Source: Chitinophagaceae bacterium (GTDB lineage Bacteria > Bacteroidota > Bacteroidia > Chitinophagales > Chitinophagaceae). From it: 64,000 bases of DNA. Location: positions 1,320,163 through 1,384,162 of the forward strand of contig JANINS010000004.1 of the NCBI GenBank assembly GCA_024508725.1, read 5' to 3'. Below the pieces are notes generated by a model that was not told the origin of the DNA, made no database searches, and worked only from the letters and a program-made list of their open reading frames with translations. Made by a program: the position numbers and the translations under genes. Position 1 is the first letter of the stretch. Every line of letters starts with the position of its first letter. Below, one piece after another: positions 1-64,000 of the stretch.

Positions 1-1
1 G

Positions 2-784
2 AATATTCCATTTCTGATTGCAAACTGGTTCAAGCTGATCGCAAGAGTATTTACACCAGCATTCATCAGCACTAAAACATTTTTATTGGTGTGTGCTTCT
101 TTGGCGCTGTTGCATAGCATTGCACTTGTATTTGTTTTTAAAAGAAGTAAGAATATTGCAAGATTTGTTTTGGTATTGGTAGCAGCGATCATCACAGGTG
201 TTGCAACTGCTTCTATTCTTGGAATTGACACTCACAGAGGTGAAGCCGACAGGTATTTACATTATTCATCGGTGTTTTATTGCATTCTGATAGCAGTAAT
301 GATTTTAATACTTACCAGGCATATCAAGATACAATTCGTTTCAGTTGCAGGGATATCGATATTGTTCATCGTTTTGCTTTGTTGTTATCAGCAAAACTTT
401 AGTAAGGCCTCATCTGTTACGAGGACAACAGTAAAGTCGATACAACAATATCAAACCAACGGGACTGCCTATTTTGTTGATGTACCCAAAGCCTCTGGTG
501 GTGCTTTGATCTTTAGGGTTGGATTAGACGCTTCAGTGGAGTGGATGAGTCCGAATTCAGGTTATAAAAAGATCGTTGTTCTATCGCAAACAGAACAGTT
601 TGAAGGCAGCAGAAATTTTACAACCGCTGAAGCAAAATGGAATGAATTTGCCCTTAGCAATAACTTGCCCTCAAACATTTATATTTTAAAAGACAGCAGC
701 GAAACTATTCAACTGCGAAAGGAAGACGTTGTATTCTGGTTTACAAAAGATGCAATACGGAAAGTGATCCCTCCTAATCAATAA
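2..784 (+). CDS. Membrane protein, 5'-truncated by window edge
   Basis: The reading frame is open from base 2, so the true start lies left of the window and only the C-terminal 260 residues are present. The first half is strongly hydrophobic, with about four likely membrane segments. The last 115 residues or so are soluble and probably face the periplasm. I do not recognise a family. Its tail overlaps the convergent methyltransferase gene by 11 bases. An internal TTG at 86 could be mistaken for a start, but the upstream codons continue the same hydrophobic protein. Confidence 0.6.
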   Translation, partial: NIPFLIANWFKLIARVFTPAFISTKTFLLVCASLALLHSIALVFVFKRSKNIARFVLVLVAAIITGVATASILGIDTHRGEADRYLHYSSVFYCILIAVMILILTRHIKIQFVSVAGISILFIVLLCCYQQNFSKASSVTRTTVKSIQQYQTNGTAYFVDVPKASGGALIFRVGLDASVEWMSPNSGYKKIVVLSQTEQFEGSRNFTTAEAKWNEFALSNNLPSNIYILKDSSETIQLRKEDVVFWFTKDAIRKVIPPNQ

Positions 785-1988
785 CGAGTTCGGGAATAAG
801 GTAGACTAATTTGCATCCCCATTCTTTTGTATTAGCAAGTCGCTGATCGATTTCTGTTTTATAATTCCAGGGAAGCACGACGATAAAGTCGGGTTTATAT
901 TCAGCTATTGCCGATTCATCTACGATCCTGATTCTACTACCCGGAAGATATTTACCCTGTTTCTTTGGCGTAACATCAGCGATCATGGGTATCATATCTT
1001 TTTTAATGCCGCAATAATTCAGCAACGTATTCCCTTTTGCTGCAGCACCGTAAGCCATGACTTTCTTTCGATCGTTTAATGTATTCATCAGCCATAAAAG
1101 AAAATCAGATTTGATCTTGTAAGAAAAAAGCTGAAGATGACTGTAATATTCTAATGTTTCCACACCCACTTCCGCTTCTTGTTCCAGTATTTTTCTAAAG
1201 CTATCTGTTTCTGTTATTTCGTTTTCCTGGTGAGTAACGTATATCCGAATACTTCCTCCATGAATACTCAATTCTTCTACATCAAATATTTTCAGTTGAT
1301 GCGTTGAAAATATTTTCTTCAATACGGTAAGCGAAAAGTAAGAGAAATGTTCGTGGTAGATCGTATCAAATTGATTGTATCGAATAAGGTTTAACAAGTG
1401 AGGCAGCTCGATAGTAGCAATACCTTTTGAACCAAGCAGCCTCTTAATTCCAGTTACAAAACTGTTCACATCCGGCACATGAGCAATTACATTATTAGCA
1501 ATGATAAGATCTGCTTTTACTCCTTTCAAGGTAAGTGATTCAGTAAGTTCAGCATTGAAAAATTCATCTACTAATTTTAAACCTTTTTCTTTATAATCCG
1601 TAGTTGATGCTGCAGGATCAATTCCCAAAACGTTCATCTGGTTTTCTGCAAAACATCTCAGCAGTATACCATCGTTACTGCCGATCTCTACGACCGAACT
1701 TCCAGATGCAAGTCTTAGTTTATTAATTACTGAAGCAGTGTAATCTTCGCAGTGTTGTTTCCATGTTTGAGATGCAGAAGATATAAAAGCATAATTTTTA
1801 TTGAATATTTCTCCCGGACTTACATAATCCAGTGTTTGTACAAGGTAGCAATTGGTGCATACATACACCTGAAGTGGATAGTAAGCTTCGACCAAATTGG
1901 GATTAGTTAAATATGCATTTGCAGGTGGACAGCTTTCGAGGTCGATGACTTGATGAGTGAGCTTAGTTTTACAAAATCTGCAATGCAT
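774..1988 (-). CDS. Class I SAM-dependent C-methyltransferase (TylC3/CloU type)
   Basis: The protein has the three-part build of sugar C-methyltransferases. An N-terminal zinc-binding section has Cys3, Cys6, Cys44 and Cys47. A central Rossmann methyltransferase domain carries the SAM-binding motif VVEIGSNDG at residues 99-107. A C-terminal domain follows. The family methylates carbon atoms of NDP-sugars or related substrates, usually in surface-polysaccharide or secondary-metabolite pathways. No other sugar-modifying gene is in the window, so the substrate is unknown. At 404 residues it has the usual family length. The ATG at 1988 begins directly with the zinc motif MHCRFC, which fixes the start. 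Confidence 0.85.
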   Translation of the reverse strand: MHCRFCKTKLTHQVIDLESCPPANAYLTNPNLVEAYYPLQVYVCTNCYLVQTLDYVSPGEIFNKNYAFISSASQTWKQHCEDYTASVINKLRLASGSSVVEIGSNDGILLRCFAENQMNVLGIDPAASTTDYKEKGLKLVDEFFNAELTESLTLKGVKADLIIANNVIAHVPDVNSFVTGIKRLLGSKGIATIELPHLLNLIRYNQFDTIYHEHFSYFSLTVLKKIFSTHQLKIFDVEELSIHGGSIRIYVTHQENEITETDSFRKILEQEAEVGVETLEYYSHLQLFSYKIKSDFLLWLMNTLNDRKKVMAYGAAAKGNTLLNYCGIKKDMIPMIADVTPKKQGKYLPGSRIRIVDESAIAEYKPDFIVVLPWNYKTEIDQRLANTKEWGCKLVYLIPELVID

Positions 1989-2032
1989 TCAATTGGTCGT
2001 TCTCTGATTCGTTCAAAAATAAAGATTCAGAA

Positions 2033-3889
2033 TTAAATGGTTTTACCTTTCAGTGCTTGCGAAACAGCTTCGTCCATTGCTCTCTCTGCGAAAGGACGTG
2101 TTAACTCATTCAGCTCTTCGATCTTTGTATGGACCAGGTCTTTATCTTCCATCGTTAATGCCAGTTGCAAAGCCTGCATTGCTGCAGCGGTGTTTCGCAA
2201 TTCATCAGCAGACAATATCGAAGCATTTTTTGTAATGAATTTTTCCGTCACCTGTAATATCTGTTCACCCTCTGTTCTAGCTTCAACCAATGCCCTTGTT
2301 GCGATATCGTCTTTTGCATGTGTGATACTTTCGAGCAACATTTTCTCTACCTCGGCATCGGTTAAACCGTATTGAGGTTTTACTTCGATGGATTGCTCTA
2401 CACCACTCCTTAACTCTTTTGCTTTTACAACGAGAATACCATCAGCATTGATTAAAAAACTTACTTCAACTTTAGGTAATCCTGCAGGCATTGCCGGAAT
2501 TCCGGTGAGATTGAACTCAGCCAGTTTCCTGTTGTCTTTCACCAGGTCTCTTTCTCCCTGGAAAACAGATATCCGCATTCCACTTTGCCCGTCTTTTTGT
2601 GTTGTATATTGACGACCCACTTTTGTTGGAATTTTAGAATTACGTGGGATCAACACGTCCATCAAGCCACCCATAGTTTCAATTCCAAGACTGAGTGGTG
2701 TGATGTCTAACAAAAGAAAATCTTTGTTATTACCTGCAAGAATATCTGCCTGTATGGCTGCACCCAAAGCAACGACTTCATCAGGATTCACTTCATCATG
2801 AACTTTTTTTCCAAAGAATTCACTTACTGATTGCTTTACCAAAGGAACACGTGTGCTTCCTCCTACCATCACTACTTCTTCAATATCACTTGCAGTTAGT
2901 TTTGCATCTTTCAATGCAGCACTGCAAGACTCAATTGTTTTTTTAATAAGCGGAAGGATCAGTTCCTGGAATTTATCTTTGGTTATCTTAAGCTGATCTC
3001 CGTTCAGTTCATCAGAGAATTCATCATTATCACTTAAGTGTCTTTTTGCTGCTTCGGCTTTTAATCGTAACGATTGAGCCAATTGCTTGTTCTGGTGAAT
3101 CTCTGCTTCTGAGATATTAAATTCCTTCAACCAATGTTTAACAATAGCCCTGTCGAAATCATCTCCTCCTAAATAAGTATCTCCGTTTGTGCTGAGTACT
3201 TCAAAAATGCCATTGTTGATTTTTAGAATAGATACATCGAAAGTTCCTCCACCCAAATCATATACAGCGATTGTTTTCTCCCCTTCTTTTTCCAAACCCA
3301 AGCCATAAGCAAGACTTGCAGCAGTAGGTTCGTTAACGATACGCAACACATCCAATCCCGCTAATTTTCCTGCATCTCGTGTCGCCTGCCGTTGTGCATC
3401 ATTGAAATAAGCCGGAACGGTGATCACAGCTTTGTTCACCGGTGTTTTTAAAATGTGCTCTGCCCGTTGTTTCAACTCTTTCAAAATAAAAGATGAAAGT
3501 TCAACCGGAGAATAGAACTTATCGCCGACCTGCACTTTTACAAGGCTTTCGGTATTATCATCAATAACTTTATAAGAAAAGAATGAAGTGTTTTCCTTTA
3601 CATCGTTATAGCTTTTTCCCATCAGTCGTTTGGCAGAAAAGATGGTATTTGCAGGATCTGTTTCCAGGTATTGTTTAGCTATTTCGCCTACTGATGCATT
3701 TCCAAACTCGTCGAAATGAACAATGCTGGGAACGAGGCTGCTGCTGTTGTGCTCTTTTAAGGCTACCGGTTTTTTTGTTTCGGGATGAATGATGGCAACA
3801 AGACTGTTTGTTGTGCCAAGATCAATGCCCACGATCATCTCTTCCTGCTGTAAACTTCCTGTTGCGATATTGATTCCGATCTTTGCCAT
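2033..3889 (-). CDS. hscA: Hsp70-family Fe-S cluster assembly chaperone HscA
   Basis: This is an Hsp70-type chaperone of about 618 residues. The ATPase domain opens with the phosphate loop DLGTTNS at residues 23-29 and includes [11 protein letters not shown] and DLGGGTFD. A substrate-binding domain and helical lid follow. The short N-terminal extension and the length fit HscA rather than DnaK, which is longer and has a different C-terminal tail. HscA acts with HscB and IscU to transfer Fe-S clusters, but none of the other isc genes is nearby. The frame extends upstream to 3934, but the ATG at 3889 gives the family-typical start [11 protein letters not shown], so I use it. Confidence 0.88.
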
Positions 3890-4008
3890 AAACACTTTTG
3901 AGAGCTGCAAACTTCGGAATAAAGCAAGGAACAACTAAGTAAGTGGTGAGATTTTTCCTTAAATCGTTAAACCGGAAGTTGATGCTGAATGCTCGGAGGA
4001 ATTGCAAA

Positions 4009-4383
4009 TTACACTTCTACAACTTCTGTTTTACTGAGATGATCGTGCAAGGTCTTGTCAAGAAATGGGAAAAAAAACATATCGATGATGGTTAATCGAA
4101 TAATACTCCGGATAAATATTTGACCGATAGAAGGCTTTTTTCCTGATGCACTCACCACTTTTGAATAACTGAGCCATTTACCAGGTGTTCTTTTGAATAT
4201 CGATTCAAAAAACATGTAGTAAACAAACAACATACTCCAGAAGAACCACCCGAAATTAAAATAGGTATATCCCCAATATCTTACATACCAGTTCCATCCG
4301 TTGAAAGCAGCATAAGCCAATAGAAACACAAGCAGTGTATCAACAAAACAATTCAGAACACGGGTACCAATGCCAACTCTCAT
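4009..4383 (-). CDS. RDD-family small integral membrane protein
   Basis: The 124-residue protein starts with an Arg-rich stretch and has two or three membrane helices (about residues 11-28, 43-60 and 95-108). It carries the RDD-family signature region ESIFKRTPGKWL after the second helix. RDD proteins are poorly characterised; some are linked to ion or osmotic stress. It lies 10 bases downstream of the large C25 peptidase gene on the same strand and could be the last gene of that operon. Functional linkage to secretion is not shown. Confidence 0.72.
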   Translation of the reverse strand: MRVGIGTRVLNCFVDTLLVFLLAYAAFNGWNWYVRYWGYTYFNFGWFFWSMLFVYYMFFESIFKRTPGKWLSYSKVVSASGKKPSIGQIFIRSIIRLTIIDMFFFPFLDKTLHDHLSKTEVVEV

Positions 4384-4393
4384 GGCTGCAAAC

Positions 4394-7300
4394 TTAACGT
4401 ATCAGGTACATCTTGCCATATCCCTTATTGAAATACTGATCAGTATTAACCTTCGATCCGCTTTGATCGTAGGTTGGAAATTTATCCAGCGAACTTCCGT
4501 TAAGGTTTGTTACCACCCTGTACAGGTATACACCGTTAGCTAATTTTTGTCCGTATTGATCGGTTCCATCCCATTTAAATTCAGTGATATTTCTCCCTAT
4601 ATTAATAGGTCCGAGTTCTTCTTTCGTGATCTCTCTTACGATCTTACCGGTAATCGTCAGCACCTGTATCTTCAAATTCTGCGGAACAATACTTCCGGTT
4701 AATGTAAATACAAAAGCAGTAGATGTAGTAAACGGATTTGGGTAGTTGAACATGTTACTGATCATCGGAGTATTGTACACGGTAAACATCACCCTGTATT
4801 CAAGGTTACCAGCCGAGTTTCCACTCCTGTCTTTGGCAGTAACGATCAATTCATATTCACCATCAAGCGTTAACCATGGTTTAAAATCAACTGTAGCTAC
4901 ATTATCTGTTGCTGATGCCGGATTGAACTGAAGTGTATCATTGCCGTACTTGAATCTCCTGAGACTTCCGTCAGGATAGCGCAGCTGAAGTGTTACCAAT
5001 GAAGTATCATTCAACAAAAGGAACTTCGATTCATCTTTCAGTTTAATAGAGATCCGGGGTTTTGCTGAGACGATATCACCGCTCAAAATCCTCACTCCAT
5101 CGAACGTAACATCTAATGTTGGTTTATAAATATCTCCTTTTACAAAGAATGTTTTGTAAAGGAAATTATTCATGTGTGTATTCTCCGGCTGATCATTATC
5201 GGGATTCACATCTACAAATAATGTATTAAGACCTGATAGATTTTGTGTATTGATCTGGTAGCTTAACATCGCTGTATCACCTGCAGCAATGGCTTTTAGT
5301 GCCGGAACTGATAATGTAGCTAATTGATTGTTCTGATCACGAACAGTAGCGGTTACCTTGATCGGATTTGCAAATGCAACATCACTCACATTCTTGAATG
5401 GAATTGAAAAGTTCAATGCCTCTCCCACTTCCAAAGTATCCTTAAAAGTGAATTTTAAATTAGCAGCCAGCCCACCTTCCGGAACCGGTGTGTAATACAG
5501 TTTCCACCAACGAAGCTGGTATGGAGTAAGGTTGGTTTTATCTTCCGTAAATAACTGTAACCTGATGTATGGATAAGTAACAGCACTTACAGATGAGATA
5601 TTGAAATCCTGCTGCGTATTATCTAAAGTGTACAGTACATCTTCCTGACCATTTGTTCTGATACCGATCACTTTTACATTGTAATTATCAGTAGATGGGT
5701 TTTCTAAAGATGCACCTCTCCATTTAACATCCTGCCATGCTGCTGCAGGACCAAATTTTGGAGATGTAACATACCCAAGTGTATCTGGTGATGGAACATT
5801 TACGTTAATAGTGAGTTTACTAAAGATATCCTGGGTTACATCCCAATGTGTGGTAAAGGTTGTGCTGTTCTTCTTATAAACGAATGCCCAAGTTCTTGGA
5901 TAAGAGAAAGAATCAATGCCATTGAATCCAATGCTCTTGAATCGATCGTAAAGTGTATTCCCTGCACCATATACAGCAGCATCTGCCTGCCAATCTGCTA
6001 CAAAAGGATTTTGATTAAAATCTCCACTTACAGGATCCAGTACCAGCCTGGCAGTTACTACTGCATCGTTTGGAATCCAGTCTAGAAAATCTCTCATCTT
6101 TCTACGTCCTGTAGTATCTAAATAAGAGAACTCGAAGTTGATCTCACGTTTCGCACCACAGGTATTCATTGCACTACCTAAAAAGCCACCAGTATTTGGT
6201 GTTGACTGAACAGTTGAAGGAACCGGTTGATTAAAATAAGGTTTTAACGTAACCGGATCAAATACGTTATATATAACTGAATGGCCTAAACATGCACTTT
6301 GTGAAACGATGATTCCGTTGATCGCTGTTGAAAATTCAGAATCTCCAAGACCAGCTCCGGAACGATACACTGTATTCTTAACAACAACATTTGTTGCAGC
6401 AGGCCTGAATTTCCATTTTCTTTCAGTGCTATCGAGATAAACCCTGTTGAAATCAGATTTTGTATGCTGGTAAAAATTTGACTGATTAAATCCTACAGCT
6501 GAACCTGTGATGTACTGGAAGCTAAACGTATTCCATCTTGGCGCTCCAGTTGCAGGAGCAATCGCCACTCTCCAATGATATACCATCGAATCCTGGTAAA
6601 CAATTCCGGGATCAAACTCTATTACGCCACCAGCACTTGTAATGGTTTTAGTGATCTTAACCGGAGAGTTGAAGAACTCAGTCGTATCCATCTCCATGAG
6701 ATAGGTTTTTACACCCAATAACGGATCTGCAGTAGAGGCAAATACTTTTTGATTGTTTTTATTGATGATCGCAAAATTGTAAGGATATACCGGTCTCAAC
6801 TCATCTTCATAAATAAAGAATTGCTTTTCGGCTGAGTTGTTTAATTCACTTAGCTCATCATACTGGTTATTATTATCGATGGTAATGATAAGTTTGTTCT
6901 GGCCTTTATCTCTTGTTGGAATAATGGGCAGATTGAAACTTACAGAATCAACATTCCTGATCGCTGGTTGTATGTTCTTTGTATAAACGGTTGCAATCGA
7001 TCCATCCGGATATTGACGTTTCACTTCTAACGAAACAGTAGAAGATGTATTACCAGCTGCTTTTCCAATATTATAGATGTAAGCTTTCACATTAAACACG
7101 GTATCCGCAACTGAAATAAATGCAGGATTGATGTACACCTGTGGTTCTTCCATTACATAATCGGGCTTGGCAAAACTATTTGCCTTCAACGCCGGATCTC
7201 CATGTAAAATATGTTGTTCCAGGTGCAAACGCATTAGATAACTGTTTGTATTTAATGCCTGGTCTGTTACCTGAATAGACTTAGTGAATGGCTGATTGTA

Positions 7301-9529
7301 TTGTGTTTTAGAAACCGCTCTGAAAAGATTGCTGGCATAAATATCAAGTTCACCCAATGTACCAAAATGGGTGCTGGCCAGCATACCAATACCACCTACC
7401 TGCGGTGTAAGTACATATCTTTCACTTAGGGTGACAAGGTCTGACAAACGACCGGGATCATACCCGAAAATATTACCTACGTTACAACCCAGCATCACAA
7501 AAATCGGGTATTTACCAGCGTTATTCCATGTATTCACTGCAGGTAGATTGTATGCAAGATTGGTGGAAGATCCGTGACCAAAATAAGTGAGCAAACCGGT
7601 ACCATTTTTTAGTAAACCTTGCAGTATTGCATCATTGATAACCGTTGATGCTGTATTACTGTACTTGCTAAAACTGTACACTCTGCCACCATACAAACTA
7701 TCTTCTAATGTCGCTTTGTAATTATTCAAAATGGATTGTATACTGCCATCTTCACCAGCGGTCGATCCACCAGCTAAATGCACAATATTCTTCATCCATA
7801 ATTTATCGTTAATGGTTTGAGCATGTGTTCGCTGTGCAGCTTCGTACTCCTGTACTTTAGTAAGGTAATTGACCACTTCTTGTGGCGTGATGGCTGCTAA
7901 TCTTCCAATCGAAGTAGCCGGAACAGGATTATTATCATTAGATGCCAGCAAAATATCTGATCCCGGGTAACCAAAAGTAGGAACAAGGTTCAGCCTTTCT
8001 CCCACTGGTTCTCCCTGGTGAAAATAATATTCATCATACGTGGTTCCCCTGCCAATTAAAAAAGCAGATTTTGGCTGCGCTGAAAAGTTAGCTCTTGCAT
8101 AACGCAGGAAATTCTTTACACTCAGTGGATGTTTTCGTATGCCGAATGCAAACTGATCTGTCAACTCATCGATATCATATATCCTGGCATTATAACTTCC
8201 GCCATTGGCAGATGACCTGTATTGACGGTATTGCTCTACCGGATCTCCTGATGTACGCAGATCTTTATGCGTAATGATCAGGTAATCTCCCTGGTTGCCA
8301 GATGCTGAATAGTTAACGAAGTTTTTCTGTTGCAATTCTGATTGAACAATATCCTTAATACCATTCACCTGGCTCACCAATACAAAATCTCTTGCCGCAT
8401 CAGCAGGTAAAACAAAACGATATTTACCCGAAACGGTAATATCAGCTTCATATCTTCTTCTATTAGTGAGATCGTATAGAACAGGTGCCGATGTTCCTGC
8501 ATTAAAGTTGGTGATCTCCAGGTAAACAGATGAAGTCGCCGGAAGCGAGAATTGAAAATTATTCTGGTTGTTGAAATCCCACAGTCTTGGATAAGTCAAT
8601 TCCATGAATCCAACAACAGCACGGTCTGCTGCCTGTATAATGGTAAAATCAACGTTAACGCCTACCTGTGTATTATCGGTGAGTGTATTGGTGACAACAC
8701 TGTTACTAAGTATCGCCACATTGAATTCATTCAGTGGTGCATTGATCAATGTTGTTCCGTTAAGCAATGTTCTGATCATCCTTGGGTTCGATGTTGAACC
8801 ATTTGGAGCCGTTCCTGCAACGCTCATTCTAAAGCTGGATGTTGGTCCTGCAGTATAAGGCTTAAGACCAGTGAAAGTATAAGCCAAAGGTGCAGCCGGT
8901 GCTCCTGCGGGATAATAATTAGGACTGGGTTGTATAGCAGATCTGATCTCGGCACTGCTCCACCATTCTCCTTCATCATAATCTGAAGAATATACATACA
9001 AACCGAGGTTCTGGGCATATCCCCTGTTGATCATTTCTTTGTAATCATGCCTTGCCGTATGCATGAAATATTGCGAAGCCGGCAAAACATTTCCCGCAAC
9101 AGGATTTGCCTGGTTCACAAACCTGAGATTGGCTGCAGTGTTGGGATTTACCGTTAAGAAATAAGCTGCAGTGTCTGTTTCTAAGCTCAACTTATCCGAA
9201 AGCTGGTAAGTAGCATTTACATACAATGGCTGATCTGGCTTACCATCATTCTTCTCTCCCCAAAACTCGATATAACCACTTCCCAAAGGCCCGGTTACAA
9301 TAGAAGTATAGAGTGTTACCTGCTTTCCATTTCTCCAAAGCTGGAACTGATCTGCTGAAATATTCGTCAATGCTGCTGGTAAAGCTGAACCCTGGATCCG
9401 GTATAAACCAGTTGCACCTACTTTAAACTTGTAGTAAGTTTTTGAATAGTCGATCCATTCATTATTGTAGGTCTGAGCAACAGCAAATTTGCCAGCCAGC
9501 AATAAAATGATGAACAATAATTTTCTCAT
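4394..9529 (-). CDS. porU2: C25-family cysteine peptidase, type IX secretion sortase-like (PorU2 type)
   Basis: This 1711-residue protein has an N-terminal signal peptide (MRKLLFIILLLAGKFAVAQ). A gingipain-type C25 peptidase domain carries the catalytic dyad His652 (TYFGHGSS) and Cys682 (VMLGCNVGN). Several beta-sandwich modules follow, then a C-terminal FlgD-like/T9SS module with NYPNPF, KWDGTD and ANGVYLYR. PorU removes the C-terminal sorting signal of type IX cargo and attaches the cargo to the cell surface. Classical PorU is shorter (about 1100-1300 residues); this long form matches what databases call PorU2. Both catalytic residues are present, so it is probably active. A PorV/PorQ-family gene lies 4 bases upstream, which supports a secretion role. 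Confidence 0.82.
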   Translation of the reverse strand: MRKLLFIILLLAGKFAVAQTYNNEWIDYSKTYYKFKVGATGLYRIQGSALPAALTNISADQFQLWRNGKQVTLYTSIVTGPLGSGYIEFWGEKNDGKPDQPLYVNATYQLSDKLSLETDTAAYFLTVNPNTAANLRFVNQANPVAGNVLPASQYFMHTARHDYKEMINRGYAQNLGLYVYSSDYDEGEWWSSAEIRSAIQPSPNYYPAGAPAAPLAYTFTGLKPYTAGPTSSFRMSVAGTAPNGSTSNPRMIRTLLNGTTLINAPLNEFNVAILSNSVVTNTLTDNTQVGVNVDFTIIQAADRAVVGFMELTYPRLWDFNNQNNFQFSLPATSSVYLEITNFNAGTSAPVLYDLTNRRRYEADITVSGKYRFVLPADAARDFVLVSQVNGIKDIVQSELQQKNFVNYSASGNQGDYLIITHKDLRTSGDPVEQYRQYRSSANGGSYNARIYDIDELTDQFAFGIRKHPLSVKNFLRYARANFSAQPKSAFLIGRGTTYDEYYFHQGEPVGERLNLVPTFGYPGSDILLASNDNNPVPATSIGRLAAITPQEVVNYLTKVQEYEAAQRTHAQTINDKLWMKNIVHLAGGSTAGEDGSIQSILNNYKATLEDSLYGGRVYSFSKYSNTASTVINDAILQGLLKNGTGLLTYFGHGSSTNLAYNLPAVNTWNNAGKYPIFVMLGCNVGNIFGYDPGRLSDLVTLSERYVLTPQVGGIGMLASTHFGTLGELDIYASNLFRAVSKTQYNQPFTKSIQVTDQALNTNSYLMRLHLEQHILHGDPALKANSFAKPDYVMEEPQVYINPAFISVADTVFNVKAYIYNIGKAAGNTSSTVSLEVKRQYPDGSIATVYTKNIQPAIRNVDSVSFNLPIIPTRDKGQNKLIITIDNNNQYDELSELNNSAEKQFFIYEDELRPVYPYNFAIINKNNQKVFASTADPLLGVKTYLMEMDTTEFFNSPVKITKTITSAGGVIEFDPGIVYQDSMVYHWRVAIAPATGAPRWNTFSFQYITGSAVGFNQSNFYQHTKSDFNRVYLDSTERKWKFRPAATNVVVKNTVYRSGAGLGDSEFSTAINGIIVSQSACLGHSVIYNVFDPVTLKPYFNQPVPSTVQSTPNTGGFLGSAMNTCGAKREINFEFSYLDTTGRRKMRDFLDWIPNDAVVTARLVLDPVSGDFNQNPFVADWQADAAVYGAGNTLYDRFKSIGFNGIDSFSYPRTWAFVYKKNSTTFTTHWDVTQDIFSKLTINVNVPSPDTLGYVTSPKFGPAAAWQDVKWRGASLENPSTDNYNVKVIGIRTNGQEDVLYTLDNTQQDFNISSVSAVTYPYIRLQLFTEDKTNLTPYQLRWWKLYYTPVPEGGLAANLKFTFKDTLEVGEALNFSIPFKNVSDVAFANPIKVTATVRDQNNQLATLSVPALKAIAAGDTAMLSYQINTQNLSGLNTLFVDVNPDNDQPENTHMNNFLYKTFFVKGDIYKPTLDVTFDGVRILSGDIVSAKPRISIKLKDESKFLLLNDTSLVTLQLRYPDGSLRRFKYGNDTLQFNPASATDNVATVDFKPWLTLDGEYELIVTAKDRSGNSAGNLEYRVMFTVYNTPMISNMFNYPNPFTTSTAFVFTLTGSIVPQNLKIQVLTITGKIVREITKEELGPINIGRNITEFKWDGTDQYGQKLANGVYLYRVVTNLNGSSLDKFPTYDQSGSKVNTDQYFNKGYGKMYLIR

Positions 9530-9533
9530 GCTC

Positions 9534-10637
9534 TTATTTCTTTTCCTTTCTTACAAGATCAACCCTGATCGAAAAGATATGTGTGTATAACGGATTTGAT
9601 TGATTTGCCAGGTTGGTGAATGCATAATCTATGTTCACATTTCCTGCTTTGAAACCAGCACCCAAACTCGGCTGATATATCCAAACCTTTTTCTGGTTCA
9701 ATGTATCACCATCTGATAATGCTTTCTGAAAATTGCTGATACCGCCTCTCAGAAAAAATGCATTGCCAAAACTTGCTTCCACTCCAATATGAGGATCGAT
9801 ACTCACCACATCGCTGCCTATCACTGTATTTCTTTTTCCGTCGAAAGTGAGATCAAGATTGGCTTCAGCCATCAGGTTTATTTTCTTGCTTAGTTTGAAA
9901 GTGTAAGCTCCTCCTGCTATCAAACGTGGAGCAGTCATTTCGGTTGACTTTACCGGAATATCATTATTCGTGAGATACAACACTTCTTTTTCTCTCTCGG
10001 TAAAATTGAAGTTCCATGCATTGAATGTGGTGGTAACATCTCTTGCCACCAAACCGAGCTGCCACTTCTTCGTTTTGTATTGAATACCTGCATCTATTCC
10101 AAAACCCCAGGCTGTTGCGAAGCTTCCCACTTTTCGATAGATGATCTTTGCATTTCCGCCAATGTTGAGTTTCTTATCATCCTCATCTTTCAGTTTCTGT
10201 GAATAAGAAAGGAGGAAAGCATAATCCGCAGAAGAGAAAGTACGGATGTTATTATAATTCACACTTCCATCAGGTTCAACTAAAAACAAGGTGTTGGGAA
10301 TATCGTCAACAGCAAAACGAAGCACCGAAATACCCAGCGTACGCTTTACATTCTTTGCAGGAATGATCACCGAAGCGAAATCATATTTTCCAATTCCTGC
10401 AAAGTAATCGGCATGCATAAAAGATACGGAAGGATGATCTCTTACTACTACCAAACCGGCAGGATTCCAATAACCTGAAGTAGCATCGTTGGTTGAAGCC
10501 ACTTGTGCTCCACCCATTCCAAGTCCTCTGGCTCCGGCACCAATATTCAGAAATTCGTTTGAATACTTCCTGAACTGGGCTTTGGAAGAGAAAAATACCA
10601 GCAAAAACAAGCCTGCTAAATAGCCTTTTTTCATCAT
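9534..10637 (-). CDS. PorV/PorQ-family outer-membrane beta-barrel protein
   Basis: The mature protein begins after a signal peptide (MMKKGYLAGLFLLVFFSSKAQ) with the family hallmark NIGAGARGLGMGGA and SGYWNPAGL. It then alternates beta-strand-like segments to the end, as in FadL-like barrels. PorV is the shuttle that brings type IX cargo to the PorU sortase at the cell surface. The gene directly precedes the C25 sortase gene with a 4-base gap, the same order of partners seen in type IX systems. The frame runs back to 10664, but the two adjacent ATG codons at 10637 and 10634 give a proper signal peptide. Confidence 0.82.
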   Translation of the reverse strand: MMKKGYLAGLFLLVFFSSKAQFRKYSNEFLNIGAGARGLGMGGAQVASTNDATSGYWNPAGLVVVRDHPSVSFMHADYFAGIGKYDFASVIIPAKNVKRTLGISVLRFAVDDIPNTLFLVEPDGSVNYNNIRTFSSADYAFLLSYSQKLKDEDDKKLNIGGNAKIIYRKVGSFATAWGFGIDAGIQYKTKKWQLGLVARDVTTTFNAWNFNFTEREKEVLYLTNNDIPVKSTEMTAPRLIAGGAYTFKLSKKINLMAEANLDLTFDGKRNTVIGSDVVSIDPHIGVEASFGNAFFLRGGISNFQKALSDGDTLNQKKVWIYQPSLGAGFKAGNVNIDYAFTNLANQSNPLYTHIFSIRVDLVRKEKK

Positions 10638-10740
10638 AAGTCTGTAAGCTGCTAAAATAGCCAAAACAAAGGCACGTTAACCTGAAGAAACGTTGCTAAA
10701 CTGCTTAATTTTTAATTAGGTAGCCAGCTGCAACAACTCT

Positions 10741-10776
10741 GTTCAACTTCGTTGTGTCACTCACTTCAGGTTCCTG
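10741..10776 (-). repeat. Dispersed repeat copy 1, class II (left arm of inverted pair)
   Basis: Reads on the minus strand as AACCTGAAGTGAGTGACACA followed by ACGAAG. It is a nearly perfect inverted copy of 11191-11226; about 33 of 34 positions match, with one base missing. Together they bracket the small gene at 10884-11072. Confidence 0.8.
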
Positions 10777-10883
10777 TTCTTTGACTTGTCCGACGAAGAT
10801 TTACCAAAATCGGATGGCTTGAATGTTAGCTTTAGTGTAGATATCTGGCAGAAGCAGTAATGATTATGCTATGAAGATAATGC

Positions 10884-11072
10884 TTAATCGCTATTGGTTT
10901 GTTCGGATTCTTTTTTGGCAATGGCAACTTTTACCCACAAAGCATCATGTGGTTTATCCTTGGTGCATTTGGGTAATATGTCTCCTTCATTCACTTTTAT
11001 TGTAAAATCAGGGTGACCAAAGCATTTGTAAACACCTCCTTGCTTAGAAACTTGTCCTGTCTCAACGTACAT
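10884..11072 (-). CDS. Small YjzC-like protein inside an inverted-repeat pair
   Basis: The 62-residue protein contains TGQV, GGVYKCFGHPDF, IKVNEGDILPKC and LWVKV. This resembles small YjzC/zinc-ribbon-like proteins with the pattern TGxVxxxGxYxC...VxxGxxFPxC...W. A related protein lies at 13696-13881. The open frame continues upstream to 11228, but that part would be translated from the flanking repeat, so I take the ATG at 11072 (MYVETGQV). It retains only two of the cysteines expected of a zinc ribbon. The function is unknown. The gene is the sole occupant of a 486-bp unit bounded by inverted copies of the dispersed repeat. Confidence 0.55.
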   Translation of the reverse strand: MYVETGQVSKQGGVYKCFGHPDFTIKVNEGDILPKCTKDKPHDALWVKVAIAKKESEQTNSD

Positions 11073-11190
11073 AAGGCGCAAAATAATGAAGGAAGTTGAT
11101 ATTAAAAACAACTTAAACAAAGTATTTGACCTTAAAATTTTTAAGAGTTTGTTGTTCTCAAACACCACAGCTGGTTGCTCAACACTGAAC

Positions 11191-11226
11191 CGAACCCTGA
11201 AGTGAGTGACACAACGAAGTTCAACC
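11191..11226 (+). repeat. Dispersed repeat copy 2, class II (right arm of inverted pair)
   Basis: Plus-strand copy with core GAAGTGAGTGACACAACGAA. It pairs with the inverted copy at 10741-10776. The interval of 414 bases between the arms holds one small gene. Confidence 0.8.
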
Positions 11227-11289
11227 AAAGATTCTGAAGCCTGCCAAACAGAAATTCCGATCTCCTTTTATAACAGGCTGCTGAATAAT

Positions 11290-11297
11290 TACATTTG
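11290..11297 (+). promoter_or_regulatory. Bacteroidota-type -7 element upstream of tyrS
   Basis: TACATTTG matches the TAnnTTTG consensus, 18 bases before the ATG at 11316. It overlaps the more upstream TTG at 11295, which argues against that codon as the start of tyrS. Confidence 0.55.
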
Positions 11298-11315
11298 CCG
11301 AAATCTCAAACGGAA

Positions 11316-12599
11316 ATGACACTGATAGAAGAACTAAGATGGCGTGGTATGATACAGGACATTATGCCCGGAACCGAAGAACTGCTGAACAAGGAAATGG
11401 TGAGTGGCTATATTGGCTTCGATCCTACATCTGACAGTTTGCACATTGGAAGCTTAGTTCCTATTCTATTACTGGTTCATTTTCAAAAAGCCGGTCATAA
11501 GCCTTTTGCATTGGTGGGTGGAGCTACAGGAATGGTGGGTGATCCCAGCGGAAAAAGTGAAGAACGCAACCTGTTAAGCGAAGATGTGTTGCAGAAAAAT
11601 CAGGAAGGTGTTAGAAAGCAATTGGAGAAATTCCTTGATTTCGATCAGAGTAAGCCCAACTCCGCTGAAATGGTGAACAACTATGACTGGTTCAAGAACA
11701 TCAGCTTCCTCGATTTTATTCGTGATACCGGCAAGAACATCACGGTGAACTACATGATGAGCAAAGACAGTGTGAAGAAACGTTTGGAAGGCGAAAGCGG
11801 GATCAGCTTTACAGAATTTACTTACCAGCTTATTCAGGGATACGATTACTACTGGTTGTACAAGAACAAGAACTGCAAGCTGCAGATGGGTGGTAGTGAT
11901 CAATGGGGAAATATTGTTACCGGAACAGAACTCATCAGGCGTAAAGCACAGGGGGAAGCTTTTGCTTTTACGTGTCCGTTAATTACAAAAGCTGATGGTG
12001 GCAAGTTTGGTAAAACCGAAAAAGGAAACGTGTGGCTCGATGCTAAGAAAACATCTCCTTACCAATTCTACCAGTTCTGGTTGAATGCAAGTGATGAAGA
12101 TGCAAAGAAATGGATCAAGATATTTACACTGCTGCCACCGGATGAGATAGATGGATTGCTTACAGAACATGAGAATGCGCCGCATATAAGATTGTTACAA
12201 AAGAGACTGGCAGAAGAGCTGACTACTTTCGTTCATAGCAGGGCTGACTATGAGTTTGCAGTAAAAGCTTCGGAGATATTATTCGGCAATGCAACAACAG
12301 AAGCGTTACAAAGCCTGAATGAAGAACAATTATTACAGGTGATGGAAGGTGTACCTGCAGTTGAAGTACAGAAGAGTAGTTTAGAAAAAGGCTATGATCT
12401 TATCAGCTTCCTGGCTGATACACAGATATTCCCAAGTAAAGGAGAAGCAAGAAAAATGTGGCAGGGAGGCGGAATCAGTATCAACAAGAATAAAGTAAGT
12501 GCTGAGAAGGCAACAGTGGATATTTCAGATCTGCTGCAGAACAAGTATATGCTGGTACAAAAAGGAAAGAAGAATTACTACTTTGTAAAAGCGGTGTGA
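11316..12599 (+). CDS. tyrS: Tyrosyl-tRNA synthetase
   Basis: Class I aminoacyl-tRNA synthetase of 427 residues. The HIGH-type motif HIGS is at residues 43-46 and the KMSKS-type loop KFGKT at 230-234. The tyrosine/tRNA region GGSDQWGN precedes the loop, and an S4-like RNA-binding domain is at the C-terminus. It charges tRNA-Tyr in the cytoplasm. I place the start at ATG 11316 rather than TTG 11295 because the TTG falls inside a -7 promoter element. The length agrees with bacterial TyrS. Confidence 0.95.
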
Positions 12600-12668
12600 G
12601 TTTTGTCGCACAGAGAAACAGAGCTAAAGGATTTTTCTATTACTCCTTAGCTGTGTGCGAAAACAATT

Positions 12669-13313
12669 ATGAAGAAGAAAGTATATTTTATCAGCGGATT
12701 GGGTGCAGATAGAACTGTATTCAAAAACCTGGATCTTTCTTTTTGCGAACCTGTGTTTCTTGACTGGATCACTCCACTTAAAAAAGAGTCTCTTCAACAT
12801 TATGCCTTGCGTTTGGCAGAAGGTATTAAAGAGCCGGATGCTACGATTGTTGGGCTTTCTATGGGTGGCATGATGGCTTGTGAGATTGCTAAAGCAAATC
12901 CTGCAATGAAAGTGGTGATCGTCTCCAGTAACCGATGTGCAAAGGAGTTTCCAAAGTACACAAGATTGCTAAGCAAATATTTCCCGGTGTATCAACTCAC
13001 CACTAAGATGATCATGCGGATCATATTTCCTGTGAGCAGTTGGTTCCTTGGAGCAGAAACAAAAGCTGATCGCAAACATCTCTTTGGCGTGATCGACAGA
13101 ACAGATCTATCCTTTGTAAAATGGTGTATCTGGGCTATCAGCAGGTGGCATTCACAGGAACCGAAACCGAATGTTATTCATATTCATGGTACAGCAGACA
13201 GACTGCTGCCTTTCCATTATGTACATCCCGATTATACTATCAAAGGAGGAGGTCATTTGATGATCATGAACCGGGCAAAAGAAATTTCCGACTTATTAAA
13301 AAAGCGCTGCTGA
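12669..13313 (+). CDS. Alpha/beta hydrolase
   Basis: Small alpha/beta-hydrolase fold protein of 214 residues. The nucleophile elbow GLSMGG has Ser64. The acid is probably in HGTADRLLP and the catalytic His in GGGHLMI near the C-terminus, so the triad looks complete. No signal peptide is seen, so it is probably cytoplasmic. The substrate cannot be told from sequence. It follows tyrS by 69 bases and may be co-transcribed with it. Confidence 0.8.
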   Translation: MKKKVYFISGLGADRTVFKNLDLSFCEPVFLDWITPLKKESLQHYALRLAEGIKEPDATIVGLSMGGMMACEIAKANPAMKVVIVSSNRCAKEFPKYTRLLSKYFPVYQLTTKMIMRIIFPVSSWFLGAETKADRKHLFGVIDRTDLSFVKWCIWAISRWHSQEPKPNVIHIHGTADRLLPFHYVHPDYTIKGGGHLMIMNRAKEISDLLKKRC

Positions 13314-13328
13314 TCACAGAGCTTTTAT

Positions 13329-13547
13329 CTAAATAATATCTTTTTCTTCACCTGAGCTGCTTCCCTCCTGTTCATGTTCTTCTTTACCGGTTACATCATG
13401 ATTATTCCCCTGCTGCGGAACTTGATTCTCCCGTTGAAAATTACGATTCGTTTTATCGTATAAAGGTTCTGGTTTATTGGCTTCATCTCTTAATGCATCT
13501 TGTGCTGCCGGATCATTCTTTGGATTGTATTGATTTTTTTTATCCAT
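13329..13547 (-). CDS. Small hydrophilic hypothetical protein
   Basis: A 72-residue protein rich in Asn, Gln, Lys, Glu and Asp with almost no hydrophobic residues, so probably intrinsically disordered. It resembles in composition the small hydrophilic proteins at 24519-24710 and 37423-37840. A stress-related role would be inference only. It is convergent with the hydrolase gene. No family is recognised. Confidence 0.5.
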   Translation of the reverse strand: MDKKNQYNPKNDPAAQDALRDEANKPEPLYDKTNRNFQRENQVPQQGNNHDVTGKEEHEQEGSSSGEEKDII

Positions 13548-13695
13548 GATTTTCTTTTGAAGAAATCTTTACAAGATTTAAGCCAGCAGGCTATTTCTCT
13601 AAACTGCTAACCTTAAGGTAAAATATCTGTAACTGACGAACATCAGTTGGTGTGTTTTAATACTAAAATAATTTGGCTTATTAAACGCAGCAGAT

Positions 13696-13881
13696 ATGAT
13701 CTTTGGAAGAACAGGCGAACTTTGTTCAATCTCAGGTATATACAGGTGCTTCGGCAATTTTGAATTACAGATAAGAGTAAAAGCTGGTGAACTTTTCCCT
13801 GCAGCGATGGATATGATCAATGCTTTCTGGATATTGGCGATAATGGGTGAAGAAGACAAGACGCAACTTCGTACAGCCTGA
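13696..13881 (+). CDS. Small YjzC-like protein, cysteine-poor paralogue
   Basis: The 61-residue protein has TGELCSISGIYRCFGNF, then IRVKAGELFP and AFWIL. It aligns along its length with the protein at 10884-11072 (TGxV..GxYxCFG..F.I.V..G..P). It has lost the second cysteine region expected of a zinc ribbon (FPAA in place of FPxC). The C-terminal codons overlap a stretch (GACAAGACGCAACTTCG) that may be a decayed copy of the dispersed repeat. It could be a degenerating gene. Function unknown. Confidence 0.45.
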   Translation: MIFGRTGELCSISGIYRCFGNFELQIRVKAGELFPAAMDMINAFWILAIMGEEDKTQLRTA

Positions 13882-13953
13882 TGACTAATGGCAGGGATTG
13901 AAAACCAATACTGTTGTCTTTATAACTTAACAATCTTCACCACCGCAATATGG

Positions 13954-13961
13954 TATATTTG
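13954..13961 (+). promoter_or_regulatory. -7 element upstream of ispH
   Basis: TATATTTG matches TAnnTTTG. Only 8 bases separate it from the ispH ATG, so the transcript would have a leader of just a few bases. Confidence 0.5.
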
Positions 13962-13969
13962 CAGCAGCT

Positions 13970-15199
13970 ATGAAGCAGTTCGAAGTACCCAATATTTACA
14001 GGAGCCAGTTGATAAGTGCTGTGAAAACCAGGAGAAAGCAACAGGATAAACTAAAAAAAGACTTCTCTCCCACATTACTCGATTTCGGACCGATACAGAT
14101 CTACCTTGCCCGTCATTTTGGTTTTTGTTATGGCGTTGAAAATGCCATTGAAATTGCTTTTAGAACCATTGATGAGAATCCCGGCAAACGTATTTTCCTG
14201 CTGAGCGAAATGATCCACAACCCACAGGTGAATGCCGACCTCGAGGAAAGAGGTGTTCGATTTTTACAGGATACTTATGGTAAACAGGTAATCCCATTTG
14301 AAGAGATCACCGGTGATGATGTGGTATTGATACCTGCATTTGGTACTACACTTGATATCGAACAACAACTTCGAAGCAAAGGCATTCAGACAGAAAAATA
14401 CAATACTACTTGTCCGTTTGTTGAGAAAGTATGGAACCGTGGTGAACAACTGGCGAAAAAAGGTTACAGCATTGTAGTACATGGTAAGCCGAAACACGAA
14501 GAAACAAGGGCAACGTTTTCCCATGCCTCATATCATACCCCAACGATTGTTGTTAATGATATGAACGAAACAATAGAACTGGCTAAATATATTACCGGTG
14601 AAAAACCTGCTGAACAGTTCTACACTGAGTTTGCAGGAAGGTTCAGCGAAGGTTTTGATATCAGAAAAGATCTTGAACGTTTTGGAGTGATCAACCAGAC
14701 TACACAACTTGCCTCAGACACACAAGCGATCGCTGAATACCTGAAGCATGTGGTGATGCAGCACTTCCGTTTAACCGAAGAAAATATAGGAGAACGTTTT
14801 GCCGATACAAGAGATACACTTTGTTACGCAACACTCGATAACCAGACTGCAGTTGGTGGTATGCTGGAAACAGATGCCGACCTGGCTATTGTAATTGGTG
14901 GATATAATTCATCCAACACATCTCACCTGGTAGAATTGTGTGAAGAGAAACTGCCCACGTACTTCATTAAAGATGCTGACAAAATGCTGAACAAAAACGC
15001 TATTGTTCATGCAGACTGGAGAACCAAAGTGGAAAGCACTACCGCTGATTTTCTTCCTGAGAAAACACCTGTAAAAGTGTTGATCACTTCCGGTGCAAGT
15101 TGTCCGGATGCCTTGGTAGAAGATGTGATCCGCAAGCTGGTTAGCTTTTATGATGCTGCGAGAACTGTGGATGAAGTGATCAGTGATTTGCAGCAGTAA
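13970..15199 (+). CDS. ispH: 4-hydroxy-3-methylbut-2-enyl diphosphate reductase
   Basis: IspH/LytB is the last enzyme of the non-mevalonate isoprenoid pathway and forms IPP and DMAPP. The three Fe-S ligands of the family are visible as Cys53 (GFCYGV), Cys148 (NTTCPF) and Cys378 (SGASCPD). At 409 residues it is the longer form with a 45-residue N-terminal extension, which I believe is normal in this phylum. The ATG at 13970 directly follows a -7 promoter element, which supports this start and implies a near-leaderless mRNA. Confidence 0.93.
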   Translation: MKQFEVPNIYRSQLISAVKTRRKQQDKLKKDFSPTLLDFGPIQIYLARHFGFCYGVENAIEIAFRTIDENPGKRIFLLSEMIHNPQVNADLEERGVRFLQDTYGKQVIPFEEITGDDVVLIPAFGTTLDIEQQLRSKGIQTEKYNTTCPFVEKVWNRGEQLAKKGYSIVVHGKPKHEETRATFSHASYHTPTIVVNDMNETIELAKYITGEKPAEQFYTEFAGRFSEGFDIRKDLERFGVINQTTQLASDTQAIAEYLKHVVMQHFRLTEENIGERFADTRDTLCYATLDNQTAVGGMLETDADLAIVIGGYNSSNTSHLVELCEEKLPTYFIKDADKMLNKNAIVHADWRTKVESTTADFLPEKTPVKVLITSGASCPDALVEDVIRKLVSFYDAARTVDEVISDLQQ

Positions 15200-15271
15200 C
15201 AGAAGATTTCCGCCTGAATTTTATGCTTTTAACTCACAGAGGACTAAATTTACCGCCTCAAATGCAGCAAT

Positions 15272-15490
15272 ATGACCATCGAACAATTTAAAGAGCTTTC
15301 ACACCCTGAGAAATTGAAAGAGATAAGATATAATGGCAACCTGCTTGGACCGTATGAAAGACCAAGTGAAGATGGTGGCAAAAGAACACAAGGCGACATT
15401 TATGAAATTCATGATTTCTGGGTGTTCCTAAGTGAAGATGAAGACATGGTGATCCCAACCAGGAAAAACCCGGTAATTGCCGAAGAATAA
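15272..15490 (+). CDS. Small hypothetical protein
   Basis: A 72-residue acidic protein with no signal peptide or membrane segment. No family is recognised. A strong terminator begins four bases after its stop codon, which supports it being a real, transcribed gene, either alone or as the last gene after ispH. Confidence 0.6.
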   Translation: MTIEQFKELSHPEKLKEIRYNGNLLGPYERPSEDGGKRTQGDIYEIHDFWVFLSEDEDMVIPTRKNPVIAEE

Positions 15491-15494
15491 ATTG

Positions 15495-15520
15495 AAGCCC
15501 TGGAAACAGGGCTTTCTTAT
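15495..15520 (+). terminator. Rho-independent terminator
   Basis: A perfect 8-bp stem AAGCCCTG/CAGGGCTT with a GAAA loop, followed by a T-rich tail, directly after the gene ending at 15490. Confidence 0.8.
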
Positions 15521-15537
15521 TTACCTATTATTTTAAA

Positions 15538-16131
15538 ATGATGAGAGTATTGTTGAGTGTATTGCTTTTAAGTGTAGCGATATCGGCGTCTGCCCAAACG
15601 GCTGATGAATTAAACAAACATCGCCAGCAATACAAAGCCGATCTGGCAAAAGACATCAAAGCGGATACTGCCAAGGTTGATTTTTATTCTTTCAATCCTG
15701 AACTGATCGTTACAGCTACAGTAGAAGTGTTGAACGATGAGCCAACGTTTGAGATGATCACTTCATCAGGCATGAAGAAAGATGCACAGAAGTTCGTTAA
15801 AGTAACATTCAGTTATAAAGGGGAGAATTATACATTGTTTGGTTACCAACTCACCAAACTAAAAGAGAATAAAGAAATGGCTGATCACTTTTTTATTCCG
15901 TTTAAAGATGCCACTACCGGTAAAACTACTTATGCCTCCGGCCGGTACCTTGACTTTAAAGCAGGTGATATTAATGATGGCAAATTAATGATCGACTTCA
16001 ACAAAGCCTACAATCCATATTGCGCTTTTACAGATGGTTATAATTGTCCCATTCCACCAAAAGAAAATACTTTGAAGCTGGCTGTAGAAGCCGGGGAGAA
16101 AAAGTACCTGGGTGAAAAGATGACCCGTTGA
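15538..16131 (+). CDS. DUF1684 family secreted protein
   Basis: The signal peptide (MMRVLLSVLLLSVAISASAQ) is followed by a DUF1684 domain. The family hallmarks are visible in the C-terminal half: ASGRYLDF, DFNKAYNPYCAFTDGYNCPIPP and VEAGEKKY. DUF1684 proteins are widespread in Bacteroidota and actinobacteria and have no established activity. The signal peptide implies a periplasmic location. The second codon is also ATG and may be the actual start. Confidence 0.82.
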   Translation: MMRVLLSVLLLSVAISASAQTADELNKHRQQYKADLAKDIKADTAKVDFYSFNPELIVTATVEVLNDEPTFEMITSSGMKKDAQKFVKVTFSYKGENYTLFGYQLTKLKENKEMADHFFIPFKDATTGKTTYASGRYLDFKAGDINDGKLMIDFNKAYNPYCAFTDGYNCPIPPKENTLKLAVEAGEKKYLGEKMTR

Positions 16132-16191
16132 TTGGTTTATAAATTATCTAAGTTGTCGCTGGCTTATCAACTATTCAACCAATCAACTTAT

Positions 16192-16980
16192 TCAAAGTTC
16201 CTTCCACGTATGATCAGCCAATAATTGCACAGCAGCAATGAACTTCTTAAATGGTCCGCTGCTACCCCACTCTTTCGGAGCAACAAGGCTTAGCATGTGT
16301 GTGCCGTCATTCCTTTCATAGAGATAATATGTCTGGCCAATATTGGGTTTGAAAGAAAGTTTTGCTTCATAGATCATCATCGAAAGATCTTTCCGCTTCT
16401 GAATTTCCTGTGCCTGTAAAGCCAGTAATTCTATCTGCTTACGGATCTGCTCCAACTGCATATTCGTCTGCTCTTCCATTGCAGTAAGTGCTTTGTGCTT
16501 GATGATGCCTTCTTCATTTGCTTTGATCACAGCTCCTGCCACCGAAGCTGAATATGGCAGCACACTCAGTTGCTTGTGATACAGCTCTGTATTGGTATAA
16601 GCAGCACCATCTGTTTTAAATCCCTGTTGAGTGATTCGCATATATCCGTTAGGCATGATCTCATGCACCACATGCAATACAACCTGGCCGGCACGATAGA
16701 AATGTATCTCGAAAGTGATTCCGTCAGGAAAATTCACCTGCACCTGGTCTGCCAGTTGCTTATTCTCAAATTCATTGAGATCACCATCTGCATTCACTTT
16801 ATAATCAGCTGCAAATGCCTGGTTTTCGAGTGTGACCCAATTATGATGTATCATCAATTCTTTAGAATCACCAATGGCTTCTATCTTATAAATACCACTC
16901 TTGGGACGTTCACCGAACTCGTAATTGCCTTTCTCAGGAAACAATTGCCAGCTCGCCAGGAAGTTATATGCCAATACCAT
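16192..16980 (-). CDS. DUF2452 domain protein
   Basis: The N-terminal 120 residues form a beta-rich lipocalin-like section (SGIYKIEAIGDSKE, GDLNEFENKQ). The C-terminal half matches DUF2452: AGAVIKAN, ALTAMEEQTNMQLEQIRKQI, a central coiled-coil-like helix, then IGQTYYLYERNDG and AAVQLLADHTW. Function unknown. The frame continues to 17073, but that would overlap the divergent TraB/GumN gene, so I take the ATG at 16980. The two genes then share a divergent promoter region of about 110 bases. Confidence 0.78.
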   Translation of the reverse strand: MVLAYNFLASWQLFPEKGNYEFGERPKSGIYKIEAIGDSKELMIHHNWVTLENQAFAADYKVNADGDLNEFENKQLADQVQVNFPDGITFEIHFYRAGQVVLHVVHEIMPNGYMRITQQGFKTDGAAYTNTELYHKQLSVLPYSASVAGAVIKANEEGIIKHKALTAMEEQTNMQLEQIRKQIELLALQAQEIQKRKDLSMMIYEAKLSFKPNIGQTYYLYERNDGTHMLSLVAPKEWGSSGPFKKFIAAVQLLADHTWKEL

Positions 16981-17093
16981 AAGATTGCAAAGATGATAAG
17001 ATTGAATGAAAGTATATGCTGCCAATAACAAACGTATAAGCTGTTTGTTTGCCGGTTTGTAATAATTTGCCACTTCTAACTACTAATGAACTG

Positions 17094-17954
17094 ATGAAAA
17101 AGCTGCTGTACACTCTCACTGGTTTGTTTGCCTTTGTTGCATCATTTGCACAGATACCAACCGAGAAATCGTTGTTATGGAAGATCGAGGGAAAAGGACT
17201 TGCCAAACCTTCATATTTATACGGTACCATTCACCTGATGTGCCCGGATGATATTGATGTGAAGCCCGAGATCAAATCGGCTTTTAACAGTACAGAACAA
17301 CTGTATTTGGAAATTGACATGTCTGATATTACCGGTGCAATGGGAATGTTGTTTGGCATGACCATGAACGATGGAAGCAGTTTGAAAACATTGCTTTCGC
17401 AGGAAGATTATGATTCTGTTGCCGCAGTATTTAAAAGAACTACAGGAATGAGTTTAGGTGCAATGAGCCGTATAAAACCGATCATGCTGATGCAGATGAT
17501 CTATCCTTCTATTTTGGGTTGCAAACCTGAAGGATGGGAAGGTGAATTCACCAAAATGGCAACAGAACGGGAGATGAAGATGTTAGGTCTGGAAAAAATA
17601 GAAGACCAGGTAGCGGTATTGGATTCTATTCCATATGCCGAGCAGGCAGAGATGTTCAAGAAAACAGTGCTGAATCTTGATAGCAGCAAATTACAGTTTC
17701 AAAAGATGGTGGATGTTTATAAACAACAAGATATTCAGCAGATGGTGAGCATGACTGCTGAAGATGAAACGACCGGTAATTATGAATACATCATGCTGCG
17801 CAAAAGAAACCAGAACTGGATACCTGTTATTGCAGCAGCGGCAAAAAAGAAACCCAGTTTTTTTGCAGTAGGTGCTGCACATTTGGGTGGAGAGTTTGGA
17901 GTCATCAATCTCTTACGACAAAAAGGATACAAAGTAACACCTGTTAAGTATTAA
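17094..17954 (+). CDS. TraB/GumN family protein
   Basis: After a signal peptide (MKKLLYTLTGLFAFVASFAQ) the protein shows the TraB/GumN pattern: LLWKIEGKG, YLYGTIHLM near the start and FFAVGAAHLGG near the C-terminus. The conserved GTIH and GAAH histidines are thought to be part of a metal-dependent peptidase-like site in the Tiki/TraB superfamily. It is probably periplasmic. The ATG at 17094 is preferred over an upstream TTG at 17049 because it gives a clean signal peptide. The sigma factor gene follows after one base. Confidence 0.82.
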   Translation: MKKLLYTLTGLFAFVASFAQIPTEKSLLWKIEGKGLAKPSYLYGTIHLMCPDDIDVKPEIKSAFNSTEQLYLEIDMSDITGAMGMLFGMTMNDGSSLKTLLSQEDYDSVAAVFKRTTGMSLGAMSRIKPIMLMQMIYPSILGCKPEGWEGEFTKMATEREMKMLGLEKIEDQVAVLDSIPYAEQAEMFKKTVLNLDSSKLQFQKMVDVYKQQDIQQMVSMTAEDETTGNYEYIMLRKRNQNWIPVIAAAAKKKPSFFAVGAAHLGGEFGVINLLRQKGYKVTPVKY

Positions 17955-17955
17955 G

Positions 17956-18447
17956 ATGCAGGAAAAGGAATTTGTTGAACTGCTGAACAAACACCAGAAC
18001 ATTGTACATAAGATCTGCAATGTGTACATGGATGAGCCGGCCGACAAAGAAGACCTTTTCCAGGAGATCACATTACAGGCATGGAAAGCCATTAACAACT
18101 TTCGTGGTGATGCACAATTCTCTACCTGGCTGTATCGTGTAGCATTGAATACTGCCATCACTTATTTTAAAAAAGGAAAGAAACAATCCACTACACTCAC
18201 CGAACATTTCCCTGAACGAACAGAGGAGTTTAACCCGATAGAAGAGCAGGTACAGGCTATGTACAAAGCCATCAGCCACCTTTCGAAGATCGATAAGGCT
18301 TTGGTGATGTTGTACCTGGACGATTACAGCTATAAAGAAATGGGAGAAGTATTGGGAATGACTGTTACGAATGTTGGCGTGAAGATGAATCGTATCAAGA
18401 CAAAGCTGAAAGAAGAAACAGCAAAATATTATCATCCTACAAACTGA
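17956..18447 (+). CDS. ECF-type RNA polymerase sigma factor
   Basis: At 163 residues it has sigma region 2 (residues 8-75, DEPADKEDLFQEITLQAW and FSTWLYRVALNTA) and sigma region 4 (about 105-155, YSYKEMGEVLGMTVTNVGVK) joined by a short linker, as in ECF sigma factors. The downstream gene at 18452 overlaps the operon and encodes a membrane protein in the position normally held by an anti-sigma factor. Targets are unknown. Confidence 0.88.
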   Translation: MQEKEFVELLNKHQNIVHKICNVYMDEPADKEDLFQEITLQAWKAINNFRGDAQFSTWLYRVALNTAITYFKKGKKQSTTLTEHFPERTEEFNPIEEQVQAMYKAISHLSKIDKALVMLYLDDYSYKEMGEVLGMTVTNVGVKMNRIKTKLKEETAKYYHPTN

Positions 18448-18451
18448 TATA

Positions 18452-19054
18452 ATGGAACTGGATGAATTAAAGGGAAAACTCAATCAACGAATGGCAGTGA
18501 GCCAGCAGCATTCTGCCGGTGAGATCAGTGCAATGCTGCAACAGCAGGCTACTTCTGTATTGCAAAAGATCAAAAGAAGTTTGTGGATAGAGTTTGCGTT
18601 ATCCATACTCTTTACAATTGGTTGTTGCATTGCTATTGCTTTTATTGAAGAATGGGCTTACCTGATGTTTTTAACCGGTGCTGCTATTATAGGTTTGATC
18701 GTTTCCTGCATACTTGGCTATCTGGTTTGGAAAACAGATCAACTGAAGTCTTCAACATTATCTGTTAGAAAAAACCTTGAAGAGATCATTTCAATTATTC
18801 ATCGATATGTATGGTTATACCTGAGACTGGGAATAGGTCTGATACCTTTATGTTTTGCCCTGGCATTGTGGCTGAGTTACTATCCCAAAGACGGTGTAGT
18901 GAAACCATTTTATAAAGACAATTTTGTTTATTTATTGATCGGCATGTCGATATTCAGCTACCTGAGTTTCCGGTTTACAAAGTGGTATCTTAAAAAGTTG
19001 TATGGTAATTATCTTGAACAACTGGAGATGCTGTTATCTGAATTAAAAGAATAA
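18452..19054 (+). CDS. Membrane protein partner of the ECF sigma factor
   Basis: The 200-residue protein has a 45-residue soluble N-terminus rich in Gln, then two close helices (about 48-67 and 70-93), a soluble helix, and two more helices (about 120-142 and 157-173). It starts 4 bases after the sigma factor. An anti-sigma or sigma-regulatory role is inferred from position only. No zinc-binding HxxxCxxC anti-sigma motif is present. Confidence 0.65.
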   Translation: MELDELKGKLNQRMAVSQQHSAGEISAMLQQQATSVLQKIKRSLWIEFALSILFTIGCCIAIAFIEEWAYLMFLTGAAIIGLIVSCILGYLVWKTDQLKSSTLSVRKNLEEIISIIHRYVWLYLRLGIGLIPLCFALALWLSYYPKDGVVKPFYKDNFVYLLIGMSIFSYLSFRFTKWYLKKLYGNYLEQLEMLLSELKE

Positions 19055-19137
19055 TATATCTTATCAAGGGACGTTACAGGGATACAATATTTGTGAACAT
19101 CATTCCCTGTTTGAAGAAGTATTATCTTTACGAAGCA

Positions 19138-19545
19138 ATGAAGAAAGTACTTACCTCGGGACTGATCGCTGGTGTGATTTTATCAATTGTAAGTTATGGC
19201 GGACTATTTCTCGCTATCCAGTTTTTTCCTGAAGCGTTTCTTGAATACAATTATCCTTTATTCCAAACTGATAGTGAAAGAGACATCCTATTCTACACGC
19301 ATGCATTGGTATTAAGCCTCGCTTTGGCAATGCTATGGCAACGTTTCAAAGGTTTATTTAATGGAAATTACCTGTTAAGAGGTTTAGAGTTTGGTTTTAT
19401 GTATGGACTCGTTGCATTATTACCCATTATGTGGATCACTTACAGCTCTCTCGATATTACGCTTATTACAGTAGCTACGTGGTTTCTATATGGATTGGTG
19501 CAAGCCACCATTGCCGGAGTAGTATTTGCGAAATTCAATCCTTAA
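19138..19545 (+). CDS. Four-helix membrane protein, hypothetical
   Basis: A 135-residue protein with four predicted membrane helices and no recognised domain. The open frame begins upstream at 19093, but the first ATG with a Bacteroidota-like N-terminus is at 19138 (MKKVLTSGLIAGV). The 3' end overlaps the convergent YceI gene by 4 bases. Confidence 0.6.
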   Translation: MKKVLTSGLIAGVILSIVSYGGLFLAIQFFPEAFLEYNYPLFQTDSERDILFYTHALVLSLALAMLWQRFKGLFNGNYLLRGLEFGFMYGLVALLPIMWITYSSLDITLITVATWFLYGLVQATIAGVVFAKFNP

Positions 19546-20129
19546 TTGATCACCTGGAGATTCAGGTTAAAAGTTACAGCTAGCTCGTTATTGGTTTTGA
19601 TCATCCCACCTAATTTACGTGGTGGTGTAAGATTAAAATCAGAGAATGTAACATTTTGAGAGCCTACTAAAAAGATATGATTCTTACTCGCTGCCGCTGC
19701 ACGATAATTTACTTCGTACTGTTTGGTAACCCCTGCCAATTGTATATTAACGACACCTTTAGTTACTTCCTGTGCAGTTTCAGGATATTTATTGATAGAG
19801 AGAAAACGAATGACCAGATAAGGAAATTCTTTTGACTTGAGTGTTTTGCGAAGATCAGCCGTCATGATGCCGTTATGGCAATCGAAGTTCTGAACATTCA
19901 GGTAGATCATGCCATTCAATGGCAATGGCTGGGTAGATGTTTTATTAACAATGATGGTATCCATCCTTCCATAACTATTGATATCGCAATTGAAGTTATT
20001 GATATTGGTGCTGCCACTAACTTTTAGAGAGCATCCATTGGTTGCCACCCATTTTACTACCACTGCCTTTGGATGCTGGAAAGAGCAAACCAGGCAGAAG
20101 ATGAACAGGTATGACATCCATTTTTTCAT
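19542..20129 (-). CDS. YceI-like periplasmic protein
   Basis: After the signal peptide (MKKWMSYLFIFCLVCSFQ) the sequence follows the YceI pattern of a lipocalin-like barrel: LKVSGSTNINNFNCD, a central FDCHNGIMTADLRKTLKSKEFP segment and a C-terminal VTFSDFNLTPP strand. YceI proteins bind long isoprenoid or lipid ligands in the periplasm. No cytochrome b561 partner is nearby. The usual substrate cannot be inferred. Confidence 0.78.
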   Translation of the reverse strand: MKKWMSYLFIFCLVCSFQHPKAVVVKWVATNGCSLKVSGSTNINNFNCDINSYGRMDTIIVNKTSTQPLPLNGMIYLNVQNFDCHNGIMTADLRKTLKSKEFPYLVIRFLSINKYPETAQEVTKGVVNIQLAGVTKQYEVNYRAAAASKNHIFLVGSQNVTFSDFNLTPPRKLGGMIKTNNELAVTFNLNLQVIN

Positions 20130-20332
20130 GTTTCAAACTCGCACCTAAATTAAGGATACTGCACTATATTATTCCTGATGTGATATTAGTAATACCCATT
20201 TTTCTTCAATCATGTTTCACTACAGGTTTTTATTCTAATAGCTATTCACAGTTGTGCGAAATATCATCTTTTATATTGTACCCTGCTATATATCTTTAAC
20301 AAGCTTATACATATTCCAGAACCGGCCTGCTT

Positions 20333-21484
20333 ATGATCGCTCCTACCATTGCAGCAACTTCTTATTCAGACTCTAAAAGTCATTACCAGATATTAGATGG
20401 TCTTCGTGGTGTTGCCGCTATTATGGTGGTGATCTTTCACATTTTCGAGATATTTTCAGGCGGTAACCACTTAGTGCAGATCATTAACCATGGATATCTG
20501 GCAGTAGATTTCTTTTTTGTACTGTCAGGATTTGTGATCGGTTATGCTTATGATGACCGTTGGAGGAAGATGACGATCAAAGATTTTTTTAAAAGAAGGC
20601 TGATCCGACTTCATCCAATGATATTAATGGGAATGACAGTTGGAGCGATATGTTTTTATTACAGTGCATCTCCAATACTTTTTCCGCAGATCAGCCATGT
20701 TCCGCTCTGGAAAATGCTGATGGTGATGCTCATAGGATATACGTTGATACCTGTACCCACTTCATTAGATATTCGTGGCTGGACAGAGATGCATCCTTTA
20801 AACGGGCCAGCATGGACACTTTTCTTCGAATACATTGCCAATATTGCCTATGCACTTATTCTGAGAAAGATTTCAAAACTCGTTCTTTCAATACTCACCA
20901 TTATTGCAGCTGTTGCACTGGTACATATGGCTGTAACAAGTGCAAACGGAGATGTGATCGGAGGCTGGTCTATTGATGCTACACAATTACGGATCGGCTT
21001 TACAAGACTGGCTTATCCATTTCTTGCAGGTTTGCTATTGTCACGTACCATTAAACCCGGACATATCAAACATGCATTTCTTATTTCAAGTGTACTTATC
21101 GTTGTTATTCTTTCTTTTCCACGAGTTGGAGGAAGTGAACATCTCTGGATGAATGGATTGTATGATTCATTGTGTATCATACTCCTCTTCCCTGTGATCG
21201 TTTATATTGGTGCCAGTGGAAAGATCAGTAACAGGTATATGAATAGTGTTTGCAGATTTTTAGGAGATATATCTTACCCAATTTATATTACACACTATCC
21301 GCTGATCTATATATTCTCTGCCTGGGTAGTAAATAACAATATTACTTTAGATGCGGCTTTGCCTGCAGGTCTGCTTACATTGGCATCATCTATATTACTG
21401 GCCTATTTATCTTTAAGATTGTATGATATTCCTGTAAGAAAATGGCTGGCAAAACGGTTTACGAGCAGATCGCTAAAACAGTAG
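20333..21484 (+). CDS. Acyltransferase 3 (OafA-like) family membrane protein
   Basis: This 383-residue protein has about ten membrane helices. It carries the family's N-terminal motif LDGLRGVAAIMVVIFH, with the catalytic-type Arg and His, then AVDFFFVLSGFVIGY and a FFKRRLIRLHP segment. Such enzymes transfer acetyl or other acyl groups to polysaccharides, lipids or sugars at the inner membrane. No polysaccharide cluster is next to it, so the acceptor is unknown. Confidence 0.87.
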   Translation: MIAPTIAATSYSDSKSHYQILDGLRGVAAIMVVIFHIFEIFSGGNHLVQIINHGYLAVDFFFVLSGFVIGYAYDDRWRKMTIKDFFKRRLIRLHPMILMGMTVGAICFYYSASPILFPQISHVPLWKMLMVMLIGYTLIPVPTSLDIRGWTEMHPLNGPAWTLFFEYIANIAYALILRKISKLVLSILTIIAAVALVHMAVTSANGDVIGGWSIDATQLRIGFTRLAYPFLAGLLLSRTIKPGHIKHAFLISSVLIVVILSFPRVGGSEHLWMNGLYDSLCIILLFPVIVYIGASGKISNRYMNSVCRFLGDISYPIYITHYPLIYIFSAWVVNNNITLDAALPAGLLTLASSILLAYLSLRLYDIPVRKWLAKRFTSRSLKQ

Positions 21485-21506
21485 TAACAACAAGGAAAAA
21501 GTAAGA

Positions 21507-22094
21507 TCAGGCTCCCTGCTTTCTAACATATTTAGTCAGGATGACGATAAGCTGACCTTCGATCTTACCTTCAATCTGTTCGGTATTGTCTTTCACTGTT
21601 CTGATATTACGAACCACTGTTCCAACTTTTGCATTCAGTGATGTGCCCTTCACGTCGAGAGATTTAGTAAGTATCACGGTGTCGCCATCATGCAGTAAAG
21701 CTCCATAAGCATCCTGGTGAAGATCAACTGATGCATCGTTCTCATGATCACCGGTAGCTTTTGCCCAGGCAAGTGTTTCATCATCAAAATACATCATATC
21801 CAGGTTGTCTGCAGCCCAGCTTTCATTGCGAAGCCGGTTCAACATTCTCCATGACACCACCTGTACTGCAGGAACTTCGCTCCACATACACACAGGTAAA
21901 GCTTTTTTCCAATGTTCTATATCCAGGTGTTCTTTCTTTTCGAGCTGTGCCATGCACTTGTTACAAACCAATATTGTATTGTCTTCATTGCTTTGATCCT
22001 GTGGGGGTATCTCATATATCTGCAGATCATTTGAAGCCGAACATAATTCACACTGGTTTCCACTTCTGCTGATGAGTTTATCCTGGAGTTTCAT
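21507..22094 (-). CDS. PhnA/YjdM family zinc-ribbon protein
   Basis: An N-terminal zinc ribbon (CELC near residue 15 and CNKC near 44) precedes a C-terminal PhnA domain with LAWAKATGDHEND, DAYGALLHDGD and the strand KGTSLNAKVGTVVRNIR. The family name comes from an old link to alkylphosphonate use, but the biochemical role of YjdM is unresolved. No phn genes are nearby. At 195 residues it is longer than E. coli YjdM because of an insert between the ribbon and the PhnA domain. Confidence 0.83.
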   Translation of the reverse strand: MKLQDKLISRSGNQCELCSASNDLQIYEIPPQDQSNEDNTILVCNKCMAQLEKKEHLDIEHWKKALPVCMWSEVPAVQVVSWRMLNRLRNESWAADNLDMMYFDDETLAWAKATGDHENDASVDLHQDAYGALLHDGDTVILTKSLDVKGTSLNAKVGTVVRNIRTVKDNTEQIEGKIEGQLIVILTKYVRKQGA

Positions 22095-22148
22095 ATTAAG
22101 TATTTTGGGGGCGGCGAATGTAATAAAAACAATCGTGGTGCAAGTTAA

Positions 22149-23555
22149 TCACACCTCAGCATGTTCCTGTTCTTGCTTCTTCACGTTTATCACATAAGTT
22201 GAAGACACAGGTTGGTCTGATATAACAAATTGCCTCCGAATTTGTGGCTTCACAAAAAAACGAATGAGGGGTGCAGCCAGTATTACAATAGCTACAGTGA
22301 GTAAAAATCCACTGAAAGAAAACACATGAAACCATGGTTTTAATTTGATCATGATCTCTGCAAAAGGCTTGTTTGCACTTTGTGATGCAGCTTTAGCTAT
22401 TCCACTTCCAATGAGTGATATCCAAAATACCAGTAAAGAAACATTAAAGAACCCCATTACAAACTGATTCCAGCCGGTAGTATTTAAAGCAGGTAATTTT
22501 TTTTCAAGAAAAAGAATATAGAATCCTGCAGCAAGCAAAATAGTAGTATTGATACCAATCGTAGCTCCCATTGCATGTGCTACTGTAATATGAGTGCCGT
22601 GCGTATATTGATTGAGTGCAGGTATGGAAATAAGTATTGCAAGAGTAAGATTAAGTAATATCCAGTTATCGGTTGATCTTAACATGCGGTAAGAGAAATG
22701 TTGCTCTTTATCTTCTTTAGTAAGCGACTTACTCCACTTCCAGATCATATTAAATAGGATGAGTAGCTCTGTCATACTGATCGCATAAGCTGTGATCCTG
22801 ATAGCAGGTGAAGCAGGAACAACATAAGTATGATGTCCCCAGTTGAACATAAGATTGGTTAATCCAAGGAAGTAAAAGAAAAATGCAGGTTTTGATCTTG
22901 CCATTTCATCGCTCTTGCTGATCTTACACATCACGTACATAGCAGATCCATATATCAACATATTCCATGCTCCTACCATTGAACCCAAGGCTTTCCATTG
23001 TATGGTGATATCACGGATAATGTTCGCATTAAAATGATCGAATTGCCACAATGTTGCTTCGGTGATGGTGATGATGAAGAACACTAATCCTGTAGTCCAG
23101 CTCCAAACGTACACAGGAGCTTTATTAAAGTTCGGACGAACTGTGCCGATAAAATTGATAAGTGCCAGTATCCAACCCAATATCATTACACCAGCCATCC
23201 ATAAAGGGAACTCCATGTATTCCCGTCCAGTAAAATTTCCGAGAAAGAAATAACTAATGGCCACCATAATAATAGATACCTGCATCAACAGGTGTACCTG
23301 TGCTAAGATTGGTGAGAAGAGTTTTCTTTTAGCAACCGAAGGAATAAAATAATACATGCTTCCTGTTGCAGCACTACTGATCCATTGTGTGATCAGGAAA
23401 ACATGTAAAGGACGCATGTGAGCAAAGCTGAATTGCTCTTTTAAAAAGCCTGGCCAAATGTATTGTAAACTACCCGACATTCCAAACAGCAATCCCAGGA
23501 TCAAACACGAAAGTGATAATACCCAGAAACCAAAAGCAACACGTTTACCTGTCAT
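22149..23555 (-). CDS. NorB/CcoN-like haem-copper oxidase superfamily subunit I, divergent
   Basis: About twelve membrane helices and several superfamily landmarks are visible. His51 (MRPLHVF) corresponds to the first low-spin haem ligand, GHH at 240-242 to the two adjacent metal-site histidines, and THITVAHAMG around His327 to the C-terminal haem-ligand region. Aligned by eye with Pseudomonas NorB, the helix that should carry His207 and Glu211 reads LGSMVGAWN (190-198), with no His or Glu. The HxH pair also reads HAM, with Met329 at the second position. The gene overlaps a NorC-like cytochrome c gene by ATGA. I infer a NO-reductase-like or altered redox enzyme; catalysis is uncertain. Confidence 0.72.
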   Translation of the reverse strand: MTGKRVAFGFWVLSLSCLILGLLFGMSGSLQYIWPGFLKEQFSFAHMRPLHVFLITQWISSAATGSMYYFIPSVAKRKLFSPILAQVHLLMQVSIIMVAISYFFLGNFTGREYMEFPLWMAGVMILGWILALINFIGTVRPNFNKAPVYVWSWTTGLVFFIITITEATLWQFDHFNANIIRDITIQWKALGSMVGAWNMLIYGSAMYVMCKISKSDEMARSKPAFFFYFLGLTNLMFNWGHHTYVVPASPAIRITAYAISMTELLILFNMIWKWSKSLTKEDKEQHFSYRMLRSTDNWILLNLTLAILISIPALNQYTHGTHITVAHAMGATIGINTTILLAAGFYILFLEKKLPALNTTGWNQFVMGFFNVSLLVFWISLIGSGIAKAASQSANKPFAEIMIKLKPWFHVFSFSGFLLTVAIVILAAPLIRFFVKPQIRRQFVISDQPVSSTYVINVKKQEQEHAEV

Positions 23556-23935
23556 GGTGCAGGATTTAGATTGTTATGAACTGAAGCATCAACATACGTG
23601 AGGTAAGCAAGAACAGCATTTACCTGTTCATCAGTTAAGTGAAAATTGGGCATTGTTGTTCCACCGGATCTGATAAATGCTGCAGCATATTCTTTTCCTC
23701 GTCTTTTATCAGAGATAATATTGGTAAGATCAGGACCAAGGTATCCTCCCAAACCATATAGCTGGTGACAGGCAACACAGTTATTGGTTTGCCATACTTG
23801 CTTCCCAAGTTGCTCTTGTCCGGAGAATTTCAGATTGTGATTATCCTCTGTTCCTTGTGTGTACACCCATCCGCTATAAGCAGAATAGCTGAGAAACAGA
23901 ATCGCAAAAACAGTTGTTTTCTTTTTCCAGTTCAT
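23552..23935 (-). CDS. NorC-like membrane-anchored cytochrome c
   Basis: One N-terminal membrane anchor (FAILFLSYSAYSGWVY) precedes a single cytochrome c domain with CVACH at residues 53-57 and probable axial Met95 (GGTTMPNF). The segment YGLGGYLGPDLTN after the haem site is typical of the NorC/CcoO-type group. It should pass electrons to the adjacent subunit I, to which it is translationally coupled by an ATGA overlap. I place the start at ATG 23935 instead of the TTG at 23944. Confidence 0.8.
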   Translation of the reverse strand: MNWKKKTTVFAILFLSYSAYSGWVYTQGTEDNHNLKFSGQEQLGKQVWQTNNCVACHQLYGLGGYLGPDLTNIISDKRRGKEYAAAFIRSGGTTMPNFHLTDEQVNAVLAYLTYVDASVHNNLNPAP

Positions 23936-24014
23936 CGCCGCCAAAATTCAAATTCGGCGGATTGAGATTCTATGATTTAGATCAGTTTGTTGTGAATATC
24001 AGGACTTGATAAAA

Positions 24015-24401
24015 CTACTTCCAGTTTCTTAAAAAAGCAGTATCAACCAATGTTTCGGTAAAGTGCACCTCTAATGTTTTCACATGTTTTGGTTCGATAT
24101 CACTGTCGTAGTTCATTACAATATCGTAAACGAACAGATCAGGTTCCCTGTGATCAGGATGACCGATCAACCCGGTCACTTTTGCACTATCAGATCCTAA
24201 AAGAATTCTCGAAGCAATAAGATCATCAACCATCTTTTGCCTGGCTGTTGAAGTAAATGACTTTGATCTTTCTTTCCAGGTTTTACTATCGAATTTTTCC
24301 TTTGTATTACAGCTGCAAAAGAATACTGTTAATGCCAGGCAAGTACATCTAAAATTGTTAGGGAATAAAAACATTGAATGAAACATCTCAAGTAGTTTCA
24401 A
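24015..24401 (-). CDS. Putative lipoprotein
   Basis: The N-terminus holds a hydrophobic segment ending in a lipobox-like FFCSCNTKE, so the mature protein is probably lipid-anchored at Cys30 or so. The remainder includes GSDSAKVTGLIGHPDHRE, which recalls the SmpA/OmlA-like pattern (V..LLG.P), and a short acidic segment. The match is too weak to assign the family. The start is uncertain: the Met at residue 10 would give a more usual signal peptide. Confidence 0.5.
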   Translation of the reverse strand: MKLLEMFHSMFLFPNNFRCTCLALTVFFCSCNTKEKFDSKTWKERSKSFTSTARQKMVDDLIASRILLGSDSAKVTGLIGHPDHREPDLFVYDIVMNYDSDIEPKHVKTLEVHFTETLVDTAFLRNWK

Positions 24402-24518
24402 AACTAACTATTTAACGAAAAAATGTTGCATCCACTTAGAATTGTTATAACAAAAAAGCAACGTTCATTCTTCCCCGAAGGCATAATGTTGGAAGCATAA
24501 CAAACAAATCCACGTATC

Positions 24519-24710
24519 ATGAAGCAACAGGAAATAAACAACAGTAATATGCAGAAGCAAGAAAAGGAAAACAATAAACTTACTGAGCAACATACTGGCA
24601 CTCATTCTCCAGATACAAAGGATGCTGCAGAAAATAATATCCAGGAAAGCGAATACGGTACACGGAGTTATGCGTATCCGGATTTCTTTAAAAAGAAGCC
24701 GAAACTCTAA
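24519..24710 (+). CDS. Small hydrophilic hypothetical protein
   Basis: A 63-residue disordered-looking protein rich in Gln, Asn, Lys and Glu, ending in a short aromatic/basic patch (YAYPDFFKKKPKL). A strong terminator follows 22 bases after the stop, which supports expression. It belongs to the same compositional type as the genes at 13329 and 37423-37840. No family is recognised. Confidence 0.55.
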   Translation: MKQQEINNSNMQKQEKENNKLTEQHTGTHSPDTKDAAENNIQESEYGTRSYAYPDFFKKKPKL

Positions 24711-24732
24711 ATAATGATCTAACTCTTGAATT

Positions 24733-24758
24733 AGGCTGGAAGTTTCCAGCCTTTTTTA
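24733..24758 (+). terminator. Rho-independent terminator
   Basis: A perfect 9-bp stem AGGCTGGAA/TTCCAGCCT with a 2-base loop and a run of six T. It ends the transcript of the small gene at 24519-24710. The rest of the interval to 25037 holds one dispersed repeat copy and a -7 element. Confidence 0.82.
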
Positions 24759-24840
24759 TTGGTTTAATTAACAATCGCTTAGTGTTATTCTTCAGTTGAT
24801 GTCGTCTATATAAGACGAGTTGAAATACTGATGAACAATG

Positions 24841-24870
24841 TTCCGAAAGATGCAGTGAGTGACACAACTC
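24841..24870 (+). repeat. Dispersed repeat copy 3, class II (divergent left half)
   Basis: Contains GTGAGTGACACAAC after TTCCGAAAGATGCA. The left part differs from the consensus CCGAACGTACAA but keeps TTCCGAA. No clear inverted partner is visible. Confidence 0.65.
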
Positions 24871-24962
24871 AAGTTGATCTGTGCCAGAAAGCTGACCTCC
24901 AAATGATTTACTTTCCCACAAGCTGTGGGAAAGATGAAATGGAAGTGTGGTACAGCATTGAT

Positions 24963-24970
24963 TAAATTTG
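24963..24970 (+). promoter_or_regulatory. -7 element upstream of phoH
   Basis: TAAATTTG matches TAnnTTTG. It lies 66 bases before the TTG start of the PhoH-family gene. Confidence 0.4.
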
Positions 24971-25036
24971 GAATAGATGTTGGTTAGATAAGTATAGTAG
25001 GCTCAAAACCAGATTGTTCATTTAAATCGGACTGAA

Positions 25037-26035
25037 TTGACAGACGTAATCATTAACCTCGAGACCGTAAATCCAATCGAATTTTTTGGAGTAAACAACG
25101 GAAAGCTTGATTTGTTAAAGAAAAAGTTTCCCCTCCTTAAGATCTTGTCAAGAGGTACCCAACTAAAGCTCTCCGGAGCTCCCGAGCAAATAGATTCAGC
25201 AAAAGAAAAGATCGATCTTATTATCCAGTACCTCGAAAGGAATGGTCACCTTAGTGAAAACTATTTTGAACAGATCCTTGGTGGTGATGATGCTGAGACA
25301 ATCGATGCTTTTGTTGATAAAAATCCAAATGATATTCTTGTCTTTGGTCCGAATGGCAAAACTGTTCGAGCCAGAACCAATAACCAGAAGAAAATGGTTA
25401 CTGCGGTTGACAAGAATGACATCGTTTTTGCTATCGGACCTGCAGGTACAGGTAAAACCTACACTGCAGTTGCATTAGCAGTAAGAGCATTGAAGAATAA
25501 AGTGGTGAAGAAGATCATCTTAACTCGTCCTGCGGTTGAAGCGGGAGAAAGTCTTGGTTTCTTACCTGGTGACCTGAAAGAAAAGATCGATCCATACCTG
25601 AGACCATTATATGATGCTTTGGATGATATGATACCTGCTGATAAGCTTGGATATTACATGAGCACAAGAACCATCGAGATCGCTCCTTTGGCATATATGA
25701 GAGGTAGAACCCTGGATAATGCTTTCATTATTCTGGATGAAGCACAAAATGCAAATGACCTGCAGATAAAAATGTTTCTTACCCGTATCGGTGCCAATGC
25801 AAAAGCGATCATTACGGGTGACCCTACACAGGTTGACTTACCTAAAAACCAGCGAAGCGGTTTATGGACAGCAACCAAGATCCTGAGAAACATCGAAGGA
25901 ATTGCACATATTGAGTTGGATGAAGAAGATGTTGTAAGACACAGGTTGGTGAAAGCCATCATTAAAGCTTACGACAGGGAAAAGAAAGAACAGGAGCAGA
26001 AACAAGAACAGAAAAACATGGAAAACCGGGCATAA
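25037..26035 (+). CDS. PhoH family ATPase (PhoL-like)
   Basis: Cytoplasmic P-loop ATPase of 332 residues. An N-terminal KH-like region (residues 5-75) precedes a PhoH domain with Walker A GPAGTGKT at 134-141, LTRPAVEAGESLGFLPGD, Walker B FIILDEAQNA and TGDPTQVDLP. The family is linked to RNA metabolism and often sits near ybeY. The C-terminal 15 residues are a Lys/Glu/Gln tail. The start is a TTG; the sequence following it (MTDVIINLETVNPIEFFGVNN) is colinear with the family N-terminus and no ATG is available. Confidence 0.9.
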   Translation: MTDVIINLETVNPIEFFGVNNGKLDLLKKKFPLLKILSRGTQLKLSGAPEQIDSAKEKIDLIIQYLERNGHLSENYFEQILGGDDAETIDAFVDKNPNDILVFGPNGKTVRARTNNQKKMVTAVDKNDIVFAIGPAGTGKTYTAVALAVRALKNKVVKKIILTRPAVEAGESLGFLPGDLKEKIDPYLRPLYDALDDMIPADKLGYYMSTRTIEIAPLAYMRGRTLDNAFIILDEAQNANDLQIKMFLTRIGANAKAIITGDPTQVDLPKNQRSGLWTATKILRNIEGIAHIELDEEDVVRHRLVKAIIKAYDREKKEQEQKQEQKNMENRA

Positions 26036-26053
26036 ACTCCAACCCTAAGAAGT

Positions 26054-26086
26054 AGAGAGGTTCGTTGCACAGCGAGCCTCTTTTTT
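26054..26086 (+). terminator. Rho-independent terminator after phoH
   Basis: Stem AGAGGTTCG/CGAGCCTCT (one G-T pair) with an 8-base loop, followed by six T. Confidence 0.78.
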
Positions 26087-26105
26087 ATTTCAGCAGGTGA
26101 AAAGT

Positions 26106-26113
26106 TACCTTCG
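26106..26113 (+). promoter_or_regulatory. -7 element of the lipoprotein-crcB-ppa-tauE operon
   Basis: TACCTTCG fits TAnnTTYG. It ends 5 bases before the ATG at 26119, again implying a minimal leader. Confidence 0.45.
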
Positions 26114-26118
26114 CTGCC

Positions 26119-26520
26119 ATGAAGAGGCTAATTTTCCTGTTTTCGCTGTGCTTTTTATTGGCTTGTAAAAGCAATTCAGAATTTCCAAAGGCCGAGAATG
26201 CTTTGGATGCCGGGAGAGAATTCATTGATGGATTTATGAAAGGCAACACGAAGAAAGCAGAAGCATATATGGTGAATGATGAGAAAAATAAAGCACTACT
26301 CACCAGGCTGCACCGCCAGTTAAGAACAAGTAGCACAGAAACACAGGAAGGGTACAAAAAAGCATCTATTATTATCGGAGAGGTGGACGAGGTTACCGAA
26401 AATGAAGTGATCATCCAATACAAAAGTTCATACGATATGGCTCCGAAAAAGGTGAAAGTGATCAAATTGGATGGAAACTGGTTGGTAGATCTTAAATACA
26501 CACTCAATCCAAATCTATAA
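26119..26520 (+). CDS. Putative lipoprotein (DUF4878-like)
   Basis: The signal peptide ends in a lipobox (FLLACKSN), predicting a lipid-anchored mature protein of about 116 residues. The body (AGREFIDGFMKGNTKKAEAYM, then a beta-rich half ending in LDGNWLVDLKYTL) has the NTF2-like layout of DUF4878 proteins. It is the first gene of a tight run: its stop shares a base with the crcB start. Confidence 0.65.
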   Translation: MKRLIFLFSLCFLLACKSNSEFPKAENALDAGREFIDGFMKGNTKKAEAYMVNDEKNKALLTRLHRQLRTSSTETQEGYKKASIIIGEVDEVTENEVIIQYKSSYDMAPKKVKVIKLDGNWLVDLKYTLNPNL

Positions 26521-26885
26521 TGCTTAAAAGCTTTTTATTAGTAGGGCTTGGAGGTATGATCGGCTCTATACTGCGATATCTTTTTGCCGTACTGATAAAA
26601 CCACAAAGCTTTCCTTATGCTACTTTATCGGTGAACGTCATCGGGTCATTACTGATCGGAGTGATCATCGGGTTTGTTTTAAAGAATGAATCCCTTAACC
26701 TAAACTGGAAACTATTCCTGGCAACCGGAATATGTGGAGGTTTCACCACTTTTTCTGCATTTTCACTGGAATGTATACAAATGCTGGAACAACAACGTTA
26801 TGCTGCAACCCTTGGCTACATAGCTTTAAGCATCGTTCTGGGATTAGCAGCTACATTTGCAGGAATTCAACTGACGAGATTATGA
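26520..26885 (+). CDS. crcB: Fluoride-specific ion channel CrcB/Fluc
   Basis: A 121-residue protein with four membrane helices and the Fluc hallmarks [21 protein letters not shown] and [12 protein letters not shown], which contains the phenylalanines that line the fluoride path. Fluc works as a dual-topology dimer that lets toxic fluoride out of the cell. The ATG shares a base with the upstream stop, and the stop overlaps the ppa start as ATGA. No fluoride riboswitch was recognised upstream. Confidence 0.9.
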
Positions 26886-27427
26886 ACAAGACCGTTTTAC
26901 ATCCATGGCATGGAGTGGAGCCTGGTGAACAGGCACCGAGAGTTGTGAATGCTGTTATCGAAATACCGCAAGGCTCAAGAGCCAAATATGAAATTGACAA
27001 GCCGAGTGGTTTGCTTAAACTGGACAGGGTGATATATTCTTCTTTCTACTACCCTATGAATTATGGATTCATTCCACAAACGTATGGTGACGATAAAGAT
27101 CCATTGGATATACTGGTGATCACTTCACTTTCCGTTCAACCATTAACTATCATGGAAGCTAAGATCATTGGCGTAATGCAGATGGTTGACAGTGGTGATG
27201 CAGATGATAAGATCATTGCAGTGGCTGATAAAGATCCAAGTGTAAACCACTATAACAACATCGAAGAATTGCCCAAACATTTTTTTGATGAACTGCGTCA
27301 TTTTTTTGAAGAGTACAAAAAACTCGAGAATAAAACAGTGATCGTTGAAGAGTTTGGCGATAAAGCAACGGCTTTGAATATTGTAAGAGAAGCCATCGAT
27401 CTTTACAAACAAACCTTCTTAAAATGA
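26882..27427 (+). CDS. ppa: Inorganic pyrophosphatase, family I
   Basis: Soluble pyrophosphatase of 181 residues with the family I signature around [10 protein letters not shown] and the active-site segments [13 protein letters not shown] and [16 protein letters not shown]. It hydrolyses pyrophosphate in the cytoplasm. It starts within the crcB stop (ATGA), which implies translational coupling. The upstream open frame back to 26732 lies in another frame of crcB and is not coding. Confidence 0.93.
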
Positions 27428-27870
27428 GAACTATGTCTGCCTACATCATTATCATGCTCATTGTTATCGGAATTGCAGCCGGAATGTTAAGTGGTTTGGT
27501 TGGTGTGGGTGGAGGTATCATCATCGTTCCTGCTTTGGTGTATCTGCTGGCATTTTCACAAAAGCAGGCTCAGGGTACTTCTTTGGCCATTTTGCTATTG
27601 CCCATCGGTATTTTAGCCGTGCTGAACTATTATAAAGATCCGGAAGTAAATCTCGATGTAAAGGTGGTAGCACTGATAACACTGGGTTTCCTTGCAGGAA
27701 GTTATTTCGGCAGCAAACTGGCCCTTTTCTTACCTGATGCAACAGTGAAAAAGGTATTTGCTATTTTCATGATGTTGATAGCTATCAAAATGCTTTTTAT
27801 TGACAAGCCAAAAGCAGCAACGCCTGAGAAAAAAATCGTTGCTGAAAAATTAACTGAGAATAACCTGTAA
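27424..27870 (+). CDS. Half-size TauE/SafE family membrane permease
   Basis: The protein has 148 residues and four membrane helices, matching one repeat of TauE/SafE permeases: the motif [19 protein letters not shown], the QAQGTSLA segment and [13 protein letters not shown]. Full-length members have two such repeats, so this form probably dimerises. The family exports sulfite, sulfoacetate or similar anions. It is coupled to ppa by ATGA. The substrate is unknown. Confidence 0.82.
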
Positions 27871-27873
27871 CCT

Positions 27874-27881
27874 TATCTTTG
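27874..27881 (+). promoter_or_regulatory. -7 element of the 53-residue gene
   Basis: TATCTTTG matches TAnnTTTG, 16 bases before the ATG at 27898. Confidence 0.45.
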
Positions 27882-27897
27882 CCGCAAAATTTTACAG

Positions 27898-28059
27898 ATG
27901 GAAGTGAACAAAAAATCAACTGCGAAATACTGGCTTTGGTGCTTCATTTGGCTGGCAATCATGATCGTTATGCTCATCATGCCGGGCTTAAGACCATTCT
28001 TCTGGCTGGCATTACCGGGTGTTTGTACCTACTTTGCATTGGCAATGGACCTTCTGTAA
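27898..28059 (+). CDS. Small two-helix membrane protein (53 residues)
   Basis: An ATG at 27898 opens a 53-codon frame: basic N-terminus MEVNKKSTAKYW, then two hydrophobic stretches separated by MPGLRPFFW. A -7 element lies 16 bases upstream and a strong terminator follows 30 bases after the stop, so the gene has its own transcription signals. The overlapping longer frame at 27879-28088 is less protein-like and I reject it. Function unknown. Confidence 0.6.
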   Translation: MEVNKKSTAKYWLWCFIWLAIMIVMLIMPGLRPFFWLALPGVCTYFALAMDLL

Positions 28060-28089
28060 CTAAGATCAGCAATCATCTTTTTATATAGA

Positions 28090-28118
28090 CCTTGAGCTCT
28101 CAAAGCTCAAGGTTTTTT
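28090..28118 (+). terminator. Rho-independent terminator
   Basis: Perfect 8-bp stem CCTTGAGC/GCTCAAGG with a 7-base loop and six T. The stop codon of the convergent NlpC/P60 gene lies inside the hairpin. Confidence 0.82.
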
Positions 28119-28730
28119 ATATCGTTTAATGATGCGCAACTTGTGTGTTCTGGCTCCTGTTTCTGAATGAACGATTCCCTGGTTATCTATTTTATCGATC
28201 CTCACTTTCCCTGATGCATGAATGATCTCATCGGTGTTCAGCATAATTCCAACATGAGTTATCCTGCCTTCTTCATTATCAAAAAATGCAAGATCACCAC
28301 ATTGGGCTTCAAGTAAAAAACCAACTACTTCTCCCATCTCTGCTTGTTGATAAGCATCTCTCGGAAGTTTAATGCCAAATGATTTGAAAACCTGCTGAGA
28401 AAATCCACTGCAATCAATTCCGCATTTGCTTTTTCCACCCCAGAGATAGGGCACATCCAAATAACCTGATGCAGTTTGCCTCATTGTATCGGCATCGAAG
28501 AAAATGACATTCTCATTTGTAACGGATGCAGGCTGATCGACAGAAACGATTTGATTATTGGCGATCCATCCTTCATAATCATCATACAAGCAACGCACTT
28601 TAGTGAACTGCTTTTCTGTTTCCAGTACTGCTGCATGTTCATTCAACAATAGCTGACTAACCATTTCACTTCTGTGAGAAGGTTCTTTTCTTAAAGGAGC
28701 TACAACTACAGAGCAGGAAACATTTTTCAT
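28107..28730 (-). CDS. NlpC/P60 family cell-wall hydrolase with SH3 domain
   Basis: An N-terminal bacterial SH3-like domain (about residues 1-65) precedes an NlpC/P60 peptidase domain with Cys107 (GIDCSGFSQ), His159 (ITHVGIM) and His171 (IIHASGKVRID) as the likely triad. Such enzymes cut gamma-D-Glu-diaminopimelate bonds in peptidoglycan peptides. No signal peptide is seen, as with B. fragilis-type cytoplasmic or recycling enzymes. The frame reaches 28934, but the upstream part covers a dispersed repeat, so I use the ATG at 28730. Confidence 0.87.
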   Translation of the reverse strand: MKNVSCSVVVAPLRKEPSHRSEMVSQLLLNEHAAVLETEKQFTKVRCLYDDYEGWIANNQIVSVDQPASVTNENVIFFDADTMRQTASGYLDVPYLWGGKSKCGIDCSGFSQQVFKSFGIKLPRDAYQQAEMGEVVGFLLEAQCGDLAFFDNEEGRITHVGIMLNTDEIIHASGKVRIDKIDNQGIVHSETGARTHKLRIIKRYKKP

Positions 28731-28784
28731 GCTGGCTAAATTAGCCGAATAAAGTGATACAGTACAAGCCCGCCTGAATGAATT

Positions 28785-28813
28785 CATTCGGACAGGTGAG
28801 TGACACAACAGAA
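28785..28813 (+). repeat. Dispersed repeat copy 4, class II
   Basis: CATTCGGACAG followed by GTGAGTGACACAACAGAAG. It lies between the NlpC/P60 start and the end of the PAS gene. A 14-bp palindrome GAATGAATTCATTC sits at its left edge (from about 28776). Confidence 0.68.
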
Positions 28814-28857
28814 GCAGAATAGAATTCTTTAGCTCGTCAAAAGACCTATTACAAACG

Positions 28858-30264
28858 TTATTCAGCCTGTTCTTTTGGAGTGAGTTTTTGTTTGTAATAA
28901 AGGAGGTTTTTAGAAAGTTCCCTTGTGAACTCATCCAGTAGAATGGTGCAGTCTTTCATATACTGCAACACTTTTTTCCGATCATCGGTTGACAGGCTTT
29001 CATCTTCCAGCATGGGAAGCAAGCCCTGTATGTTCACTAATGGATGACGAACTTTATGTGAAGTGGTGAAAGCGATCTCCTCTAATTGTTTGATGTATTC
29101 ATCTTTTTGCAGATCGGCTTTCTTGATGCTGGTAACATCAATTCCATAACCGATCACATATTTGATCTTATCATCTTCTTTATAAGGATAAAATTTTCGG
29201 AGGATGTATTTCCTGTCCCCGGCTTTGGTCTCATGTTCGTCTACCCATTCGATCTGTTCTCCTGTGGTGATCGCTGTGTTGAAATACTCTCTACGTTTTA
29301 TAGCCTGTGCAGGATCAAGGCCTTTTAATTCGCAATAATCGAAGTCTGTTTTTCCGATCAACCAGTTTCGCATGCCTTCATTGGTCAGGCCTTTCTGGTT
29401 TACAAAAACATACCTATGTTGATCGTCGAACACGGCAATATCTGCCGGAATATTATTGAGGATACCTTCTGTAAATCGTTTCTGGCTATCGATCTCTTCC
29501 TGTGCTTCTTTCATACGGGTAACATCTTTACCCAATGAAAGGATTTCGGTCAGGTTGCCTTTATCGTCGAAAATGCCTGTCTCGGTCCATAAAATCCACC
29601 GTTTCTCTTTATGTGCATTTTCAAGCAGGTGAAGATTGGTAACGTTAGGATTTCTCGGACTCAATCCTTTTAACTGCTGAATGTACTCGCTTATACCCTG
29701 TTCATCAGCGAAATTGTAATTCCGGTCTTTCAACTCTTCGGCTGTTTTTCCAAAGAACTCGCAGAATATTTTATTAACGTACGAACGTCTGCCTTCGGGT
29801 GTTGAAAGAGAGATCATCTCGGGAATGGCGTTAAAGAGTGCATCACTTCTTTCCTTACTCTTCAGCAGGGCCAGTTCAACATCTTTTTTATCGTTGATGA
29901 GTGTAGAAATGGAAAGCAATTCGTTGATAATACCCCGTTCATTTCTTATCGGCACAACGATCTTATCTACCCAATAAAACGAACCATCTTTCGCTTTATG
30001 TCGCACTTCTCCCCTCCATCCGCCGGTTGTTTCTAAAGCTTCGTACATCAACTTAAAAAACTGGTCGGCATTGCCTGATTGCAGAAGACGAAAATTATTT
30101 CCCAGCAGCTCATCTTCGCTGTACTTAGAAGCCGTACAGAAGTTTTTATTTACACTTTTAAACACTCCTTTTTCATCAGTAACAGATACAAGGAGGTTGG
30201 TATCAACAGCTTGTTGAAACGCTAGCAGATTGTGAGCCTGTTCTCCAATGAGATTATCAGTCAT
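28858..30264 (-). CDS. Multi-PAS protein with histidine-kinase H-box but no ATPase domain
   Basis: Three PAS domains can be followed (about residues 15-130, 140-255 and 265-385), each ending in the PAC-type pattern. A dimerisation-type helix with TSHKVRHPLVNIQGL at about 400-415 matches the H-box of histidine kinases. The protein ends about 55 residues later, without the N, G1 or G2 boxes of a HATPase_c domain. The next gene starts only 128 bases further on, too close to hold a missing ATPase domain. It may sense a signal and act as a phosphotransfer or dimerisation partner for another kinase. Confidence 0.78.
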   Translation of the reverse strand: MTDNLIGEQAHNLLAFQQAVDTNLLVSVTDEKGVFKSVNKNFCTASKYSEDELLGNNFRLLQSGNADQFFKLMYEALETTGGWRGEVRHKAKDGSFYWVDKIVVPIRNERGIINELLSISTLINDKKDVELALLKSKERSDALFNAIPEMISLSTPEGRRSYVNKIFCEFFGKTAEELKDRNYNFADEQGISEYIQQLKGLSPRNPNVTNLHLLENAHKEKRWILWTETGIFDDKGNLTEILSLGKDVTRMKEAQEEIDSQKRFTEGILNNIPADIAVFDDQHRYVFVNQKGLTNEGMRNWLIGKTDFDYCELKGLDPAQAIKRREYFNTAITTGEQIEWVDEHETKAGDRKYILRKFYPYKEDDKIKYVIGYGIDVTSIKKADLQKDEYIKQLEEIAFTTSHKVRHPLVNIQGLLPMLEDESLSTDDRKKVLQYMKDCTILLDEFTRELSKNLLYYKQKLTPKEQAE

Positions 30265-30348
30265 GCTGTAAAGGAAAGTGTTAAATAAAGTTGCAGCTTT
30301 TTAAAAAGAAATCAAAAGAAAACAGTCATTTCCTCATGATCTCCAATA

Positions 30349-30395
30349 AAAAAACCGTTGCAATGCTGCATAGATACAAATTGAAACGGTTTTTT
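30349..30395. other. Hairpin between divergent genes
   Basis: An 11-bp stem AAAAAACCGTT/AACGGTTTTTT encloses a 25-base loop, in the region between the divergent PAS and DUF3606 genes. It could act as a leader attenuator for either side, or be fortuitous because much of the stem is A-T. Confidence 0.35.
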
Positions 30396-30446
30396 CGAGG
30401 GTATAGTTGTTGTGGTTTATTGTAAAAAACGTAATTCATGCAAAAC

Positions 30447-30644
30447 ATGGATCAGCAAACCGTGAACCTTTCAAAGCCTGAAGAGCTGGCCTATTGGGCA
30501 AAGCTGTTGAAAGTTAAACCCTTACACATCATAAGGGCAGCAAAGATCACCGGAAGCAACCTGGTGAACCGCATGATATTTTTTTTGAAAGCCGAAGGTG
30601 TAATTCCATCTTATTTTGATGTTTCCAAGGCTTTTGGCCGGTAG
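30447..30644 (+). CDS. DUF3606-like small protein
   Basis: A 65-residue protein (from ATG 30447) with NLSKPEELAYWAKLLKVKPLHIIRAAK, which fits the DUF3606 pattern (V.....EV.YW...L.V....L..AV...G). DUF3606 proteins are small and uncharacterised. An alternative ATG three codons upstream is equally possible. Confidence 0.6.
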   Translation: MDQQTVNLSKPEELAYWAKLLKVKPLHIIRAAKITGSNLVNRMIFFLKAEGVIPSYFDVSKAFGR

Positions 30645-30671
30645 TTGCTCTTTCCGTTTGGGGAGAACTGA

Positions 30672-30679
30672 TATATTCG
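30672..30679 (+). promoter_or_regulatory. -7 element upstream of the deaminase gene
   Basis: TATATTCG fits TAnnTTYG, 22 bases before the ATG at 30702. Confidence 0.4.
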
Positions 30680-30701
30680 CAGTCGGTTCAAACCTGAGCA
30701 A

Positions 30702-31175
30702 ATGGAAAGAGAGCGAAAATTTATCCTGGAAGCGATTGAATTATCCCGCCAGGGAATGTTGAACAATGATGGTGGACCATTTGGCTGCATCGTAGTTAAA
30801 GGTGATGCCATCGTTGGAAGGGGTAATAATCGTGTAACCTCAACCAATGATCCTACTGCTCATGCCGAAGTGGTTGCTATTCGTGATGCCTGTAAAAATC
30901 TTGGCACTTTCCAGTTAGATGATTGCGAGATCTATACTTCCTGCGAACCTTGCCCCATGTGCATGGGAGCCATTTACTGGGCAAGACCAAAGAAAGTGTA
31001 TTATGCCAACACACGTTCAGATGCTGCTGCCATTGGTTTTGATGATTCATTGATCTATGATGAACTGGTGCTTCCGCTTGATCAAAGAAAGATCATCATT
31101 GAATGCATTGGAAGAGATGCCGCCATCAAGGTTTTTGAAGAATGGAATAGCAAAACCGATAAAGTAGAATACTAA
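30702..31175 (+). CDS. Guanine deaminase-type nucleoside deaminase
   Basis: Zinc-dependent cytidine-deaminase-fold enzyme of 157 residues. The zinc site is His54 with catalytic Glu56 (HAEV) and Cys84/Cys87 (PCPMC). The segments GGPFGCIVVK, AIYWARPKKVYYA, GFDDSLIYDE and the terminal EY closely follow the Bacillus GuaD type, which converts guanine to xanthine. tRNA adenosine deaminases share the fold but lack this C-terminus. Its end overlaps the convergent anti-sigma gene by 4 bases. Confidence 0.82.
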   Translation: MERERKFILEAIELSRQGMLNNDGGPFGCIVVKGDAIVGRGNNRVTSTNDPTAHAEVVAIRDACKNLGTFQLDDCEIYTSCEPCPMCMGAIYWARPKKVYYANTRSDAAAIGFDDSLIYDELVLPLDQRKIIIECIGRDAAIKVFEEWNSKTDKVEY

Positions 31176-31570
31176 TTCTTCTTCTGATCTGTTTGCGTTG
31201 GCGAAGATGGATTTAAATTCTTTTGATGATATCGTATCACTGCATAAGCCAACACGCAAAGTGCTAATACCACTACCACAGTAATAACGATCCACGGCTG
31301 ATCTTTCAATTTCCGTTTTTGCTTACGTTGTTTTTTCGTGGAAACCTGCTTCTGAAGATTTCTGTTCAGCTCTTCAACATACTGATCGATGGATCTTTTA
31401 TTCCGAACACCTTGCAAACCTTCCATAGCATCATTCACAAAGTCAGAGTCAGCCATTTGCCGCTCTACTTTGTGCTGATCTTCCTTAGAGATATCACCCT
31501 GCACATATTTCAGCAGGTCTTCATCTCTCAGATCATCATCTTCGTTCAATATGTCTTTAAGGTCTGCCAC
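31172..31570 (-). CDS. Membrane-anchored anti-sigma-like protein
   Basis: The 132-residue protein has an acidic N-terminal cytoplasmic region (residues 1-85), a Lys/Arg-rich stretch, one membrane helix (about 93-113) and a short hydrophilic tail. The N-terminal DEDLLKYVQGDISKEDQHKVERQM resembles the anti-sigma N-terminal helices seen next to ECF genes in Bacteroidota. It overlaps the upstream ECF gene by 14 bases, supporting a regulatory pair. Confidence 0.68.
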   Translation of the reverse strand: MADLKDILNEDDDLRDEDLLKYVQGDISKEDQHKVERQMADSDFVNDAMEGLQGVRNKRSIDQYVEELNRNLQKQVSTKKQRKQKRKLKDQPWIVITVVVVLALCVLAYAVIRYHQKNLNPSSPTQTDQKKN

Positions 31571-32126
31571 TGCTTTGTTTTAGTTTCTTTTCTACGAGGT
31601 TCTTCAGGTTACGTTTGCCGTTTTGTATATAGCTTTTTACTTGTAAAATTGAATAACCTGTTTCATCGGCGATTTCCTGGTAACTCTTTTTATGCAGGTA
31701 GAACAAAGTTACGCAGCGTTTCTGCTCTTCGTTAAGTTCTCCCAGGCATGCTTCCATTGCACTCAGCACTTTGTCTTTGTCGATGTGTTCCTGCTTTTGT
31801 GTTTCTTCTGCTGAGATCTGTACTTTGTCTATATCCACATTCACTTGCTTATCCCGAAGTTTCATCAGGCAATAGTTCTTTGCCACCATGTAGAGCCAGC
31901 TTTTAAAATAGCTTACACGGTATTTAGAAAGCTCGGTGATGGCTTTTAAAAATATCTGTTGAACCGCATCTTTCGCTTCATCTTCATTCTTCAGGTACTT
32001 CATCGATACACCGAACAATAAAAGTGTATAGCGCTGTAGTAAAATGCCGAGCCATTCGTTGTTGTTATCGGCATAGAACTTCTCAAGCAGTTCCTGGTCA
32101 GTGATATTTGCAAAGCGGTTATTCAA
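31557..32126 (-). CDS. ECF-type RNA polymerase sigma factor
   Basis: A 189-residue protein with sigma region 2 (KNEDEAKDAVQQIFLKAITEL and FKSWLYMVAKNYCLMKLRD) and region 4 (KKSYQEIADETGYSILQVKSYIQNGKRNLK). The linker is longer than in the ECF at 17956. The overlapping downstream gene encodes a one-helix membrane protein, likely its anti-sigma factor. Confidence 0.87.
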   Translation of the reverse strand: MNNRFANITDQELLEKFYADNNNEWLGILLQRYTLLLFGVSMKYLKNEDEAKDAVQQIFLKAITELSKYRVSYFKSWLYMVAKNYCLMKLRDKQVNVDIDKVQISAEETQKQEHIDKDKVLSAMEACLGELNEEQKRCVTLFYLHKKSYQEIADETGYSILQVKSYIQNGKRNLKNLVEKKLKQSSGRP

Positions 32127-32172
32127 CGGTTGTAAAGTAAAGATATTTTGGTTGACGAGCTACAGGTTCAGT

Positions 32173-32210
32173 GGTCATCGTTCGTTGCGTCGCACTCTTG
32201 TACATTCGGA
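32173..32210 (-). repeat. Dispersed repeat copy 5, class I (left arm of inverted pair)
   Basis: Minus-strand copy: TCCGAAT then GTACAAGAGTGCGACGCAAC then GAACGATGACC. It matches copy 9 (40852-40883) at about 30 of 32 positions. It is the left arm of a pair with 32787-32813. Confidence 0.8.
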
Positions 32211-32242
32211 ATAATGATGAGCTTTTCTTACATTTAGGGAAG

Positions 32243-32767
32243 ATGCTACGAATTATATTTTCCACACTTGTATGTACATTACTTTGTTGCAGTTGCAAGA
32301 AAAATATAACTGAATTACAAAAACTGCCAGCCATATCTCAAAACGGTGCAAATACTTTTGGCTGTCTGATAAATGGTAAGGCTTACGTTCCTTCTGGATG
32401 GGATGGAAATAAACCTAATTTTTCATTAATCATTGATCCATCTTTTCAAAATGGAACTTTCCTCATGAGAGTTTACCGTTTAAAAGACAACAAGTATGAA
32501 GCTTTGAGTTTTGCCAGTAATAACATAAAGCAAACGGGCAGCTACACCATATCACCGACTAGTAATTTATTCGTTGATTATTATAATGACGATACTGGGT
32601 GTGAATTTCTCTTTTCAGCAGCTAATTTCTCTAAAGGCTACGTGAACATTACAAGATATGATCTCGTCAATGGTATCTTTTCAGGCGAATTCGAGTGCAG
32701 CTTATATAGCCAAACTTCATGCGACACCATTCGTCTCACTAATGGACGTTTTGATAAGAAGATGTAA
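32243..32767 (+). CDS. Putative lipoprotein enclosed by inverted repeats
   Basis: From ATG 32243 the protein has a signal peptide with lipobox (LLCCSCKKN) and a beta-rich body of about 155 residues with GANTFGCLINGKAYVPSGW near the start and GEFECSLYSQTSCDTIRLTNGRF near the end. This pattern is shared by a group of uncharacterised Bacteroidota lipoproteins (DUF6252-like; by memory). The open frame extends left to 32171, but that part is the flanking dispersed repeat. The gene is the only one between repeat copies 5 and 6. Confidence 0.68.
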   Translation: MLRIIFSTLVCTLLCCSCKKNITELQKLPAISQNGANTFGCLINGKAYVPSGWDGNKPNFSLIIDPSFQNGTFLMRVYRLKDNKYEALSFASNNIKQTGSYTISPTSNLFVDYYNDDTGCEFLFSAANFSKGYVNITRYDLVNGIFSGEFECSLYSQTSCDTIRLTNGRFDKKM

Positions 32768-32786
32768 ATGCAGAGTTCCCTCTTAC

Positions 32787-32813
32787 AGTACAAGTGTGCG
32801 ACGCAACCGAAGC
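32787..32813 (+). repeat. Dispersed repeat copy 6, class I (right arm of inverted pair)
   Basis: GTACAAGTGTGCGACGCAAC followed by CGAAGC. It faces copy 5 across the lipoprotein gene; the pair spans about 640 bases. Confidence 0.78.
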
Positions 32814-32899
32814 TTCATTACTAACCAACAGCTGAAACCCATAATATTTACTTAACAAAGCATACTGAAAAATAAAATGTGAGGGAACAGTTTTACACC

Positions 32900-32907
32900 T
32901 ATCTTTG
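32900..32907 (+). promoter_or_regulatory. -7 element with long leader to the RRM gene
   Basis: TATCTTTG matches TAnnTTTG. The RRM gene starts 128 bases further on, so the transcript would have an unusually long leader for this window. Confidence 0.4.
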
Positions 32908-33035
32908 ACCTGTTAATTTGAGTTTTTTGCATCTGGTTACTGATAGATTTCTGCTACGCATTTCTGCTAAAAGTTAGTCTTCTTTCCACTGCGGGTTCTC
33001 AAGATCTTTTTTTAATTAATTGTTAAGGACAAAAC

Positions 33036-33365
33036 ATGAACATTTATGTTTCAAACTTAAGCTTCAACGTACAAGATGAAGACTTAAGAGAGTTTTTTGC
33101 AGAGTACGGAGAAGTAACTTCTGCTAAAGTTATTACTGACAAATTCACTAACCGTAGCCGTGGTTTCGGTTTCGTTGAAATGGCTGATGATGAAGCTGCA
33201 AGAAAAGCAATCGCTGAATTGAACGGCGGTGTTGTTGAAGGCAGAACAATCAACGTTACAGAAGCTAAGCCTAGAGAAGAAAGACCTGCTGGAAACGGTG
33301 GTGGCGGCTTCAAAAAGCGTTCTTTCTCTAACGACAGAGGAAACGGTGGTGGTAACAGATGGTAA
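33036..33365 (+). CDS. RRM-domain RNA-binding protein
   Basis: One RNA recognition motif: RNP2 IYVSNL at residues 3-8 and RNP1 RGFGFVEM at 42-49. It is followed by a glycine/asparagine/arginine-rich tail from about residue 85. Bacterial RRM proteins of this Rbp type bind single-stranded RNA and are often cold-induced. Two strong terminators follow. The long leader could be a site of post-transcriptional control, as in cold-shock genes (inference). Confidence 0.9.
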   Translation: MNIYVSNLSFNVQDEDLREFFAEYGEVTSAKVITDKFTNRSRGFGFVEMADDEAARKAIAELNGGVVEGRTINVTEAKPREERPAGNGGGGFKKRSFSNDRGNGGGNRW

Positions 33366-33385
33366 TTTGTTAACTACAACGATAC

Positions 33386-33412
33386 AAAAAGGGAGCGGTT
33401 GCTCCCTTTTTT
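33386..33412 (+). terminator. Rho-independent terminator after the RRM gene
   Basis: Stem AAAAAGGGAGC/GCTCCCTTTTT with a GGTT loop and a T run. Confidence 0.85.
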
Positions 33413-33417
33413 ATTTT

Positions 33418-33454
33418 GAGTGGTTCACTCTTTAAGAGTGAGCCACTCTTTTTT
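33418..33454. terminator. Second, bidirectional terminator
   Basis: 13-bp stem GAGTGGTTCACTC/GAGTGAGCCACTC (one G-T pair) with a TTTAA loop and T run. It sits between the converging RRM and DsbA-family genes and can serve both. Confidence 0.78.
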
Positions 33455-33483
33455 ATAACAAGTAAACAAGCTATTCCTTTTTT

Positions 33484-34020
33484 TCACTCTTGTGTTTGCA
33501 ACACATCATTGATAAACCGCTGCAGTTTCTCAACAGTGATCTCTTCTTCAAATAAATTATCATTCACCAGAATTGCCGGTACATTCCGGATGCCTTTTTC
33601 AACAGCATCCATCAGATCACCACGAACCGCCCAGGCATATTTTCCATTCACCAGTTCATCAAAGAATTTCTTGTTGGTCAACCCTGCTGCTTTTGCATAA
33701 TTCTTCAGGCTGATCAATCCTAATTGTTTCCTGTTTTCGAATAAAAGATTGTGCATTTGCCAGAGCTTATCTTCCTGTGCTGCAGCAACAGCAGCTTCAG
33801 CGGCTTTCATGGCTTTCTGATGCTTATTCGTAAGCGGAAAATGCCGAATGTTAAGGCTTACGAGATCGCCGTTCAATTCAAAAACCTGCTTCACTACTTC
33901 ATTCGCCTGTAAACAAGCCAGGCTTTCATAATCCACATAAAATTTGATGATTACCGGTGCATTCTCGCTGCCAATGATCGTATGTTGTGGATCGATTACT
34001 TCTTTATTACTCAATGCCAT
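33484..34020 (-). CDS. DsbA/thioredoxin-fold family protein with degenerate CxxC
   Basis: The 178-residue protein has a DsbA-type thioredoxin fold: the opening strand APVIIKFYVDYE, a helical insert and the cis-Pro loop NVPAILVND. At the active site, where relatives have CPYC, it reads Ser33-Leu-Ala-Cys36. The nucleophilic cysteine is therefore missing and ordinary disulfide exchange is unlikely. No signal peptide is seen, so it is probably cytoplasmic. It might be a glutathione-S-transferase-like or binding protein; that is inference. Confidence 0.78.
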   Translation of the reverse strand: MALSNKEVIDPQHTIIGSENAPVIIKFYVDYESLACLQANEVVKQVFELNGDLVSLNIRHFPLTNKHQKAMKAAEAAVAAAQEDKLWQMHNLLFENRKQLGLISLKNYAKAAGLTNKKFFDELVNGKYAWAVRGDLMDAVEKGIRNVPAILVNDNLFEEEITVEKLQRFINDVLQTQE

Positions 34021-34119
34021 GCTCTAAGTATTTCAACAAGAGTGCCTTTGTTCACTTGCACGTCTTTTTGGCAGTTGCAAAAGCTTAGTTTTGCTGCCGT
34101 TTAACAAAATCTAAGGAGC

Positions 34120-34680
34120 ATGTTGGATCTCGCCCAAGTTGATAAAAGCTGGACGCTATTTCTTGACCGTGATGGTGTGCTAAACCACGAAAAAAAGGAA
34201 GATTATATTCTTCATTGGGACGAGTTCAGGTTTTATGATGGTGTGCTCGAAGCTTTAAAACAGTTGAACGAATTGTTTGGAGTGATCGTTCTGGTAACGA
34301 ATCAAAGAGGTATTGGCAAAGGCTTGATGACCTTAGATGATCTTGCGAATATTCATTCAAATATGATGGAACGGATCAAAGCTGCAGGAGGAAGAATTGA
34401 TAAAGTTTACTTCTGTGCTGATCTTGACCATGAAAGTCCGTGTAGAAAGCCTAACCCGGGAATGGCTGAACTGGCAAAAAAGGATTTTCCTGAGATTGAT
34501 TTTAACAAGTCAATGATTGTTGGCAATAAACTCAGCGATATGAAATTTGGAAGAAATGCTGGTATGCATACAGTGTATGTTGCCACCACCAATCCTGAAG
34601 TAACTGCTGAAGACGAGCATGTAGATTTGCGCTTTAGCAACCTGAAAGAATTTGCTGAGGCCTTTGCAAGAAAATCATAA
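34120..34680 (+). CDS. HAD-IIIA family phosphatase (GmhB/HisB-N type)
   Basis: HAD hydrolase of 186 residues with motif I LFLDRDGVL (Asp16, Asp18), motif II VTNQ and motif III/IV KPNPGM...VGNKLSD. The family includes heptose-1,7-bisphosphate phosphatase and histidinol phosphatase. The expected zinc-site cysteines are only partly kept (CADLDHESPC), and motif IV reads GNK in place of GDK. No lipopolysaccharide or histidine genes are nearby. An AGGAG ribosome-binding site precedes the ATG, which is rare in this window. Confidence 0.82.
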   Translation: MLDLAQVDKSWTLFLDRDGVLNHEKKEDYILHWDEFRFYDGVLEALKQLNELFGVIVLVTNQRGIGKGLMTLDDLANIHSNMMERIKAAGGRIDKVYFCADLDHESPCRKPNPGMAELAKKDFPEIDFNKSMIVGNKLSDMKFGRNAGMHTVYVATTNPEVTAEDEHVDLRFSNLKEFAEAFARKS

Positions 34681-34741
34681 AAAATTCAAAACCACTCTCC
34701 TTGTGTTCTTTCTGCTGGGTAGCAAGTGTAAATTAGCAGTA

Positions 34742-35773
34742 ATGAAAGCTGCGAAACTCCTGCCCTTTTTTATTTTATGTTTGATGTCACTTGCTTCAAC
34801 TGCACAGTTGAGCAAAACAGTACAGGCATCTTTGAAGAGATCTGAAGACACTTTGAAAACGCTTGCAAATAAAATGATTCATGAGCGGGAAGCTTCTCAA
34901 CGGTTTACTGCAGACAGTATTTTCATCAGAACACTGGTAAGAACTTTAAAAACGCCCAATTCATTCTACTACCCTTTTGATAGTTTGAAAACTGTTTCAA
35001 GAATTTATTCTCCCGATAGTAATTTCAGGATCATCACCTGGCAATTCATGAGAGATGAAGCTTATTTCAGACAACGTGGTGCAATACAAATGAAAACAGC
35101 GGATGGTTCGTTGAAATTATTTCCATTGATCGATATGTCTGACTTCACTGAAAATCCTGTTGACTCTGTACGCAGCAACTTCAATTGGGTGGGTGCCATA
35201 TATTATAACATGGTGATGAAGACATTCAACAACAAGAAATACTACACGTTGTTTGGTTATGATGATAACAACTTCCGCAGCACCAGGAAATGGCTTGAAG
35301 TTCTGACGTTTAATGAACAAGGTCAGCCGCAATTTGGAGGCAGGTATTTCAATTACCCTGCAGATGATATCAAAGCACCGCAACCCGCTTTTCGTTTTTT
35401 ATTGGAATATAAAAAAGATGCTGCGGCAAGGATCAGTTACGATCCTGAAATGGACCTGATCATTTTTGATCACCTGGTAAGCGATTCAAAAGATCCTACA
35501 AAAAAATATACACTTGTTCCGGATGGTGACCAGGAAGGTTTTAAATGGAAGGACGGACAGTGGGTATATATAGAAAAAGTGTTTAAGACGAAATTGCAGG
35601 ATGGACAGTTTCCGATGGAAGCACCTATTAAAGATGCAACAGGCAAAAGCAATGAGGCCAAGCTCCAGGAGATGTCTGAGAAAACAATGAAGAAAGCTGA
35701 AGAACAGAAAAAGAATGATAAGAACAGGGCTCCAGCCAAGCCAACCAATGAAAAACCGCAGGGAGAATATTAA
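34742..35773 (+). CDS. Secreted hypothetical protein
   Basis: The 343-residue protein has a signal peptide (MKAAKLLPFFILCLMSLASTAQ), a long middle with YYTLFGYDDNNFRSTRKW and FGGRYFNY, and a charged C-terminal tail rich in Lys, Glu and Pro. No known family is assigned, but similar proteins are common in Chitinophagaceae (from memory). The upstream extension to 34652 overlaps the HAD gene and is rejected. A hairpin terminator follows at 35841. Confidence 0.65.
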   Translation: MKAAKLLPFFILCLMSLASTAQLSKTVQASLKRSEDTLKTLANKMIHEREASQRFTADSIFIRTLVRTLKTPNSFYYPFDSLKTVSRIYSPDSNFRIITWQFMRDEAYFRQRGAIQMKTADGSLKLFPLIDMSDFTENPVDSVRSNFNWVGAIYYNMVMKTFNNKKYYTLFGYDDNNFRSTRKWLEVLTFNEQGQPQFGGRYFNYPADDIKAPQPAFRFLLEYKKDAAARISYDPEMDLIIFDHLVSDSKDPTKKYTLVPDGDQEGFKWKDGQWVYIEKVFKTKLQDGQFPMEAPIKDATGKSNEAKLQEMSEKTMKKAEEQKKNDKNRAPAKPTNEKPQGEY

Positions 35774-35840
35774 AATATCCTTAGTAATAAATCAACTACT
35801 TCTCGTATATAGCTGAGAACCATTAGCAACCTTTTTTATT

Positions 35841-35873
35841 AAAAGCCACATGAATAATGTGGCTTTTATTTTT
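35841..35873 (+). terminator. Rho-independent terminator
   Basis: 11-bp stem AAAAGCCACAT/ATGTGGCTTTT with a 5-base loop, followed by a T-rich tail. Confidence 0.8.
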
Positions 35874-35924
35874 AGAAATTCTCGTACGGATTTTGCAAAA
35901 CGGCAATTCTAAATCTAATATGCT

Positions 35925-36224
35925 ATGGACCTCCGAGTAACTAAGAACATCCAGTTTACCAGGCTGGTAAAAGCTCCTGTACAACAAAGAGAATTCAACT
36001 TTCGCAGGATCCCGAACACCACTGTAGCTACCTTCCATGTTGATGTAAGTGACGACAAAATGAACCGCATCATTTTTAGAATGGAAAAAGAAGCTACCGG
36101 TTATTGGAAGATCGTTGATCAGCGGCTTCCGTTGTGGGTGAATGAAGTTGAATCGAAGCTTCATGAAATTATTGAAACGGAACCGCAGCTGAAATCTTCT
36201 GATACAGAAGAATATTTCGCATAA
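35925..36224 (+). CDS. Small conserved hypothetical protein, tandem paralogue A
   Basis: A 99-residue protein: VTKNIQFTRLVKAP, REFNFRRIP, FHVDVSDDKMNRIIFRM and WKIVDQRLPLWVNEVESKLHEII. It aligns along its length with the next gene on the same strand. The pair probably arose by tandem duplication. The structure looks like an alpha/beta domain ending in an amphipathic helix. Function unknown. Confidence 0.7.
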   Translation: MDLRVTKNIQFTRLVKAPVQQREFNFRRIPNTTVATFHVDVSDDKMNRIIFRMEKEATGYWKIVDQRLPLWVNEVESKLHEIIETEPQLKSSDTEEYFA

Positions 36225-36290
36225 GCTATATGAATTTTGAATCAGAGAGTAATAAACTTACGAGGTAAAATTGCCTCATATTTTTACTGC

Positions 36291-36318
36291 AGCTGAAGAG
36301 TGCGACGCAACGGAAGCT
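36291..36318 (+). repeat. Dispersed repeat copy 7, class I
   Basis: AGCTGAAGAGTGCGACGCAA followed by CGGAAGCTT. It sits between the two tandem paralogues. Its left half differs from the consensus. Confidence 0.72.
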
Positions 36319-36414
36319 TAACCGAAGTGCTAAACCTCTGGCTAATAACTCTCGGAACACTGATCTGTGACGAGGTATAAAAATTGCATACATACCTGAT
36401 CAATACCTTATGTC

Positions 36415-36678
36415 ATGGGATTAAACGTTCGAAAAAATATACAGTTCACAAAATTGGTTAAAGCACCTGCACATTTAAAAGAATTCAATTTTCGGAAATT
36501 GCCTGGTGAAACAGAGAGATTTCATGTTGATGTAAATGATGATCGTGGCAACAGGATCATGTTCAATATGACATCTGAAAATGGAACCTGGAAAATCATA
36601 GAAGAGAGTGTTCCTAAATGGGTAACCGAGGCTGAGCCTAAACTTCATGATGCCATTGAAGAAGAGTTGCAGCGATAA
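36415..36678 (+). CDS. Small conserved hypothetical protein, tandem paralogue B
   Basis: An 87-residue protein similar to the one at 35925-36224: VRKNIQFTKLVKAP, KEFNFRKLPG, FHVDVNDDRGNRIMFNM and WKIIEESVPKWVTEAEPKLHDAI. It is slightly shorter at the C-terminus. A strong terminator follows 19 bases after the stop. Function unknown. Confidence 0.7.
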   Translation: MGLNVRKNIQFTKLVKAPAHLKEFNFRKLPGETERFHVDVNDDRGNRIMFNMTSENGTWKIIEESVPKWVTEAEPKLHDAIEEELQR

Positions 36679-36697
36679 ATTTTAAATTGTCTAAAAT

Positions 36698-36730
36698 AAA
36701 AAAGTGGATGCTTTTGGCATCCACTTTTTT
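36698..36730 (+). terminator. Rho-independent terminator
   Basis: 14-bp stem AAAAAAGTGGATGC/GCATCCACTTTTTT with loop TTTTG. It could also serve the convergent SPW gene. Confidence 0.85.
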
Positions 36731-36746
36731 ATTGGATTCGGCTATA

Positions 36747-37163
36747 TTAACCATGTGCTGTTTTGTGCCTGTTGCCCATACGTAAGTTGGGAGTGTGATG
36801 ATGCAATTTCGCATGGCCACCAACAGTTGTTGTAGTAAACAATACTGCTCCTAACTCAACAATACCCAGAATGAGGTGTGGCAAATAAACTTCTTCTGCA
36901 AAACCAAACAACCAGGGTGAAGCTGCTAATAACAGACCAGACATAAAGTCGATGATCAGGTGTGTTCGCATACTGATATTATCTGACAAACCTAATTCGT
37001 AATCGGTCATTAAACTATAAATAATAGTCATTAAACCAAGAATTACCGGTGTCCACAATTGCATGCCGTTATCTGCAAAGCCAAATATCCATGGTGATGC
37101 GATCAATAATAGTCCCATCATATAGTCCAACACGCCGTGAACTTTTGTTGATATGAATTTCAT
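36747..37163 (-). CDS. SPW-repeat membrane protein
   Basis: Two SPW repeats are visible: HGVLDYMMGLLLIASPWIFGF and IIDFMSGLLLAASPWLFGF. Together they give four membrane helices, followed by a His-rich C-terminal tail (KLHHHTPNLRMGNRHKTAHG). SPW proteins are uncharacterised and widespread. The gene is followed on the same strand side by small, probably stress-related genes; joint regulation is inference. Confidence 0.82.
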   Translation of the reverse strand: MKFISTKVHGVLDYMMGLLLIASPWIFGFADNGMQLWTPVILGLMTIIYSLMTDYELGLSDNISMRTHLIIDFMSGLLLAASPWLFGFAEEVYLPHLILGIVELGAVLFTTTTVGGHAKLHHHTPNLRMGNRHKTAHG

Positions 37164-37250
37164 AGAATCTCCATTTTTTTATATGATACAATGTTTAAAA
37201 GTCATGCCATCGGTTTGATGACGTTGTTAAATGAAAAGTAAAGAGCTGAT

Positions 37251-37287
37251 AAAAAAAGATGCAGTGAGCAACATATCCCTCACTGCA
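37251..37287 (-). terminator. Rho-independent terminator, minus strand
   Basis: On the minus strand a 9-bp stem TGCAGTGAG/CTCACTGCA is followed by a run of seven T. It comes about 20 bases after the stop of the 33-residue gene. Confidence 0.75.
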
Positions 37288-37305
37288 CCTAACGTATATT
37301 AAGGC

Positions 37306-37407
37306 CTACATTGGTCTGTTACCATGATCACCTTTCTTAACATTCATGGTAATGAACATGCCTATTAAAACCAACACGAATAGTAATACAATTGCCATTA
37401 AGATCAT
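37306..37407 (-). CDS. Very small single-helix membrane protein (33 residues)
   Basis: ATG at 37407 opens a 33-codon frame with one hydrophobic helix (LMAIVLLFVLVLIGMFI) and a short basic tail (NVKKGDHGNRPM). It lies 15 bases downstream of the small gene at 37423 on the same strand and is followed directly by a good terminator, which supports it as the last gene of a small operon. It is below usual gene-calling thresholds. Function unknown. Confidence 0.5.
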   Translation of the reverse strand: MILMAIVLLFVLVLIGMFITMNVKKGDHGNRPM

Positions 37408-37422
37408 AACATTCAATTTAGA

Positions 37423-37623
37423 TTAACCAATTCCATTCTCCACTGTTCCGGTATGATCATCATAACGCTGTTTCGTTGTGCCTGATTGATTAAGATTGGA
37501 ATCTTTAAATCGTTCAGGCTTTACTGATCTATCCTTTGAGTTTGATAAAGACCCTGTGTTCACAGATTCATTATTTCTCAAAGATTGATCGGGCATGTTC
37601 TGATTTCTATTGGTCTTTTTCAT
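37423..37623 (-). CDS. Small hydrophilic hypothetical protein
   Basis: From ATG 37623 (MKKTNRNQNMPDQS) the product is 66 residues, rich in Asn, Ser, Asp and Lys, without hydrophobic core, so likely disordered. The gene lies 4 bases after the stop of the next upstream small gene. Similar composition is seen at 13329 and 24519. A stress-adaptation role is inference only. Confidence 0.5.
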   Translation of the reverse strand: MKKTNRNQNMPDQSLRNNESVNTGSLSNSKDRSVKPERFKDSNLNQSGTTKQRYDDHTGTVENGIG

Positions 37624-37627
37624 AACA

Positions 37628-37840
37628 TTATTTTTTTGAATCATTACGTGGCTGATTCATGTTATCGTAAACATTTGGACATTGTGCATTAGGCTTCGTT
37701 GAATAGAAGCCACTGCCACCACTGTACTTTTCTTTATTATAGATCTTTACCCCGGCATTCTGCTCAAACCTTTCGTCAACAACATTTCTCCTGTGAGGAA
37801 TATTGCAACTGTTTTGTTGATTCTTATTCAGATTCTCCAT
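37628..37840 (-). CDS. Small hydrophilic hypothetical protein
   Basis: A 70-residue polar protein with two cysteines (NSCNIPHRR and AQCPNVYD) and a Gly/Tyr-rich centre (YSGGSGFYSTK). It appears to be the first gene of a three-gene run of tiny proteins ending at the terminator near 37287. No family is recognised. Confidence 0.5.
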   Translation of the reverse strand: MENLNKNQQNSCNIPHRRNVVDERFEQNAGVKIYNKEKYSGGSGFYSTKPNAQCPNVYDNMNQPRNDSKK

Positions 37841-38029
37841 AATGATCCTTTTATGGATAGTAGTTCAATAATCATTCTAAAGCAGTCTCTGCCAACGCAT
37901 ATTCAAATGTTCAACATCAGTAGATACTAATAATCAACGAACTGGAGATGATGTTAAAATGATACAAAGCCGCTTAAAACACATGTAGAAAAGTGTAGAA
38001 TCTGAACTGTTAAGAATATATACCAAAAC

Positions 38030-38056
38030 AAAAAAGCCTTGCAAATGCAAGGCTTT
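38030..38056 (-). terminator. Rho-independent terminator of clpB
   Basis: On the minus strand a 10-bp stem AAAGCCTTGC/GCAAGGCTTT with a 4-base loop is followed by six T, about 20 bases after the clpB stop. Confidence 0.85.
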
Positions 38057-38076
38057 GAAAATTTATAGAATGATGA

Positions 38077-40686
38077 TTACTTCACACTTTCTGCCACATC
38101 ATTTCTAAATACAACCACTCCATCAAATACATCGATAAGTACCGGGTGCGTTTTATCAATATCACCGGCAAGTATTTTTTTACTGAGCTGGTTCACTATC
38201 TCTTTTTGAATAAGACGCTTTAATGGTCTTGCTCCAAACTGAGGATCATATCCATTCTCTACCAGATAATCCAACAGGTAATCACTGAACTTAAGCTGCA
38301 CACCACTTTGTGCTACCATTTCTTTCAGTTGTTTTAACTGGATGTTGATGATGCCTTTGATCTCGCTTTTCATCAGTGGCTGGAACATGATCACTTCATC
38401 TACCCTGTTCAAAAATTCCGGGCGAATGGTTTGACGAAGTAAGTTCATCACTTCAGTTTTCGTGTTCTCAACTACTTCATCAAGATTCTTTTCACTAACA
38501 TCTTCAAACCTTTCCTGGATAATGTGACTACCAATATTGCTCGTCATTATGATAATCGTATTCTTGAAATTCACCACACGACCTTTATTATCCGTCAATC
38601 TACCATCATCTAGTACTTGAAGCAATACGTTCCAAACATCAGGATGAGCTTTTTCAATTTCATCGAGTAACACCACACTGTAAGGTTTTCTTCTCACAGC
38701 TTCTGTAAGCTGACCACCTTCATCGTATCCCACATATCCCGGAGGAGCACCAACCAATCTTGAAACAGTGTGTTTCTCCTGGTATTCGCTCATGTCGATA
38801 CGGGTCATCATCGTTTCATCATCAAATAAGAATTCAGCCAGTGCTTTTGCAAGCTCTGTTTTACCAACACCAGTTGTACCTAAGAATATAAATGAACCGA
38901 TCGGCTTTCTTGGATCACTCAATCCTGCCCTGCTTCTTCTTACCGCATCTGCAACAGCAGTGATGGCCTCGTTCTGACCGATCACTCTTTCATGAAGATG
39001 CTCTTCAAGGTTCAGCAGTTTTTCCTTTTCACTCTGCAGCATTCTTGTTACAGGAATACCTGTTGCCTTCGCTACATTCTCAGCAATATCATCCGCATCT
39101 ACTTCTTCTTTTAGCAAACGCTTTTCACTGATCTCTTCTAACTCTTTTGAAAGATCTGTGATCGTTTTCTCCTGTTCTTTTATTCTTCCATAACGGATCT
39201 CTGCTACCTTACCATAATCACCTTCACGTTCGGCTCGTTCAGCAGCAAGTTTTAGATTCTCAATCTCTGCTTTAGCCGTCTGAACTTTTTCTACCAGTTC
39301 TTTTTCCTGCTGCCATTTTGCTTTGTAGGTATCTCTTTCCACCATCAGGTTGCTGATGATCGTATTCAACTCTTTCAATTTATCCTCATCATTCTCTCTC
39401 TTGATGGCTTCTCTTTCGATCTCCAACTGGCGAATTCTTCTTTCCAACTCATCGAGTTCTTCCGGCATTGAATTCATTTCAAGACGAAGCTTGGCTGCAC
39501 TTTCATCTATCAGGTCAATTGCTTTATCTGGTAAAAATCTATCTGTGATATAACGATTGGAAAGTTCAACAGCAGCAATGATCGCTTCGTCTTTGATACG
39601 AACATGGTGATGCGATTCATAACGATCTTTCAAACCTCGTAAAATAGAAATGGCATCTTCAACACTTGGTTCATCTACCATCACTTTCTGGAAACGACGT
39701 TCGAGAGCTTTATCTTTCTCGAAATATTTCTGATATTCATTAAGTGTTGTTGCACCGATTGCTCTCAACTCCCCTCTTGCCAAAGCTGGTTTCAAAATAT
39801 TCGCAGCATCCATTGCACCTTCACCACCACCGGCACCAACAAGTGTATGTATCTCATCTATAAACAAAATGATCTCGCCTTCACTCTTTGCCACTTCATT
39901 GATCACTGCTTTCAAACGTTCTTCAAATTCACCTTTATATTTTGCACCGGCGATAAGCTGTCCCATGTCAAGTGCAAAAATGATCTTGCTCTTCAGGTTC
40001 TCAGGCACGTCACCGTTTACGATTCTCATTGCAAGACCTTCTGCAATTGCTGTTTTACCAACACCTGGCTCACCAACAAGAATTGGATTGTTCTTCGAAC
40101 GACGGGAAAGTATGTGCAAGGTTCTCCTGATCTCTTCATCACGACCAATAACCGGGTCAAGCTTTCCTGCTCTTGCAAACTCCACTAAGTTCTTTGCATA
40201 CTTCTGCAAGGCATTGTATTGTTGAGATTGTGTTTGTGAATTGATCGTTGAACCTTTACGCAGATCTTTTACTGCAGCGATCAAACCTTTCTCAGTTAAA
40301 CCTGCATCTTTCAAAATTTTTGCGGTATCGTCAGAACCCTGGGCCAATGCTAATAACAAATGTTCTGGATTGATGAACTCATCGTCAAATGTTTTCAATG
40401 ATGCATTCGCTCTGAGCAAAGTATTGTTGAGGTCACGCCCAATCATTTGTGCAGCTTCACCAGAAGTTTTCGGAAGTTTATTGATAGATTCTTCCAACTT
40501 GCTTTCTACATACTGCAGGTTGACGTTATTTTTCTTCAACAAAAATTCAACAGGAGAATCTTCGTCTGCAAGCAACGCTTTTAATAAGTGGTTTGTTTCA
40601 ATGTTTGGATTACCAGAATTGAAAGCAAACTGCTGTGCAGCCTGGATGGTTTCCTGTGCTTTAATTGTATAGTTATTTAAATTCAT
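38077..40686 (-). CDS. clpB: ATP-dependent disaggregase ClpB
   Basis: Full-length Hsp100 protein of 869 residues. It has an N-terminal Clp repeat domain, a first AAA+ domain (GEPGVGKTA), the coiled-coil middle domain characteristic of ClpB (about 400-520, with [17 protein letters not shown]), and a second AAA+ domain ([16 protein letters not shown]). It rescues aggregated proteins together with DnaK. No ClpP-binding loop is needed or visible. Domain order and length are normal. Confidence 0.95.
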
Positions 40687-40730
40687 AGTTGATATTGCTT
40701 TTTATGGTGCCAGCTTTTGTAACCCGATCG

Positions 40731-40766
40731 ATCTTTCGTTGTGTCACTCACTTGTACGTTCGGAAA
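40731..40766 (-). repeat. Dispersed repeat copy 8, class II (left arm of inverted pair)
   Basis: Minus strand: TTCCGAAC then GTACAAGTGAGTGACACAAC then GAAAGAT. The core is identical to copies 10 and 11. It is the left arm of a short pair with copy 9. Confidence 0.82.
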
Positions 40767-40851
40767 TCTTTTGAACATTTTCCACGTAAGTGATAAGTAA
40801 GCAAAGAATTAAAGTTGGTGTCTTGCCTTTCTTTGCTGCTTTGCGTGCAAC

Positions 40852-40883
40852 TGTACAAGAGTGCGACGCAACCAACGATGATC
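40852..40883 (+). repeat. Dispersed repeat copy 9, class I (right arm of inverted pair)
   Basis: GTACAAGAGTGCGACGCAAC then CAACGATGATC. It pairs with copy 8 at a spacing of 85 bases. The arms belong to different sequence classes. Confidence 0.82.
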
Positions 40884-40954
40884 AAAGAACTGAAGCCGGT
40901 AAAAACATTAAACTTTATCTTCAAATCGCTATCCAACCACAAAATTGAGAACTT

Positions 40955-42066
40955 ATGTCACTTTTTTCCAGATTTAACTGCATCAAAGTCAGTGCCGTTG
41001 CGATTTTCCTGCTAATATTTCAGTTGGGTAATGCTCAATATAATTTTTCGAAGCTTGATGCCTGGATGAAAGACAATCTCAAGGAATTAGGTGGACGTGC
41101 GGTAATGATGATAAAGATGGAAAAGTGGTGTACAGCCATGCAGAAAATAAGCTGAGTCGAAAACAAAAAGTCGTTGGAAAATTCATTGCAAAAAGGCAAG
41201 GCAAAGAAGCAAACCTTGAAGATTATACCACGACTACAAAAGAGCGGATTGCAAGCTGCAGTAAATGGTTGAGTGCCGCTTTAGTAATGACCTTTATTGA
41301 TGAAGGCAAATTAAGTTTGAATGATACGATCGGTAAATATTTGCCGGTGATGTCGCAGCACGGTAAAGGAAATATTACGGTGTGGCAATGCCTTAGCCAC
41401 TTAACATCGATCAAAGCTCCCGACTTGAAAGAAAGTTTGCAGGATATGAAAGACATCAACAGTATGGATGAAGCTGTGCAAAAGATCGCTGTGTTACCAA
41501 TGGAAGGAGAACCTGGAAAAGTATTTCGTTATAGCAATGTTGGTTTGCAGCTAGCCGGTGCAGTAATAGAAAAGATCAGTGGAAAAGATTTTGAAACTCT
41601 CTTTGCTGAAAGAATTGCCAAGCCATTGAACATGAAGAACACCGATTTTGGGAAAGGTAAAGTTCCTTTACCTGCTGGCGGTGCTTTCAGTACGCCTGAA
41701 GATTATATGAACTTTCTTGTAATGATCCTGAATGACGGAATGTTCAATGGCAAGCAGGTCTTGAGTAAGAACAGTATTATTGAAATGCAGAAGAACAGAA
41801 TAGGGAACGATATTACTATTGCTCACTCTCCTGCTGAAGTTGCCAATTGGGGATATGGCCTGGGAGAATGGATCGTTGATGGTGCTGCACAAGGACAAAG
41901 AAGTTTTGTCGTGAGCAGTCCTGGTTTGTTTGGAAGCTTTCCCGTAGTGGACAGGGATAAAAACTATTGCGGAATATTGTTCACCTTTAATCTAAGGCAC
42001 AAAGGAAGGCAGGAAAAATATGTAGAACTTCAAAATATTCTGAACAAGGCTTTAGCTAAACAATAA
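40955..42066 (+). pseudogene. Serine hydrolase (class C beta-lactamase family), frameshifted
   Basis: Two frames together make one secreted beta-lactamase-fold protein. The first (40955 onward) gives a signal peptide and ends RAVMMIKMEKW. The second gives KDGKVVYSHAENKLS and continues to 42066. A single missing base near 41108-41116 (in GATGATAAAGATGG) would rejoin them as RAVMMI-KDGKVVYSH. The second part keeps SxxK (SCSK) and YxN (YSN) motifs. It is either a recent pseudogene, a sequencing error or, less likely, a frameshift-expressed gene. It begins 70 bases after repeat copy 9. Confidence 0.75.
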
Positions 42067-42069
42067 ACG

Positions 42070-42411
42070 ATGTACGAGCACAAAACACAACGTTTAGCAC
42101 CCAAACATGTTTATTACAAACGTGTAGCAAGAAATGCAATTTATGCAGCAAGTATTTTATTGATCTGCCTGGTTATCGGCATCATCGGTTATCATTATAC
42201 GTGTGATGTAACCTGGATCGACAGTTTGCATAATGCGTCAATGATATTATCGGGTATGGGACCTGTGATAGAAATAAAAACCACTTCGGGGAAGTGGTTT
42301 TCGAGTATGTATGCGTTGTTCAGTGGCGTTGCTTTTATCACTAATATCGGCGTCTTGATCGCTCCGATTGCACACAGGTTCTTTCATAAACTACATCTTG
42401 AAGACAAGTGA
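42070..42411 (+). CDS. Two-helix membrane protein, ion-channel-like
   Basis: A 113-residue protein with two helices (about 24-44 and 77-100) around a loop WIDSLHNASMILSGMGPV. The layout resembles the pore module of two-helix potassium channels (outer helix, pore loop, inner helix), but the selectivity filter TVGYG is replaced by LSGMGPV, so potassium selectivity is not expected. Similar proteins occur in Bacteroidota (from memory). The gene follows the serine hydrolase by 3 bases. Confidence 0.58.
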   Translation: MYEHKTQRLAPKHVYYKRVARNAIYAASILLICLVIGIIGYHYTCDVTWIDSLHNASMILSGMGPVIEIKTTSGKWFSSMYALFSGVAFITNIGVLIAPIAHRFFHKLHLEDK

Positions 42412-44298
42412 TCATTCTTTCTTTACAAGAACGATCTTACTGCGATCTGCTTTGTATATATCGTCTAAGTATTTTACGAAAGAAGCATAGACAGCAGCAG
42501 GATAAGTACCTGCATACATTTCATGCAACCTGACTAAGACTATCTTGTTTTCAGAAACTTTAAAAGTGATATTATACTTACCCCATTCTTGTTGAACACT
42601 CATTTCTTTCGGAACAGATTCTGGCTGATAACCTTCAGGAAGTATAATTTCTATGGAGTCTATATCTCTGTAAGAGCTGCTCAATTTGATATCATATTTC
42701 CTGGTCTTATCTGTTGAAAGTTTTGTTGCCAGCTTATTGAATAAATTAGGTTGTATAAAAAGCCGTTTACCTGAAACGTTAGCATATACCGGTGATGTGA
42801 TCTTTAGATACTCTTCCACTTCCGGGATCTTGCCTTTGTGTTCAACATAATCATATTTCTCTACTTTATAAGTTGGTAACCCGATCTGAGAGTTTAGGTA
42901 TTTTTGTCGCTGCTCATTCGTATAAGAATGTATCAACCTATGCTGTTCCTCTTGCTGCTGACCCGTAAAACGGGTTTTTACTTCAGCGATCAGATTGCCT
43001 TCTGCATCAACAGAAGCAGTTATTTTACGGATCTGTAAATTGTCAGTTACTGAGTAAGCAGGTGTTTTTACAACAACACCACCGGTTTCATTGATCAATA
43101 GCGCCTTGCGATTGTCTGTAAATGACCCCATGAATCCTGCACTTTCTGTCCGGCTTGTACACTCTAACCACAATGTATCTTTTTCACCAGGCACACACAT
43201 GATGGCATGGTTGAAGTAAGGAGATGGAAAATCTTCCCATAACCCGGTTCGTCCTGGTCCGGCAGTGATCAAAACATAATTAGCATTAATGCCGACCAAT
43301 TTCAAAAGTGAAACCATGTAATTAGATAATGCTTTACAATCACCATAACTTTTAGAAGCTACATAAGTTGCATCGAAAGGTTGCCAGCCACCAATTCCCA
43401 ATTGTATACTGATATACCTAGTGCTTTTTTGCATAAACTCGTAGATCAGTTTTACCTTTTCCTCTGTTGTTTGTCCTTTTTGTGCAATTGCGATCACCTG
43501 CTGTTTTATATTTTCAGGAACCTGGTCTTTCCCTTCATTTAAAGTGGCAATAAATTTTCCAAGACCATTCCAGCTACTCATATCACCTTTGTACTTTCCT
43601 AATTCAAATTCCGAAGGAGCGATATAAACGGTAGTTAGAATATCTGAAAAAGAAGGGCGAAAAGGTTCATAGAATACTGCACCGAAATTATTCAGTGTCC
43701 AGGTATAACTACCATTTTTAATTTCAGGTTTACCGGGATAATTGTTCTGCTTATAACGAAATGTATAATCGGCAGGTGCTTCTACAATAAATGTGCTTTG
43801 CTCAACTGAAAAATTATCACCTTCCACCGGATGCCATGCAGGAAGAAAAAAAATGGTATTGTATTCCTGTTCTTCCTCATATTCGATTGTATAAGGATAG
43901 TTTCTATAATAGAAGTTGTGCTTTTTAACCCTGTCATCTAAAGCAAGGCTCATTCCATCATGCTCTGAAATGTCTTCCATTTCTTTTTTCCTGATGCTTT
44001 TGATCTCTTTTCCATTGGCATCATACAAACGACCTGATGCTTCAGTAAGAGGTTTCATTTTATCGTACGAGCTGTAATAACCACTAAACTCATCTCCTGC
44101 CTGGTTAAGAATGGTAATAGCCCACTTATGCTTTACTACGGCTTTTGATGGTGATTTGATCTGCACATGCAGTTTCTCATATCGTTTAATCGCATCAGCA
44201 TTTTGTTTAAGCGAGTCTGCTATTAGGTAATAACTATAATTCTGTCCAATTGCAATCATTGGAAAAAAGAGAATGAGTGTTGCTACAATCTTCTTCAT
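42412..44298 (-). CDS. DUF3857/transglutaminase-like protein, intact Cys
   Basis: After a signal peptide (MKKIVATLILFFPMIAIGQ) comes a DUF3857 beta-sandwich (about 25-220) and a transglutaminase-like domain with Cys321 in SYGDCKALSNYMV and a probable His in FNHAIMCV. A C-terminal beta domain follows. Such proteins are periplasmic; a peptidase or cross-linking function is suspected but not proven. Its start lies one base after the stop of the paralogous upstream gene. The longer frame to 44391 runs into that gene and is rejected. Confidence 0.82.
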   Translation of the reverse strand: MKKIVATLILFFPMIAIGQNYSYYLIADSLKQNADAIKRYEKLHVQIKSPSKAVVKHKWAITILNQAGDEFSGYYSSYDKMKPLTEASGRLYDANGKEIKSIRKKEMEDISEHDGMSLALDDRVKKHNFYYRNYPYTIEYEEEQEYNTIFFLPAWHPVEGDNFSVEQSTFIVEAPADYTFRYKQNNYPGKPEIKNGSYTWTLNNFGAVFYEPFRPSFSDILTTVYIAPSEFELGKYKGDMSSWNGLGKFIATLNEGKDQVPENIKQQVIAIAQKGQTTEEKVKLIYEFMQKSTRYISIQLGIGGWQPFDATYVASKSYGDCKALSNYMVSLLKLVGINANYVLITAGPGRTGLWEDFPSPYFNHAIMCVPGEKDTLWLECTSRTESAGFMGSFTDNRKALLINETGGVVVKTPAYSVTDNLQIRKITASVDAEGNLIAEVKTRFTGQQQEEQHRLIHSYTNEQRQKYLNSQIGLPTYKVEKYDYVEHKGKIPEVEEYLKITSPVYANVSGKRLFIQPNLFNKLATKLSTDKTRKYDIKLSSSYRDIDSIEIILPEGYQPESVPKEMSVQQEWGKYNITFKVSENKIVLVRLHEMYAGTYPAAVYASFVKYLDDIYKADRSKIVLVKKE

Positions 44299-44299
44299 A

Positions 44300-46330
44300 C
44301 TACCTGGCTTTTTTAAACACGATCTGCTCTGCTTCTTTTTTAATAACATATGAATAAAAATTCTGCAATGTTTCATAATCTTCCTTCTCAAAAACAGCCC
44401 TGTTTATCTGGAGGCGGCAGCGAAGCTGGATATTGTTGCCATTTACGCCTACGATATATTCAAACATACCTTCATCATCATTCAATTTCACTCTTGCTGA
44501 TTTAGGAATTTCATCGATAACATATCCCGTCGGGACTTCCATGTTCACCACTACATGTTTGTCTATGGTATATGGCATTTCGATCGGGTATGCTCTTGTT
44601 GAAGTGCTGAATGGATTTTTCTTGATCACTTCAGTGAACAGGGGATTGATGTAAATGATATCCTCGTCCATATTTAGTTGAAGATCGTAAGACAGTTTCA
44701 ATGGTGCATCGGTAGATGAAAGCGAATCGAACACAACGTTCTTAACAAGGATGTCATCAGGATAAGATTTTTGTACACTGTTGATCAAAGTTTCTTTTCC
44801 TGATTTTTTTGCATTCTGTTTTATACCAAGTGATTCATAATATCCCAGATCAGACGATGCACTGCCGGTGAATTTTCCTTTATCATCATTGATAAAAAAG
44901 AATGTTGTCATTTTTGACTCTCTCAGATTATTGGGATCGATGGTTAGTTCAACAGGATCATAGGTAATCATCCATGCACCACCGTTAAAGCATCTCACAG
45001 GCAGTTTCCCAAACGCCAGCAAAGGCTGGGTAGCATCCAGATAATGTGTCACAGAATCGATAGTAGCAGCACATACTAAATAATTGAACCGATCCATCAA
45101 CGGATATACAGGATGTATCACTCCATTACTTCTTGTACTGAGAATTACCGGATCAGCTTTGATATGTTCGTGCCTGAGCATTGCCGTAAGCAACAGATTT
45201 ATCTCTCCAACATTTCCGCTTCGTTTGCTGAATATTTCTTTCAGATTTTGTTCATTGCTCATATACCCGTTACGGGTAGCCGTGAAGTTGTCACGAACAT
45301 AATTATAGATCTTCCTGGCTACTTCGAGCTTAGAAGTTGAAGATCCAATGATTGCATCCATTTGATTATCGAGCCAGTTATTGGCACGGGTATAGGTTCT
45401 TCCAAACTTCTCATCATCCATCAGTTCTTCACCCACTTTCTTCCAATCACTCATCACATTTTTGGGAACTGTGTTAGGATATTGAATGCTCATCATCTGG
45501 AACTCTAGTTTGGCAATGTGATTATCGAGTGTTGTTGTATAGCTTTCTTCTTTTAATGGCGGAATATCCTTCATTACCCAACGAAACTTATGTAGATCAC
45601 CACTCATGTCCCATGATTCCGCTGCTGTTCTTCCACCTCTTATTCCAGGTTCAAAGCTGGCTTCATCACGAAAAGTATACTTAACAGCAGATGATTTTTG
45701 ACTGTTGACAAAGAATGGTTGATACCCTTGTGATAAAGGCAGGTATGTAAAGAAGCTTGGTATTTCTGCATTGTATTCGCTCCACAAACTTGGATGTTCA
45801 CTTTGAAAAGTCCATGGTTGTAAATGGAAGAGGAAATCAGATACAACAGTATAAGATATCTCGATAATGCATCCTGGTTTTAGGGCTGGTAAAGTAAATT
45901 TTTTAAGCACTACTTTTTTGGTTGCATTCTCAGTGAATACACTACTACTTTCCATCGCAGTTTTCACAACCTTTCCATTTTCCAGATTATATGTATAAGC
46001 CTTTAACTTATCCAGCTTTTCAGTATTTTCTCCAGATGTGTATAAAGGAATGATCATAGTAGCTACATCAAATCCATTTGGATTCAGTATCTTGACCCTT
46101 CTCTCCCGTTTGAACTCAAGAAAGAATTTCTTTTTGTGTGCATCTGCTTCAAATCCGGTATAACCCACATCAGAAATGATCACAGCATTGGCATTAGAAT
46201 CGATCAGTGGCGACTGAATCTCGAAGTCTTCAGGCGTAACTTTTCCAAACCTGATGGGAGACTTTGCATCGTTTTGAGAAAACAACAAAACAGGAACAAA
46301 TAATACGGCTAGCAATAGAAAATGTCTCAT
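44300..46330 (-). CDS. DUF3857/transglutaminase-like protein, probably inactive
   Basis: Same architecture as the downstream gene: signal peptide (MRHFLLLAVLFVPVLLFSQ), a DUF3857 region, and a transglutaminase-like region near residues 330-420. At the catalytic site the usual GDCK reads GNVGE, placing Val374 where the cysteine should be. It is therefore probably non-catalytic and may bind or regulate. The two genes are almost contiguous, suggesting co-transcription. Confidence 0.8.
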   Translation of the reverse strand: MRHFLLLAVLFVPVLLFSQNDAKSPIRFGKVTPEDFEIQSPLIDSNANAVIISDVGYTGFEADAHKKKFFLEFKRERRVKILNPNGFDVATMIIPLYTSGENTEKLDKLKAYTYNLENGKVVKTAMESSSVFTENATKKVVLKKFTLPALKPGCIIEISYTVVSDFLFHLQPWTFQSEHPSLWSEYNAEIPSFFTYLPLSQGYQPFFVNSQKSSAVKYTFRDEASFEPGIRGGRTAAESWDMSGDLHKFRWVMKDIPPLKEESYTTTLDNHIAKLEFQMMSIQYPNTVPKNVMSDWKKVGEELMDDEKFGRTYTRANNWLDNQMDAIIGSSTSKLEVARKIYNYVRDNFTATRNGYMSNEQNLKEIFSKRSGNVGEINLLLTAMLRHEHIKADPVILSTRSNGVIHPVYPLMDRFNYLVCAATIDSVTHYLDATQPLLAFGKLPVRCFNGGAWMITYDPVELTIDPNNLRESKMTTFFFINDDKGKFTGSASSDLGYYESLGIKQNAKKSGKETLINSVQKSYPDDILVKNVVFDSLSSTDAPLKLSYDLQLNMDEDIIYINPLFTEVIKKNPFSTSTRAYPIEMPYTIDKHVVVNMEVPTGYVIDEIPKSARVKLNDDEGMFEYIVGVNGNNIQLRCRLQINRAVFEKEDYETLQNFYSYVIKKEAEQIVFKKAR

Positions 46331-46392
46331 AGCAATTAGTATAGGGGTGTAACAAAAAGGTTAAAGGATCAACCTTATTCTAAATATAGGTT

Positions 46393-46400
46393 TAGTTTTG
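46393..46400 (+). promoter_or_regulatory. -7 element upstream of queG
   Basis: TAGTTTTG fits TAnnTTTG, 10 bases before the ATG at 46411. Confidence 0.42.
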
Positions 46401-46410
46401 AAATCTAACA

Positions 46411-47367
46411 ATGACCTCACAGGCAAATAGCAATTTAGTAAAACAGCTTGCATCCGAACTGGGTTTCGGGCATTGCGGTATCGCCAAAGCTATGTTTCTG
46501 GACGAAGATGCCAAAAGACTTGAGTCATGGTTGAATAATTCTTTTCATGGCAGCATGCAATACATGGAAAATTATTTTGATCTGAGAGTCGATCCAACGA
46601 AGATCGTTCCCGGTGCAAAGTCGGTGATTACGCTGTTGAAGAATTATTATCCTTCACAACAATCAAATTCCGAAACTTCAAAAATATCTAAATATGCCTG
46701 GGGCAAAGATTATCATGAAGTGATCAGGCAGCAGCTTAAAGAATTTCTTTTTCGGCTACAGGAAAAGATAGGTGCCATTAACGGAAGAGGTTTTGTCGAT
46801 TCTGCACCTGTTTTAGAAAGAAGCTGGGCTACCAAAAGTGGATTAGGCTGGATCGGCAGAAATGGAAATCTTATCACCAAACATTCGGGATCATTCTTTT
46901 TTATCGCTACACTGATCGTAGATATTGAACTTGAATACGATGATCCTTTTGCGAAAGATTATTGTGGAAGTTGTACAAGATGTATTGATGCATGCCCAAC
47001 AAATGCAATTCTCGACAATAAAGTGATCAATGGCAGTAAATGCATTTCTTACTATACGATCGAATTAAAAGATGCACTCATTCCACAGGAAATGCAGGGA
47101 AAGTTTGATAACTGGATGTTTGGTTGTGATGTTTGCCAGGATGTTTGTCCGTGGAATCGTTTTAGCAAACCAAATACTGAAGCTGCATTTACGCCTATCC
47201 CGGAGATACTCAACCTGAGTACTTCAGAATGGGAATCGATGACGGAAGAACAGTTCAAACAAATATTTAAAGATTCTCCGTTGAAACGAACCAAATGGAA
47301 AGGTATTCAGCGTAACCTTAAATTCATTCAAAACAAACAGGTCAGCGAGCCTCAACCAGCTTCTTAA
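46411..47367 (+). CDS. queG: Epoxyqueuosine reductase
   Basis: A 318-residue cobalamin- and Fe-S-dependent reductase that makes queuosine in tRNA from epoxyqueuosine. It shows the N-terminal cobalamin-binding section with SWATKSGLGWIGRNGNLI and two 4Fe-4S motifs: CGSCTRCIDACP, and CDVCQDVCP with CPWN. The HEAT-repeat C-terminus of some homologues is absent, giving the short form. Its 3' end overlaps the convergent SRPBCC gene by 26 bases. Confidence 0.93.
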   Translation: MTSQANSNLVKQLASELGFGHCGIAKAMFLDEDAKRLESWLNNSFHGSMQYMENYFDLRVDPTKIVPGAKSVITLLKNYYPSQQSNSETSKISKYAWGKDYHEVIRQQLKEFLFRLQEKIGAINGRGFVDSAPVLERSWATKSGLGWIGRNGNLITKHSGSFFFIATLIVDIELEYDDPFAKDYCGSCTRCIDACPTNAILDNKVINGSKCISYYTIELKDALIPQEMQGKFDNWMFGCDVCQDVCPWNRFSKPNTEAAFTPIPEILNLSTSEWESMTEEQFKQIFKDSPLKRTKWKGIQRNLKFIQNKQVSEPQPAS

Positions 47368-47836
47368 GGTTGTCAAGGCTTTTTTCCATTGAGCCACCCC
47401 ATATTTCGTCTTTCGTTATCGAAGCAAATTTCTGCCAGGGATACCATTTTACTTTCTGCTCCATTTGCCATTGAACGGTGATGATAGAATCTGCATTATG
47501 ATGATCGATGATCCGGAAAGTAGCTTTCATTACAGGTGATGCACTCCATTCACTAACCAAAGTAGAATCATTGGCAGATATCTTTTGAATCGTTGTTTCT
47601 CCGATAGAAAGTCCGCCATTAGCCGTAAGCTGGTAAGCAGCCTTCTCTCCTCTTGCATCCGTCATCCAGTTTTGCCAGTTCTTTAATTGAAAGACTTGTT
47701 CACGGATTGTATTAACCGGAGCCTGGATATCGATAGCCCTTGACACCAATACCTTTGAAGGTAACAGGGAACTGATCGCCGTAAGAATAACAAACAACAC
47801 AATAACACTGATGATCGCTAATTTTACAAAACGCAT
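47342..47836 (-). CDS. SRPBCC/polyketide-cyclase-like protein with N-terminal anchor
   Basis: One N-terminal helix (AIISVIVLFVILTAISSLL) precedes a START/SRPBCC-like domain: VSRAIDIQAPVNTIREQVFQLKNWQNWM, GGLSIGETTI and a C-terminal helix SMEKSLDNLKKLVE. It is probably a membrane-anchored periplasmic binding protein for a small hydrophobic ligand. Function unknown. Dispersed repeat copy 10 lies just upstream of its start. Confidence 0.75.
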   Translation of the reverse strand: MRFVKLAIISVIVLFVILTAISSLLPSKVLVSRAIDIQAPVNTIREQVFQLKNWQNWMTDARGEKAAYQLTANGGLSIGETTIQKISANDSTLVSEWSASPVMKATFRIIDHHNADSIITVQWQMEQKVKWYPWQKFASITKDEIWGGSMEKSLDNLKKLVEAR

Positions 47837-47863
47837 GATGAGAAATTAAGCTGAATAGAATTA

Positions 47864-47893
47864 CCGAACGTACAAGTGAGTGACACAACGGAA
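47864..47893 (+). repeat. Dispersed repeat copy 10, class II
   Basis: CCGAAC then GTACAAGTGAGTGACACAAC then GGAA. The 24-base core is the same as in copies 8 and 11. No inverted partner was found. Confidence 0.82.
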
Positions 47894-47923
47894 TTTGAAG
47901 AAATTTCAAAAGCTAAGTTCATA

Positions 47924-49024
47924 CTATTCCCATTTAAATACACGGATCGCAATAGCATAAACAATAATGCCCCATATCGTTAAAATGCCGATCTCTTTCC
48001 AGCAAGAAAACAAGCTGCTACCTTCGAATGCTACATTTCGCATTGCATCGTTGAGTGCTGTTAATGGTAAAAAATTGATCACCTTTTGCAAGCCCAAAGG
48101 CAAAGCAGATTTTGGGAAGAATGTTCCGGATAAAAAGTATTGCGGGAACATAAAAAGGTTGGCATAGATCGGTATAACATTCTGGTTCTTTGCCAACCCG
48201 CTGATCACAAAACCAAAACCCATGAACACGATCAAACCCAGGAAACTCAGCAACATCATATCAAGGAAAGTGAGAATACCATGAGCAAGTGTGAAGTGGT
48301 AAAAGAAATATCCGAAACCGATCAGCACCACCACTGTAGTTAACTGGAAGATCACCCTGGCAATACCTTCTCCTAAAACGATATATGGCTTGCGAATGGG
48401 TGTTGAATACAATCTTTTCAGCACCAATGTTTCTTTCAACGAATAAAAAGAAAAGGCAATACCAAATATTGCAGCACCGATCAAGGAAAAGCCGATCATC
48501 CCCGGCAGGAAAAAATCGATCTGCTTGTACTTTCTTCCTTCCACCATTTCCTGGCTGATGAAAGCAACGGAGGGTCTTCCGGGAAAAAGCGCTGCATCCA
48601 TTTTTTGGATGGAGTTCTCCAGTATCGATCGCAACACACCATAATCTCTCATACTTGCAGAAGATGTGATGAGGTGAATATTGTATTTGGTGGTATTGCT
48701 ATCCTTTACCGGCACCACTCTTATCTTGGCAGTAATCCTTCCTTTCTTTAAAAGATCATCGATCTCCTGTGGTGTGCCATGCTGTATATCCAACAGTTCA
48801 TTATCTGCTAATTGATGATAAACCAATCCTGTGGTATCCGATTGTTTGTCAAAAGCAACATCCACACTCACACCACTGTTTCTTCCCAGCGATCCAAAAA
48901 TGACGATCAATACAATGGGAAAAAACAAGCTGAAGAAAACACCTTGCGGACTTCTGAAAGCCGCTCTCAAACTTGCTTTGGTAATGGCAAGCATGGCTTT
49001 CAATTGGCTGTACTGTTTGCTCAT
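47924..49024 (-). CDS. ABC-2 type transporter permease
   Basis: A 366-residue permease of the ABC-2 family. One helix (about 27-46) is followed by a large extracytoplasmic domain, then five more helices including GLVYHQ... to FLPGMIGFSLIGAAI and the C-terminal NFLPLTALNDAMR motif. It would need an ATP-binding partner, but no ATPase gene is in the window, so the partner is encoded elsewhere or provided in trans. Substrate unknown. Confidence 0.83.
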   Translation of the reverse strand: MSKQYSQLKAMLAITKASLRAAFRSPQGVFFSLFFPIVLIVIFGSLGRNSGVSVDVAFDKQSDTTGLVYHQLADNELLDIQHGTPQEIDDLLKKGRITAKIRVVPVKDSNTTKYNIHLITSSASMRDYGVLRSILENSIQKMDAALFPGRPSVAFISQEMVEGRKYKQIDFFLPGMIGFSLIGAAIFGIAFSFYSLKETLVLKRLYSTPIRKPYIVLGEGIARVIFQLTTVVVLIGFGYFFYHFTLAHGILTFLDMMLLSFLGLIVFMGFGFVISGLAKNQNVIPIYANLFMFPQYFLSGTFFPKSALPLGLQKVINFLPLTALNDAMRNVAFEGSSLFSCWKEIGILTIWGIIVYAIAIRVFKWE

Positions 49025-49102
49025 AAGTGTAAGTGAGTCACAAATCTATAGGTTCTTAGAAAGCTGAAACGGAAATTTTTCTTCTGTAGTGCGTCTTCCT
49101 TT

Positions 49103-49110
49103 TACTTTCG
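49103..49110 (+). promoter_or_regulatory. -7 element upstream of folK
   Basis: TACTTTCG fits TAnnTTYG, 14 bases before the ATG at 49125. Confidence 0.42.
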
Positions 49111-49124
49111 TGTAATTATTGAAC

Positions 49125-49607
49125 ATGCATACAGCTTATTTACTTATTGGTGGCAATCTCGACAACAGAGAATCCAACCTTCAGCAGGCGGCTCAACTGG
49201 TAGAAGAACATTGCGGTGATATTATTTCCCTTTCTGCTATTTACGAAACGGCAGCATGGGGATTTACTGATCAACCTTCATTTCTCAACCAGGTGCTGGT
49301 GCTCAATACTCAACTGGAGCCCGAACAACTGATGCACGAACTATTAGCTGTTGAAAAGGAATTGGGCAGGGTTCGGGAACAGAAAATGGGTCCCAGAACG
49401 ATCGATATCGATATCCTTTTGATTGATGATCTTATCCTGCAGACCGATCATCTAACCATTCCACATCCGGCTTTACCACAAAGAAGATTTGCTTTGATTC
49501 CACTGGCTGAAGTAGCTCCTGTAAAAATTCATCCAACACTCAAAAAAAGCATCGCAGAGTTATTAACTGATTGTCCAGATACACTTGCTGTCACAAAAAT
49601 TTCGTGA
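49125..49607 (+). CDS. folK: 2-amino-4-hydroxy-6-hydroxymethyldihydropteridine pyrophosphokinase
   Basis: FolK transfers pyrophosphate from ATP to the pterin precursor of folate. Landmarks are LLIGGNLDNRESNL at the start, FLNQVLVLNT, and the two-part signature MGPRTIDIDILLID with IPHPALPQRRFALIPLAE. I use ATG 49125 rather than TTG 49119. The deoxynucleoside kinase gene follows after 37 bases and has its own -7 element. Confidence 0.92.
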   Translation: MHTAYLLIGGNLDNRESNLQQAAQLVEEHCGDIISLSAIYETAAWGFTDQPSFLNQVLVLNTQLEPEQLMHELLAVEKELGRVREQKMGPRTIDIDILLIDDLILQTDHLTIPHPALPQRRFALIPLAEVAPVKIHPTLKKSIAELLTDCPDTLAVTKIS

Positions 49608-49629
49608 GCCACCCTTAGCATTACCCTAT

Positions 49630-49637
49630 TAATTTTG
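49630..49637 (+). promoter_or_regulatory. -7 element upstream of the deoxynucleoside kinase
   Basis: TAATTTTG matches TAnnTTTG, 7 bases before the ATG at 49645. Confidence 0.45.
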
Positions 49638-49644
49638 GGCGGCA

Positions 49645-50277
49645 ATGCAGTATCATTTTATCACGGTTGAGGGGAATATCGGAGCAGGAAAAACAACACT
49701 GGCACATTTATTATCAAAGCATTTTAATGCCCGGTTGATACTGGAAGAATTTGCAGACAATCCTTTCCTTCCTAAGTTTTATGATAACCCGGATCAATAT
49801 GCTTTTCCGCTGGAGCTGTTCTTTATGGCTGAGCGGTACAAGCAGTTGAAAGAAATGATCCATACAAAAGATCTTTTTCAAAGCGTTACCATATCCGATT
49901 ATCTCTTCACCAAGTGCTTGTTATTTGCCAAGGTGAACCTTCCCGATGAAGAGTTTCGTTTATACCAGAAGTTGTTCGACATCATTCACCAGCAACTGGT
50001 ATTTCCTGATATCCTGATTTACCTGCATGCGCCTGTTCAAAAGCTTCAATCCAATATTAAGAAGCGGAACAGGGAGTATGAGCAGAAGATACCGGATCAA
50101 TACCTCTTCAGCTTACAGGAAACCTACACCAGCTACATCAAACAACACAACATTAAAACGATATTTGTTGATGCAAGCAATGCTGATTTCCTGGGCAACG
50201 AAAAACACCTGCAGGTGATACTCGATGCCTTAGACAAGAATTACGATACGGGTCAGCACTACGTTACGCTTCCTTAA
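49645..50277 (+). CDS. Deoxynucleoside kinase
   Basis: A 210-residue dNK-family enzyme that phosphorylates deoxynucleosides for salvage. P-loop GNIGAGKTT is at residues 10-18; it is followed by EEFADNPFL, the LELFFMAERYKQ helix and a lid-type KRNREYEQKIP segment. The folK-dNK gene order is often seen in Bacteroidota (from memory). Confidence 0.87.
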   Translation: MQYHFITVEGNIGAGKTTLAHLLSKHFNARLILEEFADNPFLPKFYDNPDQYAFPLELFFMAERYKQLKEMIHTKDLFQSVTISDYLFTKCLLFAKVNLPDEEFRLYQKLFDIIHQQLVFPDILIYLHAPVQKLQSNIKKRNREYEQKIPDQYLFSLQETYTSYIKQHNIKTIFVDASNADFLGNEKHLQVILDALDKNYDTGQHYVTLP

Positions 50278-50286
50278 CAACACCGA

Positions 50287-51534
50287 ATGACGAGCAGCAC
50301 CACCAAACATGATCCTTTTGCTTCGGTAAGGATCATCGAATTCCGTAACCTGTTAATGGGCCGTTTTCTCTTTATCATGGGATTACGCATGATGGGAACA
50401 CTTGTTGGCTGGTGGGTGTACCAGTTAACAAAAGATCCTTTCGCTATCGGGTTGATCGGTTTGAGTGAAGTGATACCTGCTCTTTCTTTTGCGTTATATG
50501 CCGGTCATGTGATCGACATCAGTGAGAAAAGAAGATTACTCCTGAAAGGAATGACGTTTTACCTGGCATGTGCCGCCATCCTTTTAGCACTATCTACCAA
50601 TTACACTGCTGCACATTTATCAAATCACTCACTTACTTACTGTATTTATTTCATCATCTTCTGCACAGGAATTATCAGGGCTTTTACTGGCCCGGTATTT
50701 CATACATTACTGGCTGCCATCGTTCCCAAACCAATTCTCTCCAATGCAACAACATGGAACCAGGGCACATGGCTCACTGCTTCTGTTTCCGGGCATGCAT
50801 TAGGCGGATTTTTGATCGCAGGTGTAGGAAACACCGGAACATTACTGGTGATCGTAGCATTGGTAAGCATTTCATTTATTTACATGATGCTGCTGAAACC
50901 AAAACCTGCATTAAACGAAGCCGGTGAAAAGAAAACCTGGAAAAGCATCACCGAAGGATTGAGTTTCGTGATACGAACCAAAGAAGTGCTGGGTGCTTTA
51001 ACGCTTGACCTCTTCGCTGTATTATTTGGCGGAGCTGTTGCCATGTTACCTGCATTTGCAACAGACATATTACACGTTGGCTCTACCGGCTTCGGATTCC
51101 TGAATGCAGCAACAGATATGGGAGCGATCCTTAGTGTGATACTACTTACTGTCTTTCCACTCAGGCGAAGACAGGGAACGATACTCATGTTTGCCATCGC
51201 TGGCTTCGGGGCATGCATCATCATATTTGCACTATCGAAATGGTTCATCATTTCTTTTGCGGCGTTACTGCTCAGCGGAATTCTCGACGGATTCAGCGTG
51301 GTGATACGTGGCACCATCCTGCAATTAAAAACACCCGACAATATGCGTGGCAGGGTAATGAGTGTAAACTCTATGTTTATCAATTCAAGTAATGAATTAG
51401 GTCAGTTTGAAAGCGGTGTTGCTGCAAGGTTATTAGGTGTTGTGCCTTCGGTGATCTTTGGTGGATGTATGACCATCGCTGTAGTGTTTGTTACATGGTT
51501 CAAAGCTCCGGCATTGCGGAAGATGGAGTATTGA
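50287..51534 (+). CDS. MFS transporter (MFS_3/EntS-like)
   Basis: A 415-residue permease with about twelve helices and the MFS loop motif AGHVIDISEKRRLLL between helices 2 and 3. It fits the MFS_3 group of EntS-type exporters by overall layout. Substrate not predictable. It follows the deoxynucleoside kinase by 9 bases and is the last gene before the repeat-rich accessory region. Confidence 0.82.
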   Translation: MTSSTTKHDPFASVRIIEFRNLLMGRFLFIMGLRMMGTLVGWWVYQLTKDPFAIGLIGLSEVIPALSFALYAGHVIDISEKRRLLLKGMTFYLACAAILLALSTNYTAAHLSNHSLTYCIYFIIFCTGIIRAFTGPVFHTLLAAIVPKPILSNATTWNQGTWLTASVSGHALGGFLIAGVGNTGTLLVIVALVSISFIYMMLLKPKPALNEAGEKKTWKSITEGLSFVIRTKEVLGALTLDLFAVLFGGAVAMLPAFATDILHVGSTGFGFLNAATDMGAILSVILLTVFPLRRRQGTILMFAIAGFGACIIIFALSKWFIISFAALLLSGILDGFSVVIRGTILQLKTPDNMRGRVMSVNSMFINSSNELGQFESGVAARLLGVVPSVIFGGCMTIAVVFVTWFKAPALRKMEY

Positions 51535-51572
51535 TCGCTGAACCGCATTGTTTTTTATTTTGATTGAAAATA

Positions 51573-51592
51573 TTTGCTCAAGCCGCACGGCT
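51573..51592 (+). repeat. GCTCAAGCCGC repeat, copy a
   Basis: TTTGCTCAAGCCGCACGGCT. The inner AGCC/GGCT can form a short hairpin. It is inverted with respect to copy b at 51809-51829 (19 of 20 match), so the two bracket about 215 bases of non-coding sequence in the 450-base gap before the lipoprotein. Confidence 0.75.
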
Positions 51593-51593
51593 G

Positions 51594-51678
51594 CTGAGAA
51601 TTCAGGAACAGAACTTTACTGTACACGATAATCAATAGCAGAGTAATTTGATTTCATAGAAGTCTTTGCACTTTTCTC
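51594..51678 (+). repeat. 85-bp repeat, copy A
   Basis: Aligns without gaps to 52961-53045, about 62 of 85 positions identical by my count. The best conserved stretch is TTTGATTTCATAGAAG. It is non-coding and the function is unknown. Confidence 0.65.
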
Positions 51679-51808
51679 TAATACTCGGGTTCTCCACCAG
51701 TATCTACATAAGACGCCTCAGCTGGTTCGGTTTCGTCGAAGACGAAATTGCTGCAATGGCACAGCCATATTGCAGGAAAGAAGCAGGTGCAGCGTCGTTG
51801 TAGATACG

Positions 51809-51829
51809 AAGCCATGCGGCTTGAGCAAA
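51809..51829 (-). repeat. GCTCAAGCCGC repeat, copy b (inverted)
   Basis: On the minus strand TTTGCTCAAGCCGCATGGCT, one base different from copy a. It forms the right end of a 257-bp unit with copy a. Confidence 0.75.
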
Positions 51830-51985
51830 AATGAAATCAACACGCAATCAGCAATGCCTGAATTCTATCAACCTCTTTGTGTATAGAACAATGGAACAGT
51901 GAGACCAACCACCATCACCTCCTACCCTGTCAAAAGTCATAGTTTCCTGCTTTTCATAAAACGAACTTTAAACAAAGCAAGTTCT

Positions 51986-52723
51986 ATGAAAAAGATACTC
52001 AGTGCTTGCCTGGTACTTGTCATATTATCAGCCTGCAAAAAACAGAAAACAGAACCGGTTACGCTTGATCCTACTTTTCTGGTAAAAGAAGTGATCACCG
52101 ATCCCGACTTCAGGGATAAGATCACCTACGATACTGACAGTCTTTGTACCTCCACTTTTGAACTGGTAGCGAACCAACGTACAGCAGACAGGTTACTTTA
52201 TGAATGGAACATTAATAATACCATCGTGAAAGGAAAGAAATACTTCACCTATCATGTACAGGATGTCGATAAAGTAACCGTAACCCTCACCATTAAACGC
52301 CAGGGTGCATTTGGAAACATCATCGAAACAAGATCTGCTACCCGTACTTTCATGCTCAACCGTAACACACGGTTAGATGGCATGTATAAAGGTTATTTCA
52401 ATGGAGTGAATGAACCTGCTACCGTTATTATAAATACCAAAGCAGTTGACAGGATCGCTGATACGAAAGCAATACTCATCACCAGTAATATCAAACCATA
52501 CGATACATTGTTTGCGCCTGCACAACTGGGTGATCATTATATACTGAACAGGCGTATCTACTTCGATCATGGCAGCAAAACCATTAATGCCACACATCTT
52601 GCTTTCCCGAAAGGATTGATCACGCTGGATAAAGACGGTAAAACACTTTCTCTGAATCTTGAAGCCGTTAATGCAGCAACAGGTGGAAGAGTGAAGATGG
52701 GGTTTGTGGGGTATAAGCAGTAG
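51986..52723 (+). CDS. Putative lipoprotein
   Basis: From ATG 51986 the product has a signal peptide with lipobox (VILSACKKQ) and a mature part of about 227 residues, mostly beta-strand, with a probable PKD/Ig-like segment around LYEWNINNTIVKG. No family is assigned. The gene stands alone between repeat elements on both sides (51573-51829 and 52790-53045). Confidence 0.65.
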   Translation: MKKILSACLVLVILSACKKQKTEPVTLDPTFLVKEVITDPDFRDKITYDTDSLCTSTFELVANQRTADRLLYEWNINNTIVKGKKYFTYHVQDVDKVTVTLTIKRQGAFGNIIETRSATRTFMLNRNTRLDGMYKGYFNGVNEPATVIINTKAVDRIADTKAILITSNIKPYDTLFAPAQLGDHYILNRRIYFDHGSKTINATHLAFPKGLITLDKDGKTLSLNLEAVNAATGGRVKMGFVGYKQ

Positions 52724-52789
52724 CTTTTGTTTATTAGAGAAACATGCAAAGCGTTTGATTGGATTCAATCATTATTGAATGCATAGTGA

Positions 52790-52810
52790 TTTGCTCAAGC
52801 CGCAGGGCTT
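52790..52810 (+). repeat. GCTCAAGCCGC repeat, copy c
   Basis: TTTGCTCAAGCCGCAGGGCT, a third copy of the family seen at 51573 and 51809. It is followed by a strong hairpin at 52817. Confidence 0.7.
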
Positions 52811-52816
52811 CTTTAT

Positions 52817-52842
52817 GTTCTTTTTGTCTTGACAAAAAGAAC
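52817..52842. repeat. Perfect 12-bp inverted repeat
   Basis: Arms GTTCTTTTTGTC and GACAAAAAGAAC are separated by TT. It lies in the gap 52723-53218, which also holds the 85-bp repeat copy B. Similar CTTGACAAAAAG-type palindromes are common in Bacteroidota intergenic regions (from memory). Confidence 0.6.
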
Positions 52843-52960
52843 GAAAAAAGTCAAGAATGCCGGATATTGCGAAAGAGTTATTTATTAGAATATTTTTGAT
52901 TACGCTAATCTTCGATTTCAGCACCGGCATTCATCACGCATTGATTTGGCTGCATTACTA

Positions 52961-53045
52961 CTGAGACTTCAACAATGGAACTTTGCTGAACAAGGTGATA
53001 AACAGTGAGGTGGTTTGATTTCATAGAAGCGCTTGCAACTTTCTC
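52961..53045 (+). repeat. 85-bp repeat, copy B
   Basis: Ungapped relative of 51594-51678. Conserved core TTTGATTTCATAGAAG. Both copies follow a member of the GCTCAAGCCGC family, copy B at a distance of about 150 bases. Confidence 0.65.
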
Positions 53046-53217
53046 AAGCATGAGCAAAGCGTTTGCAGGAATTAAGATAATTCGTAGATTAGTACATCTT
53101 AAATCTCCGTCCCGCCAGGGACATCCAACTGACAACTTCATAATTACGGACGTCATGGGCTGATGACGATCCGGAAACGAAAGGGGGCGATTCGACACTC
53201 CCTGCAACCGCTGTGGC

Positions 53218-53639
53218 ATGTTTGGCTATTGCCCGGCAGGTGAATCTCTAAGGAAGGAACATATAGAAACCTGTACGGTAACCATGGAAATGGTTCCGGT
53301 ACACGAAGAAATGCGTTCGGACAGTAAGGAAATGCTGCCGGACATGAAAGAAATGGTTCCGGTAGTACGGAAATGGTCCCGGTAGGTATGGAAATGAAGC
53401 GGGACATGACGGAAATGCAGTTGGACAGTAGAGAAATGGTATCGTACCTGACAGAAACGACATCGGTAAGCATGGAAATGGCCCCGGACATGAGAGAAAT
53501 GGCCTGTGACACGAGTGAAATGGCCCCGGACATGAAAGAAATGACCCGTGACACGAGAGAAATGGTTCCGGACATGAGAGAAATGGCTCCGGACATGGAA
53601 GAAATGGTTTGTGACGATACCGAAACAACAAAGGGCTAA
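53218..53639 (+). pseudogene. Met-rich heptad-repeat ORF with frame break
   Basis: From ATG 53218 the frame reads MFGYCPAGESLRKEH, then enters heptads of the form EMxPDMK. It stops at 53385 because one repeat unit (near 53353-53372) is 20 instead of 21 bases. The same heptads resume one frame over and run to 53639 as EMAPDMR, EMACDTS, EMTRDTR and so on. Restoring one base would give a protein of about 141 residues. Both minus-strand frames are also open because the unit length is a multiple of three, so the coding strand is inferred from the plus-strand gene downstream. Confidence 0.4.
53287..53625 (+). repeat. 21-bp minisatellite, about 16 units
   Basis: Tandem units of the form GAAATG GYY CCG GAC ATG ARA, spaced exactly 21 bases apart from 53287 to 53625 except one 20-base unit near 53353-53372. 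Neighbouring units differ mainly at the third to seventh codons. It is not a CRISPR array: there are no unique spacers. Confidence 0.85.
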
Positions 53640-53669
53640 CTATTTTTTTAATACTAAACCTCCTCTATT

Positions 53670-54365
53670 ATGAGAAAAAGAGAAGAAAACAAGCTCAGCA
53701 TGGCGAGAGCTGTGCAAGATGCACTCGGTAACAACACCTCCATCGTTGGCTCTGTTCCGGCGTTTGGAAATGCCAAGACGGAACTTGACCAGGTGATCCA
53801 GGAAATTGATGGTATGATGCAGACGCAGATACGGAAAGTGACGTCTGCCGACAAGACCAAGGCCATGAACCTGGCACTGGATGTTGCCATCGTTGTGATT
53901 GGTGCTGCCAGGGCTTATGCCCTGAAGGAAGACAAACCTTCGCTGGCGGCACTCTTTAATTACAGCCGATCGGAACTGGTGAAGATGCGTGACACGCAAC
54001 TGGTGAACACGCTTACACTGGTACACGACAATGCGGTTACGATGCTTACACAACTTGCCGACTATGGCATTACTGCAGCACAGCTTACGCAACTGCAAAC
54101 ATTAACGGCTGATTACAACAGCCTGTTGAGTGCACCAAGGGCTAACATTTTGGCGAAGTCGGTGGCTACGCAAGGTCTTGCAACGGCTTTTGAAAAAATG
54201 GATGGAGTGCTGGCAAGGCTCGACAATCTTGCGGTGAGTAAACGCAGTAGCGAGGCTGAGTTTTACAACACCTACTCTGCAGCGAGAAAGATCGTTGACA
54301 GTAATGGCAAGGGAAAATCGAAAGCTGATAACCCGAAGAAGAAAGAGGATGATAAGATGAGTTAG
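53670..54365 (+). CDS. Alpha-helical hypothetical protein
   Basis: A 231-residue protein made almost wholly of helices: a basic N-terminus MRKREENKLSMARAVQDAL, long amphipathic helices with several heptad stretches, and a Lys-rich C-terminal tail. No signal peptide or membrane segment. No known family recognised. It lies 30 bases after the heptad-repeat ORF on the same strand and is followed by a terminator. Confidence 0.65.
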   Translation: MRKREENKLSMARAVQDALGNNTSIVGSVPAFGNAKTELDQVIQEIDGMMQTQIRKVTSADKTKAMNLALDVAIVVIGAARAYALKEDKPSLAALFNYSRSELVKMRDTQLVNTLTLVHDNAVTMLTQLADYGITAAQLTQLQTLTADYNSLLSAPRANILAKSVATQGLATAFEKMDGVLARLDNLAVSKRSSEAEFYNTYSAARKIVDSNGKGKSKADNPKKKEDDKMS

Positions 54366-54381
54366 TAAGAAGAGAAAAGAG

Positions 54382-54410
54382 AAAGCCCTGCTGATGAGGT
54401 GGGGCTTTTT
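54382..54410 (+). terminator. Rho-independent terminator
   Basis: Stem AAAGCCC/GGGCTTT with a 13-base loop and five T after the gene at 53670-54365. Confidence 0.7.
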
Positions 54411-54442
54411 GTAAATAAGATAATTGTAATTTTAAAAACCCT

Positions 54443-56335
54443 ATGCTAAGTAAACTTCATCTATCCTCTTCTAATTATTCGGACTTCGTTTTAAACGATA
54501 CAGGAATAAAAACACTAAGTCGCCTTAATAAGATCAATGTTTTTATTGGTCAAAACAATTCCGGCAAGAGTAGGTTCCTACGTTCATTATTTGCAGATGA
54601 AACATACGAGTTTGAGTTACAAAAAAACAATTTCAGCGAGATTCACAATAAGTTGTTAGAATACCGAACTATAATCCGTCAAAAATTTGACGAACATTCA
54701 ATAGAGGATGCTGATTCAGTATATGTGAGAATTAATGAACTCTGCAATGTTACAAAGAGTTATAAAAAAGGACGAGTTAAGGAAGTGATTGAGCAAGTGA
54801 GAACTTTAGCTAGGTTTCTTACTAAGCTTCAGTCCTTCAGCGGATGGACTGGAAAGGTTAATACATTCGGCGGTGTACCTCCCACATATTTTATTCGTCA
54901 GTTAAATAAGATGGGTGAATGGATAACAGAGAAACTGCAAGAATTGTTTCCCGATGATTTTGATTTTCCTATCCACAAAATTTATGTACCAATTTTAAGA
55001 GGACTTAGACCGATGCAATGGCATGGCAATGAATTTATAAATACAGCAACTGAAGACAATTATCAAAGGCGAACTATTCGTGATTATTTTAAAGGATTAG
55101 ATCAGGAAAAAGTTGCGAATGAAATATTTACAGGCTACAGTCTATACACAGAAACAAAAAAATTATTATTGGGAAACAAGGAAGGCAGACAAAAAATAAA
55201 ATCCTTTGAAGAATTTTTAAGTAATGCATTCTTTGAAGGAGAAACTGTCACTTTAATCCCTGATATTAACAATGATGTCTTGCTGATCGGAATTGGAGAA
55301 GAAGAACGTCCAGTATATGAATTAGGCGACGGCATACAATCAATTATAATTTTATTATATCCATTATTTTTCCATCAAGGCAAAAATCTGTTGGTCTTTA
55401 TAGAAGAGCCGGAAAACAATTTGCATCCAGGGTTGCAACGACTTTTTTTAGAAACATTACTAAGTGAACAGTTCAAAACCTATCAGTATTTCATCACTAC
55501 ACATTCAAATCACTTTTTAGATCTTACTCTAGATCTCGAACATATCTCTGTCTATACTTTTAAAAAAGACAGAAACAATTTCATCTATCATATTGAGAAC
55601 ACCTCAAATTCGGATATTAAGGTGTTAGAACTTATAGGAGCAAGAGCATCCTCAGTATTTTTAAGTAACTGCACAATTTGGGTAGAGGGCATCACAGATA
55701 GATTATACCTTAAGAAGTATTTAGACCTTTACCAAGTTTACCTATTAGAGTCAAATAAGATTCAAGCTTCTTTCAAAGAAGATTTCCATTATTCTTTTGT
55801 AGAATATGGTGGTGGTAATATTGTACATTGGTCATTTACTAATGAACTGGGATGGGAAAAAATATCTGCAACAAAAATAAGCTCCAAGATTTTCGTCTTA
55901 GCCGACAAAGACAGTTCACAAGACACTGCTAATTCAGCAAAAAATAAAAGACTAGCCACGCTTAAGAGAAAACTTGGCAAAAGATTTCACATGATCGATG
56001 GCAGAGAAATAGAAAATATTCTTTCACCTGAGATTCTTATAAAAACAATTAAAAAACTAGAGACTAATAACGATTCAGCTATTGTTTATGACCCAGATGA
56101 AATTATCTATGCTAATTATAAAGATGAGAAATTGGGGAAGTTTATTGAGTCTCATTTCAAACTGTTAAGGAGAAAATATGCTGCAAAAAGTGGAACCATC
56201 TCCTGTAAATTAGATTTTTGCAGATCGGCAATATCGGTCCTTGATTCCTACGAACACTTATCGACTGAAGCAAAAAAAATAAGTACTGCATTATTTAACT
56301 TTATACGAGATAGCAATGCTGAATTTACTCAGTAA
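54443..56335 (+). CDS. OLD-family ATP-dependent nuclease (AAA + TOPRIM)
   Basis: A 630-residue protein. The ABC-type ATPase half has Walker A GQNNSGKS at residues 36-43 and Walker B/signature FIEEPENNLHPG near 318-329, with THSNHFLDL after it. The C-terminal half is a TOPRIM nuclease domain with WVEGITDRLYL near 413 and VLADKD near 485. OLD proteins and relatives such as GajA act in phage defence. No helicase partner (GajB) or retron gene is next to it, so it looks like a class 1, stand-alone form. It appears more AT-rich than its neighbours, suggesting transfer. Confidence 0.82.
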   Translation: MLSKLHLSSSNYSDFVLNDTGIKTLSRLNKINVFIGQNNSGKSRFLRSLFADETYEFELQKNNFSEIHNKLLEYRTIIRQKFDEHSIEDADSVYVRINELCNVTKSYKKGRVKEVIEQVRTLARFLTKLQSFSGWTGKVNTFGGVPPTYFIRQLNKMGEWITEKLQELFPDDFDFPIHKIYVPILRGLRPMQWHGNEFINTATEDNYQRRTIRDYFKGLDQEKVANEIFTGYSLYTETKKLLLGNKEGRQKIKSFEEFLSNAFFEGETVTLIPDINNDVLLIGIGEEERPVYELGDGIQSIIILLYPLFFHQGKNLLVFIEEPENNLHPGLQRLFLETLLSEQFKTYQYFITTHSNHFLDLTLDLEHISVYTFKKDRNNFIYHIENTSNSDIKVLELIGARASSVFLSNCTIWVEGITDRLYLKKYLDLYQVYLLESNKIQASFKEDFHYSFVEYGGGNIVHWSFTNELGWEKISATKISSKIFVLADKDSSQDTANSAKNKRLATLKRKLGKRFHMIDGREIENILSPEILIKTIKKLETNNDSAIVYDPDEIIYANYKDEKLGKFIESHFKLLRRKYAAKSGTISCKLDFCRSAISVLDSYEHLSTEAKKISTALFNFIRDSNAEFTQ

Positions 56336-56513
56336 ATCTCTAAGCTATATTTATCCAGAATTGAAAATAATATTCAGTAGTTAAAGATTTCGAACATTAG
56401 TAGTTACATACTTCAAATCATTTTTCTATTGCCGGTGTACTCACCGACCGATTTTATTTAGAATTGTTTAATTGATGAGAACATTAACTGATGCATCGAA
56501 TTGCTGCGTAATG

Positions 56514-56543
56514 TTCAGAACGTACAAGTGAGTGACACAACAG
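56514..56543 (+). repeat. Dispersed repeat copy 11, class II
   Basis: TTCAGAAC then GTACAAGTGAGTGACACAAC then AG. It lies in the 274-base gap between the OLD gene and the VOC gene; nothing else is seen there. Confidence 0.82.
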
Positions 56544-56608
56544 ACGCTCAATAGTAGTAATTCAGCTAAGTAAATCCCTCTACCTTTACCGTCTAAAACC
56601 AAAACACT

Positions 56609-57049
56609 ATGGCTATTGTAAATGTGTACCTCACCTTTAATGGTAACTGCGAAGAGGCTTTTGATTTTTATAAGTCAGTATTTGGCGGGGAATTTCCTTA
56701 TAAGGGCAGGTTCAACGAGATGCCGCCACAGGAAGGTATGCCGCCGATGAGTGAAGCTGATGGTAACAGGATCATGCATGTGTCGCTGCCGATAAGTAAA
56801 GAAACGATGCTGATGGGAAGTGATACCGGTGGTGAATGGGCGAAAGATTTTAAACAGGGTAATAACTTTTCGATATCGGTTACTGCTGCCGGTAAAGATG
56901 AGGCAGACCGGATCTTCAATGCACTGGGTGCCGGTGGTAACATTACCATGCCTATGGCCAGCACTTTCTGGGGTGATTATTTTGGTATGCTCACAGATAA
57001 GTTCGGCATCAACTGGATGATGAGCTGGAATGAAAAACAGAATATGTAA
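56609..57049 (+). CDS. PhnB-like VOC/glyoxalase superfamily protein
   Basis: A 146-residue protein of the vicinal-oxygen-chelate fold, PhnB-type: VYLTFNGNCEEAFDFYKSVFGGEF at the start, IMHVSLPI in the middle and STFWGDYFGMLTDKFGINWM at the end. Members are often 3-demethylubiquinone-like or of unknown function; none of the usual metal ligands can be confirmed here. Cytoplasmic. Confidence 0.83.
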   Translation: MAIVNVYLTFNGNCEEAFDFYKSVFGGEFPYKGRFNEMPPQEGMPPMSEADGNRIMHVSLPISKETMLMGSDTGGEWAKDFKQGNNFSISVTAAGKDEADRIFNALGAGGNITMPMASTFWGDYFGMLTDKFGINWMMSWNEKQNM

Positions 57050-57082
57050 GCTACACTGCAACGAGTGGTATCTTTATGAACG

Positions 57083-57571
57083 ATGAAACTGACTAAGTGG
57101 TTGCCCTATGAACATTTTGTTTTGATTACGCATTTGAAAGGTGATGAGATCGTACAAAAACTTCAGCAACATGTAGAACCAAAGAAGTGGTTGCGTTTAC
57201 CTTTTAAAAAGCCTGGGAAACCCTACGAGGGATCGGTTCACTTTGGTTATTTTAATATTACGAGGATCATCAATTACCGCAACTCCTTTCTGCCTGAAAT
57301 TGATGGAAAGATCATTGAACAATTTACGGTAACGGAAGTACACATAAAGATGCAGATGAACATCTTTGTTATCTTATTCATGATAACCTGGCTTGGATTT
57401 ACAGGTGTTGCCACAATATTGATGGCATTTGTTTCATCTGCAGTGATCGCTCCGGCTTTTATGTTCACTTTTGGCTGGTGCCTGATGTTGGGAGGCTTTA
57501 AATACGAAAGCCGGATATCAACCAAATGGCTGAAGGATGTTCTGGAAGCAAAGGAATGGGAAGTCAGTTAG
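57083..57571 (+). CDS. Membrane protein, hypothetical
   Basis: A 162-residue protein. The first 90 residues are soluble and beta-rich (GSVHFGYFNITRIINYRNSF). Two adjacent helices follow (about 92-114 and 120-141), with a short C-terminal cytoplasmic helix. Unrecognised family. It is 33 bases downstream of the VOC gene. Confidence 0.6.
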   Translation: MKLTKWLPYEHFVLITHLKGDEIVQKLQQHVEPKKWLRLPFKKPGKPYEGSVHFGYFNITRIINYRNSFLPEIDGKIIEQFTVTEVHIKMQMNIFVILFMITWLGFTGVATILMAFVSSAVIAPAFMFTFGWCLMLGGFKYESRISTKWLKDVLEAKEWEVS

Positions 57572-57576
57572 CCGGA

Positions 57577-57840
57577 TTATACTGCATCAACGAGTGATAT
57601 CTTATTAAACTCAGCACCGCTGTAGATCTTGGCAAATTCAAGATTACCGGTACGTTTCCAGGCAGCGAGGTTAGCACTGCTCACAACCCGCCAGAAGTTC
57701 TTACTCTTGAGGTCCTGGTAGTCTTTTCCCTGGATCAACATTCCCACAACCGGGTTCCTCTTTTTGAGGTCGATCTTCATGTGCTTGTCTGTAGATGGCT
57801 TGTCTGTTTCAACGAAACGTGCAATAGATTCTGGACTCAT
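57577..57840 (-). CDS. Small conserved hypothetical protein
   Basis: An 87-residue basic protein with MKIDLKKRNPVVGMLIQGKDY and KSKNFWRVVSSANLAAWKRTG. The N-terminal ESIARFVETDKPS is polar. Similar short proteins exist in Bacteroidota, but no function is known to me. It is convergent with the preceding membrane protein gene (5-base gap). Confidence 0.6.
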   Translation of the reverse strand: MSPESIARFVETDKPSTDKHMKIDLKKRNPVVGMLIQGKDYQDLKSKNFWRVVSSANLAAWKRTGNLEFAKIYSGAEFNKISLVDAV

Positions 57841-57960
57841 AGCGGTGAAGGTAGGCTTTTAAAGTGTTAAAGGCGGGGTTTTGTGTAAAGTGCTCTGTAT
57901 GAGTATTGTTGTTATAAGCACCTATTACTTGCTGGCTAGGCGAGCAGCAATGGCGAGGTT

Positions 57961-58179
57961 CTAACTAGCAGGATCAGTTGTTAAACCAAGATCGGATGGT
58001 GAGACAGACTGTTCAATATCTTCTTCTGTCGCTTTTAGTTCAATGAAAGTAGAAGAGATCACTGCAAATAGCGGTGCTAATTCTATAACCGATCGTCGTT
58101 CTACCAGGAGATTGGTAAACCTGAGACTTAATGCAATGAGCTTTGCCCGTTGTTCCCTGAGATGTGTTTTTTTATCCAT
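57961..58179 (-). CDS. Small hypothetical protein
   Basis: A 72-residue, largely helical protein without signal peptide (MDKKTHLREQRAKLIALSLRF). No family. The space on both sides (57841-57960 and 58180-58339) shows no other feature. Confidence 0.42.
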   Translation of the reverse strand: MDKKTHLREQRAKLIALSLRFTNLLVERRSVIELAPLFAVISSTFIELKATEEDIEQSVSPSDLGLTTDPAS

Positions 58180-58339
58180 TAGGACGATTTATCCCAGAGC
58201 TAAAAAGTGGAGAGACACGATAGCGTTGTTAAAACGTTGGTGGTGTTAGTCTGTCAGTTATTATACTAAAGGAAGGCACAAGGTAGTGAAGCCGGTACTC
58301 CCCACCAATTAAACATTTCATTACTGTTTGGGCAGTGCA

Positions 58340-58347
58340 TACTTTCG
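58340..58347 (+). promoter_or_regulatory. -7 element of the HMA-AraC regulator gene
   Basis: TACTTTCG fits TAnnTTYG and ends only 4 bases before the ATG at 58352, so the transcript would be leaderless or nearly so. Confidence 0.48.
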
Positions 58348-58351
58348 CTGC

Positions 58352-58915
58352 ATGAAGCTCTATATCAGGAACATGGTTTGTCACCGGTGTAAGCTGGCTG
58401 TTGAATCTGAGTTACAGAAAGCCGGGCTTACACCAGTGAATATAGAACTGGGTGAAGTGAGTATTGCAGAAGACCGTATTGAGAAGGATACATTACAACA
58501 GTTACAACATTCACTACAGCAACTGGGCTTTGAACTGCTGGATGATAAGAAACAAAAGCTGATAGAGCAGATCAAAACATTCATCATTCAACTGGTGCAT
58601 TATAATGATGAGCCATTGAAAAAGAAATACAGCCAGCTGATACAGGAACATCTGCGTCATGATTACAGCTACCTCAGCAACCTCTTTTCCGAAGTAGAGG
58701 GTATTACGATAGAACAATACATCATCCACCAAAAAATAGAAAAAGTGAAGGAGTTACTGGTATATGATGAACTCTCTTTGAACGAGATCGCTTTTCAACT
58801 CAATTACAGCAGTGCGGCACATGTGTCGGCGCAGTTCAAGAAAGTAACCGGCTTAACACCATCGGAGTTTAAAAAGCTGAGCAGTGGTCATCGTAAACCA
58901 CTGGATAAGATCTGA
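58352..58915 (+). CDS. AraC-type regulator with N-terminal HMA metal-binding domain
   Basis: The first 70 residues form a heavy-metal-associated fold with the MxCxxC motif NMVCHRCK (Cys10, Cys13). The C-terminal 100 residues are an AraC/XylS-type double helix-turn-helix (LSLNEIAFQLNYSSAAHVSAQFKKVTGLTPSEFKK). The fusion suggests a copper- or zinc-responsive transcription factor. It stands next to an HMA-MauE membrane protein and a His-rich outer-membrane protein, which it may control (inference). Confidence 0.85.
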   Translation: MKLYIRNMVCHRCKLAVESELQKAGLTPVNIELGEVSIAEDRIEKDTLQQLQHSLQQLGFELLDDKKQKLIEQIKTFIIQLVHYNDEPLKKKYSQLIQEHLRHDYSYLSNLFSEVEGITIEQYIIHQKIEKVKELLVYDELSLNEIAFQLNYSSAAHVSAQFKKVTGLTPSEFKKLSSGHRKPLDKI

Positions 58916-58972
58916 CCATTTAAATGTAAATCGTTTCCATAATTGTATAACAGCAGCCGCTGGAGGCTGGAA

Positions 58973-58980
58973 TAATTTTG
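58973..58980 (+). promoter_or_regulatory. -7 element of the HMA-MauE gene
   Basis: TAATTTTG matches TAnnTTTG, 16 bases before the ATG at 58997. Confidence 0.45.
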
Positions 58981-58996
58981 TGTGTAAATAAAGGTT

Positions 58997-59737
58997 ATGA
59001 CACACACATATAAAGTATCGGGAATGACATGTTCTTCGTGCCAGCAGAAAGTAGAAGAACATTTATCCAAAGTAAATGGAGTAGATACCGTTCACACCAA
59101 TCTCGCAACAGGTGAGGCAGCGATTACGATGCATCACCACGTAGATACTGCTTTATTACAGCAGGCATTGAAGGATTATCCCAAATATCAATTAACAGAA
59201 GTTGTCTCAACGATGCACCATACTGCACCTGCTGTTGATGAAACAGAACAGAAGAGCTGGTTGCAAACCTATAAACCCATCTTACTGGTATTCGCATTTA
59301 TCACAGGTGCTACATTATTGGTACAGCTGAACAATACCAGTTTCAATGTATATAGCTGGATGGACAGCTTTATGGCTGCCTTCTTCTTAGTATTCAGCTT
59401 TTTTAAACTGCTGGATGTAAAAGCATTTGCAGAAAGCTATTTCAGTTATGACATCATAGCCAGGAAATGGTTTGGGTGGGGTTACGTGTATCCATTTGTT
59501 GAGCTGGCATTGGGTATTGCTTACCTGGTTGGTTTTGCCCCAGTGATCACCAATGCTGTAACGCTTGTGGTAATGAGCCTGAGCATTATTGGTGTATTAC
59601 GATCTGTATTGAATAAACGTAAGATACGCTGTGCTTGTCTTGGTGCGGTATTTAACCTGCCGATGAGTACGATCACCATTATTGAAGATGGACTGATGAT
59701 CGGCATGAGTGCATTCATGCTTATTAACATGATCTAG
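58997..59737 (+). CDS. HMA-domain plus MauE/DoxX-like membrane protein
   Basis: The N-terminal HMA domain (residues 1-70) has GMTCSSC with Cys12 and Cys15. It is joined to a four-helix MauE/DoxX-type membrane domain with a CAC motif (KIRCACLGAVF) near the end. MauE-type proteins take part in thiol or disulfide relay reactions. Together with the neighbours it points to copper handling at the inner membrane. Probably one operon with the gene at 59778. Confidence 0.85.
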   Translation: MTHTYKVSGMTCSSCQQKVEEHLSKVNGVDTVHTNLATGEAAITMHHHVDTALLQQALKDYPKYQLTEVVSTMHHTAPAVDETEQKSWLQTYKPILLVFAFITGATLLVQLNNTSFNVYSWMDSFMAAFFLVFSFFKLLDVKAFAESYFSYDIIARKWFGWGYVYPFVELALGIAYLVGFAPVITNAVTLVVMSLSIIGVLRSVLNKRKIRCACLGAVFNLPMSTITIIEDGLMIGMSAFMLINMI

Positions 59738-59777
59738 CAAAGTATTTGATAACTGCATAACTGAAATACAATTGACA

Positions 59778-61400
59778 ATGAAGTATTACTATACATTATT
59801 ACTGCTGCTGTTTATAACAACGGCAGCAAGTGCACAGCACGAACATCACACAGAAACAAAGCCGCCAACACAAACGAGCAAGAAAAAAGTTCCGGCTAAA
59901 CAGGAGAAGAAAAAGCCGGTCTTAAAATCCAAAGCTGTAATTGATACTGCAAAAACAAAAACAGCGAAAGATTCGATCCATGCACACCGGCATACGCATC
60001 AACTTAACGATAGCACCGTGATCGTCCACGATGAGCATCACAATGAAATCTTGGATTCTGCAGCACATCATCAACATATGATGATAGATACTACCCCAAA
60101 GCATCACGGGCACATAGATACGATGAAGATGGATCATCAGCAGCATACTGGCTCTGCAGAACAGATGGAACATGGTGATCATACATCGCACGACAATATG
60201 AGCCATGCGTTTTCACTCAATCTTCCTATGAACAGGAACGGTTCAGGTACAGGTTGGTTACCTGATGCTTCGCCCATGTTTGGATACATGTATCATTCAT
60301 CTAAGTGGATGTACATGTTACATGGCAATCTTTTTCTTCGCTATAACAAGCAAGACATCGGTAATAAAGGAGTAAGAGGAGATGAAATGTTCGATGCTCC
60401 TAACTGGATAATGTTCATGGGTCAAAGAAAAATCGGTAGTAAAGGATTGTTTCATTTCAACACCATGCTTTCATTAGATGCTGTAGTTGCAGGTGGAAAA
60501 GGCTATCCGCTATTATTTCAATCAGGTGAATTATATAATGATCAGCCATTGGTTGACAGGCAGCATCCGCATGATCTTTTCTCCGAGCTGTCGGTAAGTT
60601 ATTCGCATGCATTCTCGAAGAAAGCAGATGTATTCGCTTATGTTGGTTATCCTGGTGAACCTGCTTTAGGTCCGGTGGCTTTTATGCACAGGCCTTCAGC
60701 CTTACCCAATCCTGATGCTCCTATCTCCCACCATTGGGTAGATGCAACGCACATTACTTTTGGCGTTGCCACTTTAGGTATAAGAGCAGGCAAGTTCAAG
60801 TTAGAAGGTTCTTCATTTACAGGAAGAGAGCCGGATGAGAACAGGTATAATTTTGATAAGCCTAGGTTCGACAGCTGGAGTGGAAGACTTTCATTCAATC
60901 CAAATAAGAATTGGGCTTTGCAGGTGTCGCATGCATTTTTGGAAAGCCCGGAAACATTACATCCCGGGGAAGACATCAATCGAACCACTGCATCTGCTGT
61001 GTATAGTTTGCCTACCAGAAACGGTTCGCTGAATGCAACTGCATTGTGGGGAATGAATAAAACCAAAGGACATGATGGAGAGCATGCGTTTCTCACAGAG
61101 GCTGCATGGAATATGAACAAACTTACTTTACACACCAGGTACGAGTATGTTCAGAAGTCGGTTGAAGAGCTTGTATTAAATGAAAATATTTTCGGACATG
61201 ATGCCGTATTCCCGGTGAATGCATTAACGCTGGGATTGAATTATGATGTGCTGAACATTGGTAAAACAAGATTGGCGGCTGGTGGCCAATTTACCTTGTA
61301 CAGTGCCGATAAACGGTTAGATGCATTATATGGCAACAATCCAATGGCAGTTGAGGTGTACCTGAGATTGTATCCTTCACTGATGATGGGAGGAAAATGA
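59778..61400 (+). CDS. His-rich outer-membrane protein, probable copper-related barrel
   Basis: The signal peptide (MKYYYTLLLLLFITTAASAQ) is followed by about 130 residues rich in His, Met and Lys (for example DEHHNEILDSAAHHQH and DMKMDHQQ-like runs), then a beta-barrel-type domain of about 390 residues. The His/Met-rich region probably binds copper or other soft metals. No known family number is assigned; similar proteins lie next to copper genes in Bacteroidota (from memory). It follows the HMA-MauE gene by 40 bases. Confidence 0.75.
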   Translation: MKYYYTLLLLLFITTAASAQHEHHTETKPPTQTSKKKVPAKQEKKKPVLKSKAVIDTAKTKTAKDSIHAHRHTHQLNDSTVIVHDEHHNEILDSAAHHQHMMIDTTPKHHGHIDTMKMDHQQHTGSAEQMEHGDHTSHDNMSHAFSLNLPMNRNGSGTGWLPDASPMFGYMYHSSKWMYMLHGNLFLRYNKQDIGNKGVRGDEMFDAPNWIMFMGQRKIGSKGLFHFNTMLSLDAVVAGGKGYPLLFQSGELYNDQPLVDRQHPHDLFSELSVSYSHAFSKKADVFAYVGYPGEPALGPVAFMHRPSALPNPDAPISHHWVDATHITFGVATLGIRAGKFKLEGSSFTGREPDENRYNFDKPRFDSWSGRLSFNPNKNWALQVSHAFLESPETLHPGEDINRTTASAVYSLPTRNGSLNATALWGMNKTKGHDGEHAFLTEAAWNMNKLTLHTRYEYVQKSVEELVLNENIFGHDAVFPVNALTLGLNYDVLNIGKTRLAAGGQFTLYSADKRLDALYGNNPMAVEVYLRLYPSLMMGGK

Positions 61401-61445
61401 TGACTATCAGAATGGGAAGGTTTTATCTTCAGTATCTTGCTGCAA

Positions 61446-62069
61446 ATGACGGCAAAAGAAGACATTCACCTGTTTAATGATGCTCCTGCAGTAAAGGAAG
61501 CTTTGATAAAGTATGGAACGGTTAGAACCTTTACCGAAGGAGAAGCGATCGTAAATGAAGACAGCTACATCCGTTCCATTCCTATCGTATTAAAGGGCAC
61601 CATTAAAGTACTGCAGACGGATGAAAGTGGTCATGAGTTACTACTCTACTTTATAGAACCGGGAGAGAGTTGCATCATGTCTTTTCTTGGTGGCATTCAC
61701 CATGAAAAAAGTAAAGTAAAAGCAGTTGCAGAAGAAGCAACTGAAATACTGATGGTACCGATAGAAAAAGTTCACCAGTTCATCAAAGATTATCCGCAAT
61801 GGCTTGATTATATTTTCAGGCTTTATCATAAACGATTCGAAGAATTATTGCAGGTGGTAAATGCAGTGGCGTTCACTAAAATAGACGAACGTTTATTGCA
61901 ATTGCTTAAAAGGAAAGCTTCGCTGTCAGGTTCCGCCACCATCCACATCACCCATGAACAACTGGCTACCGAACTTGGTACAGCAAGAGCAGTTGTTTCG
62001 AGATTGTTAAAACAACTGGAACAATCGGGTGTATTGAAGCTTTCACGTAAGGGAATTACGCTTCTGTAA
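61446..62069 (+). CDS. Crp/Fnr family transcriptional regulator
   Basis: A 207-residue regulator with a cyclic-nucleotide-binding-type sensor domain (FIEPGESCIMSFLGGIHHEKSKVKAVAEE) and a C-terminal winged helix (ITHEQLATELGTARAVVSRLLKQLEQSG). The residues that bind cAMP in Crp are not obvious, and the cysteines of Fnr are absent. The first ATG is at 61446; a TTG 9 bases upstream is possible. It may control the OsmC-DUF6132-rhodanese genes that follow (inference). Confidence 0.87.
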   Translation: MTAKEDIHLFNDAPAVKEALIKYGTVRTFTEGEAIVNEDSYIRSIPIVLKGTIKVLQTDESGHELLLYFIEPGESCIMSFLGGIHHEKSKVKAVAEEATEILMVPIEKVHQFIKDYPQWLDYIFRLYHKRFEELLQVVNAVAFTKIDERLLQLLKRKASLSGSATIHITHEQLATELGTARAVVSRLLKQLEQSGVLKLSRKGITLL

Positions 62070-62129
62070 CCAAAGTAGCAAAACAGGAATGTGTGTTTCG
62101 TCAAATTTGTTTCAAATAAAAACAAACAG

Positions 62130-62588
62130 ATGAAGCATGAGGTAGAAACCCAATGGATGGGTAAAATGCAGTTCAATGCACTGGTAAATGGACATACAAT
62201 CGTGATGGATGCACCTGAACGTGTGGGTGGTGAAGATCATGGCCCGATACCAAAGCCATTTGTACTTACGGCACTCAGCGGATGTACCGGGATGGATATT
62301 GTTGCCATTCTAAGAAAAAGTGGGAAACAGGTAAACAGTTTCAATATTAAAGTGGAGGGAGAGATCAGTAAACAGGCACCGATCGAGTATGTAGCTGTAC
62401 ACCTTGTTTATGAATTTGAAGGAGATGAATCGTTTAAAGAAGATGCAATAGGTGCTGTAACTGTTTCACAGGAAAAATATTGTGGTGTGAGCCACATGCT
62501 GAAGAAGATCATGCCGGTGACCTGGGATGTGGTATATAATGGAAACATCATCTTCTCTAACAAAAAAGAAGAACTTGCAACTGTATGA
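62130..62588 (+). CDS. OsmC/Ohr family peroxiredoxin-like protein
   Basis: OsmC-fold thiol peroxidase with both conserved cysteines visible (ALSGCTGMD and EKYCGVSHM) and IPKPFVLTAL. The family reduces organic hydroperoxides. I start at ATG 62130 (MKHEVETQW), as the upstream codons to 62091 do not match the family. The next gene overlaps by ATGA. Confidence 0.87.
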   Translation: MKHEVETQWMGKMQFNALVNGHTIVMDAPERVGGEDHGPIPKPFVLTALSGCTGMDIVAILRKSGKQVNSFNIKVEGEISKQAPIEYVAVHLVYEFEGDESFKEDAIGAVTVSQEKYCGVSHMLKKIMPVTWDVVYNGNIIFSNKKEELATV

Positions 62589-62824
62589 AGATGGGATACA
62601 TTTTAATAATGATAGGAGCAGGTATTGGTGCATTGGGTGGATGGCTGTACTGGAAATATATTGGCTGTACAACAGGAACATGCCCTATTACGGCAAGGCC
62701 TTTAACCAGCACTTTGTATGGTGCTTTGATCGGTGCATTACTGTTCAATGCATTTACCCCGGCAAAGAAAACGATCAATAAAACTGAACAACAACAAACA
62801 CAAAAAGATGATAGAAATGCTTAA
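62585..62824 (+). CDS. DUF6132 family small membrane protein
   Basis: A 79-residue protein with two membrane segments around the conserved GCTTGTCPITARP motif (two Cys near residues 28 and 33). The pattern fits DUF6132 (from memory). It overlaps osmC by 4 bases and the rhodanese gene by 17 bases, so the three genes are translationally coupled. A role in periplasmic thiol or sulfur handling is inference. Confidence 0.72.
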   Translation: MKMGYILIMIGAGIGALGGWLYWKYIGCTTGTCPITARPLTSTLYGALIGALLFNAFTPAKKTINKTEQQQTQKDDRNA

Positions 62825-63107
62825 ACAACTTTTCGGATTGGGTCCTAAAATAGACACGTCTGCGCTAATGGCAAATGGAGCTGTAGTATTGGATGTGAGA
62901 ACAACACAAGAGTTTGCATCGGGCCATGTAAAAGGATCTTTGAATATTCCATTAGACTCACTCGCAACGAGAATGAAAGAATTACCGAAGGATAAGCCGA
63001 TCATTACCTGTTGTGCCAGCGGTATGAGAAGTGCAACAGCTAAATCAGTATTAACAAATAATGGATTTAAGGAAGTGTATAATGGAGGTAGCTGGAGAAG
63101 TATTTAA
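62808..63107 (+). CDS. Rhodanese-domain protein
   Basis: A single rhodanese domain of 99 residues with the active-site loop CCASGMRS, GAVVLDVRTTQEFASGHVKGSLNIP and a C-terminal YNGGSW. Rhodaneses transfer sulfane sulfur. The true start is ATG 62808, inside the upstream gene. Strong terminators follow at 63127 and 63174. Confidence 0.87.
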   Translation: MIEMLKQLFGLGPKIDTSALMANGAVVLDVRTTQEFASGHVKGSLNIPLDSLATRMKELPKDKPIITCCASGMRSATAKSVLTNNGFKEVYNGGSWRSI

Positions 63108-63126
63108 GGGGTGTGGGTTGAAACGG

Positions 63127-63155
63127 AACCGGCTTGATTTGAGCCGGTTTTTTAT
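63127..63155 (+). terminator. Rho-independent terminator
   Basis: 8-bp stem AACCGGCT/AGCCGGTT with a 7-base loop and T run, after the rhodanese gene. Confidence 0.85.
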
Positions 63156-63173
63156 TGCCGGGATAATGACATC

Positions 63174-63209
63174 TAAAAAAACGAAGCAAGCCTTAGAAAA
63201 GGCTTGCTT
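63174..63209 (-). terminator. Rho-independent terminator of nifJ
   Basis: On the minus strand a 9-bp stem AAGCAAGCC/GGCTTGCTT with an 8-base loop is followed by a T run. It ends the transcript of the minus-strand oxidoreductase gene. Confidence 0.83.
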
Positions 63210-63242
63210 CCTACCTATATATGAGAAAAACTATCCTTTCTA

Positions 63243-64000
63243 TTATAAACCTTTCAGCGTACGAAGCCTGTGCCAACGCTGGGCTTTTTGTGCTTCGGCG
63301 GTTTCTAAGAACTCTTCAGCTAGTTCAGGGTTCTTGGCCTGTATCACTTTAAACCTGTTTTCGTGGTACATAAAGTCTTTCAATGGTATTGAAGGATCTT
63401 TACTGTCTATCACGAATCTTTGTCCTTCTTCTTTCATTGGATTGTAGTGGAACAAAGGCCAGTAACCACTCTTCACTGCGAAATCCTGTTCTTCTGCACC
63501 GTGGCTGATATCGATTCCATGAGCAATGCAATGGCTGTAAGCGATGATGATCGATGGTCCTGGATATGCCTCAGCTTCGAGAATGGTTCTTAATGCATGT
63601 GCATCGTTCGAACCCATTGCGATCTGTGCTACGTAAGCCGTACCGTGAGCAATGGCCTGTAGCGCAAGATCTTTCTTACCTGTGGTCTTACCATTCACCG
63701 CAAATTTTGCAGAAGCACCAATTGGTGTTGATTTGGATTTTTGTCCGCCGGTATTGCTGTACACTTCTGTATCGAGTACCAAAATGTTCACGTTCTCACC
63801 TGTAGAAAGAATATGATCCAATCCACCATAACCAATATCATAAGCCCAGCCATCACCACCAATGATCCACATAGATTTCTCCGAAAGAAAATCGGCAATA
63901 TGCAAGAGGTTCTTTGCAACAGATGATGGATCCTGCTCTAAACGGTGTTTCAGTTCTTTGATCAGTTCATTCTTTGTCTTGATCTCGGCTTCTGTAATTT
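63243..64000 (-). CDS. nifJ: Pyruvate:ferredoxin (flavodoxin) oxidoreductase, C-terminal part
   Basis: The frame is open to the right window edge, so only the last 250 residues or so are present. They contain the thiamine diphosphate-binding segment GGDGWAYDIGYGG and SNTGGQKSKSTP, which is diagnostic of NifJ/PFOR, plus the C-terminal QDFAVKSGYWPLFHYNP. The enzyme converts pyruvate and CoA to acetyl-CoA with reduced ferredoxin. A codon at 63905 that could look like a start lies in the middle of the domain and is rejected. Confidence 0.9.
   Translation of the reverse strand, partial: ITEAEIKTKNELIKELKHRLEQDPSSVAKNLLHIADFLSEKSMWIIGGDGWAYDIGYGGLDHILSTGENVNILVLDTEVYSNTGGQKSKSTPIGASAKFAVNGKTTGKKDLALQAIAHGTAYVAQIAMGSNDAHALRTILEAEAYPGPSIIIAYSHCIAHGIDISHGAEEQDFAVKSGYWPLFHYNPMKEEGQRFVIDSKDPSIPLKDFMYHENRFKVIQAKNPELAEEFLETAEAQKAQRWHRLRTLKGL

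Follow-up and report, generated by a model that had tools for sequence, protein, structure and literature searches.

Among the described systems compared here, the NO reductase cNOR (NorCB; 4xyd and 3o0r) has a NorB subunit in which we take haem b to be bound by His60 and His349, haem b3 by His347, FeB by His207, His258, His259 and Glu211, and calcium by Glu135. Both NorB and the cbb3 oxidase subunit CcoN (3mk7) have the fold of the haem-copper oxidase superfamily. As described in PMC3413370, this superfamily has a signature of six His residues, and in NO dismutase (NOD) one His is changed to Asn and one Glu to Gln. NorQ and NorD are reported to be essential for FeB insertion into cNOR (PMC9976466). 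The sNOR, gNOR and eNOR families are described as having a cupredoxin second subunit (PMC8756737).

In this study, we examined a gene pair encoding a NorB-like subunit and a NorC-like cytochrome c in the window, that is, the whole 64-kb stretch of DNA that was analysed, on contig C4 of a 3.88-Mb genome. We tentatively propose that the pair forms a NorCB-type membrane complex without a canonical FeB site, which now serves N2O respiration in Bacteroidota as a conserved accessory. Its role, suggested here with some reserve, may be NO binding with slow turnover, guarding NosZ from NO, rather than respiratory NO reduction. Taken jointly, its anatomy and its link to nos are very probably right.

Results

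The gene pair and its family

As listed in Table 1, the two genes overlap by 4 bases on the minus strand. The listed open reading frame of the cytochrome begins at TTG 23944, upstream of its ATG. The reading frames, coordinates and residues given in the original prediction were correct. Of the three PF00115 matches in its own genome, the NorB-like protein was the weakest, and its best solved relative by sequence was NorB 4xyd (E 3.6e-11). No NCBIfam model matched it above the model's cut-off, and no signalling domain was found by Pfam in either subunit.

Table 1. Coordinates of the gene pair, a possible operator and TM413 genes (positions of the window unless a locus is named)
Feature	Position	Strand	Description
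NorB-like subunit gene	22149..23555	(-)	468 aa; haem-copper-oxidase fold
NorC-like monohaem cytochrome c gene	23552..23935	(-)	127 aa from ATG at 23935; one N-terminal membrane helix
Possible operator: one-mismatch copy of palindrome ATGATNNNNATCAT	23972..23985	.	37-50 bases upstream of cytochrome ATG
TM413 example	L037 8335-9576	(+)	
TM413 in own genome	L144 12793-14070	(+)	

In a sample of 395 Bacteroidota genomes, 29 gave any match to the NorB-like protein and eight contained close relatives (E 1.6e-38 or better). Below these eight there was a gap, and the matches beyond it (E 7e-17 and weaker) were to canonical cNorB and CcoN-like proteins. A scan of genome contigs gave 556 stretches encoding a relative, and the best 80 of the 556 (L034-L113) were taken as family rows; the titles of these 80 name Bacteroidota or groups within Bacteroidota. 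The cytochrome gene adjoined the NorB-like gene in 74 of the 80 loci. It was separated from it by other genes in L043, L061, L075 and L078 and was not found within the stretch examined in L051 and L068. The intervening genes resemble tryptophanase or tyrosine phenol-lyase, as named by eye. Among plasmids, 216 records matched, all below 60% identity, and no family member was seen among the 40 of the 216 listed (20.9-26.5%). A literature search, in which subscription journals were poorly covered, found no paper describing the family as lacking FeB ligands.

Residues at the haem and metal sites

When the protein was aligned by phmmer with NorB of P. aeruginosa (3o0r), His51 was paired with 60, Glu112 with 135, His241/242 with 258/259, Glu263 with 280, His327 with 347 and Met329 with 349. 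Glu263 was kept, as were His51, His241, His242 and His327, and the second His of the HxH pair was replaced by Met; apart from Glu263, all of this had been read by eye in the original prediction. That reading had also placed Leu190 at His207 and Val194 at Glu211. The same pairing was obtained with a MAFFT alignment of relatives with cNorB, carried over to the window; the HMMER alignment was shifted by one in TM VI, with Gly191 at His207 and Glu211 in a gap. At the level of sequence, H207 and E211 are lost under either resolution of this one-residue ambiguity. TM VI reads IQWKALGSMVGAWN in the NorB-like protein and WWVVHLWVEGVWE in cNorB.

We compared 81 rows, the 80 Bacteroidota relatives and the window. 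TM VI columns 183-205 contained no His, Asp or Glu in any of the 81 rows, and Cys in seven. Met329 was invariant in all 80 rows complete there, a count to be read with the scan, which used two conserved peptides, one of them containing Met329, so that members without it may be under-sampled. With L064, the 81st row, omitted because it is truncated there, the pattern at the six signature positions was H-x-H-H-H-M in all 80 complete rows, with x being Tyr in 27, Leu in 20, Asn in 13, Met in 11, Thr in five, Gly in two, and Ser and Ala in one each. Four of the six His of the superfamily signature are therefore kept. In all, 57 positions were the same in at least 80 of the 81 rows, among them His51, Glu166, Gln186, Trp187, Lys188, Asn198, His241, His242, Glu263, His319, His327 and Met329; both His of the 241/242 pair and Glu263 were present in all 81. 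His319 was the sole further near-invariant His (80 of 81 rows), and the cNorB rows of the alignment have it too. Position 322 was His in 71 rows and Gln in nine. A replacement His from another helix for the FeB/CuB site was sought across the 81 rows, and none besides His319 was fully conserved. The cytochrome partner had CxxCH and Met98 in 75 of 75 rows, which bears out the predicted retention of its haem site and axial Met.

A pseudogene or sequencing damage was ruled out, as the same residues are kept and lost in 81 rows with a median pairwise identity of 45%. Because the family is strongly conserved without the canonical FeB-site residues, it is neither a standard NO reductase nor debris. 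As read from their sequences, the proteins retain the haem c site, the proximal His of haem b3, the Glu280 equivalent and two of the three FeB His. They have lost the FeB Glu and the remaining FeB His, and Met stands in place of His at one haem b ligand position.

Fold and phylogeny

An AlphaFold2 model of the NorB-like protein (mean pLDDT 86.1, pTM 0.87) has the predicted 12-helix subunit I fold of the haem-copper oxidase superfamily. VIA-align gave Z 40.4 (2.4 A, 419 residues) to NorB 4xyd, 39.6 to cbb3 3mk7 and 38.7 to 3o0r, and the top rank in Foldseek was cbb3. Since the NorB and cbb3 matches are nearly tied, the overlay that had been proposed on cNOR and cbb3 supports the superfamily fold and leaves the choice between NorB and CcoN undecided.

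A tree of 46 rows included 22 of the 81 family rows, which formed one side of a branch (93/82); cNorB (17 rows) lay on another (100/98) and cbb3 (five rows) on another; a NOD-like row grouped with cNorB. The family is thus placed apart from cNOR and cbb3, and the deep order of the tree is unsure because the program warns of long branches.

The family shares with cNOR the fold, a NorC-like partner gene, haem c and the equivalents of His60, the haem b3 His347, His258/259, Glu280 and Glu135. It differs from cNOR in lacking FeB His207 and Glu211 and in having Met at the haem b His349, so that the bis-His haem b (H60/H349) is not found; it also falls outside the NorB clade, with 17-18% identity over the structural alignment. 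With cbb3 it shares the fold (Z tied with NorB within about 1), but it lacks the TM VI His for CuB, has Met for the second haem b His and forms a separate clade.

Association with N2O reductase

NosZ (TIGR04246) was found in 129 of the 395 phylum-sample genomes and in all eight of those with the family (hypergeometric p 1.1e-4). We also assembled a set of 55 genomes with the family, consisting of 50 from the 80 named loci together with G000, G383, G367, G290 and G192; the remaining three of the eight phylum-sample genomes appear already among those 50 (same match positions). NosZ was matched in 45 of the 50 (44 over the cut-off and G425 in two pieces), and the five without NosZ are all MAGs. 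Together, the 50 and the other five gave NosZ in 50 of 55 genomes. The family was present in only eight of the 129 nosZ genomes of the phylum sample, and one Cloacibacterium genome has NosZ without the family; therefore, NosZ does not need the family in general. In G425, the genome of L097 (Sediminibacterium salmoneum), the two NosZ pieces at C1:1092091-1093904 overlap in separate frames, and the gene may be broken or misassembled.

The pair sat in a nos cluster in 19 of the 80 loci. It lay directly behind nosY or nosY-RIC in eight of these (L036, L038, L041, L044, L057, L070, L072 and L087) and behind Crp-TM413, divergent from nos, in ten (L035, L037, L047, L049, L050, L054, L064, L066, L069 and L074); L103 was the remaining one. 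Among the flanks of the 80 loci, the NO-repair protein RIC/ScdA occurred in 32, Rrf2 in 26, Crp in 23, NosY in 22, NosD in 21, NosL in 20 and NosZ in 17. Each label rests on one representative: NosZ, NosD and NosF were named by reading the sequence, and RIC, Rrf2, Crp, NosL and the ABC permease by Pfam. In the window's own genome, the pair is about 220 kb away from a nos cluster that is divergent from Crp-TM413-RIC, like the second nos-locus type, and already contains the maturation genes nosL, nosD, nosF and nosY. TM413 denotes a membrane protein, about 413 aa long, that carries an HGHSHF motif and has no match in Pfam; it lies beside nos or NO genes in 24 of 80 loci (Table 1). A 603-aa protein without a Pfam match (L081 5379-7190(+)) recurs in 17 of 80 loci.

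The position in nos clusters, NosZ in 50 of 55 genomes and the intact haem c site would also suit an electron-supply module for NosZ, a relay linking the quinol/cytochrome pool with the periplasmic cytochrome that donates electrons to NosZ, in which the old catalytic site is structural only. Clade II NosZ is reported to receive electrons by a pathway unlike that of clade I (PMC11168931). We consider this main rival rather unlikely: most nosZ genomes in the sample do without the pair, and the invariant His241, His242 and Glu263 exceed the needs of a wire. These invariant distal residues speak against a mere wire.

NO reductase genes and the Cloacibacterium cnorB

Among the 55 genomes with the family, canonical cNorB was found in 13 (78-95% identical to the query; in two pieces in G192), and NorD was found in exactly the same 13. 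NorD was sought in the 42 without canonical cNorB and found in none, which is a further difference from cNOR. A NorC-NorB-NorQ-like-NorD-like unit, with NorQ and NorD named from sequence, lies near the pair in seven loci. Genes of qNOR type were present in five of the 55 genomes. Two of the five carry the His-Asn and Gln changes of the NOD signature, two share 72-82% identity with the NOD-like query, and one is 35% identical. Neither canonical cNorB nor a qNOR-type gene was found in 38 of the 55. NirK was above the cut-off in 16 and gave any match in 20, while the NirS search gave no match in the 55 genomes and its control likewise matched nowhere. In the window's own genome, NosZ is present, and canonical cNorB, the qNOR-type query, NirK and NorD gave no match at the limits used. 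The proposed check of co-occurrence with nir and nos genes thus gave NosZ in 50 of 55 genomes and NirK above its cut-off in 16. A simple substitute for a missing NO reductase in denitrifiers is not supported, with NirK in 16 of 55 and canonical cNorB also present in 13.

Previous reports described cnorB in one branch of Cloacibacterium and its absence from another (PMC11879220), 'minor NO reductase activity' in CB-01 (PMC11168931) and a path from NO to N2O to N2 predicted from genes (PMC9239227). In PMC11879220 and PMC11168931, the Cloacibacterium 'cnorB' or 'cNor' is taken as an NO reductase gene. We found the family in five of seven Cloacibacterium genomes (51% identical) and NosZ in six of the seven. 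All five members had a TM VI stretch without His and Met at the haem b place. Canonical cNorB was sought in the seven genomes and not found; five query matches of 24-25% identity fall on the family's own gene, which was the sole NorB-like gene found there besides CcoN. The five of seven genomes fit the branches with and without cnorB of PMC11879220. These results suggest that the published Cloacibacterium 'cnorB' is very probably the family; for the 'cNor' of CB-01, whose assembly is named in PMC11168931 as GCA_907163125, we infer the same from the genus.

If the family were a working NO reductase with a new type of site, a metal would be bound by a non-standard ligand together with His241/His242, or haem b3 would act alone. 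The kept distal His pair and Glu280 equivalent, the NO-related neighbours and the 38 genomes with neither canonical cNorB nor a qNOR-type gene are in line with such an enzyme. It is nevertheless improbable, as TM VI holds no conserved acid or His, NorD occurs only where canonical cNorB is present, the activity reported for CB-01 is minor (PMC11168931), NirK reaches only 16 of 55 genomes, and canonical cNorB alongside in 13 leaves no simple substitution.

A shared palindrome

FNR-type boxes occurred upstream of the pair in 1 to 3 of 74 cases, against shuffled means of 0.1 to 1.2. A palindrome, ATGATNNNNATCAT, arose from a dyad scan of the pair loci. We counted it in upstream intergenic DNA with at most one mismatch and compared it with other genes (43 of 401) by a one-sided Fisher test, whose p-values are optimistic because the rows are related. 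It preceded the pair in 16 of 50 loci (Fisher 1.6e-4), the same loci that gave rise to it. Neither the controls nor the nos and RIC promoters had entered into the discovery of the palindrome, and 12 of 15 nos cytochrome genes (Fisher 3e-9) and 14 of 27 RIC genes (Fisher 6e-7) had it upstream. Rrf2 had it in five of 23 (Fisher 0.10), and there was no excess before TM413 (1 of 11; Fisher 0.72) or NosZ itself (0 of 4; Fisher 1). Nine copies occur across the 18-kb nos stretch of the window's own genome; three of these lie close to the start of Crp or in the DNA separating Crp from TM413, and the last of the three is exact. The single copy before the window's cytochrome gene (Table 1) means little, because the 64-kb window contains eight further copies with one mismatch.

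An NO- or redox-sensing role, or one in NosZ maturation, would agree with this palindrome and with the regulators flanking the 80 loci (Crp-type in 23, Rrf2-type in 26), but is very unlikely given no Pfam signalling domain in either subunit and nosL, nosD, nosF and nosY already in the own genome's nos cluster.

Discussion

Our best guess, and the reading that suits the observations best, is a haem b3 without FeB that binds NO or turns it over slowly, with electron supply to NosZ as the main rival. Electrons would enter at haem c, cross a haem b with predicted His/Met ligation and arrive at haem b3 without FeB or with an altered metal. As His241, His242 and Glu263 are invariant, the pocket that contains them may still handle a small ligand. 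The neighbours and the shared palindrome suggest a role beside NosZ and NO repair, and the regulator of the complex may be common to nos and NO-repair genes. NO would be bound and slowly turned over at haem b3, which would keep it from NosZ.

The original prediction had offered a changed metal site, as in recently described NO reductase families with unusual ligands, or another function. The first part and the last remain in agreement with a TM VI without a substitute acid or His and with NorD found only alongside canonical cNorB. The likeness to those families is not supported: the matches of the pair are to NorB/CcoN and to a NorC-like cytochrome, and the adjacent partner is a cytochrome c and not the cupredoxin of sNOR, gNOR and eNOR, from which the pair is set apart by description in a comparison that covers these three families.

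The family may represent a distinct and widespread lineage, a possibility we raise cautiously, with the haem-copper-oxidase fold and a low-spin haem b bound by His and Met but with neither FeB nor CuB; it would work alongside N2O reductase as a dedicated component of N2O respiration in Bacteroidota and would so far have been counted as cNOR, including in strains proposed for N2O mitigation. Among Bacteroidota, clade II N2O reducers are being advocated as sinks for N2O. Should their 'cnorB' prove to be something other than an NO reductase, the predicted N2O production from NO would be wrong and surveys would overcount NO reduction. The family is also a concrete candidate for a further requirement of N2O respiration in Bacteroidota. 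A superfamily complex that has no ligands for FeB and conserves Met at the haem b ligand position would be a natural experiment on the purpose of the second metal.

NO dismutase, which is qNOR-like, also has an NO reductase-type fold with altered FeB ligands. The family differs from it in keeping the His pair and Glu263 and losing other positions, whereas NOD is a fused qNOR-type chain. A NOD-like gene (GISHNFYW, FSTLQV; His to Asn, Glu to Gln) adjoins the pair in L083 (7164-9509(-)) and in L008/G383 (L125), and relatives of this gene with 72-82% identity occur in G399 and G407.
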